The translations under genes and the position numbers were made by a program. Below the pieces are notes generated by a model, which was not told where the DNA came from, searched no databases, and saw only the letters and a program-made list of their open reading frames with translations. Of a stretch of DNA of 64,000 nucleotides, positions 1 to 64,000 are shown one piece after another. This DNA is from Xanthostigma xanthostigma. Lineage: Eukaryota; Arthropoda; Insecta; Raphidioptera; Raphidiidae. The stretch lies in the NCBI GenBank assembly GCA_963575645.1, contig OY754469.1:18370001-18434000 (forward strand), given 5' to 3'. Each line of letters begins with the position of its first letter. The first letter of the stretch is position 1.

Positions 1-813
1 TAATTCAGACATATTTTGTACAAAATATTTACAAATTATATATACAAACTTTCTTCGTTAATCCATCTTTCTATTAGTGAAAACCGCTTCAAAATCCGTT
101 GCGTGGTTTACAAGAAGTCCGCGGAGAAACAGACAGCCAGAAACGGCGACTTTATTTTTTACTATGTAATGATGATGATAATTTATTGTTACAACGTTTT
201 AAATACAATTTTATCGAAAACTGTTAGTCTTACGAAAAAAAGTAATACTATGTTTTTTATAGGCAATTTTCTAAGCTACAAATTTGATACCCATTATTTT
301 TTCACAAAAGTCACCGTAAACGAGATTTTTGCAAAAACCTGTTTTTTGTGACCTGTCATCCCGCGTAACTTTTTTAGCGGCACATTTATCCGTGGGGCCT
401 TTTGGTATATTGTTTAGAACCATGAAAGGAAGGTTCATGCGAAAGTCCAGCTTTCCCCTAATTTTTTTCACAGTGAAATGTCTCTGTTCCCTGTACTAAT
501 GTGGCAACTCTGACATTTTAAAAACAAACGTGTAAAACTTGTAATAATATTTAGCTTTATACGCAAGTTCTAATACTTTGAATGAAACAGAGCTACTGCT
601 AGTATACCTCTATCTCCTTTACTTTTATGTGGAGTTGTCAAATTTAAATACTACGTGAGTCAAATGTGTCTGAGCACACATTTGATACTTATAGTACCTT
701 AACTTATTGTTGATCATTGAAAGGTTTTGAGAGATATCCGCTCTCGCGACTCCAATCGTTTCGGAGACCTGAAAATATTGTTATCATAACCACGTAAGTG
801 TGAGTGTAAAGTT
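1..813. other. No recognisable gene; AT-rich unique-looking sequence
   Basis: No long open frame, tRNA fold or terminal repeat is apparent here. The 111-codon frame at 16-351 has low-complexity composition (Phe, Tyr, Asn, Lys) and no recognisable domain, so I treat it as a chance frame. The block ends at the 8-bp duplication that marks the left edge of a hAT insertion. Confidence 0.6.
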
Positions 814-821
814 TCAAATTC

Positions 822-1548
822 TAGAGATGATACAAAATACTAGGAACAGTTATTTCGGAACAGTTTCGAACCAGGAACAGATTGGAACAGTTGTCAGTAT
901 AATAAAATACCTGTTCCGGGCTGTTCCAATGCTTCGACTGTTCCGAATAACATAACGGGCGTACTTCTGCATAAAATAAACATTCTCCGTTCCCGTTGTC
1001 AATTATTGTACCTACGTTGCAAACTGCAACAGTTATGCTCGTCACCTACGCCTAGCGTACATTGTACGTAAAGTCGATTTTAGTATCACACCATCACATT
1101 AACATGCGTCGCAAAGTTCCAGACAAAACTGGACGGCTTATTATATTACATACGCCAGATTAACAAAATAATATTGAACTGTGGTGAAGTAATATTATTT
1201 GATTTTGTCCTAGTATATGCATTCTGCAGAATAACTGTTACTTACATTCTGTAAAAGTATATTTTTAATATTATACTGTCAACAAACTTATTTGTTTTTT
1301 TTTTTTTTAATCATTAGGTACCTTAAATTATTAAACTTGAATAACAGAATTAATTCACGAAAAAATACAAATAATACACATTTCATAATTTGAAATTTTT
1401 ATACGTCGCATGTTACAAGCTATTCCGAGAATGTCAAGGTTCCAACGTTGGAACTGTTAAAAAGTAACAGGTTTTTGGAACTGTTCCGTAAGCGGAACAG
1501 GATCGGAACGGAACTGTTATTAAAAAATAACAGTTTGTACCACCTCTA
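822..1548. mobile_element. Non-autonomous hAT element with GGAACAG arrays
   Basis: The element is 727 bp. Its ends are TAGAGATGATACAAA on the left and, read inward from the right, TAGAGGTGGTACAAA. An exact 8-bp duplication, TCAAATTC, sits at 814-821 and 1549-1556. An 8-bp duplication with TAGNG-type ends is diagnostic of the hAT superfamily. The subterminal DNA at both ends is crowded with the motif GGAACAG/CTGTTCC in both orientations, as at 843-940 and 1428-1530. The centre is AT-rich and has no transposase frame, so it must have been mobilised in trans. Two other elements in the window (22881 and 25084) share the TAG ends but have different motif arrays. Confidence 0.93.
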
Positions 1549-1556
1549 TCAAATTC

Positions 1557-3408
1557 ATCGAATATGTGCAAGTGATTTAAAATTTAATTACAAAATTTGA
1601 TTTTGTCAAACAAACGAAGTTAATAACAAGCTTTTAAAATTGATAAACCCGATTGGTTTTCCGCTAGCAGCTCATTTTGTTTCTTTCTCTCCTGGCGGTA
1701 TCGTCTTTTGGTTATTCGTTACATTTTTCAAAGGAATTACCGTAATCGTGACTAGAAAAGTTTTACTTGAAAAATTAATGCGTTTACAAATACATAGTGT
1801 CGTTATGATGAATATTTTATTTATAATATGATGTAATTTCAAGAATACTCGGACACCGTGAACAATGAACATTGGAATAAAGTATAAAATATCATAAACA
1901 CCTGATACCGTCTCGCTACCTCCACCTGTATATATCAGTGGCGTGATATATCAGACCTTTTTTGAAGACATAATATAAAATATTTATATATTATAGCTTT
2001 CTTTGTAAAATTAAATTTTTACTTCAACAACATTTTGCACTGTACCTCCACCGTATTCCGCACTGTACCTACACCACATTTCACAGTGTACCTTCAACAT
2101 AATACAGACATTTTTCAACCGTCGCGCGTCATGTATTTTATTATTATTGCATTGCTTGTCTAAAGTCTAGACTATTTTATAAAATTTTTAAACAATACTT
2201 CAAAGATCTTTTATACTGCTATAATTTTATTTATTTTTTTAATTTAAAGGTTATATTCTAATCTCCAAGAAAAACAATGTATTTTTTCTTTTTATTTGTC
2301 GATTAATTTGAAGGATTTTTATAAGGTTAACTTGTATATTTCATTTCACAACTACAAAAATTAAGAAGATTAAAGGATAAAACCTGGTAGCATAGGATCA
2401 ATGAACTTTGCAAATACTGAAGGTTTTTTTATTGCATTTTATTGTGTGACGTTTTGGCAAACTTTATGCAATCTTCGGAGAATATAGAAGATTTATATAT
2501 AAAAAAATTTTAAGTTATTTTTGTTAAAGTTGTTGTTGTTAAAGTTAATGTTAAAAAATTGGAAGTAAAATAAATAAACTTACCAATGCTGTCTGTTTTT
2601 TCAGTATTGTTGTTATGTAAAAAATAAATTAAAATAAAAAACATTTTTTATTTTAATTTATTTTTGTCTACGTAAAGTATGTGCGTTTTTGAAATTATGT
2701 CATTAAAATAGAATAGTTAACATAAGTCACTTTTGCTTTTTTGGTCGTTGATACCATCTACTTTTTCTAAATAAATATGCAAATCTAAAATCGTTTTTGA
2801 CACATATTTGTAAATAATAACAGATTCTTTTTCCTGGAAAAATATAAAAAATTACTTGTAAATGTGTTTTGAATATATTTTTGACAAAAATATCAAATAA
2901 CCTTTGATTGTATATTTTAATACGCCACTGACATATTTCATAGTTAAGTTTTAAATTTGTTTTACGTTTTTCTGAAGGAATATTTAAACGCAATAATATG
3001 AAATATCTTGCAGAATATAATGATAAACTTTCGAGGAAGTGTATTTTAATTTAAATAGAGATGTTTGATAATAATTCACTGCGTATCATTCTCGAACTAG
3101 TTTGAAGTAAATTTTTATTACTATAACTTAGAACTGAACACTGAATTTCTCTAGTCTTTTTTAAATTTATTTTAACAAAAAGTATCAAAGAAAGCAATTT
3201 CACTGCAGCCTCAAGACTTATTGTGCTACCTCCCAAACTGATCCAGTATCCTCGTCCCTTGTACTAGCATCATATGTGACGTAGCTGTCGATTTATATGG
3301 CGACATCTATTTTGTAAAATATTTAACAAACGTTTAAAAATACTGCATTAGCTTTGAAATGCGTTGTCTATTAAAATGAGTAAAACAGGTTTTTAAGTTA
3401 AACGATTC
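1557..3408. other. No gene seen; short direct repeats and an A/T hairpin
   Basis: About 1.85 kb without a credible frame. Near 2037-2100 there are three imperfect copies of a roughly 25-bp unit containing CACTGTACCT. At 2619-2666 an A-rich tract and its reverse complement form a short hairpin. Nothing else stands out. Confidence 0.5.
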
Positions 3409-3680
3409 TATTGTACAATCGATGATGTACTAAATTCTAGAAAATAATTATGAGTCACCATAGGGTGCTTTGTTTACTAAAATAAAATCGTGGAGGGCAT
3501 TTATACTTACATTATGGTCGAAGATGACAGTCGAAAGCTAAATATGATTTCCAATCTCAAACAAATTAAAGTTTTCTACTAAATGCGCCCCACGATTTTA
3601 TTTTAATTTAAATAAAGTGCCCCATGGTAACTCATAATTATTTTATAATTTTTAGTAGGTACATCATCGATTGTGCAATA
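3409..3680. mobile_element. Hairpin MITE, arms of about 93 bp
   Basis: The left arm (about 3409-3501) and right arm (about 3586-3680) are inverted copies of each other with a few mismatches and small indels. Shared blocks are ACAATCGATGATGTAC, AATAATTATGAGT and AAAATAAAATCGTGG. The 85-bp centre has no coding potential. This is the structure of a fold-back MITE. I could not identify a clear target duplication, so the superfamily stays open. Confidence 0.75.
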
Positions 3681-4920
3681 AAAAAAGCTTTTTTACCTAC
3701 TTTCTTTTTAAGTTTATTGTGTGCTTTATAAGTGCGATTTGCATCCGGACGAAAGCCGGACCCGTCAGTTAGTAATTATAATATTGTATTGTCATTGGAA
3801 CCACATACGTATGCAATCGGATAACGGGAAGTAGTTAAAACAGCTGTCGCAAGATTTAAAACAAAAATAGTTATTAGTAGGTAATAATAAATAATTTTTC
3901 GAGATACGCCTGTGTGACTTTCGAATGACGAATTTCCAACAAAACACATTTTATTATTATTGGATCTACTTTTAACAAACAATTTGAATACACCATTATT
4001 AATATAGAAAGCATAAATTCAGTTGACACATTGTCATAATATAACAATACGTCATGTCAACCTGCATACGTTAGAATATTTTTTTAAGCCCATTCCGTTT
4101 GTGTAGATATATTTCTCATAATATCGATTTCAAAGTAGAGTGATCTCACACAAATGTTTCCGAACAACGTATGTCTGATCCCCGAAGTGTGATCCAATTT
4201 AGTGGAACACGTAATGGGGTGGAAATATGGAGATTCGTCGACAAGCAAGGTGCTTCATTCGTCTAGTTATAGGTCAGTCGTCCGTCTCTGTTTCTTTCCC
4301 TCTCTCGTTTTCTATTAAACGCACACGCACAGTATTTATCTCCGTCCTTTTCTACAGACAAACACATGTTCCAGTTTCTCCATCCACACACACACGCACA
4401 CACATACCGCAATCTCCTGTTTCCACCTACGCGATCTGCACCGTGCTGTAATGTCCATAGTGGGTAATATGTATGGATGTATGCGTACAGAAGAAACTTT
4501 TTATATTTTAGCTCATATAAAAAACTGATAACGTTAAAGCAGATGTTTTATTCAAGTCAATCAATTGCTACGATTTAAAATGAAAAACATTAAATTGACA
4601 TTCTCATTACTAAAGATGGAATGTTTCGAGTGAAAAGTGTCGAACTATTCTATGATGAAAATATCTCGGGATGTGCCGAGAAATTATTAAAAATCATTCA
4701 ATGATTTGAACATGGTTATATTTGTAAAGGAATCTTTCAATGTAATTTTCACCAATTTCAAGAAGTCTAATTAACTTGAAAATTTGCACACGTGTCAAGG
4801 GCCCATGACAATACAATTATTTCATAAAATACATTTGAATTTTAAAATTTTGAAAAAAATTTGAATTTCATGAAAAAAAACATTTTTGATGTCGTTATGA
4901 GACTAAAAATTAAGAAAATC
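3681..4920. other. No gene seen; CA/CG-richer patch near 4.2-4.45 kb
   Basis: Mostly AT-rich DNA. Between 4200 and 4450 the composition becomes pyrimidine- and CA-rich (CACACACACACGCACACA at about 4385-4404). A 74-codon frame lies there, at 4227-4451. The frame has no domain and follows the simple-sequence bias, so I do not call it a gene. Confidence 0.45.
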
Positions 4921-5220
4921 AATTATAGTTTAAAAAAAACTAAAAAACACGCTTCAATAGCAAACCGAACTAAAAAGTAGAAAATAATAATTATTAACAA
5001 AATAATTCAATTATAGTAATAAAGCGTGAGGTGTTAAATGTTATAATTATTTCATTTTGGTAGGCATATTGAGAAAATTAGAGTTATAATGAAAATATAG
5101 TGATTGGCACCCTACGCTTTTTACTATACCTAATTGAATTATTTTGTTAATAATTATTTTCTACTTTTTAGTTCGATTTGCTATTAAAGAGTTGTTTGTT
5201 GGTATTTCTAAACTACAATT
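4921..5220. mobile_element. Fold-back MITE of the CACGCTT / TTTTTAGTTCG family
   Basis: This is a 300-bp inverted repeat. The left arm (about 4922-5030) carries TAGCAAACCGAACTAAAAAG and the right arm (about 5100-5220) carries its near-complement. Both arms extend inward through AATAATTCAATTA to an AAAGCGT/ACGCTTT block. The same terminal blocks recur at 6167-6460 and 40780-41030, so this is a dispersed family. No coding capacity. Confidence 0.8.
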
Positions 5221-5281
5221 TATTAAACCTACGATTACAGTAATAAATTATACTTCGCTCTTTCTTTACTCTTTAAAAAGC

Positions 5282-5317
5282 TGCAATCTAAGAGATACAA
5301 TTATCTCTTAGATTGCA
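5282..5317. repeat. Perfect 16-bp-arm hairpin
   Basis: TGCAATCTAAGAGATA at 5282-5297 is followed by a 4-nt loop and its exact reverse complement at 5302-5317. It could be a remnant of a larger fold-back element or a short structured RNA if transcribed. The flanks give no further clue. Confidence 0.7.
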
Positions 5318-6166
5318 TTTCACGGTTTTAATACGATTATTTTAGTGTTTTATCTGCCTCTGTTCTAAAAAGCACTGCATGCAGGTGACTCACTCAAGTC
5401 ACTTAATCGTAAACTAGAATTAGTCGTTAATTATAATAATCATACCGGCTTCTTCAGGTACATTGGAATGCATAGACGGATAGAATGAATTGTGTTTTCG
5501 CCGCATAGTACACAGTAATTATAAATTAGTTTTTAATTTCGATAAAGAAGTAACGGGCGTACACGCATTTTTTTTTTAATTAAAATTCAATATTGCCAGA
5601 GATTTATTAATAATTTCATAACCGCAATGGATAAGGTTCAGAAAGACCGAAGAGGTTTAAATTTGATTGAATGTTGTATTGTCATCAGAGACCTGTAAGT
5701 ATGCAAAAGAATCCCGCACAAACCTTATGGGATTTGGTTCTCGGTAAATTTGATTGAAAATGGATTTATTTTAAAGTTTAAAGGTCACTAAAAAGTGTCC
5801 ATGGGCGCATAGTCTAAAAACCAATAGATTTTTAGCGACAGATATGTTTAACGAGATTGTGTAGATATGGGGATAGCCATTGAATTCACAATGTTAAAAA
5901 TCCTAAGCTTTAAAAATAAGTTTTCGAGTGCGCTAAATCTGAATATGACATTTTTATTTTATACAGAGTGCGACACCTTCCAGCATTACCTAATTTTCGA
6001 CTATTTTTCTATTTCTAAAAAAAAGCACAAAAGTTGAACATGAAACATGCTTGTGAATTCAATGGATATGATGATATCCCTATATCTAAAACCTCGCTAA
6101 ACATAATATATGTACCTAAAAATCTATTGTTTTTTAGATTATGTGCCCTAAACTATAAAATAAATA

Positions 6167-6460
6167 TATAGTTAAAAAAAACTAAAAAACACGCTTTATA
6201 ACGATCTAAAAAGTAAAAAATATTTTTTTTAAAATAAGCTTAAAAAGCGTGGGGCGCTCGATGTACGAAAATGTGGAACATAGCGCCCCACGCTTTTTAA
6301 GCTTATTTAAAAAAAAATATTTTTTACTTTTTAGTTCGATATAAAGCGTGTTTTTTAGTTTTTTTTAACTACCTATATATTTATTTTTCACTTTTTAGTT
6401 TGATATAAAGCGTGTTTTTTAGTTTTTTTTAAACTATATTCAGTTTCCACTTTTTAGTTC
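6167..6460. mobile_element. Fold-back MITE with GC-rich AGCGCCCCACGC palindrome
   Basis: The left arm (about 6168-6257) and right arm (about 6281-6377) are near-complements through the block TTAAAAAGCGTGGGGCGCT, with a loop of about 24 nt. A further direct half-copy of the outer end (CACTTTTTAGTTTGATATAA) follows at about 6385-6440, so one end is duplicated. It belongs to the same family as 4921-5220. Non-coding. Confidence 0.8.
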
Positions 6461-6500
6461 GATTTATTGTCAAAAATTTGTCGAAAAAAAAATTTTTTTT

Positions 6501-6588
6501 TCGGCGAGGACGGGATTAGAGCCACGACTCGTGATGCCGAGAGTTGACGTCAGCGAAGACCCGTGCCTTAGACCGCACGGCTGCCAGT
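6501..6588 (-). pseudogene. tRNA-Leu-like relic (possible SINE head)
   Basis: On the minus strand the sequence starts near 6588 with a D-arm-like block, GTGCGGTCTAAGGCACG. It ends with a degraded B box (GGCTCTAATCC in place of GGTTCGAATCC). The total of about 88 nt fits a class II (Leu/Ser) tRNA outline. The anticodon arm is not convincing and the acceptor ends do not pair fully, so it is not a working tRNA. A short CATA repeat at 6657-6668 lies nearby, but on the side opposite a normal SINE tail. Confidence 0.5.
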
Positions 6589-7019
6589 GTACTTACTGGG
6601 TTGGCATATTATACTGCTATATAAACGACTTGCTGTAGTCCAAATGAAAGTTACAAACATACATACATACAAACTTACAAGTGAAGTTAATATAAAGCGT
6701 ATAATAAAACCATTTTCGATCAATTTAACCGAGAACCAAATCCCATAAGGTTTGTGCAGGGTCCTTTCAACAAGATCGGGCCGACTTCAAGTTTTGAGGA
6801 AATTATGGCTGAATAAAACAGTGTAAAAAAGTTACCAAAAATGTTTCCCAAGTTTCAACACCCGCTAACACTGTACGTACGGTATAAATCGTAAGACAGC
6901 ACTAAGAAAAACTTCAGTATTATTTGATCTTCTGTGAACTTTAATAAGTAATATTATAGTCTGTTCTTCTATATAGCTTGTTGACTGCCGAATCAACAAC
7001 TAATACCTCAAACTTTCAT

Positions 7020-7160
7020 TTCTTTAATAAATCCAGTGTTTCTGAGGCGGCGGTGCGAGCGAAAGTATATTTGCACACGCGCACATAATATGTGTGTGTG
7101 TGAGTTCGCGCGCGCGTTTGTTTCTCTGTATGGTGTCGGATTTCCCGCTTAAGAAACTTA
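7020..7160. other. CG-rich patch with GTGT/CGCG tract
   Basis: A local island of GC and CpG in otherwise AT-rich DNA (GGCGGCGGTGCGAGCG, then CACGCGCAC and GTTCGCGCGCGCG). It could be part of a promoter or an old element. No frame or splice signal supports a gene, so only the composition is reported. Confidence 0.35.
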
Positions 7161-7734
7161 GATTACTTCCGACAGACTTCGTGTTTACGTCTTAATCGAT
7201 TTTGTGAGCTCGAATAAAGTATTCATTCAGAAGTAAATGTAACTTCGCTCACATTTTATCAATTCTCGTAAAATTCTGGCATTGAAATCCAGTTTTATTT
7301 TCAATTTGTATTCTTAACTTTTATCTAATCATACGTACGTAGTCAAAATAACTGCGCATTTGATATTTTGTATATCGAAACTGATTTATGTATTTACTAA
7401 AAATAAATGAAACACAATAGTAAGAAAAATCGCAGGATTTTGAACAAAAATATTAGATTTATTTAGTGTATGACGTTTCGTCTTTTTCTAGTACATACAT
7501 ATTTTTGTCCGCAATCCTGCAATTTTTCTTATTATTATTATCACGATGAACACAATATCTAATATATATAACTGAAACGATTATCAATTGGATTTTAATG
7601 CGCAATTAAATGTTTTTTCTCAATTGAGCAGATTAATTTTCACATTACTATTTTTTTTATATCAATATTCGGTTGGAGTACGATAACTCGATGTGCAAAA
7701 TATCCACTGGAATTTCACAGTTATTATTTTATAT

Positions 7735-8035
7735 AACATATAACAGTGTTATTAGCCGTTTAAAGTACGGAAAATTGATTTTTATAAATTATTTTTTTCT
7801 GTGTAGTTAAAAGGGGAAGGCGTTTGGGGGGAGTTCTTCAAAAAAACAATTACGGAGTCGTGTCAAAGTGACATAGTAATACAGTAATAATTTCTACACC
7901 AGTTGCTATGACGTGTATTTGTGATTTCTGATTGGTTAGATTAAAAAAATGACAGTGAATTATGAAAAACAGTTCCATTTTTTTACATATTTTTGAGGAA
8001 ATTTGTGAATAATTTGTCTTTTTGATGAACACAAA
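7735..8035 (+). repeat. Dispersed repeat, inverted copy at 42.8-43.2 kb
   Basis: Blocks such as GGCGTTTGGG, AAAAAACAATT and the GTATTGCTAT-like stretch recur in reverse orientation at about 42785-43210, in the same order. Identity is patchy, so both copies are old. The 60-codon minus frame at 7850-8032 lies wholly inside the repeat and is not a gene. Confidence 0.5.
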
Positions 8036-8797
8036 TATGCGTGCGTCGTAGCTATGCTTCTGTACATGCTTTTAGTAGCGATAAGGGCCTTCCGCTAATT
8101 ATTTGGGATGCATTTCCGATTCGTGCGATAATTTCTTCGCTTGTGTTAACCGGGCTTTTGAATAAATTAAATAAATAAATAAAATTATCGACCAACTATT
8201 TATTGAAGAGTTCTAATCAGACGTTAATCAAAGATTTAAATAAAATAAAATTAAAAAATTTAATTAAACTTTGAAAGGCGCTTTCTCTCTTGATAAAAAA
8301 ATAACTTTAAATATTTGTTGGTCTATTTAATTTCTACACGTTGTTAAAAAAGAAGAATCAACTTAAAAACCGTGCTGTAATACATGTCTGTCAGTTGCCT
8401 GATATACCTGTGAACACTAGATTTAATTAAGTCAACCTGTGATTTATCTAACATCTATTAATAAAACATTTTCCTCTTCTCGCTGTTTCATCTAACGTTA
8501 TACTGTGTCTTATTGTCTTGTCTTATTTAGTAGCAGCCAGAAGCTTTTAATTTCCAAACGAAAAGTCAGCTTACACTTTAGATGTCACTGTTTTCCATTT
8601 AAAACCATGAAATCTGCTATAATAACATTTCATAAGCGAATTTTAATAGAATGCCTTGCAGACATTTAATATAAGTAGAAGTACCCTTCATAGATATCTT
8701 GCCTACAAATGAATAGCGTGGAAATAAAATATTTAGAATGAACTGAGACTAAAATTTTATAATCTTAGTTTTACTAAAATTTTTATTAATTTTTCAC
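8036..8797. other. No gene seen; fragment of the ATCGACCAA / CAGACGTTAATC repeat
   Basis: At about 8170-8250 there is a copy of a short dispersed repeat with the blocks AAATAAAATTATCGACCAA and TAATCAGACGTTAATCAAAG. Related pieces occur at about 38275-38330, 55570-55600, 57886-57925 and 59677-59875. The rest is AT-rich without recognisable content. Confidence 0.5.
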
Positions 8798-8799
8798 TT

Positions 8800-9365
8800 T
8801 TACCATTCCAACCCATAAGTGGGGTTAAGTCAAAATTCACTTTTCAAAATTTTAAATTATTTTTTCGTTTTGAGATCCTCCGGATCCAAAAACATATTTT
8901 TGGAAAAACTCTGTTTGTCTGTTGGTCTGTGAGCACGATACAGGTAAAACGGATGAGCGTATTGAAACCAAATTTTAGGAGGAAGTTTGATATGCAAATA
9001 TTAAGAGCCCTGTTGTTTTTGGGGAAAATCAGCGCATTCGCAGAAGAGATATATGCTATAACGTTGTTTTTTATATAATAATAGTATACTTTTTAAACGG
9101 CTTATTATTCTATTTATTTTTTTCACGAAAGTTTCATGAAAAAAATGTTTTTCTAAACTTTATAGTTTTGGAAATATTTTTAAAATAAAAAAAAAAACAG
9201 CTGTTTTGTTTTGTAGATCTGTCAGAAATAAACTAGTTAAGCATGCATTGATTAATTTTTATAAAGACGTGGAACATATTATGTAGATAACCATGGCAAC
9301 GAACAGCAAATGTCATATTGAATACTAGCCATTACCCGCGTCACCCCACGTGATATCAGAAATTA
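8800..9365 (+). repeat. Dispersed repeat family, copy A (other copies 34.2, 37.0, 63.8 kb)
   Basis: A block of about 565 bp. It begins TTACCATTCCAA, passes through AAACTCTGTTTGTCTG and GATTTGATATGCAAAT-type blocks, and ends near CCGCGTCACCCCACGTGATA. The inverted copy at 37038-37582 is nearly full-length. Partial direct copies lie at 34170-34470 and from 63801 off the window end. The conserved order marks one transposon family. I see no frame in it and did not identify a superfamily. Confidence 0.75.
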
Positions 9366-10540
9366 TATTTTCTTTATTATAGGTATTAGATATATCAATG
9401 TCAACATTTTGAAGTTGGAATATTTCCGTCGCCCAATTGGCTGGAATTTTTTTCTTTCGACGATATGAAAATATATAATTAATAATTTAATTAATGATTG
9501 TAAATCAATTTCGTTCAAGTTTTTTTGTGTTCTTGAACCAATTTTTCTTAGTCCCTAAATACAATCCTTAAAAACCGCACACACTTATTAAGCATGGAAC
9601 ACATATCTGCAACCTGCACGATATCGCACACTAGATCAGCTCAAACCAGAAAAAATCCAGCACGGAGCAGCACAAATTTCAAACTTTCAGTACAAGTTTC
9701 GTGTGCGGCTGGCATTTTGCAGTTTTCAAATTGTGTTTATCAATTCAAACGAAACATCACTAGCACACTAGAGATCAATCCAGCACGGCTAGACAGAAAT
9801 TGGATGCGACCGACTTATGATCGTTGCTGGTTGCAGATGCTGGTCTAATGTGCGCTACTGAACAAATACACTTTTTATTCCGATCCTTAGGTCTTGTCAT
9901 TCGACCAACTTCAATAGCTTATCTACTATGTACTATGCAAACACAGTGACAAATAAATCTGGAATGGAAATTAATAAAGTTTCTTGCAATTGACTGCTCG
10001 GCTGTCAGATAAGCCGTTACGAAAAATCAATAAAATGAAAACTGTAGTATAATTAAACTTTAATGTTGTGCAAAGATAAAAAAGCATATAAATTTGCAAA
10101 ACTTTCAATATTTACAGTTTACACCAATTAGCGAATATTATGTATACAACGATAATTTGTATAGTTTACATACAAATGCAAATTTTATGTAAATATTAAT
10201 ATTTATTTAACATAATTACTAAAATATTATTACTTATATATTTAGTGAAATATATTAAATAGGAATTATACAAGAATAAAATTATTAACAAGCCATTTGT
10301 GTTAACAGCCAGCTGCCCGGTCCGGATTCATCCTGCTTCTGATTATTTTCCCTCACTGCTATATTATTATAATATGTTGGCTATTTAACAGTGATACGTA
10401 TTTCATTTCGGTTCGGCGGCTCGTGAGTTTTGTCATTACATAGATTCAATATTCATTTACATCACTATATTCTATACTATTATGTAATAGTTGATTGTAT
10501 AGTGACAGTGTATACTTATGCTATATATTATACACATAAA
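9366..10540. other. No confident gene; 84-codon frame at 9594-9848
   Basis: The frame at 9594-9848 (plus) is less AT-biased than its surroundings, with clusters of Ser, Thr and Arg codons. It has no domain, signal peptide or splice context that I recognise. It could be repeat-derived or part of a non-coding transcript. The remainder is AT-rich. Confidence 0.35.
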
Positions 10541-11104
10541 TAAAATTGAAGTGTCTGTTTGTAAAGTCAAAATAACAGTTTTTACTAAATGCATATGAAA
10601 GTTAATACTGTATACTTATAACAAAATACAATTTTTAAAGTTTTTGTCTGTCTATATGTCTGTTTGTTTGTTCCGGCTAATCTCCTAAACCACTGGATCG
10701 ATTTTGACGGTATTGTCAAAATACATTCGCATTGAAAAAAAATGGATGTCAATAATTAGATTTCACTTTGTTACAGTTACAATACTATATAAGAAAAATT
10801 TACTTTCCAACAATGGTCACTGTCAGGACTTTAACCAGAAACTTTCACTCACCACTTTCCCCTCCAACGACTTAATATCACAAAGGTTGCCTGTTGCGCG
10901 GGCTATTGCGGATAGTTGTCTCAACACACGCTTTAAAAAATTGTTTTTTAGCAGATAGATCATACTTTATTATTGTTTGCTTAGATATTTTTTATTTGTT
11001 CTATATATAATATAAAGTTCCACTACTTTTGTCGCTACCGTGTTTCATCACAATCGCGTGCGGAGCCGCGGGGAGCAGCTAGATATAAATAAATAAATAA
11101 ATAT
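10541..11104 (+). mobile_element. 3' end of an RTE-like non-LTR element
   Basis: The block contains CTAAACCACTGGATCGATTT near 10685 and ends with GCGTGCGGAGCCGCGGGGAG plus CAGCTAG, followed by an AAAT simple tail at about 11085-11104. Insect RTE-type and similar retrotransposon 3' ends typically finish with an "nnGCCGCGGGnnnCAGCTAGT" style tract and a short simple repeat, which is the basis of the call. No reverse-transcriptase frame remains; the element is 5'-truncated or degraded. Confidence 0.5.
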
Positions 11105-14100
11105 AATAGCATCAACAGTATCATTTCACTAATTAGTAACAAATTCATGTGTCCTGTAAAAAACGTGCAATCGATATTTTTTATTTCATTTGTTATATTA
11201 TATTCACGTGTTATATATTTGAATCATGGCATTGCGGGCACCCTTCTGAACTACTGTGAGACGTGAAATTGCCAATCTAAAATCCTTATTTCTAATTTAG
11301 TATTTTTGATTTACAGAATTTAAAAATAACTCAGGATTATTTTTCACAAAAGAGACACATTCTGGTATGTATAAGTTAGTTACCGTAAGGACATTAAATA
11401 TAGATATATCCTAGAATAAAAAAACATCCAGGTTTAATTAGGTTTATCCTATATTCTATTGGCAGTTTTCTCGTGTTTTTTTAGCATTTTAAATTAAATG
11501 TGATTTACCAAATCTCCAAAACAAATTATCGTACGATTTGATTTTTGTAATGAAAGAAATTAAAATGCGAATTTTATCACGAAACTCGGTATTTGGGATT
11601 AGAATATTATTATGAACAACTTTTTCTAATATTTTTTTTCAATATCCCTAATTCGACGTAAAATGTGACCTATCAACCTGTATGACTGCAAAAATTGGAA
11701 TCTATATTCCTTCAAATTGCGAAAGTTGCGTCTTTATCTTAGGTAAATGCAATGCAACACACTTTGTATAACAATTGTATTAATAAGACGTATTCACTTT
11801 GTGAACAAAATAAAAATATGAAATAATAAATAATACATAGTTGGAGAAAAACGTGAAAAATCGTGGTTGTTCCAATGTCTTCTGCTCAAAATCAAAGAGT
11901 ACAAAATAGAAGGCCTTTTACGTTTAAAGGCGTGGTATAAACTAACGTATTTTTAAATCGATTACATTTTGAGAACCAGTTGTAGACTATCGGATACAAA
12001 CTGTATGAATTTCAGAATTCTAGTCATTCCTTTTCTTTGCTCGTTCCCAACTTACGTCGAGCACACAAAAACCTTTCAAACACCTGTGACTGGAGACTTT
12101 ATACTGATTTGTATTTTCTTTTGAAATGTTAAATTGGTAAAGTTGGTGTTAGTGCGCCAGGAAATTTATTAATTTTTTTTGAAAACTTATTAGAACGGAA
12201 TAAATATTCGCGAACTTATTTAAACCGTAAATCTGTTGAATAGCGAAGTGCCCAGTAAACTTTCTATAAAAATGCGATAGGTCTTGTCACTATCATAGCC
12301 TCAGTAAAAACATCACAGTTTTCCAGACAGAACTATTCTACTAACGATAACCACGGTGATTACCAAGTATCTCTGAGTAATCACTTTTGTTTGTTTTTTT
12401 TTTTTTTGTTAAGCAGTGACTACTTTTTTATACTGATTTTTGGCTTCTACACTGATTTGTATAAATAGCCACGTCTTGTTTAAACAAGATTACTTATAAA
12501 TAAAATATGGGGTTCCGTTATATGGGCGGAGCTTTAAAAACATGGCGATGATGGGGTATAATTTCTCATAGTCCATATACTGGACACTCATTGTCTGTTA
12601 GCCTGCCAGATTTACAAATAAAATAATAAATAAAATAAATAATATACAGTGCAATATTGTAGATTTTTTGAAATGCAATAAAATGTTTAAAATTATCAGC
12701 ACAATATGTGATTGGGCTGATACAAATAATCGAAAAAGAAATTTTCTTGAAGGGGAACAGGTATTTAATGCCGGTCATATCATAAAATTACGAAAAAATT
12801 CATGTGAAACATAACCTTCAAGTAAGGTGAATTTTAATGTTTTCTGTTTACAAACTTTCGATTTAAAGAGTAATCCACATGAAATAAAAGTAGTAAATAG
12901 AGATATTATATCAATGCAGTGTTGATGAACGTATATTATTGAAAGATAATTCCTTTGTTGCAACAGGTAAAAATAGTCATCTATCAAAATGTATATATTC
13001 AACTTTATTTCTAATGTTATTTAATGACAATAACTATTCAATGAATAAGTTAAGTTATCAATACTAAGACTAAGTACTTGGTAAAATAACTAACCATCTG
13101 CATTGAAATGACGTGGTACTGTTACAACCTTTTACTAACTTTTTATTTGTGTTTGCACGAGGTGAAAAGATCGAAGGTTCCATAATAAGTCATTTATTAA
13201 TTTATCAACGTTTTTTTATTATTAATATAAAAAAATCACGATTAACAGTATTCATTGATAGTACGATTCATATACTTGTTTCTCACATGTTAGTTAGTAA
13301 GTTTCGGCGCCAGATAGAGTAGTCCATATCGCGGATCCCCCCATAGCTTATAAAAATGCTAAATAAGTTTTCCCTATTATCCAAAAACTTGTGACCCAAC
13401 AGAAAATAAAGTGAGAATGTATATTTTTGGTTTGGAATTAATTGTAACCTCACTGATTCACTTCTTCGTGTGCATATTTTCGCGTAAATATTAAATTATT
13501 GAATGACGCGTGGGAGTCGATGAATAAAGTGAGCAAACGTAACACATAATATATTACAGAAGCAACAGAAGGAATGCAAATTTATTTTGATATGTCGTGA
13601 AAATCTTATTTATTTGTCTCTGGGGAACGATGTGTCACCGTATGAACTGAATCTGAGAAGCAAATCAAGGAAGATGCGGCGCAGAGTAGAACAACGTGTT
13701 AAAGCACTGAACTAGGATGTACACACCTATGGAGTATGTACATTACAATATGTGTATACTATATTATACATATAGTATCTAGTGTCTCAACTCACAGTAC
13801 GAGTCCTGCTCAAACTAAATACAGCAGCCTTGCTGTTTTCAATCGTCCACTCCTGCGCGACACAATTTGTATCTGTATCATAAATATTTAATACTCTCTA
13901 TATTGCTAGCAAAGATCGGGAGAAAGACTTAAACACTACGGTGTAGACATATATACGTCTCATTATACTCTGAGACTCATGCGCATGTCCGTGAATGGAT
14001 GCGCGTTAGTTTGCACATGGAACTAAACTGTGAAAGGGAGGTGGCTTGCTCTATTCCACTTACTAATTGCCTCACTATAGACGCGACACTTGCGCACAAC

Positions 14101-14426
14101 GGGTCAAGTAAAAAGAAAGAGATGGAAAAACATTAATTTGCTGTCTCACTTCATGAGCCACGCTTCCACTTACGGCCAGTAGCAATATAGAAGTTATTAA
14201 GTATATGACCTGTATCAAATTTTTCAAACAACATTATTTGAAAAACATTGAACAATTGTTCAGACATTTTTATTTATAACAGTTCAAACTGTCTTCGTTT
14301 GAGTGTTACACATCCGAAGTCAAAATTTAAATGACCGCCGCGGTAATATAACCATATGAATGGTTACCGCTGCTTCTTACGAACACACCTGTTTCAATGG
14401 GCTACTTGACTCTTATTTTTAAACTA
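11105..14426. other. No gene seen; AT-rich DNA with one short repeat
   Basis: Several frames of 60-75 codons occur on both strands. None carries a recognisable motif. At about 12330-12430 the block AACGATAACCACGGTGATTA is shared with about 27092-27190 (AACGATGACCACGGTGATTA), marking a short dispersed repeat. The stretch 13600-14200 is somewhat richer in GC and has mixed short motifs but no frame or splice pattern that I can support. Confidence 0.45.
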
Positions 14427-15105
14427 GCGGTCCCGCCCGGTTTCACCCGAGGACAAAAGAACGAATGGGAAAGGGAGGGACATCTTAGTTTACCGAGATG
14501 AATGTTGTGTCCAAATTTCATGATGACAGGAGGTACCGTTCAAAAGTTTTTGTCGATAAAAAGCAGTAATTATACTTTTTATAAGTATAGATAATATATT
14601 TCTTTTAAAGCAATATTTACTGGAATTAATAAAATATAATAAATACCTATTTATTGAAAACACTGTTTGTTTTTATATATATAGGTCTCTATAGTTATAA
14701 CAGTTTTGTCGTATAAAAATAAATTTAAATGTAAGAAAGTATATGTAGAAAATAAAAAAAAAAAAACTGAAAATATATTCGTCCAACGTGGGGCTCGAAC
14801 TCACGACCCTGATATTGAGAGCCACGTACTCTACCGACTGAGCCAGCCGGGCTACTGGATTTGCAACGCTAATATTGGTATATTTAGTTACATTTCACCT
14901 AAATAGAAAGTTATTTTTGAGATACATTTTTCATTGATGCTGCGCTCTTATTGGTCGTAGCGTGATATTATAATGTAGCCTATAGGCTTCCTCGATAAAT
15001 CCAACAAAAACAAATTTCAATTTGAACCAGTAGTTCCTGAGATTAGCGCGTTCAACCAAACAAATAAACAAACAAAATCGTCAGGTTTATATATTAGTAT
15101 AGATT
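14427..15105 (+). mobile_element. Degraded non-LTR-type element ending in TAGTATAGAT
   Basis: The left edge resembles ACTAGCGGTCCCGCCCGG. The right part holds CAGTAGTTCCTGAGATTAGC followed by a CAAACAAATAAACAAAC tract and the terminus ATATTAGTATAGAT. These are standard pieces of insect RTE-type 3' regions as I know them. A tRNA-like sequence (14780-14852) lies between the two parts. There is no intact frame. Confidence 0.5.
14780..14852 (-). pseudogene. tRNA-Lys-like pseudogene with a CUC anticodon position
   Basis: Read on the minus strand, the sequence has the eukaryotic tRNA-Lys plan. It begins GCCCGGCTGGCTCAGTCGG, which holds acceptor and A box. It ends with the B-box-like block AGTTCGAGCCC and a GTTGGAC 3' strand. 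The anticodon loop reads CTCTCAA, so the anticodon position is CUC (Glu) instead of CUU. The anticodon stem is badly mismatched and acceptor position 2 does not pair. It is therefore a pseudogene or the head of a tRNA-derived SINE, not a working tRNA. Confidence 0.7.
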
Positions 15106-15244
15106 GTCTTGTCTTGTTCATATTGTAGTATTGGTCCACATGAATTTTTATTTAGCTTAAATCCGTTTAGAGGATAAAATAGCAGTAAAAATTTTAAGAA
15201 AATTTATCTCAAGAAAGAAATGACCGTGATCCTTGATTGATTAT

Positions 15245-15489
15245 GATGTTCGGATTAAGAACTTCTTCGGAGCATAATATCAAAAACAAAAGCAATACTA
15301 TGGTAGAAATTGCATTTATTATTCTGACGTTTCAACAAATATTTTTGTCATCTTCAGAGCATAACCGCATTTAAGCTCCGAAGATGACAAAAATATTTGT
15401 CGAAACGTCAGCATAATAAATGCAATTTCTACCATAGTATTGCTTTTGCGTTTGATGCTATGCTACGAAGAAGTTCTTCATCCAAACAT
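15245..15489. mobile_element. Long hairpin MITE, arms of about 115 bp
   Basis: The arms 15245-15361 and about 15373-15489 are inverted copies with few mismatches, sharing GAAGAACTTCTTCG, GCAATACTATGGTAGAAATT and a CGTTTC...GAAGATGACA core, around a short loop. Each arm carries a CTGAAGA/CCGAAGA - short stem - GAAACGT block that recurs in other elements of the window. No coding capacity. Confidence 0.85.
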
Positions 15490-16626
15490 AACTAAACATT
15501 TTAAATATATACGTTAGCACGAAAACACGAGCCGCCAAGTTTACTTACTGTGGCGTCATTCTTGTAGTATACAAACAAGGCAAATAAGAGTCAATATACG
15601 TTTTCACGTTTAATGTTTCCTCGCGTGAGTGTCGTGTGTTTGTTATAATATGTATATGTGTTTACTGCAAGGCTGACGTCACACTTCATACCATCATGGC
15701 GGACAGCGTTTTTCGACACGTCAAACAATTGCAATTTGAAAATGGAAATAACAAAACAACCTCGTGTTTTTGTGAATACAGACCGATTTTTTATTCGATA
15801 AATTATTATCGTGGTTACGTAATTTAATCATTTCTTTTTTATTGTGTCAAATAGCTTATTATAATAACATTAGAGTATATGATTTTTTTGCGCGTCCAGA
15901 GTGCGATTTCAGACCACGCCCCCTATGCTAGGATAGTTCTTTTAAACAATACCGCGTAAATATTTTTACAAACCTACTATATTTTTGAGCATTTCATAGT
16001 GAAAAATAGCATGAAGGAAACATGAAAATTATGTTAAAACGGATATTTATATTCCGGCTAGACTTTTTTATGTGCATCAGTTTTCCTGCAACAATATTTA
16101 CGTTGATACTTATTTAAGAAAATGTTCTCTTTCTTCAATTTTATACAATTCAAATATGATAAGTAAACTCTTCGATGAAAAACGTTGTAAATTGATTCCT
16201 TTATGAAAATTGTACGTTTATTTCTTGTATATTGCATTGTAACGAGAAATAAGCAAAACCTATATATTTTTCAGTAATAAATGAACACAATAGAATTCTA
16301 TTAAAGCAACTTAGTTATAATGACTACAGTGTATATACCTATGTATAGTTTGCATTGTTCTTTAACAGAAATCTCTGAGTTGAAGAGATACGTTTTGCTC
16401 TTTTTGCATTTCTTTACAAAAATCTGTCTGCGTGTTCGAATGTTAAATAATTATAATTGATTTTAAATTAACCTAAAAAGTGCCAGTTTATCTGCAGTCG
16501 ATATTTTCATATCCATTATTTTAATTAAGGATCAATTGTTCAACTTCGTTTATAAGTTATTTTTAATTAATTCATATTGTTAGAGACTTAAATTCTTTGT
16601 TAGAATAACATTGAAAGCTTGTATAC
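15490..16626. other. No confident gene; ATGGCGGACAG motif near 15.7 kb
   Basis: A good translation-start context (CATCATGGCGGACAG) lies at about 15694-15708, just after a CGTCAC-rich stretch. The frame closes after about 43 codons and no splice donor of quality follows in frame. The same word matches a YY1-type ATGGCGG site. The rest of the interval is AT-rich. Confidence 0.35.
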
Positions 16627-16675
16627 AATTGTTTAATGTCTATATTCACCGAACACTATTAAAAATAGAAGTTAA

Positions 16676-17545
16676 GGGGGTTAAGTACTCTAGAGCAGTG
16701 TTTTTCAACCTTTTTCATGATGAAAAAATATTTCGCGACCCCCCGACCCTCCGCTTTTTTATCATGTATGTATGTGTATGTTACACTGTTACAAATATTC
16801 ATTCCATACGACGTTTTTATACGTCTCCATAATTAGGATTCGGATATAAGTACATAATATAGTACGTAAAACACATTATTTTACAATTACATACCTACAT
16901 CGAATACGTCGCCAATCGATAACTAACTAACGCAATTTACGCACATAGGTATTAATAAAATTCTCTCGACCTTTGGCGACCCCCCTACAGAAGCTTCGCG
17001 ACCCCCCAGGGGGTCGCGACCCACAGGTTGAAAAACACTGCTCTAGAGCACTCCAAAAATACCCGGTTTTTTTAGATTTTTTGGGTTTGTTTGAAAAAAA
17101 CTATACATACATTGAAATTAATACTGTAGTTTAATTAAACTTTTATAAAGGTAATGACATTTAAAAAAAAATTGAACTCCATGGGAGCCTACATATTGGT
17201 TAGTTAAAAAAATCCTTGCATGAAATCCACCTCTGCCCTCCGTACATTCCACAGCCGCCATGAAGCAATCTGGATTTTTTATTTTACTGTCAAATGGTAA
17301 ATTTTTTTCAAGAAAAAAAAACAGACAATGTCACATGGAAACTACAAGTATTAAAATTAATTTAGCTTTGGAAATTTTGTTCCAGATTGCTTCATGACGG
17401 CTGTGGAATGTACGGAGGGCAGAGGTGGATTTCCTGCAAGGATATGTGGGCTCTTATGAGGTCCAAAATTTTTTTTAAATGCCATTACCTTCAACAATCC
17501 CAAAAAATCTCAAAAACCTGGTGTGCTCTAGAGTACTTAACCCCC
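16676..17545. mobile_element. TTAA-flanked fold-back element
   Basis: TTAA occurs directly on both sides (16672-16675 and 17546-17549). The ends are GGGGGTTAAGTACTCTAGAG and its complement. The arms continue inward with high similarity, sharing CACCTCTGCCCTCCGTACAT and ATGAAGCAATCTGG. Comparison with copy B of the host repeat confirms the boundaries. TTAA target choice is typical of piggyBac, but the GGGGG end is not a classic piggyBac terminus, so the superfamily is uncertain. A hAT element sits in the left arm. No transposase frame. Confidence 0.8.
16696..17040. mobile_element. SPIN-like hAT MITE inserted in the fold-back element
   Basis: The element is 345 bp with termini CAGTGTTTTTCAACC and GGTTGAAAAACACTG. 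An exact 8-bp duplication, CTCTAGAG, lies at 16688-16695 and 17041-17048. The inner right end, read inward, gives CAACCTGTGGGTCGCGACCC. From memory, that terminal tract is shared with the SPIN group of hAT elements, and the target fits the nTnTAGAn preference of the Ac branch. No transposase is present. Its position inside the arm of another element shows it is the younger insertion. Confidence 0.9.
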
Positions 17546-18000
17546 TTAATAATCTTGGAACAAATTTATCGTAGGAATAAAATTTACTTTCAATTCACCA
17601 AGCAAATTATCAGGTAGAAAAGGTTATAGTTAAAGAATAAATATACACTGTACTATACGCCTTGCTCTTTTTGTTATTCTTTTGACGTTCACCCAAAACT
17701 CCGACCGATTGCACACAAAACTTCCACTAACTTTAATGTTTAACATTAACTCTACACTTTACAAAAGGTTAATAAGCAACTGTAGATATAATAATACTCC
17801 ACGTTTATAGGTTAGGTATTATGATCTATGTGGCGGCCATTATTATTTTATCAGGCGAATAAATATTCATACCCTCGAAATAATAGATTTATATCTGCAG
17901 TAAACATAATTATGGTTGGTGAATTGAATTATCGCTATTTATTCGAGGGAATAGTTACCTGAATGAACCGGATAAATAACTACTAACGTTCAGTGGATAT

Positions 18001-19483
18001 GGCTATAAATAAATAAATGATCATCAATGTTTATCTTATCACAACTTTTATTTTGGACTGCAAGCGTTTGCCTTGTGTAGACTTTGAGAATAAATGGGCA
18101 TTTTTTTGATTATATAAACAAACTCTAGTTTTTTAAACATAGAATAATTGAAAAAGGAACGACTTACTTTGATTTTAAACAGACAGTGGAATAGCTAGTT
18201 ATGCTACAAGTGGAGAAAGTGACCAATTATGGTTGTGCTGTATCACAGGAGAACGAGTGTGGATTGTCGCCCGAGCGAAGCGAAGCCGACAATTAGAGGC
18301 AAGTTCTGTAAATACCCATGCCATACCATTTCCCGACGTGTAGCATACAACAGTTTATGCGCTCCTTGCTTTGAAAGTTTACTTTTAGGCATTTACTACC
18401 GCATATAATCAGTAGAATTTTTATTAATTTTATTAAATAACCCGTGAATTCGTCCGCGTGGAATTTAATAAAAAATGTTTGTTCAGTTCGCAGAGTTTAT
18501 GAAAAGACTTCCCTATTTTATTTTTTACATAAACAGAAAAAAGCGATGAAAACTAAAAATTCGCTCTAAGAATCTTTAAAACTGTTCAATTACAGAGTAA
18601 GTTACGATTTTATTTATTTGTAATAATTGAGCTACCGTCTGTGTAATTCATTCAAAAAACAACTTTCCCAGTAGGTATGTGGAGATTGTAGGTAATTGCA
18701 GAGACTATACATCGTTGAATAATATTTCATTACTACACCCTGTGCGATAATATAAAGTATACAGTTTAGAGCTATTTAGTGTACGCTACGCATCGATGTA
18801 AAAGTAAACTTTCAAAGCAAGGACTGCATAAAAGTTATTATTGAAAATATGTACAAAGTTATTGTATCAAAATTTAGTGTTGTTTACTAAAAATACAATT
18901 ATTTTGTAACACGAAGAAACGACTCATTTAATCATTAGCACGCATTATTATTCTGTTATTCTCAAATTATTTGGCACACACTTCAAAATGATTGAAAATA
19001 TTATTACTATAATTTTAAACGTAGCGTACATGTAATTATAACGTTAGCAGCTATGAATTTTCCAACATTTATTATAATTATGTACATATATAATATGTAG
19101 ACATGGAGAACGGTATCTACCTAGCAGGGCCGGCTCCGAACATCAACAAAACAGACTTGTAATTAGGGAGCTATATTTTTTTTTAATTGCTGGAAAGTCC
19201 TACGTCCGAGAGTATTTACAATGTTGCGGCTTACTTTTATCAAAACGTTTTTATAGGTATAATAACTAAACTATCTATTATTCGTTTCAGATGGGCCGAC
19301 GCAGACCCATATGATATTATGACACGCACATAACGTTTGTTTGGAAAATTATAAATATGTTGTAAAATTTGCAATTCTTACTCTCAAAGTACTAATAAAT
19401 TATAATGTAACGAATCGATTAGAGACATAACACAGAGAGGTAAATTTCTTTACGACGCAGCTCCAATCTGGGCTCATCTTCAT
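18001..19483. other. No gene seen; loose inverted repeat 18.35/18.8 kb
   Basis: The block CCTTGCTTTGAAAGTTTACT at about 18364-18383 recurs as its reverse complement at about 18805-18824. This outlines a roughly 500-bp inverted-repeat element with an AT-rich middle. Other parts of the stretch show no signal. Confidence 0.4.
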
Positions 19484-19640
19484 TAGGTATGTTCCAAGCA
19501 GCCAGCAAAAGGTAACGAAACAGTCACTGTCATACGAAGATAGCTAAAACGTGTCCCAAAACCGATACAGTTCCGTTTTAGCTACTGCGCATGCGGGTGA
19601 CGGTTCCGTTAATGGTTTCTGTCTGCATGGAACATACCTA
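19484..19640. mobile_element. Short inverted-repeat MITE, TAGGTATGTTCCA ends
   Basis: TAGGTATGTTCCAAGCAG on the left and its near-complement (CTGCATGGAACATACCTA) on the right bound about 157 bp of relatively GC-rich DNA. The inner parts are also partly complementary. Target duplication is ambiguous. Non-coding. Confidence 0.7.
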
Positions 19641-20559
19641 TTGAAGACATCAAAGTGATACGGTATACTGCGCATATTGCAGTAAAGACAACACGCAGGA
19701 ACACACTGTGTTCAATGGCAGGGATGTCCGAAATTGCTCCCGCATAATGCCACTAGTGTGACTGGGGATCACTTGTTTACCATGACAGCAACGTAACGCT
19801 GTTTGAAAGAAATTTTGAAAGAAATATTGTGCTTAGAATGTCAAGGAGTTAAAAAACTAAATAAGAAATAAAAACGCATAATGCATTGGGCAAAGGAAGA
19901 TCTAATAGCACGATAGGTTGTTTATAATCAAGACTTATTTCAAATTGTTTCATATTAATATATTATGTGTCTATACATACTTTTAACTGATGTCCTCGAA
20001 GAGCACGAAGGTACAATACGACATTGAGGCATTTTACTCACAGTTATTAAAAAGTTTTCGGAAAAAAACTTTCATCACTGCATAAAAATAAACAAAGATT
20101 GATAGTTGGAATGACCGCTACCGTCACTTTTGACATCTACTTCGATATTTCCAGTTTAACTGCCATTACAGGTTGAATGATGCTATCGTGCCGAGGATGC
20201 TGAAGGATGAGGAGGGTTGGAAACACTAATGTTGTCGCCCATCCTCAAACAGAAAATGATTGGTGACGGGGTATAAGAGGCCTTTGCCGACTTGACATAC
20301 ACCCAAGCGGTCCCACGTCAGCAGAAAGGTAGAAGACATTTTGCTGCGGTTTACCCCGTAAATGGATATCCCCTCATAAAAATGAACTTAAACAAACATT
20401 TAGATGGTACTCAATTCTCCTTTACCATTTTTTTACACTATGGGAACCGACCTGCCGTCGGGAGCACTGCAATCTCTAGGGCTTATTGTGTTATCTATCC
20501 CAATCTATCAGTTGATCAAGTATCTTAGCTCCTTATACTAAATTTGTACAGTCCGTGAA

Positions 20560-21086
20560 CTGGGTGGTTGATATAGTCTTTTCGATCCAGCGCTTCGTAT
20601 TCGCACAATATATGGTACGCTGTTTCCGTTTTCTTATTGCACTGTCCTGAACCATAAGTCCCCGTTCTTCGGAGATGTTCACTCAGGAGGCCTACCACGA
20701 GACGAAGATTGTTCCTACTAAGTTATAGTAGGTCTTCGGTCGTCTTTTGGGATTGCTCTTTAACAAAAACCTTGCCATGTTGTTGCCTGGAAATCTGATT
20801 CCCAGTATGTCTTATACTGATTTTTTATCCATTCCCCTATTTAGCCCTGTACTGTGCTTTTCGACATTCCCATAGCAAATCCTGGGCCAATGTATGGAGT
20901 TGACGAACGTTTCCTCAGCTTCTTCATTGTCTTCGAATCCCGAGTGTCCCGTAACCTACAGTAACATTACTTTATTGTGTTCTGACAAAACTCTTAGTTC
21001 TCTTATGCATTTTCAAATCAGCTTCGGTGTCACTTTTGAACTAGGAATAGCCTTCAGTGACGCTTGACTGTCTGATGAAATTCAGA
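20560..21086 (-). pseudogene. LINE RNase H / pol C-terminal relic
   Basis: Minus-strand translation from 21086 gives an RNase H-like block with a SSDSQASLKAI motif (the DSQAALKAL signature of insect non-LTR RNase H). It continues with KVTPKLI, then CIRELRVLSEHNKVMLL, VTGHSGFEDNEEA and, after a frameshift, a C-terminal stretch containing LLSEHLRRTGTYG, CNKKTETAYHI and LCEYEALDRK. At least four in-frame stops and one or more frameshifts break it. RNase H plus a Cys/His-containing tail suggests an I, R1 or LOA-type element. The reverse-transcriptase part upstream is missing, so this is a dead fragment. Confidence 0.8.
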
Positions 21087-21398
21087 AGTAGTTATAAAAG
21101 AAATAAGTAAAAAAAAATCTGTATAGTGTCACAAATGATTTTATTTTTGGAACGAAAGAAAATAGAGCCGACCCTTTTCCGTAGTACTACATGCATAAAC
21201 AGTATTAAAGTATTATTTTGCTGACTGTCTACCTAGAGACGTATTGTATTTCTATTATAACAAAGTTATAATTACCAGTTCTTTAACTCGGTAGTTTCTC
21301 GTATAAACTTAAAACATTATTCAAAAACATTAAATTACTATGGAAATGAATTTTCACAAAAACTATAAATCCACACATATTTTAATTAGGTAGGTATT

Positions 21399-21427
21399 GC
21401 ACATACCGCTAAACTAGCGGTATGTGC
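21399..21427. repeat. Perfect 13-bp-arm hairpin
   Basis: GCACATACCGCTA and its exact reverse complement are separated by three bases. It is isolated, with no other element boundary seen around it. Confidence 0.7.
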
Positions 21428-21835
21428 TTTATTATCGCTTTGTGCATCAGAGCTGACTTTCGTTCATATAAGAAGTTTTATCTAAGTTAATTTCACACGA
21501 AATCCATTCAAATTGAAGCTTTTTGAAAAGAGGAGATTCTGATCTATAAAACAGAACCATTTTTAAATCAATTCGAGTTCATAAATACTTCTGCATAAAG
21601 CAGTGTTGATTCAATAGAATGTTACCATGAAGGAAGGTTTTGGTTTTAAATTCACATAAATGTGTTCAGTAGTTTAATTTTTATAAACAGTTTTATTTTA
21701 TTATTTTTGACAGCTAATAGTGAAAATAAAAAACCTTAAAAAAACAAAAAAATACCTATTACTGTTATTGAAAATGTAGTGTATTACGTAGAATAACTGC
21801 TACACTTCTATACCACAATAACAACGCAAGCTGCG

Positions 21836-21913
21836 ATATCGGTATGGCCGAGCGGTTAAAAGCGTTAGTCCAGTTATAATAGCAAGGTGCCGGGTTCGAT
21901 TCCCGCTGATACA
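21836..21913 (+). pseudogene. tRNA-like sequence with good A and B boxes
   Basis: The A box (TGGCCGAGCGG) and B box (GGTTCGATTCC, 21893-21903) match RNA polymerase III internal promoters of Leu/Ser-type tRNAs. The acceptor strands (ATATCGG at 21836-21842 and CTGATAC at 21906-21912) pair at six of seven positions. The anticodon arm is not foldable in a standard way, and the variable arm is short for Leu/Ser. It may be a decayed tRNA or a SINE head, yet its Pol III promoter could still be active. A T-run at 21920-21927 would end transcription. Confidence 0.65.
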
Positions 21914-21927
21914 AGTAATATTTTTTT

Positions 21928-22872
21928 TCTATTCCATTTTATTTTTAATTATTTTTCTATTTTTTTAATTGTTTTTTTTAAATCTATTTTCTCAATTTTT
22001 TTTCATTATATGTGCAGTGGAAAACTTGCGGGATGTGCACTTTTGGTTTTGCCAACTATTTTTGACTTTTAGTTCATTTCGTAACTTTTTTTCTAGGTGT
22101 CACACGCGTCAGACTAGCATTACGCGCCAGATATATAATATATAGTATCTTTTATCGTAATCGGTATAAAAATAGCTGCTTTATAGTTAATTTAAAGTAT
22201 ATTTTCTAACACACTTATTATTTTCTAACTCAATTATTGTGTAGCAAACTTTATTTCTGATGTAGGTTATAGAGAGTTTATGAAAATTAATCAGCGCGAC
22301 AACTTTTGTTTTTCATTACAGTATGTACTATTTACGTTATGGTTTATTTTGCATGCCTGCATACTTGCATGTAAAGCCGCTGTTTCATAGAGATTATGAC
22401 AAAAAAATAATTTTCTTTATGTCTTTGAATCTGACCTTGAATTGAGACTATGCACAAATAACACCGGCAGTTGAAGGCCTGAAATACAAAAAATGCTTGA
22501 CTCATTTCCGAATGCTGTTTCATTAATGTTAACTTATCACAATCAAGCCGCGGGAAAATTTGCATATTTTTTATATACCTACGCATAATTATGTTGATAA
22601 TCGTAAAATATACATTATAATTAACAATATGATAAAATGTTTATGTGGAAAAGTATTTTAAGAGCGCATAATATTACATTTGTATTTACACGGTGGATTT
22701 ATGTCATTAAAATATCATCCGCGACTAATTACAGGGATCCCATTTACCCTAGCTCAAATGAACCATATTATATTCACTTGATCATACTGCGTTCACAATG
22801 TGTTTGTACAAGATGTCCCATATAAAAAATTTAGTGTGTTATAATTTTTAAAACGCGTTTGCACCAAGGGTA
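21928..22872. other. No gene seen
   Basis: T-rich sequence follows the tRNA-like locus. Two frames of 80 and 62 codons (22344-22586 minus, 22637-22825 plus) have no recognisable domain. Confidence 0.45.
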
Positions 22873-22880
22873 GTTATTTC

Positions 22881-23429
22881 TAGTGATGTGCCGGATATCC
22901 ATATCCGTATCCGCGGAGCTCCGAGGGAGAAACAAGATCCGTATCCGTATCCGTTAGTTTTATGGCGAATCTTTTACGGATCTTTTACCTTATTAATTTT
23001 CAATTCATAGATGAAATTTTATATATATAGGTGATTAGGTAATAATGAAAAACTGTTAAATTCCATTCAGATTATTTTTTATTTCTTAAAATCGTATTTG
23101 GCACCTTTATATTGCAAAAATTTATCGTAGTGAGTACCATACCAATAGTACATAACTCAAAGGTACTAATAAAAAACTTTTTTTATAATGATATATTGCA
23201 CATCGATCTTTGGAAAGAGACAATTTGTTATAAGAGTTAACGCTTAAAGAAGTCAATAACTTTTTCCCATAACAGATAGTCTCTTTTCAAAGGTCGATGT
23301 GCAATATTTACCGCCGCGTACTCTAAGAAAGTTAAGATCCGTATCCGTATCCGCGGATCTTGAAACCAAATATCCGTATTCAGATCCGTATCCGCAGATA
23401 TGCATTTTTAACGATCCGGCACATCACTA
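22881..23429. mobile_element. Non-autonomous hAT element with ATCCGTATCCG arrays
   Basis: A 549-bp element with ends TAGTGATGTGCCGGAT and the complement ATCCGGCACATCACTA. An exact 8-bp duplication, GTTATTTC, lies at 22873-22880 and 23430-23437. The motif ATCCGTATCCG (and its reverse complement) is repeated several times next to both ends, for example around 22895-22955 and 23337-23400. These are plausibly transposase-binding repeats. The middle is AT-rich and non-coding. Confidence 0.95.
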
Positions 23430-23639
23430 GTTATTTCTTAGAAACTAGAAGAACATACGACATTAGGCCATACTTATGTTACAAGTTAGAAATTTTTAGG
23501 TTGATAGTTGACCCTTTAAGTGAAAAACTGCTTTAAATTTGTTACACTAAAGCAATAATTTAAAAATAGGTTCTAAGAAAGTGTTGCAACGTGTTTTAAC
23601 ATGATTGGCTGAGAAAGAATAACAATTGAAAAGTATCTG

Positions 23640-23880
23640 AATCTTATTGGTCAAAAAAGTTTCACTTATGTGTCTCTCAAACTGTACAATAAATTGCCTA
23701 ATGATATCAAAATGCTGAAACTGGAAAATTTTGAAAAATCACTGAGGAGCCTTGTAACCAAAAACTGTTTTTACACTGTAGATGAATTTTTTAATTATGA
23801 ATTTTAATGTGTAAATTTGACGTCACATATGTTTGTATTGTACTATCTTATTGTGTAAATATATATCTATCTATCTGAGG
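23640..23880 (+). pseudogene. LINE reverse-transcriptase C-terminus with (CTAT)n tail
   Basis: The plus strand reads a short C-terminal segment containing SFTYVSLKLYNKLPNDIK, then a Lys/Leu/Phe-rich end (NFEKSLRSLV, KNCFYTVDEFF) and a stop near 23806. The "LYNxLPxxIK...F...L...L" pattern is the usual end of Jockey/CR1-type polyproteins in insects. A TATCTATCTATCT tail at about 23862-23877 marks the 3' end. The fragment is heavily 5'-truncated. Confidence 0.7.
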
Positions 23881-24015
23881 TTAGAATAAGTGTGAATAAC
23901 TTTTAAAAGATGGTAAAGCAGTAGTAAGTACAAGTTGAACTTGGAAGTTGTAGATTGACCGTTGAGAGTGAAAGCTTGGACGTTAAGTTGTGTTTGTAAA
24001 TAATTCTAATAGTCA

Positions 24016-24246
24016 AAGATCCCGATTTGGCTCGATCTTCGCCCATCGAGTTTTCTACTGAAATTTGAATTTTGATAATATAATGTACATTTCAGAAATA
24101 AAATTAACAACTTTTTATTAAAAATAGCTGTGCCAAGAAATTAAATGGCAACCAAATAAATTTCTCTTTATAAATACATTATATTATCAAAATTCAAATT
24201 TCATTAGAAAACTCAATGTGTGAAGATCGAGCCAAATCGGAATCTT
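24016..24246. mobile_element. Hairpin MITE, arms of about 72 bp
   Basis: Inverted arms at about 24016-24088 and 24174-24246 share CGATTTGGCTCGATCTTC and AAATTTGAATTTTGATAATA, with few mismatches. The loop is AT-rich and non-coding. The element abuts the pogo-like element that starts at 24253. Confidence 0.8.
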
Positions 24247-24252
24247 GTACTA

Positions 24253-24796
24253 CAGTAGAACCTCGATAAGTTAAACCTCAATAAGATAAAAACCTCTGTA
24301 ACTTAAAAATGCTTTGAATTCCCTTCCCCTCAAAGCCTAAAACCTCCATTACTTAAAGCACAAAACCTCGGTAACTTAAACAAATATTTTGAGCGTTAGC
24401 CCTCGATAACTTAAAATAATATTTTGGTGACCTCCATAAATTAAAGTATTGTCAGTGAGTCATCGTGAATAAGTATGCAAACAAAAGGTTTTGCCAAGAA
24501 CTTTATTAATTTTCATTTGTCTTTCACTACATCGCTTTACGTGATACTGCGCGCATGAAATAAACAGAAAAAAATTACTGACTGTTTCGTTTAAATTTAA
24601 TAAATATGTAATTAAATCTAATTGAATAAATAAATAGATAAAAAATTTATTAGCATTTTATTAGAACAGTTGAACCTCGTTAAGTCAAAAATTGAACTTC
24701 CAAAACCTCTGTAACTTCAACGCTCGATAAGTCAAAACTCGATAACTTAAATTTTTCAACGTTTCCCTAGAACTTTAACTTATCAAGGTTCTACTG
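24253..24796. mobile_element. Pogo/Tigger-like Tc1-mariner element, non-autonomous
   Basis: It is bounded by TA dinucleotides. The termini are CAGTAGAACCTCGATAAGTT and the complement AACTTATCAAGGTTCTACTG. The CAGTAGAACCTCG end and TA target are typical of the pogo/Tigger branch. Both ends contain repeated units of the form ACCTCGATAACTTAAA, about six on the left (24258-24440) and several on the right (24670-24790). The 230-bp centre has no transposase frame. Confidence 0.9.
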
Positions 24797-24947
24797 TATA
24801 AATAGAGTTTTTACAAAGTCACAATTATTTATTTCATATTTATTTCCATCATGGCACGAGAAATAAATTAGGAACAGATATAACAATTACTGAAAGTGGG
24901 AGATATATTAATTATTGACGCTATTTATGTAGGTACATTTGTACTAA

Positions 24948-24977
24948 TCAAATAAATATTTCTATCTATCTATATAT
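24948..24977 (+). mobile_element. LINE 3' tail, (CTAT)n
   Basis: AATAAATATTTCTATCTATCTATA looks like a polyadenylation-type signal plus a simple CTAT tail, as at 23862-23877. It probably marks another truncated non-LTR insertion whose body (about 24800-24950) is not recognisable. Confidence 0.4.
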
Positions 24978-25083
24978 TACCCATATATCAGTTTATCAAG
25001 TTTGCCAAGTGTGCGAAGAAGCTCGGCGTCTGTGTTACGTCGTTATGAGTCACGGGTAACGAGATTGCGTGTCTGCTGTGTTT

Positions 25084-26671
25084 TAGTGTTGTCAAGAATC
25101 GGTACTTTTAAGTATTTAGGGTACCCGGTACTTTTATATCGAGTACCCGTTACTTTCTACCCGTTACTTTTACCCGGTACTTTAAGGTGCTGAGAACCGG
25201 ATCTAGGTATAACTAATACTGTATTATAGTAATACCTATACTCTATAGCCGCCAGCCGGTATTCGTTACTTATAGGTACCGATTGCATACTGCATACATA
25301 AGGTAAACGTATTGGTAGGTACATTATAGCACGTCGTTTAGGTACAATATGCAACCTCCTTTCATACAACAATGAAAACAATGTTATCTAATTGAAAGTT
25401 ATGCAAATAATTAAGTTGAAACTTTATCATTTTTTGTGAGTAAAGCGAATTATTTTTTGTAGTATTTAAATAATATAATTTGCATATTGTATAATATTAA
25501 CCATTAACCAATGTCAATTTCGGATTGTTGAATGTCGAGACTCGAGTTTCTCTGTAACGTTTTCTTTACAGACAATTTATACAGACATCCGTGAAAGAAT
25601 TTTATGATAATTCTAAAAATTAAGTACAGACAATACAGATATCATATTTTATATTGTGTAGGTTAGTGAAACTAAAACAAACTGACAGACAAAAAATCAT
25701 GTACCTAAATGGCAGAATCCTATGAACCGTGCAAACTACAATTATTACGAACTTATAAATTACGAATTAAAATTTTTTTTATAATTGAACTAATATGCCA
25801 GTTTTGTTTATTTGGTAGTTTGGAAAATTCCTAAAGTAATCAGTGTACGCATTTTATGTTGAACAAACTAAACAAAACTGTACTTATACACTGTCCTAGT
25901 GTCCTATAGTGTAGGAAATTCACTGATTCTACATTCTACAACGCAGTCGTGTCTATATTTTGAAACCGACCTGTATGAGTATAGTGTACAATATGGATAC
26001 TGTATCGTTTTGTTTTTTTTAGGATTATAAAATAATATTATGTATTATACTGAACCAAAAAAATATAATTTAGTTATTAGTTTAATAGTTATGTGCAATC
26101 TACAGTAGGTAAATTCTTTTTTTATTCAAAATGTCGTGTTATATTTTTTTCCTACTCTAAAGCCAGATTCCTATTACAATTACAGATACAGTGTCGTCAT
26201 AAAATTGTGACATGTAATAACAAATTATGTACATATTTGAAAAAATAAATCTTTATTTTGTTTCTAACTCTAAGGGAAACCGGAAAATGGCTAAATATTA
26301 TTAAGGGATTCTGATTTCTGAACTGCCTTTGGCGTCAGTTTGACACACCTCACCTACGTCCTACTGCATCTGTATTTTGTATCGCACTGTAGCGTATTGT
26401 ATTTAGTTTCATAAGCACTGCCAGAAGGCAGACGCCAGTGTATGTGTATGTGTTTGTGTAATGTGTACCGGGTACCCTACCCACAGAGCACGTATCTCTT
26501 GGTATTTGTACCGTAATGTGTATTGTGTACGCACGGATCTCTCGGTACTTGTACCTATTCATACACGAAGTAACGAAGTAACGGGTACTTTTTCAATTGA
26601 ATACCCGATACTTCGGATCTTGGTAAGTACCCGGTACTTAGTAACGGGTAGTTACATTTCTGACATCACTA
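25084..26671. mobile_element. Large non-autonomous hAT with GTACCCGGTACTT arrays
   Basis: A 1,588-bp element with ends TAGTGTTGTCA and TGACATCACTA. An exact 8-bp duplication, CTGTGTTT, lies at 25076-25083 and 26672-26679. Both subterminal regions carry repeated GGTACCCGGTACTTT / GAGTACCCGTTACTTT motifs (25110-25190 and 26555-26650). The interior shows no transposase. Small frames within it, such as 25002-25193 and 26461-26688, are read from the arrays and are not genes. It belongs with 822-1548 and 22881-23429 by its TAG ends. Confidence 0.95.
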
Positions 26672-26679
26672 CTGTGTTT

Positions 26680-27490
26680 GGGAACTGATGTTGACAATGT
26701 TGTGTGTTTGGGTTGGCTGCCGCTGGTTTTACTGAAAAACTTACGTAATACTACATAAAATGTATCTCATGCAAATGACAGTCATTTATATTAAATATCA
26801 AACAATTATTGTGAAAAATATGCCAGATTGTTGGGTTGAGAGGGTAGGTAATGTACTTTAAGAGGAGGAGGGCACATTTAATGTGTTTTCATTCGTTATG
26901 TCTAGGGAGTATCCTGATTAACATTATAACTAACAAAAAACTTTGGTGTTGACTCGAAACAGGCGATGCTTGCACTTTTATACGCGCGTTAGAAGTTATC
27001 ACTCTTTGGCGTGATTAAAAACTTATCAAATTATTTATCTATTGAAATAAAATATTAAAAGAACTGGAGTGATATAATCAGGCCTATTGTACTAACGATG
27101 ACCACGGTGATTATCAACTGCTTAGCAAGTTAAGCATTCTGGGTAATCGTTTTTGTTTGTTTGTTACCCTGCTAAGCAAATGATTTCCTAAATCGTGTGT
27201 TAAATAAGATTATAGTCCAAAAGCTGTCAAACATTTTTCGGCAGGTATTTGAGGTTCTTGAAAATTTGCATAACACTTCTTTTCTAATGTTTGAACACAA
27301 AATCGAAGACCTGGCTAAAATGGAAATTTCGAAAATGTAATAAAAATAGATATTGTCATTTGAAAAAAAAAAATTGCATGTACACTTCCAGTTAAGTTTT
27401 AAGTAGGTACAAATTATACATTTCTTATATACAGTGTGTCACCGATCATGATTGCAGTGAATAATTCTTGTATCCTATACTACTTAGATA
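26680..27490. other. No gene seen; copy of the ACCACGGTGATTA repeat
   Basis: At about 27092-27190 a short repeat shares CTAACGATGACCACGGTGAT and a following GTAATCGTTTTTGTTTG tract with about 12335-12410. Otherwise AT-rich and featureless. Confidence 0.4.
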
Positions 27491-27493
27491 CAA

Positions 27494-27684
27494 AAAATTG
27501 GTTGTCTGTAAAGTCGGTTTACGGACGATAGTTTTACGTGATAACGTATTCCGCTCGAATATCATATTTAATAATACATTACTGCGCTCTCGCTTGCACG
27601 CACAGGGTCAGGCGGAACGGAACGTTACACTTTTTCGTGCGTGCAGCTGGTGTTTCATCAATTTATAAGACGTTATCACGTCAA
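27494..27684 (+). mobile_element. ACGTGATAACG-repeat element, copy 1
   Basis: About 190 bp. It starts ATTGGTTGTCTGTAAAGTCG, carries TTTTACGTGATAACG, then a GC-rich core (CTCTCGCTTGCACGCACAGG and TTTTTCGTGCGTGCAGCTGG), and ends CGTTATCACGTCAAAA. The inner 15-bp blocks are inverted copies of each other. Copy 3 (62531-62751) is closely similar. Copy 2 (33631-34614) is reversed and interrupted. It is a compact non-autonomous DNA element whose superfamily I cannot name. Confidence 0.75.
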
Positions 27685-29380
27685 AACAGTTTGAATAGTT
27701 TTCTATTCAACTCGAAATTTACTATCAGGAACTGTATAGTAAATCTTTCTCAATTAAAAACATGTTGTATTTTTTCATAGCACACTTGATAAATTTTTAT
27801 TGTCTTTATTTTTCACGATTTATTTTGAAATAATAGGGCCACCATTTTTATATTGTGGACAGTAAATTTCAGGTTTAAAAAAACAAAGAGACATTTGTGA
27901 ATATAATGAAATGCACTCATCTGCAAAAGCACCGCAGTGTAGCTATTTCAGTTATTTGTTCTTTATTTTTCTTTTCTTTTTCAAGCACAATGTGTTCTTT
28001 TCGTAATGTAAAACGTTTGAACTTTACATTATTGCAGTCCAGTAATCATTAAAACGCATATCCAAAATACAGCTTTAATCATCCATCAGCCGCAAAGAGT
28101 TTTTAAGAGAACATTTTTTAATCTGAAGTGAAAATATTAATTGCCTTGCAGCAATTTTTGAAAATAATTTAAATAAAAATATCTGAAACGTCATGTCAAA
28201 TACGTACTCATTTACTGAATTTATTATTTACGGATAAAGTATAATTTATACTAGCATTCCTGTCCGGCTTTGCTCGAATTCGTAGATTATCACAGTTTTT
28301 TTCGTTGACTTACGTTACAAAATTGGTCTCCACGAAAAGCGCTTTTATTTTAATGCGATAATATATAACTTCAGTTATTCAGTTATTTTACACAAAGAAT
28401 CCAATCTATCAAAAAAATTATTTTTAGAAATGATTTACATCAAAAAAAATTCTAACAGCATAAACAAAAGATCGGACATAGAAGGGTTAAATTACATATA
28501 TGGCAGTATAATTAACAAAATTTGACAATATAAAACAGGCAATCAGCTGTAGCAATCTAATGATAATGTTTAAACCACACATTTGATCAGTATCGAATAA
28601 AAGCACACAGAAAGTTCTCAAATTTGGTTAAATTAAATTCTCAAATAAATATTTTAATTTCTTTACCGCGTGACAATTTTATAAAAATTGAATTAATTTT
28701 ATTTTATAATAAGATATAATATGTTTAAAATTATATTAACTCATAATAATTATGATCATGTATACTGTTAGAACAATTTACCACTACTTGACCAGCTTGA
28801 GGTATGTAATACTAATAAGATTTTTAATACTATTTAGTACCTTTAACAAAAACTTATCTTTTGAGCATGGTTTTCTTTTTACATTAAAATTGTTATACAA
28901 TATGTTCTAAATTATATACATTTATACATGTTTATAGGCCCTGAAGATGAAAATAAATTTTTTGAAACGTTGGCCACTAGCGAAACACTGGTAAAGCTTA
29001 TTTTATGATCCTCAACCAAAAGCTTCCTTCATCTCAATAATATATAACCTATACCTATCCGTTCTGAAGGTACATTCCAAATATTTGTGAAAAATGTTTT
29101 GAAGTTGGATAAGTAGTTCGGAGCTTACCTGCTACATCCAAGCGTACAACTGTTGCCTCTTTAGAATATTAGTATAGATAAAATTTTGATTTTTATTTAC
29201 TGATTTGCTATAACATTTTGAGAACGTTGGCGTTAAGATTATTTAGCATTTTGTCATTATAACATTTACCTAGTTTAAAAATACGAGTAAGAAAATTATT
29301 TTGTATAATATTGATATGGTATAATAGCATGGGGTAACTGCACTGACTTATCACGTTTATTTATCAAACAGAAATATGCA
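27685..29380. other. No gene; fragments of RTE-like and hairpin-element ends
   Basis: At about 28250-28320 a TACTAGCATTCCTGTCCGGC-like element edge appears, and at about 29150-29175 the matching AATATTAGTATAGAT terminus. At about 28937-29033 lies one half of the hairpin family seen complete at 61349-61525 (TTGAAACGTTGGCC, then GGTAAAGCTTATTT, then CCTCAACCAAA). The rest is AT-rich. Confidence 0.45.
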
Positions 29381-29439
29381 ACCAAAATAATCTTAAACCT
29401 ATCCAAACGAACATCGTGCAGAGAAGTCTTTATAACCAA

Positions 29440-29825
29440 CAACATTTTAACATTGCCAAGGATTTATATTGATTTCATTTCAGTTTATGTGAAACTAAAT
29501 TTTAATAATTTTCCGACTAATCAGACTGTTCACGACTATGATACTAGGCAAAAGACATACTGTGCAATTCCTAAACAATGCTTGTCTCTTTATCGTAAAG
29601 GTCATTTTGCTCTGGAATTAACATTTTTAATAATTTCCCTGACCAGATAAAAAATCTAAATATCAATCCATTTAAAACAGCATTAAAAAAATTTCTCATT
29701 CAGCAATGTCACATGAAATATTTTATATCAGAATTATATTTTAATTAAAAATTTTCTAATGACATTTTCTTGTCTTTTTGGCGATATGAAAATAAATAAT
29801 AATTATTATTATTTATTATTATTAT
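29440..29825 (+). pseudogene. LINE reverse-transcriptase C-terminus with (ATT)n tail
   Basis: The plus strand contains NQTVHDYDTRQKTY followed by CLSLYRKGHFAL. After a frameshift it reads NINPFKTALKKFLIQQC and ends FISELYF-stop near 29745. The H-x-Y-x-T-R block followed by a "LYxKGxxxLE" block is the usual C-terminal signature of Jockey/CR1-type pol proteins. An ATT-rich tail (about 29793-29825) follows. The 210-codon fragment at 39009-39641 is a relative with a longer preserved end. Confidence 0.7.
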
Positions 29826-30538
29826 TTCATCTAAAACGTCTAGAAGCGATTATTCAATATATAGGTACCTATTGTATTCTACCAATACTAATACAAAAAT
29901 TGTTTGTTAAAAATACGATGAAAGTTATTACTTGTAATTGTTTAAACAAAATCTCAAATTATTATGTAAAAAGAATTCATAGGTTTTTCAGCCTCTCAGC
30001 ACCTCTTAATATTTTTTAATTCATTATATATTATCACGTTAAAATTTTCGTGGAGACGTCAGTCGACGAAAAAACGGTGGCAATTTACAAATTAGGGCGA
30101 AGCCGGACCGAACCGCTAGTTATACTGTAAGTAATAATAATAAACAAAAAAGTCTGGTTTTATTATTGTCGTGGGCAAGCTGCATGTAAAAATACTTTCT
30201 AATGAAAAAAGCTCATTAATTAAATCGTCAACTACAATAAAATAGGTACTTTACTTAAAAGTCATAAAATAAACAAATTTTTCGCAAGGGTCGATAATAA
30301 AACGAATGATGCGATACACACATGCTACTAATGTATAAGTACAGGGTGTTAAAATGTTTAAGATTCGATTGTATATCGAAAAACATCTCTTTGTTATATT
30401 TGATTTGTTAAACACTTTCTTTTATATGAATATTTTGCTAAAGAAAAATCTGGAAATAATTTTTCAACGCTTTATTGTTTGACATCACTCATATTTTAAA
30501 CTATATACAGAGCGTCTCTAAAAATAACCGCTAACACT
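29826..30538. other. No gene; another non-LTR terminus near 30.1 kb
   Basis: GGGCGAAGCCGGACCGAACCGCTAGTTATACT at about 30096-30127 (shown here as the words GCGAAGCCGGACC and CCGCTAGT) resembles the edge of the RTE-like repeats at 14.4 and 28.2 kb, in opposite orientation to the one at 28.25 kb. No frame. Confidence 0.4.
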
Positions 30539-30681
30539 TAGTGCTCGACCGACAGTCAGCGCGTACGTCGGTCGGGCGTAGATATATCAGTGCAGCGCTG
30601 ACAATAAATTGTCAGCGCTGCACTGAACGCGTTTAAACATTTGCATTGATATAGTTAGGCCCGACCGTCCATCGAGCAGTG
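30539..30681. mobile_element. Inverted-repeat MITE with a perfect 18-bp central palindrome
   Basis: The ends TAGTGCTCGACCGACAGTC and the near-complement GACCGTCCATCGAGCAGTG bound about 143 bp. The middle is TCAGTGCAGCGCTGACAA (30587-30604), a 4-nt loop, and its exact complement (30609-30626). It is much richer in GC than its surroundings. It is non-coding; the 60-codon minus frame at 30587-30769 only crosses it. Confidence 0.75.
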
Positions 30682-31404
30682 TTTCCGGCCTTAAGGTAGC
30701 TTCATGGGATAACATTAATGCTGGGCTGCACACAACATTGTCAAATGACCTCATATTGTGATCATACAATTAAAGTTTTGCAGGAGCAATCTCATTCAAA
30801 CTCCCTGTCATGTACAACATTAGTTTGTACTCAGATAAAAACTTTGATCTACACATTAAAAGAGCGCTTTTTAAACTAAATTTGAATCAAAAAGCGAAGA
30901 AAAATGTCATTTCGATGTCAAAATTGTACACAAAACTATGTTAAATACATGTATACACAGTTAAAAAATATCATTTCAACCGATGAATTATTTTTAGAGT
31001 AGGCTCGATTTAAAATTCTACAATGCTTTTCTTATGGAGGCATATGTGTGGTCACAATCTGGGATCATTTTCAAATAAGATTTTTTGACGACCCTTTCTG
31101 CAACCCAACATATTTTATCTATACACAAGAGTACACTCTTTAGGAGATACAAGCCTTTAAATTCGGGTGCTTCAGAATGTATAATGAGAGAACTCTTTTC
31201 GGAATAATCTATTGCAAAAACATTAAAGCAAAACTCGAAATTTGGTTATGTTAATTTTTTTCTATTTAAAACCACCCTGGGAAATAGTGCTTACTATCCA
31301 CAGAACTAATAATGTACCATTAATCGTATTTAAAGTAATTTTAGTTAATGGAAAATGATATGATTATGGTGTTCGCAAATATGATCATATTACTTTACAT
31401 AGAC

Positions 31405-31875
31405 ATAGAACATTCGAGAAATTGATAACATCTTGCGCCTTAATTATAGCATCTTCATATTTAAAACCTTAATAACGCAAACGCCTAAATATCTTTACAG
31501 TAAAATACAATATTAGCAGTTAGTTTGGAATAGTGATCATGATTTACGTTGCAAAGATCAATTATCAATTCCGAAGTTTCGGACGACAAAATTCAAAGCT
31601 TCGTTTACGTACCTGGCTCCCCATTATTATAATATCTTGCCTTCTGAGCTAAAATGTTAAAGTTTCAACTCATTTAAAACCAAAATTAAGTCTGTACTAT
31701 AGGCCATGCTTATGGCACCATTTGTTATGTTTTATTTTTAAGTTTCTCTTTTTTGTAATTTAAGTTTCTTTGTAACTGGGTTAATTTGTAAAACAGCGTT
31801 TTACACTGCAGAACTTCACAATTTGATCAAAACCCTTTTGAATCAATATAGACATTATTATTATTATTATTAGTG
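31405..31875 (+). pseudogene. LINE reverse-transcriptase C-terminus with (ATT)n tail
   Basis: One plus-strand frame reads FIFKTLITQTPKYLYSKI, a stop, QLVWNSDHDLRCKDQLS, then FKASFTYLAPHYYNILPSEL, a stop and SFNSFKTKIKSVL. This matches the ending of Jockey/CR1-type pol proteins: a TPxYL block, an HDLR/HDYxTR block, then a YNxLPxxLK block and a Phe/Lys-rich end. At least three in-frame stops kill it. The element closes with ATTATTATTATTATTATTAG at about 31855-31874. Confidence 0.75.
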
Positions 31876-32301
31876 TGTCAGACTTTCGAAATCATTAAAT
31901 TATTGAAATTTCCAACGTTCTCAAACACTCCGTATGTGAAACATACCAGCACAGTGTGGTTTGTGTTGAGCATTAAATTCTCTTAAAATGTTTTAATCAC
32001 GCAAAGTGGTTTCTTACATCAAGCATTCTGTCCTGCTGCTTGCTGCCTGCAGTCTAACAACAGACAGATGAGGGCCCTTATTATATACAAACACTGATTT
32101 CACTTTGTGGTGAACCGTCCGATGTTCCAAACAACATGTTTCCATTAGCACTATGCCCAATTCATCCCTCGTCTGTATATGTATACATTATACAATGCAC
32201 TATAATAGGGTTGTTCTAGTATCATTCGAACTAAAGGCGCGTCCATACTGTGGCTGAGTATGCCAATTGACAGGGCCAGTTGACAAAGCCAACCGGCAAA
32301 A

Positions 32302-32893
32302 CTCAGTTGGAATTTGGTCACACAATGGTCATCGATGTGGCTTTGCTAATCACAACTGAAGGCCGCTGCACATGAGGCTGGAAACGCTGCTAGAAACACT
32401 GCTTGGACTTCTGCTGGCCGGCAGACCGGGTACGAGGCTGGAAATGACGTCACCGCTTGCTAACTCACAAGATAGATTTTAAATTTAGAACAGGTGCTAT
32501 TTTTCTTGCTAGGTCTCATGCTTGCTCTGAGCAAAAGCCAATCAGGGTACAGTATCTTGTCACGTGGGCGACATTAACAAACGCTCACAAACTAACATGG
32601 CGTCATTCTGCTCAGAGTCAGACAACAGACACGTTTTGCTCTGTGCTTATATTTGAACTGTCACTGCGCGCGCACCAGATCTCCATAATACAAGCTCGAA
32701 AAGACGTCTCGCGTGAAGCTAGCACATAAAAGCAATTAAGAAAACCAGCGCTAGAAAACTAGTAGTCAAATCTAGCAAGGAATTTAGCAGCAAATCCAGC
32801 CTCGTGTGCAGCGGCCTTAAGTTGGCACAAACCAAGTTAACATTTGGTCACACAATGCTCACTAATGAGGCATTTCTAATCACAACTGAAGGC
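32302..32893. repeat. 60-bp direct repeats flanking a Harbinger-like element
   Basis: TTTGGTCACACAATGGTCAT and CTAATCACAACTGAAGG at about 32314-32361 recur, with small changes (ATTTGGTCACACAATGCTCA and CTAATCACAACTGAAGG), at about 32843-32893. The 458-bp Harbinger-like element lies between them. Either the host sequence was already a tandem repeat or a rearrangement duplicated the flank. Confidence 0.7.
32360..32817. mobile_element. PIF/Harbinger-like element, copy 1
   Basis: The ends AGGCCGCTGCACATGAGGCT and the complement (CCTCGTGTGCAGCGGCCT) bound 458 bp. Flanking trinucleotides are TGA and TAA, a probable decayed 3-bp duplication. The related copy at 48218-48598 has an exact TTA duplication. 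A 3-bp T-A-rich target and G-rich ends are typical of PIF/Harbinger. It contains an internal frame of 90 codons (32457-32729), which is not a transposase. Confidence 0.75.
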
Positions 32894-32900
32894 GTTGTAA

Positions 32901-33317
32901 AGGCCACTGCACACAAGGCTGGATTTGCCGCTAGATTTGACTACTAGTTTCTAGCGCTGGATTTCTTGATTGGCTTGTGTGCTCGCTTCACGCGAGACGT
33001 CTTTTTAACCTTGTTTTGTGGATGTATCTGATGCGCGCGCCGTGACAGTTCAAATATATAAACACAGAGCAAAACGTGTCTGTTGTCTGACTCTGAGCAG
33101 AATGACGCCATGTTGGTTTGTGGGCGTTTGTTAATGTCACCCACGTGACAAGATAGTTTCCGGATAGGTTTTTGCTCAGAGCAAGCAGAGGATCTAATAA
33201 GAAATATAGCCCCTGTTCTAATTTTAAAAGCTATCTTGAAGGCTAGCAGGCGAGCCCGCAGTGACGCATTTCCAGCCTTGTACCCAGCCTGCCGGCCAGT
33301 AAAAGTCCAAGCAGTGT
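32901..33317. mobile_element. PIF/Harbinger-like element, copy 2, inverted and truncated
   Basis: It starts AGGCCACTGCACACAAGGCT after TAA and runs opposite to copy 1. Shared blocks are CTCTGAGCAGAATGACG and AGCCTGCCGGCCAGTA. It stops near 33317, about 35 bp before the expected end, so one terminal repeat is lost and it can no longer move. Copies 1 and 2 face each other about 80 bp apart, which makes a large imperfect hairpin of this locus. Confidence 0.75.
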
Positions 33318-33630
33318 GCGTGAAATTACAAATTTTCGTCTCTCCGTTCTATGTTTGGAAAGTTACCCCTAGGTACATTGTTTTTTTTTTTATTTTGTAA
33401 TTTCAAGTCGGTTCACATAAGACAAATGCCTGTAAAAATTAATTCGAATCGATGGAAATATGGTGGAGTTATAAGACTGTGACGTACGGATGACAGGCAG
33501 ATAGACGCATTTAGATGTACTGAAATACAAAATTTTAATTAATGAAATTTATTTTACAGAAAATACTTATTACTCTTGTTCACCGGTTAATCGACGTTGA
33601 TTCAAGTTGGCGTTCTACAATCATTAACTT

Positions 33631-34614
33631 TTGACGTGATAACGTCTTATAAATTGATGAATCACCAATCTTATAAATTGATAAAACACCGACTGCATGC
33701 ACGAAAAAGTGTAACGTAACGTTCCTAACGTTCCTAACGCGTAACGTTCCGCCTGACCCTGTGCGTGCTTTTTGCTAATTTCTCGCTCAATTTAAATCAG
33801 ATCGGTTTGAAACCAGTCTTAAACGAAAGAGAAGAACATTTTACATAGATTTCGTATAACAGAATTTACCTAAACAGTTTTTTTATACAAATTTATATAG
33901 AAAAATAGTTGTATAAATGCAATGTTGTCTAATGCATGACGCGACGCGGTCGGTCGTCTTTGTTTGCCGTACATGGAAATTAGAAAATAACGTATGTCTT
34001 GTCTTAACATGAAAACGGCTGCATTTCTAATGTTTAATTCAATTTTTTGACATTAGTATTTTGTGAAATGCAACGCCTTCTAAGTTAACTATTGGAATAA
34101 CTAATTATTATTAAAACATAATACTTTGACAGTTGCAAACGTCACTTTTGACATTTCTTATCATTCCGACACCAAGGATAAGCGGATTGAAACTAAATTT
34201 TGGGAGGATGTTTGATATGCAAATATGAAGTGGCCTATTGTTTTTGGGGAACATCGGCGCATGCGTAAAAGAATATATCTCTTATAATGATGTTTTATAT
34301 AATAATAATATAGTTTTTAAAACGGTTTTTACTCTATCTATTTTTACTAGAAATTTTTGTAAATTTTTTGGGGAAAATCGGCGCATGCGCAAAAGAAATA
34401 CATGCCATAGTTGTTTTTTATATAATAATAGTGTACTTTTTATAGTGTTTTATTATTCTACTTAATAAAATTTACCTAAATTTGAAGCGAAAGATGCAAT
34501 ATCATAGATTCGAATTATTATAATTATTATATAAATTTAGGTTATGTATTACGGAATACGTTATCACGTAAAACTATCGTCCGTAAACCGACTTTACAGA
34601 CAACCAATTTTTTG
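33631..34614 (-). mobile_element. ACGTGATAACG-repeat element, copy 2, interrupted
   Basis: Reversed copy of the 27494 element. Its two halves lie at 33631-33780 (TTGACGTGATAACGTCTTAT, then GTGCGTGC) and about 34540-34614 (ACGTTATCACGTAAAACT, then GACTTTACAGACAACCAATT). About 750 bp of other sequence separates them. That insert includes a partial, internally tandem copy of the 8800-9365 family at about 34170-34470. Confidence 0.65.
34170..34470 (+). repeat. Dispersed repeat family, partial copy C with internal duplication
   Basis: The block GGATTGAAACTAAATTTTGG continues as in copies A and D. GGGGAACATCGGCGCATGCG (about 34246) and GGGGAAAATCGGCGCATGCG (about 34370), each followed by TTTTATATAATAATA, show a tandem duplication of about 125 bp within this copy. 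Confidence 0.65.
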
Positions 34615-35168
34615 TTACAACAGAATGTCAATAACAATCTGAGTAAAAAATCCAAATATCGGTCGTTGTTTTCAGGAACAAACCTAATATAGTTTGATAT
34701 ATTTGTTTGCAAACGGTCTTCCCCTATGAACAGGAAATAAATTGAGATTGGCTATCAATTCCGCTGATTTCATTTCCCTCTATTCGGTTTATGCGATCGA
34801 TTTGTAACATTATCAGAAATGGGAAGAGCACGCAAAAATCGGAAATAAATATAGTTACAGGTAATGTTATTATGACGTTGCCACGACGTTACGTAACGTT
34901 GCCCATCCGTAAAGTTACGTTGACGTTACGGGTAATTCAAACAGTGATGGACATTGTACCCGGTATAGGGTACTCAAAAACTGATTTATACGTTTATATT
35001 AAACTTATAAAATTCACATAAAACAGCAACATGAAGTTTTCTAAAATACAAAATTTATCATTCCAGTAACCCGGTTCGAGTTCGCCTAGATACAAACCGT
35101 TATTTTCGTAAACTACACTTCAAAAAGATCGCGTTTAAAAAGTGAAAGAATTTTTCAATTTAATGTAA

Positions 35169-35758
35169 TGTAACAAAACTGCTGTAGTCCGTGGCGGAAA
35201 TTATTTATTTACAAGAATAAATGTTTAACAAAACGGTTAAACAGACAAACGAAAGCGTACTTCTTTAGATTAACAGAAATAATAACGTTAACAGAAACAA
35301 AACGTATAGTTCTAAATTATGTACAAAGAAATATTTACAACACACAGGAACACAACACAAAGTTTATCAGCACACTTGTCTATTAACTATAAGTCATTTA
35401 TTTAAAACCACTCACTAGAGTTATAATTTACTTCCACAGTATAGTTTATGTCGTAATTCGTAATGCCTGAGCACTGTGTCACGAACAGCTCGAATACTGA
35501 CTGACTGACTTGGTCACTCTGCCCGCCTTTTATAGTTTTTCGGTCTAATCTCTAGAATGTTCTCCACGCATCGAGTTCCTTTTCTTTACATGTGTGTGGG
35601 TCTCCAAGGTCGGGTGTTCGTTACCTGCTTCTATTGTTGTTGGTTGACCTTCGAGTATTGTATAGTCTTTTCTAGAAACTCCATAGGCGCATCACTGGGG
35701 GGAAATGCCCAACATAATTCTTTAGAGTTCATAGTCATCCCAACTGGGGGGCGCAACA
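35169..35758 (-). mobile_element. Solo LTR of a Ty3/gypsy-type retrotransposon
   Basis: A 590-bp block. On the minus strand it starts TGTTGCGCCCCCCAGTTGGG and ends TTTTGTTACA. An exact 4-bp duplication, GTAA, lies at 35165-35168 and 35759-35762. On the minus strand it holds a TATA box (35527-35534), three overlapping TCAGT initiators 28-36 nt downstream, and an AATAAATAA polyadenylation-type signal near 35201-35210. No internal retrotransposon sequence flanks it, so it formed by LTR-LTR recombination. A 4-bp duplication is usual for Ty3/gypsy. Confidence 0.88.
35496..35534 (-). promoter_or_regulatory. LTR promoter: TATA box and TCAGT initiators
   Basis: Minus strand: CTATAAAAGG with the TATA box at 35534-35527. 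TCAGTCAGTCAGT at about 35508-35496 places an A start 28, 32 or 36 nt downstream. This is the standard insect TATA-initiator spacing and supports the assignment of the LTR strand. Confidence 0.7.
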
Positions 35759-35762
35759 GTAA

Positions 35763-36507
35763 GATTGATACAGATTTGTTTTTATGTGATACTGTGGTCC
35801 CGGAGAAAATTTTCCACGGATAATCGAGGTTCTACCATACATACAAATTCATCGACAGTACAATGTGTCTATATTATGAACCATTGCAATATTCCTCCTG
35901 AAACGTTTCGTATTTGTTCGAGGTGAACAGTTTATACATTTATTTTATTATTATGGCGTAGCTTCGTCTTTCAATTTGTAAAAATGACGTACATTCCAGA
36001 CAATTTATTATGTATTGTATGCGATATAGGAAAAACAGAAGTGTTGAAATACCGCTATAATAAAATATCGAATGTTATATAATATTACATAAACATTTTT
36101 TTAAAGAAAAATATTGACATTCTGATTTGCTGCTTCAAGTAATATATGTTTAGGGATGATCCAACGATATTACTTACATATCGTGTAAGGTATATTGGAA
36201 ACTAATAAAATAAAAAATAGATACATAACATTACTGTAAAAAACTGCTTTCACGTCCATTTGTAGATGACACATTTTGTTTTGTTATTCTTTAATTACAA
36301 TACAAAACACAAAGGTCTATAAGGGGTTTTTGCCCCTAAAAAATTGAAAATATCAGATTGATAGCGCGTATGAAATTTTAGCATTTTATTGTTTAACAAC
36401 TTGTGTATTTTAAGTTTTTGTCAAAATTATTTGTATCCTAGGGACCCAAAGTTTCGCAATTATGCATTTTTGGTCAAAATTATACCGTATTTAGAGATTT
36501 AATCTAC
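35763..36507. other. No gene seen; pogo-type end fragment near 35.82 kb
   Basis: GGATAATCGAGGTTCTACCAT at about 35818-35838 resembles one terminal repeat of the pogo-like element at 24253-24796, with no matching second end. The remainder is AT-rich. Confidence 0.4.
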
Positions 36508-36510
36508 TAA

Positions 36511-36790
36511 TGGTGTCTTCCCACTTGCGGTCGTTCCATTTGCGGTCGGAACAATTTTCGTCCCACTTGTGGTAATATGATAAAATGAAAATAATATCAG
36601 GGTAATCTCACTTGAGGTTAAGAAAATAACTTTATAAATCGAATACGATTGGGTAGTGCTGTTGATGCGATGGCGTTTAGGAAAGTATCAAATTCTCACA
36701 ACTAACATTATTTTCTTTTAATAATATCGATTGACCGCAAGTGGAACGATAATTGTTCTGAGCGCAAATGGCACGACCGCAAGTGACACT
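36511..36790. mobile_element. MITE with CACTTGCGGTC repeats at both ends
   Basis: The left end (CCCACTTGCGGTCGTTCCAT, then GGAACAATTTTCGTCCCACT) and the right end, read inward (TCACTTGCGGTCGTGCCATT, then AGAACAATTATCGTTCCACT), are inverted copies over about 60 bp. The middle is AT-rich. It directly abuts the PIF/Harbinger MITE at 36793. Confidence 0.75.
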
Positions 36791-36792
36791 AA

Positions 36793-36928
36793 GGGTAAGG
36801 CCACATGAAGAGCGTTCAACGCGCGTTGGCCCAACGCGCGGTTTAAAATTTCTATACAATTGTATATAACTGTTTACATGATAACGCGCGTTGGTGGCGC
36901 GTTGAACGCTCTTCATGTGGCCTTACCC
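36793..36928. mobile_element. PIF/Harbinger MITE, exact TAA duplication
   Basis: 136 bp bounded by GGGTAAGGCCACATGAAGAG and its exact complement. TAA is present directly on both sides (36790-36792 and 36929-36931). The arms contain CGTTCAACGCGC and the inner sequence holds further GCGCGTTGG blocks, making it strongly CpG-rich. The 3-bp TAA target and GGG end are classic PIF/Harbinger marks. Confidence 0.92.
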
Positions 36929-37037
36929 TAATTCGTTTTTTTATAAGCGCAAGATCGCAACCCTTTATTATTGAAATATATTACGAAATACACAATGACA
37001 CAAATTATGCGTAAAGATAAAAGTGTTGCGCTTAATC

Positions 37038-37582
37038 AAATTTCTGATATCGCGTGAGGTGACGCGGGAAATGGCTAGTATTCAATATGATATTTGCTAT
37101 TCGTTGCCATGGTTACCTACATAATATGTTCCACGTCATGTAAAAATTAATCAAAGCATAACTAGTTTATTTCTGACATATCGACAAAACAAAAAAAACA
37201 GCTGATTTTTTTTATTTCCAACATATTTCCGAAACTATAAAGTTTAGAAAAAAAAAATTTTAACAAAACTTTCTAGGAAAAATAAATAAAATAATAAGCC
37301 GTTATCAAAAATTATACCGTTATTGCGATTTTCCCCAAAAACAATAGGACTCTTCATATTTGTATACCAAACATCCTGTCAGAATTTGGTTTCAATCCGC
37401 TGATCCGTTTAACCTGTTTCGTGCTCACAGTCTAACAGACCAACAGGTAAACAGATTCACAGAGTTTTTCCAAAAATATGTTTTTTGTATTCGAGGGATC
37501 TCAAAACGAAAAAGTATTGTAAAATTTTGAAAAGCGATTTTTGACCTAAAAACTAGTAACATTCTCCACTTGGAATGGTAAG
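37038..37582 (-). repeat. Dispersed repeat family, copy B (inverted, near full length)
   Basis: It runs from AATTTCTGATATCGCGTGAG to TTGGAATGGTAAG, the mirror image of copy A (8800-9365) with all the main blocks in order. Between copies the identity is high in the ATATGCAAAT/GAAACCAAATT part. The 72-codon minus frame at 37425-37643 reads through it without a domain. Confidence 0.75.
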
Positions 37583-37713
37583 AAAAGTTATAGCAATTGA
37601 ATATCGATATCTTCTTGGTATTTCCAATGCAAAGTAGGAGCATGTAAGGCTTCTGTGCACAATGTACACGTTGCTGCTGTGTTGGAGTATAGGTATTTAA
37701 GATATAAAAGACG

Positions 37714-37752
37714 CGTTGAAGAAGAGAGTCATTGCGACTCTCTTCTTCAACG
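37714..37752. repeat. Perfect 17-bp-arm hairpin
   Basis: CGTTGAAGAAGAGAGTC, a 5-nt spacer, then its exact reverse complement. No clear parent element. Purine/pyrimidine-biased arms. Confidence 0.75.
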
Positions 37753-38070
37753 AAGATATATTAAATTATTTGAATATATTTAAATTATTTGAATTAATTT
37801 GCATCATACTTTTATTTATAGTGGTCTATAACCATTCATATAATACAATAGGAACATAAATTTTCCAAGGTCGAAGAGCTCCCTCATGGACTCTCATCCT
37901 TTTTATCTACATTTTGTTGTGACTTAAATTTATATGAGTACAAATATGCATATTCGTTTTTATAATGGTATAAAGATAAAAAAGAGCCTCGTATTTTTCA
38001 CTACACACTACATGAGTAATACTGGTATAATTGAAAACAAAATTATACAAAAACAAAAAAGTAATAATGA

Positions 38071-38144
38071 CACCAACCGCCGAGATCGAACCTACGACTT
38101 ATAGGTTACGAGGCAAGTGTTCTACCTCTCGGCCACCTTAGCTG
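38071..38144 (-). pseudogene. Degraded tRNA-Thr-like sequence
   Basis: On the minus strand a D-arm-like block (GGTGGCCGAGAGGTAGAAC), an anticodon-loop-like CTCGTAA (CGU) and a B box (GGTTCGATCTC) occur in order and at tRNA spacing. The acceptor stem pairs at only about half its positions, so the sequence is a tRNA relic or SINE head. Confidence 0.5.
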
Positions 38145-38152
38145 TTCTATAG

Positions 38153-38930
38153 TATACGATATACGTAGATTGCGACTCGATTGTCACATTTTCATTCTCA
38201 AGAATGCATTTTACCCTACCATACCAAAAGAAGTTTTACTTCAGAAAGTTTATAATAAACATAATATTATAACAATAAATAAAATTTTCGACTAATTTTA
38301 ATCAGACGTTAAACAAACATTTCATTTAAATAAACACAAATATTAAAATATTAAAAAGTGGATTTGTCGAATTAATTCATTTGTACAATACAGATTATTT
38401 TTTTAAAAATGTATGATTAATAATTTTATTGTATTTTAAATTATGATATTTTATAAAACACGATGAAGTTGAGTCCGTTAAAATATAAAAAAAAATATTT
38501 AGATACTAGACATTTTCGTCCAGCAATATTAGTTCAAACTCTAAAATCATCACCTGTAATTTTGACCAAAAATTTTTAAAATTCTGTGAACAAAAATTAC
38601 CAGAACCTATTTTTATATAAAAAAATTTACCTAAAAAATATTATTATTTCAGACTTTATTTGAGACTCGCCAGGTAGCTTTTAAAATGTTTTCTTAGTAA
38701 TTTTTTTTATTTCTATAAGCAGGATCACTGATCTGAGGAATAACCAATAATATAAAATTAATACAAGCAAAATTTATTTTAAAGACAGTTAGAGAAAAGA
38801 GATTTGGTTTATTATGTAGATAGGTATTTAAAACATTTCACAAAAAATGTGTTTTCGTTTGTTTATTTATTTTCTTTTGATACCTACACAGTACTTCTTA
38901 TTCTGAGCGAGGTATTAATTAGCATATATG
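38153..38930. other. No gene seen; fragment of the CAGACGTTAA repeat
   Basis: ATAAATAAAATTTTCGACTA and TTTTAATCAGACGTTAAAC at about 38276-38325 belong to the short repeat listed at 8.2 kb. The rest is AT-rich. Confidence 0.4.
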
Positions 38931-38933
38931 TAC

Positions 38934-39641
38934 ATACATACATACATACATATTTTATTTGCCCAAAAACCAAATACATGATATAAGCTCGTCACAATTA
39001 AAAGAACATTAAGATACAAAGTCACTAATAGAATAAAAACATTTCTGTAATAAAAAATTGCGTAGTTTATTTTTAAAAGATCTAAAGTCACCAATGCATT
39101 TAATATAAGCCGGTAAAACGTTATACAAAGTGGCACAGAAACAAAACGGTCCTTTAGAATATAATGATAGGCGGTAACGGGGGACATAGATATCAGCAGA
39201 TGAACGCGTGTTATAGCTATGAATATCATTAATTAATGAAAATTCAGATAAGTGTTGCTTAGCAAACTTACAAGCTTCGAAGATAACTATAGAAGGAAAC
39301 GTCAGTATGTTTTTGTTGATGAAAATAGGTCGACACGAATCATTAAACTTTAGCTTAAAGATTAGTCTCAAAATACGTTTTTGTAAAATGAAGACACGTT
39401 TCCATGAGGAACTGTGCCCCCATACGAAAACATTATAACTCATGGTTGAATGAGCAAAAGCATAATAAATATTTAACAGAGATTTAGTGTCCAAAGTTGA
39501 ATTTAGATTTCTAATTGAATATGCAGTATAGCTCAATTTCTTACAAACCTCGTCAACATGATTCTGCATAGATAACTGACTGTCAAATATGTAAAATATC
39601 TCAATTTGATTTTGAGTTATCCAAAATAGTAGGCTCAACAA
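38934..39641 (-). pseudogene. 5'-truncated LINE: reverse-transcriptase C-terminus and 3' UTR
   Basis: The 210-codon minus frame (39641-39009) is the best coding remnant of a non-LTR element here. It carries FDSQLSMQNHVDEVCKKLSY, then LNIYYAFAHSTMSYNVFVWG, RVFILQKRILRLIF, a HSYNTRSSADIYVP block and a FRSFKNKLRNFLLQ end. This is the post-catalytic thumb-side region of Jockey/CR1-type reverse transcriptases, which precedes the stop in such elements. The polymerase YxDD core, endonuclease and first ORF are missing, as expected from incomplete reverse transcription. A 3' UTR with AATAAA follows. The 3' end is a TATG simple tail, seen on the plus strand as CATACATACATACATACATA at about 38934-38953. 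The frame is free of stops, so the insertion is fairly young. Confidence 0.88.
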
Positions 39642-39935
39642 TTATATTAAACAACAAATAAATAGTAGGATGGGTATTTGGACTAAATAAAGCAAGTTCT
39701 AATTATTCCACTATTTATTTATGATAGCGATTTTAATTAATTTTAAACAACTTTTAAACCGGGACCATGGTTTTAGTAGGTTTTACATTTAGTGCACTAT
39801 TTGATTCAATATTAATCAAGTGGAAATAGTTTATAATATATCATGTCAATAAGCCAGTCAGATTTAAGCAAATTGGATAAATTAGAGATATAATATTATA
39901 ACCACCTATATTCCTCTTTTTTTCTTATTCATTCT

Positions 39936-40344
39936 CAGCACCGGATTTACCTTAGTGCCGCCCTTAGGCACTGTAAAATATGCCGCCCCATTACCGAAAT
40001 TTTACAAAAAATGAATAAAGTTTCGATATACAATTTTCAAATAAATAAAATGACTCATTCATAGCAGAAAATTATTTTAAATGCGTTAATTACATAAACA
40101 ATTTTTTTAACTAAGGATGATTCCTCATAAATTGCAATATAATGTTCAAATTTTCAGAGGCAAACATACGCTAAATAATGAAAAAAATTATTTTATTTAT
40201 TATAATTTGAAGATGTTTCCAACACGATTACACTATTCAATGCATTTTCGATAACGCGAAGAACATTTTTTTTTCTCACCCTCCGAATTTTTCCTCCCCT
40301 GAATATTTGCCGCCCTGAGTGCTCCTAGTGTAAATCCAGTACTG
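39936..40344. mobile_element. hAT MITE, CAGCACCGGATTTAC ends
   Basis: 409 bp with ends CAGCACCGGATTTACCTTAG and the complement of CAGTACTGGATTTACACTAG. An exact 8-bp duplication, TTCATTCT, lies at 39928-39935 and 40345-40352. GCCGCCC blocks occur near both ends (39958-39970 and 40308-40316). No transposase frame. The CAG ends set it apart from the TAG-ended hATs of this window. Confidence 0.93.
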
Positions 40345-40779
40345 TTCATTCTAATAGCGTGTACTATACGGTTACAAAATAAAGATTCAGAACACACATC
40401 AAAAGGTTTATTGTCAAAAGAAACAAAATCAAACATTTTTCACATTTGAAGTAGTTGCATATTTTTCAGTTTCTCCACTTGAAAGACTTTTTACATATGA
40501 TACCGTTCACTTTTATATTATTTTTAACACACTTTTATTAACTTCACTACGTATGTATCTATGTATGTATTAATGGAATCTTTCAATTTAATTTTCACCC
40601 ACTTTCAGGCGTCTGAATAATTTGAAATTTTGCACACATATTAAGAATAAAACAATTTGTGTAAATATTTTTGTAAATATGTAAATAATTTATATGACCA
40701 GTCATATGAGTGTATCCTGTAGGGTGGGTATGATTAAAATTAGAAGATAAAAAAACTCGAAAAAATCTTTGTAGGTATA

Positions 40780-41031
40780 TTTAAAAAGCATTTTTTACTT
40801 TTTAGTCGATGTATTTTTAAATTCAAGTTTTAATTATAACCTTAAAACTATGTTTATATAAATCATTTATATATATTTATATAAATTATTGTATTATCAC
40901 GGCTTCAAACAGCAACATGAAGTCCTACTAAATCGAGCTGGGGAACTTTCTATTGCTGTTCAACAAAATTTTTATATTTAAAAATTATTTTTTACTTTTT
41001 AGTCCACATTGCTATAAAAGAGTTTTTTTTA
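40780..41031. mobile_element. Divergent copy of the TTTTTAGTTCG fold-back family
   Basis: AAGCATTTTTTACTTTTTAG (about 40787) and ATTATTTTTTACTTTTTAGT (about 40983), followed by CCACATTGCTATAAAAGAGT, match the end blocks of the elements at 4921 and 6167. Here both are in the same orientation, so the copy is rearranged. Its right end runs straight into the perfect palindrome at 41032. Confidence 0.5.
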
Positions 41032-41213
41032 AAACTTTAATTTTAATTCATTGTCATCTATGTTAAAATATTTCCACACAAGTCAACATTATTTAATTTT
41101 ATTAGACTTTTTGACAGTACGTGTACACTGTCAAAAAGTCTAATAAAATTAAATAATGTTGACTTGTGTGGAAATATTTTAACATAGATGACAATGAATT
41201 AAAATTAAAGTTT
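41032..41213. repeat. Perfect palindrome, 87-bp arms and 8-nt loop
   Basis: Every base of 41032-41118 pairs with 41127-41213 around the loop 41119-41126. I matched the arms by eye and found no mismatch. The arms contain TTGTCATCTATGTTAAAATA and TTAATTTTATTAGACTTTTT. The outer few bases of the neighbouring TTTTTAGTTCG element continue the symmetry with a one-base slip. No coding potential. It looks like a recent inverted duplication or a fold-back element. Confidence 0.92.
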
Positions 41214-41820
41214 AAAAAAACTCTGAAGGACATTTACCATGTCAAAAATTTAGTGCTTTTATTCATAAATCCATGCGATGCTAATAATAATAATTCAATA
41301 TTCAGTCAACGGTTTTGGTCTAGCATTTGATGGGTATTCGGTATTTTATTGGTTTTGAGATTCGTTACATCTATAGTATAAATTAGTTGTTGCAATTTAC
41401 AACAAAAACACGATTTATATTAACAAACGGAAGGAAGGGAATAGCACAGAAACTGAGGATTATTTTTAATCTGTAGGCAGTTTAACCGATATCTTTAAAA
41501 TAGCGCTTATACTACCACTTTAAATATATCTGAGAGTAATTTAATAAAACTTCATATTTATGACATAAGTTCGTCATTATGTTAGTCACATTAAATAAAA
41601 GTTTAAAGTTACATATAGCCTGTTGCAAAAACTATCTCAATGTTAATATTTACCAGCCGTCTTTGATAACAACTCTTTGTATTAAACATCATTCTTTGCA
41701 AATAAAATCCAGTTCAAAAACAAGTTCAGAGACAAACCTAGGACTGGCAACTGAGCACCAAAAATTCACATTTAAATGATTTCTATTAAACGCATCCATA
41801 CACACACACACAACGAACAG

Positions 41821-41967
41821 TCGTGATGAAACAACGCAGTGGGCTAGGGACGTTTCGTATTGTTTTAGATCACGTGACGTACCGCCGTTGAAGCGTCGCG
41901 GCCGTCGCTATGAAGCAACGCCGCGGCGTTCTCCTGCCGTTATATTAAACACACCAGTTTTAGTTCA
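41821..41967 (+). promoter_or_regulatory. Candidate host-gene promoter
   Basis: A CpG-rich island in AT-rich DNA. It holds an E-box CACGTG (41871-41876) overlapping a CRE-like TGACGTAC, several CCGCCG/GCGGCC words (41883-41936), a TATA-like TATATTAAA at 41941-41949 and an initiator-like TTCAGAG with A at 41967, 26 nt from the TATA start. That spacing is right for a focused insect promoter. It is the only site in the window combining these elements outside a transposon. Supported by sequence pattern only. Confidence 0.5.
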
Positions 41968-42359
41968 GAGTTGTGTGCGTTGTGACAGAACGCATTACAA
42001 CACTAAAAAAAAGAAAGGATTTAACGCCGATATTTCACATTTTATGTAGACATATATATCTTTCTATAGATTGTAAGTTGTCCCGTTGTGTACTAAATGG
42101 TCCCTTAAACCTGCACTCGTAAGTTGTAATTGCCGTTATAAATATATGTGTGTTTAATTATCGCTGTCAAATTGCCGTGTTGTATGCATATAAATGTTTA
42201 TTGGTCATTAGACATTATAAACTGATATAAATATTAAAAAGTATTTAGTGTTAAGAAAGTATTTCAACTTTGTTGCGAGTAATGTGAAACTTTAGTGATT
42301 ATCTCTAAAAAGTAGTCTAAATTGTTAATCGAAGTAAAACTTTTTCTGCTGGATTCTTG
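41967..42359 (+). other. Candidate non-coding first exon (5' UTR) with GTAAGT donor
   Basis: From the predicted start at 41967 the sequence runs about 393 nt to a consensus donor (TTCTTG, then GTAAGTG with the G at 42360). It has several short upstream ATGs and no long frame, as is common for 5' UTR exons of insect regulatory genes. No known protein can be read. If the call is right, coding exons lie outside the window or beyond a long intron to the right. Alternative: part of an unrecognised retroelement. Confidence 0.35.
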
Positions 42360-42360
42360 G

Positions 42361-42770
42361 TAAGTGAAATTATTATTAAGTTTTCTACAAACTTTATTGT
42401 TATAAATTACGTATAATATTCAAAAGTTGATTTGTGTAGACTATTAAGAAAAAAGTTGCATCTTTGACGTAGTTTTTCAATTGTGAGCCTAAAGTACGGA
42501 TTCTGACATGAGACAGAGATAAAATTTTTCGAGTGCAAAGATGCTTAGTATTGAAAATACAAAGAATACCAATGAAAAACGGGAGTACCAAAACATTATT
42601 ATGATTTCATTAATTAATGTAGGAATCTGTTTTAATACGTATTATATAACGTTAATGTTTTGTTTCGAGGTGTATATATTATCAATATTTAAATGCGCAC
42701 GCAGCTTCTTCCAATTAATATTTGAGATATTTTTTTTATAATACAACACGTACCAAAAAGAAAAACACTT
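42361..42770. other. No feature seen
   Basis: AT-rich sequence with small overlapping frames only. It would be intronic if the exon at 41967-42359 is real. Confidence 0.4.
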
Positions 42771-42784
42771 CGGAAAACTATATT

Positions 42785-43220
42785 TGGGGTACAGTACGAT
42801 AACACGCTGTGCCCAAATTTTGACTTTTTTAATCATAGAAAACTCTAAAAACGTTCCAGACAAAAAAATTTGCGGATTATTCACAAGTTTCCTCAAAAAT
42901 ACGTAAAAACTTGTCGTCTTTCAATGTCATTTTTTGAATATAACCAATCAGAAATAACATAAGTATATACGTAATAGCAACTGATGTACAATTACTGTAT
43001 TGCTATCTCACTTTGTATACACAACCCCGCAATTGTTTTTTAAAGAACTCCTCCCAAACGCACTCTCTTTTTCACTGCGCGAAGAAAAACTCAATCGCAT
43101 CAACACGACCCCGTTTTTTTTTTTAATAAATCTCCCAAACGCCTTCCTCTTTTCACTGCACAAAAAATAATTTATAAAAAAAAATTCCGCACTTAAAACG
43201 GCTAATAACACTTAGATATA
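42785..43220 (-). repeat. Dispersed repeat, inverted partner of 7735-8035
   Basis: The blocks CAAGTTTCCTCAAAAATACG, AACCAATCAGAAATAACA, GCAATTGTTTTTTAAAGAAC and TCCCAAACGCCTTCCTCTTT follow the 7.7-8.0 kb sequence in reverse order and strand. A partial internal duplication is visible (TCCCAAACGC occurs twice, near 43051 and 43132). Confidence 0.55.
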
Positions 43221-44785
43221 TACCTAGTTTATTTTCAATGGATCTTTGTTATCCTACTCTAACCTTATATTTGTTTTCCAGTTTACGGGAAAATTATATA
43301 AATATATTTGTATTTTAATTTTTTTATTAACCTCTCAGTACATTGGGAAGCTATTGTGATGGGTCCGAAAAAAACCAATTTTTCAAGGTCACTACATTAT
43401 TTTTGAAAAAATGAATGTGTACGTACGTACGTATGTACGTGAAACTTCTTTCTGAGACGACATCCCGAGAATAAAAAAAGGTTATCGATTACGTTATGAT
43501 GCCAATAAACGCGTATTTATATAAATTAAATATGAATAGAAGAATTTTTTTAAATCGGTTCATTCGTTCTTTTTGCTTAATCAAAACGAGTGGATTTCAC
43601 CCGAAATCTAAAGATTGAATAAATGATAACGGCTTTTTTAGGGTGCCAATAGGACTGCATTAGTCTCAATACGATTCAAAAGAAATTTTATAAAAATCGA
43701 CTCAGCATTTTTTTTAAACAAAAAGACAGCATGAGTGTATCTTGGTATTTTTTTGAAAATATATTATCGGATCTAGTTTGTTAACACTATCTGGGATGAT
43801 ATATTACATTAATAAAAAGAGACAGACAAAAAGAATATCTCTTTCTTTTTTCTCCTTCTCCTTTTTTTTAGAAATACAGGGAGAGAAAAGAAAGAGATAA
43901 TATATCCTACCTACTACCAACTGTATTATCATCCATACGAAAATTGCATCCATTAATTCAGAGAGACAAAAAAAAAACAAAAATACTTCTTTGGTGTTTT
44001 GTTTCATTTATTTAAAGAAACATGTAATTTTTTAAAATATTAAGTTTCAAAAAAATGTTTATTTATCATTAAATTGCTTACTCTTGAAACATTTATTTTA
44101 TTTCGTTCTTTCTCGTGATTTGCAAAATACATTAAATTAAAGATTTCTTTATTTTCATTGAAGTTAAATGGAAACATTGCACCGAGCCTAGAAGTTTTCT
44201 TTTCTTTACTTTATTGATCTGAAAACGGTAAGTCTTTTTCGCGATTTGCAAAACTTGTTGATATGTTTCAAATAAAATCAAAACTCTTTTCCACACTGAA
44301 TGCTACCTGATGTGAAAAATAAGCCTTGAACTTAGAACTGTTACTACATACGGAAGATATAGCATGTCAGATTTAATAAATCTACAAGGAAATTTTAGTT
44401 ATTTTTTTAGTGAAAACTTCTATAGGCACGTTACGAACATTTTGGATGGATAAAATTCTATGATTTTGCGTTATCAACATGCTAATGTTAACAGTATATC
44501 TGCAGCTAAAAGTATGGCGTGTTGCGCTTGGCCAGCAGTAAACAGGCGCGCGCGCAGTCAATACACACTTATACATTGTATCAAGTCGTATCTACGTAAA
44601 GTTTTTTGCCTATCTTGACCCTAATTTTCAATATTATAAGATTGTAACATTAGTGCTGTGCATAATGTATGTATATAAGTAAAGTTAAATTGACTATGTT
44701 TTCCACAGTTCATAAAAACATCCTGTAAATATTTTGCATATTTAAAAAATTTGAAAAGAAGTTTGACCCTGCAGGCCATCCCTGT
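43221..44785. other. No gene seen; a GTAC simple repeat
   Basis: A short GTACGTACGTACGTATGTAC tract lies at about 43420-43440. Low-complexity purine/pyrimidine tracts (AGAAAGAGAT-type and its complement) form an imperfect hairpin around 43815-43900. Frames are short and unsupported. Confidence 0.4.
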
Positions 44786-45837
44786 AACTTCCCGCTATTT
44801 TCGAGTTTAAAACGCTCAAAAATATATAAAGCATAGCAAAAAGTTTATTTTTTAGCTCTTCGAGCTCAAAAAAAACACTTTGTTACGAAATTTTCGTTCA
44901 CGATATCTCATGAACAAATGAACCGATTTTGATGCGATTTGCGGTAGTCGGCGCAATTTTTTAATCTAAAAAAGTAATTTATTACAGAAAAATCGATCTC
45001 ATAGGAATTTTACGAGTAATTTTTAAAAAAAAGTTTTTTACATCTTTTTCGTTCACGATATCTCGTGAACAAAAGAGCCGATTTTGATGCGGTTTGCGGC
45101 GATGGCCGCAGTTTTTTTAACCTAAGAAAGTGAATTATAACAAAAAAATCGATTTGGTAAGAATTTTACGAGTAATTTTAAAAAATTACTTTTTTCCTAA
45201 TTTTTCGTTCACGTTATCTCATGAACAAACGAACCAATTTTGATCTGGTTTGCAGCGATCGACGCAGTTTTTTTATCCTAAGAAAGTAATTTATTACAAA
45301 AAAATCGATCTGATAACAATTTTAAGAGTCATTTTAAAAAAACACTTTTTACGATTTTTTGATCACGCTATCTCGTGAACAAATGAACCGATTTTGATGC
45401 GGTTTGCGGAAATCGACGCAGCTTGTTAAGGAGAAGAGCTGATTAGACTTTGGAATTAATCGCTTTAGTAGTTTAGAAAATATTTTATAAAAACCAATTT
45501 TTAAAAATTTTTGAAACTTGTTTTTTTAAGATTTCTCCAAATTTTTTAGGCCGAATCGTTTCAAATTTTCAGGAAATCTAAGTTCACCAAGATCACGTCA
45601 GATGCCGCAAACCGCGTTTCAGGCGGACACTTCGTTCAAAAGACATAAAAGGTTTACTTACATACACACACACACACTCACACACAGCCCTACGGACATC
45701 ATCGTCAAAATAGTTTCAATAGTTTCCTAGGACCTCAAAACGTCGAGATCTGGCGAAAACTCGATTTTCGAAAATCGGGGTGAAACCAATAACTTCCCGA
45801 TTTTTGAAAAAAAAAATTTATTTTTTAGTGGGAAGTT
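44786..45837. mobile_element. Terminal-inverted-repeat element with internal 155-bp tandem array
   Basis: The ends are AACTTCCCGCTA and the complement of AACTTCCCACTA (11 of 12 match), bounding 1,052 bp. Inside are four tandem units of about 155 bp (see next entry). A CA simple repeat (about 45663-45687) is followed by a GC-richer tail with ACGTCGAGATCTGGCGAAAA and AAAATCGGGGTGAAACC and a second internal AACTTCCCG (45791). There is no coding frame. The array suggests that it expands by slippage or rolling-circle-like events, but the termini are not Helitron-like. Confidence 0.6.
44891..45420. repeat. Tandem repeat, about 155-bp unit, four copies
   Basis: The anchor TTCGTTCACG/TGATCACG occurs at about 44894, 45049, 45205 and 45360, that is at 154-156-bp steps. 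Each copy continues with ATCTC(A/G)TGAACAAA, CCGATTTTGATGCG and an AAAAAATCGAT block. Copies differ at scattered positions, so the array is not recent. Confidence 0.85.
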
Positions 45838-45934
45838 AAAAAAAATTGTCTGCGTACTTTAAATGGATAAAGTGAGCTGTTGGTTTTGTATTATGAAGTT
45901 TCATCTATAGTCTATACATATGTTATGGTGTATA

Positions 45935-46167
45935 CCATACAGAGATGTAAGTACTAGAGTACGCTAGCGGGTATGCTTGCCATAAGTAAAAGTGTCTGCC
46001 GTTCAGAGAGAGAACGCTGCAAACGTTCCGTATCATTATATATGTTTACTCAAATCAGCATTGTTTTGTATCATTAATTACCATGGAGATAAGGAACTTT
46101 TCTCTCTCTGAATAGCAGACACTTTCATGGCTCACTCGCGTACTCTAGTATATAATATCTCTATGGT
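45935..46167. mobile_element. MITE inserted in the left arm of the fold-back element
   Basis: The ends AGAGATGTAAGTACTAGAGT and the complement (ACTCTAGTATATAATATCTC) bound about 230 bp, with further inner pairing (AAAGTGTCTGC, AGAGAGAGAA). TATGGTGTATACC before and TATGGTCTATACC after look like a duplicated target. Removing the insert restores the match between the two arms of the host element. This confirms the nesting. Confidence 0.7.
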
Positions 46168-46318
46168 CTATACCAGAATTCGGTCAATGACCAAAATAAA
46201 TGCGCAAAACTAATTTTGACCAACGAATATTGCCCAAACCCGGAATCTTACATTTAAACGGATATTGAGTGTTATAAAATGAGCAAAACTAGTTTTGCGC
46301 ATTTTCAATTGGACAAAA

Positions 46319-46531
46319 CTATAGTTGTGTCCATTTCTGAACGGACAATACTAGTATGGCATCGGAATCTTCTTTTCGTTTTTTAATTAACTTTTCCACA
46401 TCAACGAGACTTATTATATCAAAGTGATTTATTCTTCTGTATTGTTTAGCAGACAGAGGTTTAAATTCAGCTTTCAACAAATTTGCTTTCTTAACCTCAC
46501 TTAGTGTAGAAAGGTAATTATGTTTCGTCAT
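46319..46531 (-). pseudogene. Integrase-related fragment, left arm
   Basis: A 70-codon minus frame containing KAEFKPLSAKQYRRINHFDI and SLVDVEKLIKKRKEDSDA. The shape, "basic linker, YxxLxxYDI-like, G/DVEKLIKK", is as I remember from the N-terminal side of KRBA2/Ginger-type integrases, upstream of the zinc finger. It has no zinc-finger or DDE residues and its last residues read into the terminal repeat. The same segment recurs outward in the right arm at about 46719-46790 (ISVVDVKKLIKKHKEDSDAL). It is not a functional gene. Confidence 0.45.
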
Positions 46532-46972
46532 AAAATTATGTTTAAGAAGCCTCCAATAGCCGAACTAGTTTAGACTTGAATTCACCTTGCATTTTACTGA
46601 ATATCCCACCATTATATTACTTATAACATTCAGGAAAACAATTCAATAAGTAAACAAGAACATAACCCTCCTTTTATTCGGGTTCGGACGTTTATTGAAT
46701 GAAACAATCACTTTGATATAATAAGTGTCGTTGATGTGAAAAAGTTAATTAAAAAACACAAAGAAGATTCCGATGCCTTACTAGTTTTGTCCGTTCAGAA
46801 ATATACAGAACTAGTTTTGTCCAACTGAAAATACGCAAAACTAGTATTGCTCATTTTATAACACTCAATGCCCGATTTCTGGTTTGGCCAATATTTGTTG
46901 GTCAAAACTAGATTTGCGCATTTATTTCCGTCATTGACCAAATTCGGGTATATACCGTAACATATATTATAG

Positions 46973-48217
46973 TTTGTTCTGACTACTGATTTATCAACTC
47001 CCAGGCCAAACCGCTTGAGCTATAAACTTGAAATGTGAACAGTATGTTCCTTTTATGACGTAAGCGCCTACTGAGAAAGGACTGTTTGAAATTTGCATCC
47101 TAAGAGGGTGAAAAGGGGATGTAAAGGTTTCTGATAAAATGGCCATATTTCAAAAATCGTTAAAATGAGAGACATGGAAATCAACATACGCACTCTTCAT
47201 TAAAAATAAACAAACCCCTTGTTTCAAAGTTTTTTTAAAATTCAACCCCTAATAGGGTCAAAAGGGGGTGTAAATATTATATTACCCGACAAAATTTTGA
47301 GGGCGCAAACGAAATACATTTTGCAGAATTGTATCTATATCGCACCTGGGTTAACCGGGACGGGCCGATAGTTTTTTATATAACACAAATCAGTGTAGAA
47401 ATTATTCTATGCGATGTTTCCTTTACTGTAATGATCATATTTATTTTTTAAATTGTAAAAACACTCGAAATTGAAGCAATGCTTTGTTATAAACGAAATG
47501 TTGTTCATGTTTTAAGTAGGTATTCGAGAAGGGAATACAGTTTTTTCTCGTTATAACCGAAATCGCGCTATATCCGAATCTCGTTGCTATAGAGGAGTTT
47601 TACTCCATGCAATGATTTACGCAACACTCGTTATGCAACTATATCTATACATGCTGTATGTGTGTATTTTACTTTTCTATTGTTAAATATTTTCCATTTT
47701 TCTTTTTGTTATTGAGGATACTGAACACAGAAGTGTAAAGCCAATGAAAGAAATATTTCCTTGAAAATTCTTTTTTACAAAAGGAATCTCTCTTGTAATC
47801 TATGTGCAGTAAATAATATGCTGCGTGTTCGAAAATAAATCTCATGTTTTCTTCGATACAAACTGCAGGTCTTTTTTACATTTTCCTAAAATAAAACTAT
47901 TATTCACTACTTAGATATCGTCTACTGACAATTTTTTGGATGCTCTCGTAATATTTCATCATATAGTCTTTTTTTACAAGAAACTCGAGCATGTTCACAA
48001 AATGATAACTCCTCTTTATAATTTTATTATAATAATTAAGAAGTTATGAACAAACAAGAAAACTGCACATTTTTAAAATCTTCTTTTTTGTGAACGTAAA
48101 ACACTGATATAAAAGAAAATTCATAATATACTACGGAAAAGTTAGTCCGTGTTGAGTCGGGTCGTTTATTGTTTTAATAACAGCTGTTTTCTTTTGTCGC
48201 AAGTGACTTCTAACTTA
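46973..48217. other. No gene; RTE-like 3' fragment at 47.0-47.4 kb and pogo fragment at 47.54 kb
   Basis: CAACTCCCAGGCCAAACCGC, then AGAGGGTGAAAAGGGGATGT and CACCTGGGTTAACCGGGACG with GGGCCGATAGT, follow the order seen in insect RTE-type 3' regions (about 46990-47385). At about 47540-47600, CTCGTTATAACCGAAATCGC and TATCCGAATCTCG look like one end of a pogo/Tigger element. No frame survives in either. Confidence 0.45.
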
Positions 48218-48598
48218 AAGCCGCTGCACGTGAGGCTGGATTTGCCGCTAGATTCCTTGCTAGATTTGCCTACTAGTCTTTTTGCACTGGGTTTCTTAAT
48301 TGCTTTTATGTGCTCGGTTCACACGAGACATCTTTTCAAGCTTATTTTGTGGATTGCGCGCGCAGTGACAGTTCTAATATATTATATAGAGCAAAATCTG
48401 TTGTCTGACTGTTTCCTGATTGGTTCTTGCTCAAAACAAGCAGAGGACCTAGCGAGGAAAATAGTACCCTGTTCTAATTTTAAAATATATCTTGTGAGCT
48501 AGCAGGCGAACCCGCAGAGACGTCATTTCCAGCCTCGTACCCAGCCTGCCGGCCAGCAAAAGCCCAGGCAGTGTTACCAGCCTCGTGTTCAGTGGCCT
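48218..48598. mobile_element. PIF/Harbinger-like element, copy 3, exact TTA duplication
   Basis: The ends AAGCCGCTGCACGTGAGGCT and CCTCGTGTTCAGTGGCCT bound 381 bp. TTA flanks both sides (48215-48217 and 48599-48601). The interior matches copy 2 (TTTGCCGCTAGATT, GACAGTTC, AGCCTGCCGGCCAGCAAAAG). The 117-codon frame at 48149-48502 runs across its left edge and is fortuitous. Confidence 0.85.
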
Positions 48599-48601
48599 TT
48601 A

Positions 48602-49734
48602 CCTATCGTTTTTATTGTTACACGTCCTTTTGAATTTATCCTCATGATATTCGAACTTTGAATACATGACGTGTGTTTAATTATTCATACTCAACAGTCA
48701 ACCAAAACTACTTTATTGGAAGTTACAAGGAAACTTCTAAGTACAGTCAGTACAGCGTGGAACTCGGCGTTCGACAACTCTACACCTTGTATAATAATTT
48801 AAATAACTCGTTTAAATGAACATTCACCTGCAAGTAAAGAGTTAATGGAGGACATACACGCTTCACTGCACTCTCCAGTCGATAAAATCAGATACTCTAA
48901 TGAGTGAGCAGACAAAATCAATTAGTGGAAAATACGTTTGTTTTATAATAACTATATTTTTTTTATGAATCTTGAAAGTTCGAATCATAAATTGAAAGTT
49001 GGTTTGAAAATATCGAGAAAAATTATCTTCGCTTCATATCTTTCAACTTTCGTAATTAAAATGCAAAAAATATATCAATTACTGCTGATATGGTTCAGAC
49101 GTTTCTGAGTAACATAATTATATAAGATCAAGTATTATTAAAAGATATTTTTATCCTTATCGTAATAAATTTTAGTTAAGCGAATACAATATAAGTACAA
49201 TCTACTAAAGAAAAAGTGGTTCTTAAATTCGTGTAGAATATTCATTGGAATTATTCAACACGTGTTCACCAATTTTCTAACTACTAAGTGAGAAAACAAT
49301 AGTAATTTTGCAAGATAGTAAAAACATAGATGATGTTTTTGAGTGGTGTCAAATATGCGTCTACAAAAAACTTCTTATTTCCTGTTTCATATTCAATCGT
49401 GCAAACACGACTCATACTACTAATGCCACAAGTTTGTAGTTTTAAAAAGGTGCAGGCATAAAATTTTAATATCCTCACTACTTTTCAAAGTTTATTGTTC
49501 TTTTTTTTCAACTTCATTCCCCTGTATTTCCAAACCGAATGATTTTCAGGCACCGGTTGATGGAAGCATTTTGGACTAAAATAAGCTAAGAGAAAAAAAG
49601 AAATTAGAAGTAATAAGAATTAAAATTAAATCATTTAAAAGTTGAAAATTTAGTTAAAATTGTCAAGAATAAAAGTCCATAATCGAAAATTTTAACCTCA
49701 AATCTGCTTCAAATGACAGTTTGTTTCGTTGACA
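48602..49734. other. No gene seen
   Basis: AT-rich sequence with frames no longer than 64 codons and no repeat that I can match elsewhere in the window. Confidence 0.4.
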
Positions 49735-50114
49735 AATTTCAGTGCGACAAATAAAGTTTCCGCACGCAAATGAAAATAGCCACTTTTTAACCGTAACAGC
49801 ATGCGTAAAGATACCACTTTTCCCGCATGAGTAATAAAATAGTATATTGTGCAACTAGTGCGACAATGCCGCACGAGTTGCACATACTATTTTTTATTAC
49901 GAATAAATTAAAATTCCCAGAACAAATGTTCAATTTTAAAATACAGATTTTTTGCTGTCACATTCAGTATTGGTAACTCTGAATTTGCGTGCGTCAAACA
50001 ATAATTTCAGTGCGACAAATAAAGTTTGCGCACGCAAAAGAAAATAGCCACTTTTCAACCGTAACAGCATGCGTAAAGATACCACTTTTCCCGCATGAGT
50101 AATAAAAATTATAT
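49735..50114. repeat. Direct repeat (about 110 bp, twice) around a hairpin
   Basis: TTTCAGTGCGACAAATAAAG to ATACCACTTTTCCCGCATGA occurs at about 49737-49832 and again at about 50005-50100, 268 bp apart, nearly unchanged. Between them lies an inverted repeat (TATTGTGCAACTAGTGCG and CGCACGAGTTGCACATAC, 49840-49895). The frames at 49663-49854 and 49698-49883 read through this repeat only. Confidence 0.75.
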
Positions 50115-50351
50115 AAAGTGAATCAGTGAGTTTTCTACGCGAACTTTGGAAACACTCTGTATAAAAGAGTTGTGTGGCGATGACTTTGTACTACTGCAGT
50201 GTACTTATTATTTATCAACTGCAACATTTTAAATATCAGACAACTCGTAACAAAAATTATCGCTTCAAAGAACTTCGTATTTTATAAAAGTGAATAGTTA
50301 AAACTAAATATTTACAGAATTTGAGAGTAGCGTTTCCATAACTTCTCTATT

Positions 50352-51163
50352 ACAAGCACTTAGTTCTCAGGTTCTAGTTTGAGAACTCGTAAAATTAGGT
50401 GGGAAAATATGGTCAAAAAAAGATCACGAGCTTTCGTTGTCAGCTCTTGAAAATTGTAAGATTTTTCCAAAAGCTAATATTTTGAAACTAGCTAAATTAA
50501 TGTTGCCTAGCTAAATCACGCACTGATGCTGTTTAATTAAATAAATTGTACAAGATATGTTTATGTGGATGATCTATATTTATGTATAGAATCAATGGTA
50601 TATTCCAATTCCTTGTGTCATATTCTTTTATTTTAGTCTCGATATTTATAGTTAACAAATCGGGGAAGTTGATCCAAAAAAAGTTAATTAGAATTTGTTT
50701 AATTTAACAGCATCGATACGCGATTTAGCTAGGCAATCCATGTGCGATTTATCAATGTATACCTATATTATCTAACATATAATCTTTGTCATCGTCAAAT
50801 AACAGATAAGGGTAGGTATATATTTCTAATACCGGATCTCGCACTATCAGCAAGTCAACGGTCGGGACCAAACTTCTACCGACTGTTGGAAATGAGGCCT
50901 GACTGCTTTTTAATAAATCAACCCTATTTCAGCTTTCATAAAACACTAGTCTTTTTCACTCTTTAAAGAACCACGACGCCATAAAACCCGATCGCTGAGT
51001 TGCTAAATGCAGTAAATTAATCTAGCTAGTTTCAAAATATTAGCTTTTGGAAACATCTTACAATTTTCAGGAGCTGACAACGAAAATTCGTGATCTTTTT
51101 TTGACCATATTTTCCCACTTAATTTTACGAGTTCTCAAATTAGAACCTGAGAACTAAGAGCTT
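50352..51163. mobile_element. Fold-back element, arms of about 165 bp
   Basis: The left arm (about 50355-50525) and right arm (about 50995-51163) are inverted copies sharing CTTAGTTCTCAGGTTCTA, GAGAACTCGTAAAATTA, GGGAAAATATGGTCAAAAA and AAAGCTAATATTTTGAAACT. The interior (about 470 bp) has no transposase frame. The block ATAATCTTTGTCATC in the interior (about 50779) also occurs just outside the right arm (about 51176), so part of the centre was duplicated outward. Confidence 0.75.
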
Positions 51164-51189
51164 ATCTAAGATAATATAATCTTTGTCAT

Positions 51190-51300
51190 CATCAATTAAC
51201 AGATGAGGCTATTTTTTTTTCTTTTGTGACGTATTGTATCCCAAAATGGGCTCAACAATAAATGTTATTCTATATTCTATTCTATATATTTCTAATACCG
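51190..51300 (+). mobile_element. LINE 3' tail with (TTCTA)n
   Basis: GTGACGTATTGTATCCCAAA, then ATGGGCTCAACAATAAATG and TTATTCTATATTCTATTCTA. It splits an otherwise repeated sequence (ACAGAT(G/A)AGG... to ATATTTCTAATACCGGATCT, also at 50801-50840), so a short retroposed piece was inserted here. Confidence 0.55.
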
Positions 51301-51428
51301 GATCTTAGCCTATGACTAGTATATATTTATTTATGTTCCCAATGTAATCCAATCTTAAAATTTTTAGTCTTTATAACAATTCTGCAATTTTTTATTACAG
51401 CTCGTGGTCTATAACTGTATGTCTATAG

Positions 51429-51769
51429 TGTAACATCCCAGATGTTACAGTTTTATTTTTCTAGTGACCTTATGAAGGTCACGACTCTGAAAGTAAAAAA
51501 TACATTTTTTTTTGTTCAATAGTAAGAATTAGTTGGTAGGCTCTGCCGTAGTTAAGAATAATTTTTGTTATATACATTTTTTTTTATTGTGAAATTATTG
51601 ATTAAAAAGGTATTATTAATTGCATTTTTTTCATTGTATTTTTTTTGTAAACGGTAATTTTTGTGTTTGATTTTATTTTCAATATAATTACTTTTTTTCA
51701 TTAAGCAAACCACATTTTTATTTACTTTAGTTAATAAGTTCAGTAGCGCTAAAGGAGCCGAGCGTTACA
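51429..51769 (+). repeat. 5' LTR (341 bp)
   Basis: It starts TGTAACATCCCAGATGTTAC and ends GCCGAGCGTTACA, so TG...CA termini. The first 22 bases form a perfect short inverted repeat (TGTAACATC/GATGTTACA). A second short hairpin (GTGACCTT/AAGGTCAC) follows within 40 bp. Confidence 0.95.
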
Positions 51770-51771
51770 GT

Positions 51772-51789
51772 TGGGGGCTCAACCGGATT
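51772..51789 (+). other. Primer binding site, tRNA-Pro-like
   Basis: TGGGGGCTCAACCGGATT begins two bases after the LTR. The first nine bases match the complement of the 3' end of eukaryotic tRNA-Pro (TGGGGGCTC), and CCGG further on also fits after two mismatches. The priming tRNA is an inference from memory of the tRNA-Pro end. Confidence 0.65.
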
Positions 51790-52066
51790 CTTGGTTACCA
51801 AGAAGGAACCTTGGAACTATTTTTTTTAAGAATAAATAAATGAATATAATAATTATTAATAATCGAAATAAATTTTTAGAATTTAAGATAGAACCGATAA
51901 AAAGATGATTAGGTAAGAGTAATTGAAATTACAAATGGAATCAAAAATTTTACTAGGTATTAGGTAATCATTAAAATTATGAATGCTGATAATTTAAATA
52001 GATACTGGGGATTCATTAAATTAAAATAATTAATCAAAGTATAGATCTGGGTATTTTAATTTAATT

Positions 52067-52854
52067 ATGGAGGGAGAAATTGGGAACAATGCATTAATGA
52101 TAATGTTGGAACAAATAAGCGAACAAATGAAACGGGAAAGCAGGGAAAGTAGGGAACAAAGCGAAATATTTCAATTGTCGATAAACGGGAAGATAAATAG
52201 TTTACGGGAAGAAATAAAACAAATATGTAGGGTATCAGTACAAGAGAATACACAAATTTTAGGGGAAAAGATAAATCCAAACGGGGTAGAAATAAAACAG
52301 ATCGGGGAAGAATTACAAAAAACAGAAACAAAATTAAAGGAACACATTGTAGTCACACATAAAGAAGAATTACAGGCTGATGAATTCAAAGACATTAGTA
52401 ATACAATTCTAGACAAATTTTGTTCAGATATTTGCGAAATAAAATTAGTAGGTATCGTACCAGAAATCGGACGCATTGATGAAGTAGAATTGAAACAAAT
52501 TAATAAAGGCCACGCTGACAGTTTTAATATTATGCAATCATCTGAAATTTATACCATAGATAATAATAATTCTAGTAGATTATTTTTAGATTTTTTGCTA
52601 AAAAAATTCGATATCTTAAATAAGTCGGGGTTTAATAGTTCAACGGGGTTCACACCAAACGAATTAATGCTTCAGAAAAAACTACCTTCAGTAGTAGAAA
52701 GATCATTAACAAAACGATTTTGTTTAATATATGAAGGTCCGTTTAAAGTAAAAGGGGCAGTTTCGGATAATACGAATATCATTGTCGAGCCGAATTCAAA
52801 GTCAGGGGTACGTTTAATGTAAATTCATTAAGACCGTATTATAATTCATTGTAG
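52067..52854 (+). pseudogene. Gag-start fused to integrase-end remnant
   Basis: The 251-codon frame opens at 52067, about 295 bp past the LTR. Residues 1-100 are Glu/Gln/Lys-rich with a coiled-coil-like EQMKRESRESREQSE stretch, as in the N-terminus of insect gag proteins. Residues 188-226 switch to the end of integrase: STGFTPNELMLQKK, then LIYEGPFKVKG (the GPY/F-type module). A one-base slip near codon 245 moves the pol ending (RGTFNVNSLRPYYNSL, stop at 52852-52854) out of frame, so the frame stops early at 52822. All catalytic regions between are deleted. The product could at most make a gag-like peptide. No intact virus-like gene is present. Confidence 0.8.
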
Positions 52855-53606
52855 AAAAAAAACAAAAAGGTAATCTAAGAATCCTAGTTAAATAAAAATG
52901 ATTGGTTTGCGATTTCGATTTCAATTTAGAAAAAAAAATATATACAAGTATCAAAATATTTATATGTATAAAAAAATGCAATTGTGATCATTTTATTGTC
53001 AATAACTACGTTTATCTAAATATTGATAAAATTAATTATAAAATACTTCGAGTTCCACGAGATGTCAAGACGATGATATTTCGAGAGCCTATAAAAATTA
53101 CCTTTAAAATATCCTGAAAAAAATCTACCGAAGATAAAGAAATGTTTAAAAATGTAACTAATGAGCAACCCGTCAATGGAAAAAATCGCACAACTGTACA
53201 TACATGTACCTGAAATACTTAGAGATGAAGATGGAAACCCGTATTCTTCAATATTTTGCAGTAATCCAATGGAACGCTTTTAGTAGTACCGAGGGCAAAC
53301 GTATCGCTTTTGATATTGCATAATGTGTCTAATTATGCTTGTATTAAACACTGAATATCTTATGGATTGTGAAAAATAACGATTTGAAATATTGAATATA
53401 ATTTATCTTGTGTTTAAAGAAATTCTTTTGTTTTTAAATTATTATATTTATGAACATTCTGCTTATTGTTAAAATTATTAGTGTATTTGCCATAAGGCAC
53501 TTACACTATTGGCGTCGGTCGGATGGCGGGACCTAGGGGTCGGACCAAAATTTCTCGACGTTTCATAACTTTCTAAGAAGTTTGGCACCATTTTTGGAAA
53601 TGTTTA

Positions 53607-53616
53607 TATATATATG

Positions 53617-53653
<37 letters not shown>

Positions 53654-53661
53654 ATATATAT
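53607..53661. repeat. (TA)n microsatellite
   Basis: About 55 bp of nearly pure TA repeats broken by single G or T changes, inside the LTR element next to the repeated segment at 53690. Confidence 0.9.
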
Positions 53662-53689
53662 GTGCGGGCTATAACTTTCGAAGGAGTTA

Positions 53690-54160
53690 ATTGATTTTAA
53701 CGAAATTTGGACCACATGTTGAAATCCATCACCGCACGAAGCCTATTTAAAATGGGCCCAATCGGGCCATGTTAAGGGTGGTATTTAGGGGTTGAAAAAA
53801 GTTTTCGGGCCCAAAAATACCGAAAAAATTTTCGGAACAGTTTCAAATTCGTAATTTATCCCTTTAGTAATTATTAAAATGTGCTGCTAAAATTTTAATA
53901 AAATCGGCCCGACAGGACCGGACTTACAAATTTTATGAAAACACAAGTTTCTGTTATGGATTTTACATACTGAAGAGTGTATATAATTTGGTACAGATGT
54001 TGAATTGATATGTAGTATTGAAATTAAGTAAAAAAATGTTTTAAGGGTTGTATTAAGAGGTAATTTTTTTTATTTTGTCCAAAAACAAAGTTAAGTTCAT
54101 ATAATAGAGCCACGCTGCTTATAAAAGCAAATACACTATATGTCGGCAGGGTTTCGCACT
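53690..54160 (+). repeat. Dispersed repeat inside the LTR element (inverted copy at 55.8-56.1 kb)
   Basis: The blocks CATCACCGCACGAAGCC, TAATTATTAAAATGTGCTGC, TTTAAGGGTTGTA and CACTATATGTCGGCAGGGTT recur in order on the minus strand at 55760-56135, with moderate divergence. This copy is either a nested insertion or cargo picked up by the LTR element. Its left boundary may lie near 53500. Confidence 0.75.
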
Positions 54161-54892
54161 GCGACCCGGAGTTTTTTATTCTTATAATTTCTCTACGAAT
54201 GAAATTCGTTTTATATATAAAAAAAAAAAATTACCACTCCGGTAAATGTTAAAATATTAGTTTGTAACCACTATTCTTACTATTAATTTTATTTTTATAA
54301 AATTATAATGTGAACGCATTTTTATATGCCAAATAATTATTTGATAATTATAATTGTAACAAAGTTATGAATTTTGAGCTTATCATTTTGAGGTGATTTT
54401 TAATTTTACTAATAGAATTAATATATTCACCAGATGTTTCTTATGACATTTGGAAATAACCATTATTTTTTATCTATTATGCTTTTCATTAATTGAATGA
54501 ATGCATATACATAATCGAATCAATGTAATAATGACTCTGTTTTATAGAGTAGATTTTCTTTATTATTTTGAACGTGGTTTAATATTAGTATCGTAATTGA
54601 AAAGAAAAAATTCTGTTTTCTTTAATCAATTTATTAGGAAAATTTAAATTTGAACTTTATGATTGAAATACTGAATAAAAAAAAAAACAAAAATATATTT
54701 TAGTATTGAAAAAAAAACTAAAATAATTTGTCCTCTAGAATTGTATATATATTTTTTTTCGAGTAACAGACATATTTATTGTTATACATATAATAACTGT
54801 ATTATTTTATATTTATAAGACAATATCAATATTATCTAGTAATTAAGAATTTTAAGGCACTATGAGAGCTTTTTTTTTTTTGTTTTTTTTTT

Positions 54893-54902
54893 AGGGGAAA
54901 AT
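54893..54902 (+). other. Polypurine tract
   Basis: AGGGGAAAAT lies directly before the 3' LTR (starting at 54905), preceded by a long T-run. This is the expected plus-strand primer site of an LTR retrotransposon. Confidence 0.75.
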
Positions 54903-54904
54903 AC

Positions 54905-55245
54905 TGTAACATCCCAGATGTTACAGTTTTATTTTTCTAGTGACCTTATGAAGGTCACGACTCTGAAAGTAAAAAATACATTTTTTTTTGTTCAATAGTA
55001 AGAATTAGTTGGTAGGCTCTGCCGTAGTTAAGAATAATTTTTGTTATATACATTTTTTTTTATTGTGAAATTATTGATTAAAAAGGTATTATTAATTGCA
55101 TTTTTTTCATTGTATTTTTTTTGTAAACGGTAATTTTTGTGTTTGATTTTATTTTCAATATAATTACTTTTTTTCATTAAGCAAACCACATTTTTATTTA
55201 CTTTAGTTAATAAGTTCAGTAGCGCTAAAGGAGCCGAGCGTTACA
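54905..55245 (+). repeat. 3' LTR (341 bp)
   Basis: Same length and, on base-by-base reading including homopolymer runs, the same sequence as the 5' LTR. It is followed by the ATAG duplication. Confidence 0.95.
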
Positions 55246-55249
55246 ATAG

Positions 55250-55305
55250 ACGGAACTCGATTCGAACCTGGATGTGTTAGGCGAGCGTATAGCTATTGGT
55301 TTTTT
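55250..55305 (-). pseudogene. tRNA-like 3' half next to the LTR element
   Basis: On the minus strand, GCTCGCCTAACACATCCAGG leads into a B-box-like GGTTCGAATCGAG. The 5' half is not recognisable beyond the LTR element. It may be a pre-existing tRNA/SINE fragment into which the element inserted. Weak. Confidence 0.35.
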
Positions 55306-55759
55306 ACGTATAAAAATATTAAAATACAAATTTGCGGTGAACTTTTTCATTTTAATTAATTAGATAAACTTTTAAGCCGGGATATATCAAAATACTTTTT
55401 TGTTGAAACAAACCGAATACATCCTCATATATAAAAATGCTGTTCAAATTTAAACTTTTTTTGTGATAAATTCTACTTAAACAAGTCAACAGATAATAGT
55501 GCTCACTTATATATTTTGATGAAATAATTAAAATAAAAATATAAAATGCAGAAAATACTTATAAATCAATAAATAAAATTATCGACCAATTTAAATTAAA
55601 TAAAACGGGATCATCAGATTGCGAAGCTAGTCTTTCGAATGAAGTTTTAATTTTTAATATTTAATATTTAAATCGCAAACTGCATTAAAATTATTTAAGG
55701 AAGCTAATTTTGTACTGGGCCGAGATAAGTCTGACAGTTGGTCGTTTTAAAAATAAAAA

Positions 55760-56135
55760 ACTTAGAATAGTGCCAAAACCCTGCCGACAATATAGTGTAT
55801 TTTCTAAGACAGGCATTGTGGCTTTATTGCAAAAAAATACCCCTTAGTACAACCCTTAAAATATTTTTTTTTATTTCAATATTATAATCAATCCAACATC
55901 TGCATTCAATTAAATATACCTTTCAGTATGTGAATCCATATCCTATCAAAATTTTAGCAGCACATTTTAATAATTACTAAAGGGTTAAATTTGAAAGAAT
56001 TCTGAGATTTTTTTGGCCCAACGACTTTTTTAACCCTTCAATATACCAACTTTCAAATGGCCCGACTGGGCCTATTTTAAAAAAGTTTCGTGCGGTGATG
56101 AATTCCAGCACGTGAACCAAATTTGGTTTAAATCA
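55760..56135 (-). repeat. Inverted copy of the 53690-54160 repeat
   Basis: CCCTGCCGACAATATAGTGT, then TACAACCCTTAAAATATT, GCAGCACATTTTAATAATTA and CGTGCGGTGATGAATTCC mirror the copy inside the LTR element. It lacks the TA microsatellite. Confidence 0.75.
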
Positions 56136-56829
56136 ATTAAGTCTGTCACTAATAAATAACATTATTTTGACAGCTGACTCTTCTGAAACCTAGTTTTTTC
56201 GATAATTAGCAGTGTTATTTCACCTCAACATTAATTTGCATGGTCTGCGTTTTACACAAAATACATTTTAGTTGTGATACACAAAAGCTAGTACCACACT
56301 TGAAAGCCGAACCACACATGTAGGAAGAAAATGAAGTAAACATGGTGTAAAAGATTGATTATAGATTGGGACACAGCGTTATAATTTTCTTTAACACGTC
56401 GAGATCAATCTTTGACACGACTTCATAACACGAGCAGAAAAGACGATCAGTCGAGCGTCACAGTAAACAAACTCGAGAACAGTCGATATTGATTGAAAAT
56501 GTTACGCAATGTCTAAAGCACCACACGCACTGGATCGACTCGGACCGGTTGACTCGACTAGGCACAATCGCAAACATTCCGTTGGGTACACTTTGTTGTT
56601 CCAATGTAATCGCAATGAGTTCAGATGAACTACTGAACTATATTGTACTTCGTGGCTATATCTAAAACCCAAGTTGTCGTAGCGTGTTGTATGCGAGAGT
56701 TCTCACATTGTGCTGTATATAAACGTACCAGTAGCGGACACTTGTTTTATATTAGAACTGTTACTGGGTAGCATGTTGTTGCGGTTTTTTTGTGATGTAA
56801 CTACAAATTTTAGTTTTCGGATTTTTTCC
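56136..56829. other. No confident gene; mixed-composition stretch
   Basis: The region 56380-56620 is less AT-rich and holds ACGATCAGTCGAGCGTCACA, an initiator-like TCAGT without a TATA box at the right distance. I cannot support a gene. A 66-codon frame at 56710-56910 runs into the LINE 3' end. Confidence 0.35.
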
Positions 56830-57003
56830 TTTACTTATGCTATAAGACAAATTTCTATTGCCAAATTTCATGATTCTAAGTCAACGGGAAGTACCCTATA
56901 TAGGTTTTGATTCCCAAGAGTCTTGACAGATAGACGGACCACAAAGTGATCCTATAGATAAGGGTTCCTTTTTTCCTTTTGAGGTACGGTACCCTAAAAA
57001 TGA
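56830..57003 (+). mobile_element. 3' end of an insect RTE-type LINE
   Basis: AATTTCATGATTCTAAGTCA, then ACGGGAAGTACCCTATATAG, TCTTGACAGATAGACGGACC, AAAGTGATCCTATAGATAAG and TTTTGAGGTACGGTACCCT follow each other as in the well-known 3' tract of RTE-type elements of moths and butterflies (from memory). Only this end is present, so it is a severely 5'-truncated copy. Confidence 0.65.
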
Positions 57004-57417
57004 ATGTCTATTCGTTCATTCGTTTGTCTATTGAAAGGAACGTATGCGTTCCTATACCATTCATTTGATTACGATGAAACTTTGGTGAGTTGTTGTTCTC
57101 GCACCCGCAAAGGTTCCAGGCAAAAAATTTAAATGTGTAAAAACATTGAGTCTTAAAGTAGCACGATAGAGCCGAAGGCAGTACTACTGTTGTCACTATT
57201 GAGCGGGGCACAGACCCGTGAGGCAAGACTTAAACAGTGGCGCCGAAGGGTTCACTAATGTTGTCGCTTCTGTGTTTCGACTCATTTGTATGTGACACGA
57301 CGGGTAACTGCTAGTAATTAGTAATAAAACGATGAAAATACTTTGAGATAACAATTTTACACACAATGAAAATGATTTATTAAAATTTCGTCATGCATAA
57401 CGAATGTTCTGCAATTT

Positions 57418-58341
57418 ACTAATTGATGCCTATATTCACCGAACACTATCAAAGATAGTTGTTACTAATCTTGGAACAAATTTATTAGTTAAAATAAAAT
57501 TTACGCTCAATTCACCAAGCAAAATATCAGGTAGAAAAGTTAGTGAAAGAATAAATATACTGCACTATACTCCTTGCTCTTTTTGTTGAATATTTTGACG
57601 TTTACCCATAAATCCGACCGATGGCGTTACTGTTAGTGTAAACGTCAAAAAAACACAAAATAATAATGTTTATCCTAGCCCAATTGCACATAAAACTTCT
57701 ACTAACTATGTTTTACAACAATACACTTCACAAAAGGTGAATTAAACAACACATAAATAAATTCACAAGAGCTATAATACTCCAAGTTTGTGGCAGCCAT
57801 TATTATTTTATCAGGCGAATAAATATTTATAGATACTCTCGAATTAAGACAGAATAGATTTCCCCCTGCAGTAAAAATAATTATGCAAATCTTTGATTAA
57901 CGTCTGATTACTCTTCAATAAATAAAAAAGACGGGTTGCGCTCAGGGAGTGCCGGCAGAAGTGAAAACTTGAATATTAACGTCCTTATTTTTTGCATTTA
58001 GAAGCATTGCTTATTTATTGGCGACACTTGTAAATAAAATGGTTTGTATCATAGATTGCATTTTATGTACGATATTTCAACGCTAGATGTCTAGCGTTGT
58101 ATAAAAAGTATCTGGAAATTACTATCACTCAGAGAGTCTCACCCAGTTCTTACTTTTCCTGACGCGAGTTTAACATTTTTTACCCATTACAAAAAAAGTG
58201 TACAACGCCGCTAAAGAAGTTTTCACTTCAAAAATAATTAAGTTTATTTATTAAACATAATTATGGTTGGTGAATTTAATTTTTGCTATTCCTGAAGAAC
58301 AAATGAAGCGCATAAATAACTACTTACGTTCGGTGAATATG
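57418..58341. repeat. Dispersed repeat copy B (empty site for the TTAA element)
   Basis: Co-linear with copy A (16627-18000). CGAACACTATCAAAGATAGT is followed directly by TTACTAATCTTGGAACAAAT, where copy A carries the 870-bp fold-back insert between TTAA copies. Copy B has its own insertion at 57886-58252. Confidence 0.8.
57886..58252. mobile_element. Retroposon-like insert with 13-bp duplication
   Basis: Copy A of the host repeat lacks this 367-bp block. AAAAATAATTATG before and AAACATAATTATG after (57873-57885 and 58253-58265) look like one duplicated 13-bp target with one change, a length typical of LINE-mediated insertion. The left edge carries CAAATCTTTGATTAACGTCT, a piece of the short repeat seen at 8.2 and 59.8 kb. 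GAAGTGAAAACTT near the left and its complement AAGTTTTCACTTC near the right form a partial inverted repeat. Confidence 0.65.
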
Positions 58342-59676
58342 AAACAACTGTATCCGAGTCGATCCGAGTCAATCCAGTGCGTGTGGTGCTTTATTCAAGC
58401 TCAGCCAACGCGATACCGTCGCAAATTTAGGAACATTAACAAAGTTAATGGTGTAGTAAGTGGAAAACACATTAACCGTTTTATTTACACCTTAAAAGTT
58501 CACCAAAAGGGTCAACAACCGATGACTCTTTCATCGTCATAACTTCGTAAGACTTAGTCAACATCTTTCACACAGCTGATGCTTTCTTTTGTGTAATCAC
58601 CGTGAATCTAGACCAGTGTTTCCAAAAAAAGGTTCTGCGAGACAAGATGAATACAATAACTACAATAACTTCTTTTTTCTGAAAAGGGGGCGGTAGGCCA
58701 AATAAGTTTGGGAACCACAGTTTTTAACGATTGGATATTGGCTAAGTTATATGGTTTTATACGTTTGTCTAAAATTGGTATTGCTAAAGAAATCGTTATA
58801 AAATCGGTTAGAATTAATTTTTTTCCAAAAATTCCAACGGGATACTAAAGTTGAATATATTTGTGATTTTTCTGGCTTGGTCCGACCAGCGAAACCCGTT
58901 TGTGAAAAAAATGGCGCAATTTACAATTAAGGAAACAAAAAAAAAGTGATCGTGAATTACTCGAGAAGTAATTGACCGATGACGCTAAAATTATTCATGC
59001 ATGTTTGGGTCAACATAAACATCATTTTTGAGAATTTTCAGCCATCTATGTGCGATCATTTTTTAGTAAAAAAATAGTGAAAAAACGTGTTTTTTTTAAC
59101 TTTCGGGGCTATTTGCAAGTTAACAGTTGCACTTAGCGACCTCTGTCAGTGCTCATTTTTTAGAAAATTTCATAAGGAACAACTTTCTCAATGCATATGC
59201 TATACTAAAAGTCAAGAGGAACAGAGATATTAAAGGAAATAGAGAAAAAAACACTATTTTCGTCACTAATTGTTAATTATAAAATCAAGCACACCAACAA
59301 TTTGTAAGCAAACTTAGGGGGTTGAACTACACCCTAAACCGAAGCGATTCCAACAATAATCTCGCCTATGCCCGAATAATACACTTTTTAATGTTTTTAC
59401 CTCCTCGCCGTCTAGCCTATTAAGAGACTGTAACATAGTGTTATTTGAGCTCTGACTTCAGAAGTAATATTAAAAAATTCTTTTAAATAAACTGTTTCAG
59501 AACTGCAGACGTTTTATAAAATCAATTTGACCATTAATTTGAGTATTAAATAATGCGTTCAAATACTATATACAACCAGTTGCGTAATCAGTCTAACACT
59601 ATTTTAGTTGTTGAACACTGAATATATCAGTCAGTGATTGAGTCTTGTCATATCAAGTTATATTTTTTTAATTCAT
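58342..59676. other. No gene seen; possible decayed hAT end at 58.6-58.7 kb
   Basis: CCAGTGTTTCCAAAAAAAGG (about 58613) and AGTTTGGGAACCACAG (about 58707-58722) could be opposite hAT ends, but no 8-bp duplication matches. The 91-codon frame at 58267-58542 starts in the dispersed repeat and has no domain. The rest is AT-rich. Confidence 0.4.
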
Positions 59677-59840
59677 CAATAAATAAAATTATCGACCAAT
59701 TTTTCAGACAATATATTAACAAAAAATATAAAATTAATACATTAACGTTTCAATCCGGATTTGGACCTTCTTCAGAATTAATCTAAAAAATATAAAAATA
59801 ATTAATATTTAAAATCTAATTCGATAATTTTATTTATTGA
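59677..59840. mobile_element. Inverted-repeat element with ATAAAATTATCGA ends
   Basis: TCAATAAATAAAATTATCGA (59677-59696) and its exact complement (59821-59840) enclose 124 bp. The enclosed part contains AACGTTTCAATCCGGATTTG and CCTTCTTCAGAAT, the CTGAAGA...GAAACG motif on the minus strand. The right flank continues with TCTAATCAGACGTTAATCAA, as in the short repeat elsewhere. Confidence 0.7.
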
Positions 59841-60228
59841 AGTGTTCTAATCAGACGTTAATCAAAGATTTTTTTAATTCAGTTTAAGTTAGAACTGTTT
59901 TTGTGTGTTTGTGAAAAAACATTCTATATGATACCACAAAATGAAATGCTGTTTTAAAAAAGGTAAAAAAATTATTTTTCTTTATTTATTTAAAAGCAAA
60001 TTTTTATTAGCGTTGAACGTACATATTTTTAAATAGTTAATTAAATGTACGTGAAAAATTTATTTTTTAACCTCGGAAGGGTTCATGTACTTTTAAAATG
60101 TTTGTTTTTTTTTACAATTTAGGTATAAATAAAATGTATTATGTAAATCTAATTTGTTTGTGTTGTAAAGAGGCTATTTTCATACTACAGCTATTAAGAC
60201 AGAGTGTTTTATGATATAATACTATATA
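59841..60228. other. No feature seen
   Basis: AT-rich DNA with long A and T runs, ending at the TA that borders the giant palindrome. Confidence 0.4.
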
Positions 60229-60899
60229 CAGTATGGTTTTTTAAAAACCGAACACCCTTTTATTTCTTAGAGGAAGGGTTTTCGAAAAAAAAGTTTCGGA
60301 CAAAAATTACACGGAATCAAGGGGGAAGAACAGTGATGTAGTTTTTTTTTCGTTTGGTGGAGGTGTCTCCAAAATATCAAGGTCACCTACACTTTCTTAA
60401 ATACGACCCTGTATTTTTTATCTAGGATTATTGTTCTTTGGGTCAAAGAGATCAACTCTTGTACCAAACATTTTTGGATTTGATGCCATCGTGAACCGCT
60501 GTTTGATTCTCAATTCATCCCGTTTCCTATTTTAGTGGATTGTGTGAGTCGGAAAAACCCCTGAAAAAGTTTTTTCCGACTCACACAATCCACTAAAATA
60601 GGAAACGGGATGAATTGAGAATCAAACAGCGGTTCACGATGGCATCAAATCCAAAAATGTTTGGTACAAGAGTTGATCTCTTTGACCCAAAGAACAATAA
60701 TCCTAGATAAAAAATACAGGGTCGTATTTAAGAAAGTGTAGGTGACCTTGATATTTTGGAGACACCTCCACCAAACGAAAAAAAAAACTACATCACTGTT
60801 CTTCCCCCTTGATTCCGTGTAATTTTTGTCCGAAACTTTTTTTCGAAAACCCTTCCTCTAAGAAATAAAAGGGTGTTCGGTTTTTAAAAAACCATACTG
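60229..60899. mobile_element. Giant near-perfect palindrome with Tc1/mariner-like ends
   Basis: The arms 60229-60557 and 60571-60899 pair across their whole length around a 13-nt spacer. The only differences I find are two compensating one-base changes in homopolymer runs (8 A against 7 T near 60285, and 9 T against 10 A near 60342). The ends are CAGTATGGTTTTTTAAAAAC and the complement, flanked by TA on both sides (the symmetry extends to 60223-60905). A CAGT start with TA target suits Tc1/mariner. No transposase frame is present. If transcribed, it would give a hairpin RNA of about 330 bp. Confidence 0.92.
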
Positions 60900-61081
60900 T
60901 ATATAAAGCATTCCCAGGATAACGCTGTAAAGTCTATACAAACAAATCAAATTGTAATCGGTCCAGCGGATTTCAGGTTTATAGCAAACACAGACAGACG
61001 TGACAAGACTGTATATATGAATTTGACTCTATTCAATAAATAGAGTTACTGTGATCCATTAAAGTTAATGATAGGTAATTG

Positions 61082-61260
61082 GAAAAATGGGGCCATACCT
61101 CAATACAAAAAGAAATGAGATCTAAAAGGGTGCAAAAGTTTTCACACATATAAAGATGAAGTTTAGGTTTAACTCATAATATCAAAACACAAAAACTTGG
61201 CATCCTTTTAGATCTCATTTCTTTTTGTATTGAGGTATGAGTCGTATGACCCCATTTTTC
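61082..61260. mobile_element. Hairpin MITE, arms of about 56 bp
   Basis: GAAAAATGGGG...CATACCTCAATAC and AAAAGAAATGAGATCTAAAA on the left are mirrored at 61199-61260, apart from a 7-bp extra block in the right arm (GAGTCGT). The centre is AT-rich. Confidence 0.8.
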
Positions 61261-61348
61261 GCAGTATGAAAATGTTCTTAATATTGGACTTGGCTCCCTT
61301 TTTCACATTTATCTTTTTGATGGGATGCCTATTATAAGATAAAAGGCT

Positions 61349-61525
61349 TTGAAGGAAATTTATTTGGTTGAGGAATAACTGAAATAAGCTTTACCAAAGT
61401 ATCGCTTGTGGCCAACGTTTCGAAAATTATATTTTCGTCCTCAGGGCCTCAATGCAAGTTGGCCACAAGCGATACTTTGGTAAAGCTTATTTCAATTGTT
61501 CCTCAACCAAATAAATCTCCTTCAA
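61349..61525. mobile_element. Hairpin MITE, 65-bp arms (half copy at 28.9 kb)
   Basis: 61349-61413 and 61461-61525 are inverted copies of equal length with only a few mismatches, sharing GCTTTACCAAAGTATCGCTT and TATTTGGTTGAGGAA. The centre holds GGCCAACGTTTCGAAAATTA and TTTTCGTCCTCAGGGCC. On the minus strand this reads CTGAGGA - stem - GAAACG between GGCC arms. A one-armed relative lies at 28937-29033. Confidence 0.85.
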
Positions 61526-61974
61526 TACATATTTTGGAACAAAACTTCTACTAATAAAAGGCTTTCTTCAACGTATACAGTGTTCAATTTAATTTCAATA
61601 TTAAAATTTGAGCGAAGTAACTTTGCATAAAAAATGACCCTTGGTTCTTCATATATACGTGGAATATTCACAGCAATCACTAATTCTGGGTTGCAGAAAG
61701 GGTTGTCAAAAAATCTGAATTGACAATGACCTTAGATTGTGAGCATACATATTTCTCCATATGAAAAGTATCGTAGAGTTTTAAATCGATCCTGCTCGAA
61801 AAATAATTGATCGATTGAAACGATATTTTTCTTAAGCTGGGTATTCATGTATTTAGCAATGTATTTTGTGCAGTTTCCAACGTTTTTCTACGCATTTTGA
61901 TCAAAATTGTGCTTGAAAAGCGGTCTTTTTCTGTATAGAACAATCATTTGTTTTTGCGTGAGTACCATCTAATG
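61526..61974. other. No feature seen
   Basis: AT-rich DNA between the hairpin element and the next hAT duplication. Its right part shares words such as GACAATGACCTTAGATTGTG with the reverse complement of the stretch at about 62285-62340. This suggests an older inverted repeat around the hAT. Confidence 0.45.
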
Positions 61975-61982
61975 TTCTAGAT

Positions 61983-62246
61983 CAGGCCTGGAGAAATGGC
62001 GGACCGTGAGCCGGATCCGGCCTGCGAAACATTTTATAAATGATTATTAAAAGCAAAAATATTACTGTTTGCCAATATAAATTGGCGCATAAAAAATTTT
62101 AGAAAAATATAGTAAATAGTGTTTAAAAACTTAAAATTGTTGTTTCAAAAAAACTATACTTAAAATTAGAAAAAGAAATTGTTTGGCCTACGGTCAAATT
62201 TTCATCCGCAATGTGGCCCGACGATCAAAAGATTTGCCCATCCCTG
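61983..62246. mobile_element. hAT MITE, TTCTAGAT duplication
   Basis: 264 bp with ends CAGGCCTGGAGAAATGGCGG and the complement of CAGGGATGGGCAAATCTTTT. An exact 8-bp duplication, TTCTAGAT, lies at 61975-61982 and 62247-62254, which fits the nTnTAGAn target of Ac-type hATs. The GGATCCGGCC and ATGTGGCCCG blocks near the ends are typical of this kind of hAT MITE. Non-coding. Confidence 0.92.
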
Positions 62247-62530
62247 TTCTAGATGATAGATTACTCCTTATGTATGGAAACTGTAATTATATGATGACGA
62301 TCTAAGGTCATTGTCAAATTTAATTTTTTGACAATTATCTGCAACCCAGCTTAAATGAATGAAAGGTATCCGTAAAATCGATATCGTCAATTTCAAAATG
62401 GAAATTCAATTTCCTGAAAAGCTAATCCTGATTACTAAATTATTTTTTTAAACAAAAGAAATTATGTCTAGCTTTGAGTTGATTTTAAAAATTTTTATGG
62501 GACCAACTTTGAAACATACTCTATCGAATA

Positions 62531-62751
62531 AAAAAAAATTGGTTGTCTGTAAAGTCGGTTTACGGACGATAGTTTTACGTGATAACGTATTCCGTAATAC
62601 ATAACCTAAATTTTAGTAGCTGTCAAACTTGGGCCGAAGCATACTGCGCTCTCGCTTGCACGCACAGAGTCAGGCGGAACGTTAGGAACGTTACACTTTT
62701 TCGTGCGTGCAGCTGGTGTTTCATCAATTTATAAGACGTTATCACGTCAAA
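62531..62751 (+). mobile_element. ACGTGATAACG-repeat element, copy 3
   Basis: Close relative of 27494-27684, with the same outer blocks and the inner CTCTCGCTTGCACGCACAGA and TTCGTGCGTGCAGCTGGTGT. It has about 30 bp more between the first block and the core (GTAATACATAACCTAAATTT), a stretch also present in copy 2. Copies 2 and 3 are therefore more alike there. Confidence 0.75.
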
Positions 62752-63800
62752 AAGAAATCAGTTCACAGCCGGCGAAGATATCGACGGACAAAAAAAATAC
62801 AATCGAATATATAACCTCTTTTTTTTGAAATCAGCTAAAAATACTGTAAAACTGCTTTGTATTTGAAGTGTTTGCGGGTTTGTAAACTTAAAAACTATAG
62901 CAAATTTCACCTTGATATCTTTATTTAATCCATACGGATTTTTTCAAAATATTTAATTTTGTTTTTTATTATGTGTTTTTACCTGACTGCGGCAGGCCAA
63001 GGAACGGTATTGTGTTTAAGAGAGTCTGTTAATTAAATAATGTTTTGTCAAAACCAAATACGCAAATAGACTTTAAAACTTTTCATGAGGACTACATCTA
63101 TTCTTAAACATAAGCACGAAAGCTTTCAATTGTTTTCACTTTTTCAGGGTTGTATTCTCTTGTGAATTTCGTGTCATATAATCGTATACAGACGTGACTG
63201 GGTATACAGAATATATGCATATAGATAGTCGAGATGAGTGGAGATTTCCCGTATGAATGTGCAATATGCTGTTACTCGGTTGCGTTATCTGTTTGTCAAA
63301 AAATTTCAACCCGTGTCAACAGAACCCTTTTTTGTTGACTGTATTGTTGAACTGCGATAAAAATGTCCGTTTACACCTGAATATAAATTGGCTTAAGTAC
63401 TGCTTTTTTATTTCCGTATCAGTGAATTTACATATTTCGTATATGCATAATATTGTACTTTAACTACATTGACGCGTTAGTTGATGAGCTTCTATGCAAT
63501 TTTTGTCTCCCTCTCTCTCGTTCTTGAGTTTTCATAGATCCAACTAAAAGTGTCAATTATATGAGAGATGCGGTCAAGAGTTTTGGAAATACATATCAAT
63601 ATTAGATGCTTGGAAAGATGTTTGTAGAGAGGATTTATTGTAATCTGATTGTGTACCTATTATGATACGAAAGCAGCTCATTAAAGGTTTTTTAAACTTT
63701 TTAAACAAAAAAATTTTTTTTTGGATTGTGGTCTTCCCAAGCATCTAATATTGATAAAAGTGTCAACTTTATTTTGTAATTCAAGGACTGAAACATTATT
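62752..63800. other. No gene seen
   Basis: AT-rich DNA. TCAATATTAGATGCTTGG (about 63596) and CCAAGCATCTAATATTGA (about 63737) form an inverted repeat of about 160 bp span around it, probably a small MITE. A CTCTCTCTCGTTC tract lies at about 63510. Confidence 0.4.
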
Positions 63801-64000
63801 TTTTACCATTCCAATTTCCAACCCACAAGTGGGGAATGGTACTAGTTTAGGTCAAAAATCACTTTTCAAAATTGTACAATATTTTTTGGTTTCCTAAAAA
63901 TATATTTTTAGAAAAACTCTGTGCGCCTGTTTGTTGGTCTGTTAGTACGATACAGGTCAGACGAATGAGCGGATTGAAACCAAATTTTGAGAGGATGTTT
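63801..64000 (+). repeat. Dispersed repeat family, copy D, cut by the window end
   Basis: TTTTACCATTCCAATTTCCA onwards matches copy A (8800) through AAACTCTGTG and GATTGAAACCAAATTTTG. It retains the block ACAAGTGGGGAATGGT, better preserved than in copy A, which forms a short hairpin with the first bases. Confidence 0.75.

Follow-up and report, generated by a model that had tools for sequence, protein, structure and literature searches.

The window, i.e. the whole 64,000-nucleotide stretch of Xanthostigma xanthostigma DNA analysed here (contig OY754469.1, positions 18,370,001 to 18,434,000), contains a nearly perfect palindrome at positions 60229-60899 that we confirmed to be real and that we call a palindromic (snap-back), non-autonomous MITE, behaving as a TA-targeting cut-and-paste transposon. 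The explanation that we favour, and that we consider likely, is a young palindromic non-autonomous DNA transposon (snap-back MITE) that is mobilised in trans and is subject to fold-back synthesis and to breakage at the hairpin tip. Recency and turnover, rather than maintenance, are the main reason for the perfection of the window copy; its perfect appearance comes from its recency and probably also from the copying of its two mutations from arm to arm.

Results

The palindrome and its arms

The first-pass annotation had described a giant near-perfect palindrome at this place, and the description was borne out, with arms of 329 nt around a 13-nt spacer (please see Table 1 for coordinates). Alignment of the arms, which had been proposed as a check, gave no substitutions and two one-base homopolymer indels, one in an A-run and one in a T-run, that cancel in length. 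The CAGT-like ends and TA flanks attributed to the palindrome are indeed present, and the inverted symmetry spans 60223-60905 with TATATA at each outer end. The arms account for 658 bp of the 671-bp element, long inverted arms that make up most of an element being characteristic of foldback elements. The predicted RNA fold of the palindrome has an energy of -595.4 kcal/mol compared to -151 +/- 7 for 20 dinucleotide shuffles, and the palindrome is therefore far beyond chance; a single strand is predicted to fold into roughly one perfect stem.

Table 1 Features of the palindromic element. Positions are those of the window. Column Basis denotes the analysis from which each feature was derived.
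Feature	Position	Strand	Basis
TA, left copy of presumed target duplication, in TATATA context	60227..60228		sequence; flank counts, 65 ends
30-bp terminal segment including TA, common to a second palindromic family with different arms	60227..60256	+	end-pattern search, fetched copies
Left arm, 329 nt	60229..60557	+	arm alignment
Two derived substitutions, 60306 G>A and 60312 G>C, versus family consensus	60306..60312	+	copy comparison, assembly search
13-nt spacer, i.e. hairpin loop	60558..60570		arm alignment
Right arm, 329 nt, reverse complement of left arm	60571..60899	-	arm alignment
Identical two derived substitutions, right arm	60817..60823	-	copy comparison
Right-end 30-bp terminal segment including TA	60872..60901	-	arm alignment, end-pattern search
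TA, right copy of presumed target duplication, in TATATA context	60900..60901		sequence; flank counts

A dispersed family of copies

The assembly that we searched comprises 623 Mb in 28 contigs. A 27-base end pattern allowing up to 3 mismatches occurred at 684 sites (341 + 343), compared to 1 site (0 + 1) for the reversed control, and an arm-internal 26-mer with two positions left free occurred at 264 sites. The search with 322 arm bases gave at least 96 matches from the best 40 of 988 candidates, and the long matches were 93-100% identical. Many near-identical copies produced by ordinary MITE amplification, an outcome that the first-pass annotation had named as counting against its own reading, were thus found, the copies numbering in the hundreds. 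A scan of viral contigs, which may omit near records, gave 0 exact matches to a 28-base end pattern.

We sampled 40 copies according to how closely one of their arms resembled the window arm, i.e. the youngest-looking part of the family. Both arms are near full length in 21 of these, 13 are one-ended, and in the other 6 (L002, L003, L019, L023, L024, L036) the arms are partial or carry internal deletions. The flanks mostly differ, as they should for dispersed copies of a MITE, and some copies have common flanking repeats. The further properties of a MITE, i.e. a short (671 bp) and non-coding element with terminal inverted repeats, are also present. With E values up to 1 allowed, ten translation pieces from the arm frames hit no Pfam family; a host gene captured in the arm was considered, an ATG-starting open piece being present, yet it was rejected in view of these ten pieces.

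Two observations concern the surroundings of particular copies. L004, L006 and L040 share both flanks, as do L010 and L036, which may reflect repeat insertion at one older-repeat site or duplicated loci. In L030 (L030:1125-1804) the flanks of the copy form an inverted repeat of their own (254 bp, 98.8%), for a total symmetry of ~1.2 kb, as though the copy had landed precisely in the middle of another palindrome.

Insertion site and search for a transposase

Flanking bases were counted only at ends carrying TA. Outside the terminal TA of 65 such ends, the first base is A in 63, the second is T in 62 and the third is A in 58. TATA is found on both sides in 20 of the 24 elements with both flanks, and the remaining four (L006, L012, L019, L032) have the TA and no matching 4-bp repeat. 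From these flanks we infer a TA target duplication, the alternative being a 4-bp duplication of TATA. L004, L006 and L040 occupy the same position in one older repeat, whose copies agree at 89-94% over the longer flank; their better arms are 1-3 changes from the family consensus and their other arms 2-13. Judging from these sequences, we read the three as apparent cases of repeated insertion into one TATA site.

The element ends are TACAGTATGG...CCATACTGTA. A fold-back Tc1/mariner derivative had been suggested at first pass; a fold-back derivative of a DNA transposon with CAGT-like ends and TA stands, and Tc1/mariner is a possible assignment, to which TA and the CAGT ends point. Single-armed relatives with a transposase had also been expected. 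Single-armed copies exist but look like deletion derivatives, and this expectation was not supported.

Searches with transposase domains gave at least 95 matches for PF13358 (best 150 of 276 candidates scored) and at least 150 for PF03184 (best 150 of 317 candidates scored). As possible autonomous partners we read one Tc1 family (L055, L056; 2 copies) and eight pogo-like elements (L057-L064), and rejected them because their ends differ; no transposase with the ends of the palindrome was found among these elements and the 100 listed end sites. The Tc1-like family is very young in its own right: L055 and L056, whose ends lie near TATACGAGCCCCGTCCCG, are 100% identical over 1703 bp, and together with 36 more places they make up a set of 38, among the 95 DDE_3 matches listed, with an equal score and a 224-aa open frame. 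Separately, ~80 of the 150 scored DDE_1 (pogo/Tigger) matches (hand count) lie in G000 C10:8.67-16.36 Mb, ~7.7 Mb of the 623-Mb genome, many of them with long intact frames.

A second family using the same ends

Of the 684 end sites, the 100 listed first are all exact, and an unpaired site may have an inexact partner. Thirty-two of these 100 form 16 face-to-face pairs, 505-843 bp in size, and no face-to-face pair of transposase-carrying size was found among the 100. Twelve of the 68 unpaired sites, the first on contig C1 by list order, were fetched with ~1 kb each. Eight belong to the window family; in the other four (L065, L067, L069, L076) only the first 30 bp are common and the arms are others, L069 being a palindrome over 57-877 with 86% identity. 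Because these four share the 30 bp and differ in their arms, at least two palindromic families use one set of ends, and some of the 684 end-pattern sites are those of the second family.

Loops and the 84-bp central unit

The window copy has one loop of 13 nt; elsewhere the usual spacer is 12 nt and is found in both orientations. Loop counts were obtained from two scripts combined with maps of the copies. A loop was recognisable in 44 of 52 sampled copies, with one loop in 24, two in 17 and three in 3, and the spacing between loops in multi-loop copies is 84 bp (85 in one copy). After orienting, 13 of the 17 two-loop copies have one common arrangement and 4 depart from it (L022, L023, L025, L040); the loops have mixed orientation in 2 of the 3 three-loop copies (L021, L035), the third (L073) being only partly resolved. 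The spacer inversion expected of a palindrome corrected by template switching is hence present in both classes. In the part of PMC8604942 available to us, loop inversion and arm homogenisation are the two hallmarks of template switching between inverted-repeat arms in yeast. The loop inversions of this family, together with the both-arm changes described below, point to template switching from arm to arm.

Derived changes in one arm and in both arms

Across 24 two-armed copies, 144 derived substitutions are found in one arm and 13 in both arms, compared to 0.27 coincidences expected; a subset of 21 of these copies has 115 and 12, respectively. Not one of 20,000 random re-pairings of the arms of the 24 copies gave as few differences as the real pairs, and mean arm divergence in the 21 copies is 1.67% within an element versus 1.99% between elements. 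Changes private to one sampled copy make up 11 of the 13 both-arm changes and 100 of the 144 one-arm changes, and 2 of the 13 both-arm changes also occur in other sampled copies.

The window copy has just two changes, each of them in both arms. This double variant occurs twice in the whole assembly, once per window arm, and among the 97 lettered matches listed for the 26-mer with free positions, one has the first change alone and the rest have the ancestral bases. One of the two shared variants of L015 was tested genome-wide and is present in L015's own two arms only, and the shared variant of L039 has one further occurrence in the assembly besides the two arms of L039. Private both-arm changes, as expected of a palindrome corrected by template switching, are thus seen in the window copy and in L015, and partly in L039. 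Arms that share changes arisen within the lineage of one element need copying between them. According to the first-pass annotation, such symmetry must be either very recent or kept by gene conversion. Recency mostly holds; gene conversion is partly supported for the window copy and a minority of others but not as a general rule. As a general keeper of the family's symmetry it was rejected, 144 of 157 derived substitutions being one-armed, and homogenisation is not the rule because most derived changes stay in one arm.

One-ended copies

In the 13 one-ended copies among the 40 sampled, one arm is complete and the loop is preserved, except that L027 stops inside the loop and that the outermost bases of L038 are lost or changed; no second end was found within ~9.3-9.5 kb beyond. 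Beyond the last loop, the copies retain -6, 5, 5, 8, 18, 19, 20, 21, 22, 22, 31, 62 and 86 bases, and in the last of these (L008) a further arm fragment seems to follow. Eleven of the 13 breakpoints lie in the loop or no more than 31 of 331 nt past it (binomial 3e-10 versus uniform breaks). Two copies of an extra sample, with 1 kb fetched, stop ~11 nt past the loop (L068) and before the loop (L070). In L020 the truncated arm joins the flanking repeat at position 95-100, while two-ended copies abut this repeat at position 1-5; the junction is inside the repeat, and therefore the loss of the second arm and of flank came after the insertion. One comparison places L011 in line with this. The one-ended copies would be explained if an extruded hairpin broke near its tip, presumably through a nuclease.

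Other features of the window

There are 13 further self-symmetric repeats in the window, of 115-922 bp and 68-95% self-identity, all less perfect than the palindrome studied here. These palindrome-like repeats include one of 922 bp and ~80% identity at 32396-33317, and others at 15246-15489, 6157-6387 and 41019-41224 (95%). A tandem array with a 156-bp unit (3.6 copies, 81% matches) occupies 44869-45421, and a 262-aa open frame at 52034-52822 has no Pfam match above the cut-off. Rfam at gathering scores gave no match in the window, and ARAGORN gave no tRNA.

Discussion

Alternative explanations

Private both-arm variants could also stem from a source element that has since transposed away or that the assembly lacks. 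The arms of the window copy would then be identical solely by recency, with both changes inherited from the source copy and no arm-to-arm copying at this locus. Cut-and-paste elements move and a source can vanish, and the excess of one-arm over both-arm changes indicates mostly independent divergence of the arms. However, the double variant is in no other copy of the assembly, and likewise one variant of L015; moreover, a vanished source would also have needed its changes in both arms, which merely places the copying earlier. We regard recency as the sole cause as rather unlikely, and prefer recency together with copying between the arms. Long-read libraries are known to produce inverted duplications as an artefact, and the palindrome could in principle be an assembly or library fold-back product. 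Against this, the left and right flanks are distinct outside TATA, the target context of the family is seen on either side, homopolymer differences exist between the arms, and 20 other two-armed copies are present among the 40 sampled, so that an artefact is extremely improbable.

The one-ended copies might instead be products of aborted copying during replicative spread, with synthesis stopping just past the hairpin tip. This is where the breakpoints lie, and two copies of the sister family (1 kb fetched) also stop near the arm end, but the junction of L020, and more weakly that of L011, with flanking repeats at internal positions disfavours such an origin. We consider it distinctly unlikely and retain breakage near the tip as the preferred reading. 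RNA silencing by the palindrome, which the first-pass annotation had raised, is physically possible: as an hpRNA-like locus, a read-through transcript would give a 329-bp hairpin and, from it, siRNAs against this family and others with the same ends. Drosophila hpRNA/endo-siRNA loci are reportedly the subject of Okamura 2008. The near-perfect predicted RNA hairpin (-595 kcal/mol) is consistent with such a locus, and, as the 30-bp end is common to the second family, siRNAs from one family could also target the other. On the other hand, the ten arm translation pieces match nothing in Pfam, plain amplification would account for the hundreds of copies, and in 19 of the 40 sampled copies at least one arm is no longer near full length. 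A silencing locus is, in our judgement, highly unlikely, and a mobile element remains our preferred reading.

Comparison to known systems

The comparisons below refer to those parts of the cited papers that were available to us. In Anopheles gambiae, six palindromic repeats are among the novel MITE-like clusters, and palindromic repeats of C. elegans are cited in the same paper (PMC3212995). Like these animal palindromic MITEs, the present copies are dispersed repeats of a few hundred bp or longer without known autonomous relatives; unlike them, as far as that part of the paper goes, the window copy has near-identical arms, an 84-bp unit varies in number at the centre, and counts are given here for tip deletions and for arm homogenisation. 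Foldback elements with internal repeat variation are also known, e.g. Tetris of Drosophila virilis (PMC4079207), and the long inverted arms of Galileo have been discussed as breakage points, with breakage at folded arms proposed (PMC2775673). Long inverted arms, internal variation in repeat number and non-coding copies are common to Tetris, Galileo and the present family, whereas the two-armed copies here are only ~0.66-0.85 kb, with the repeat unit central. Unlike the target duplications of 8-10 bp in Tetris (PMC4079207), the target here is TA/TATA, and the flanks agree solely in this context.

Both arm homogenisation and spacer inversion, as in yeast template switching (PMC8604942), have counterparts here, although the repeats in the yeast case are short and those here are ~330-nt arms in a transposon family. 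The long inverted repeat potentially giving hairpin RNA resembles the Drosophila hpRNA/endo-siRNA loci (PMC10317233); unlike those loci, at least as that part of the source describes them, the present family has hundreds of dispersed copies and a hairpin known from the predicted fold alone.

Proposed mechanism and meaning

In the mechanism that we propose, a transposase supplied in trans would recognise the TACAGTATGG... ends, and the element would be inserted at TA within TATATA. Each copy is one long hairpin, and fold-back DNA synthesis would decide its later fate. From time to time, one arm may be copied onto the other by template switching, which may also flip the loop, and a break near the hairpin tip would delete one arm and the adjacent flank.

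Palindromic MITEs are already known. In this family, correction from arm to arm is detectable but minor, and loss by deletion near the tip is common. Our literature searches of open-licence PMC papers found no study in which arm homogenisation and tip deletion were counted over the copies of one palindromic MITE. The persistence of unstable palindromes is hard to study, and with many copies in one genome their birth, correction and death can be counted. We tentatively suggest that the family may serve as a natural assay of palindrome metabolism, in which germ-line arm correction, loop flips, 84-bp central growth and death by tip breaks within ~30 nt could be followed while transposition replaces the losses.
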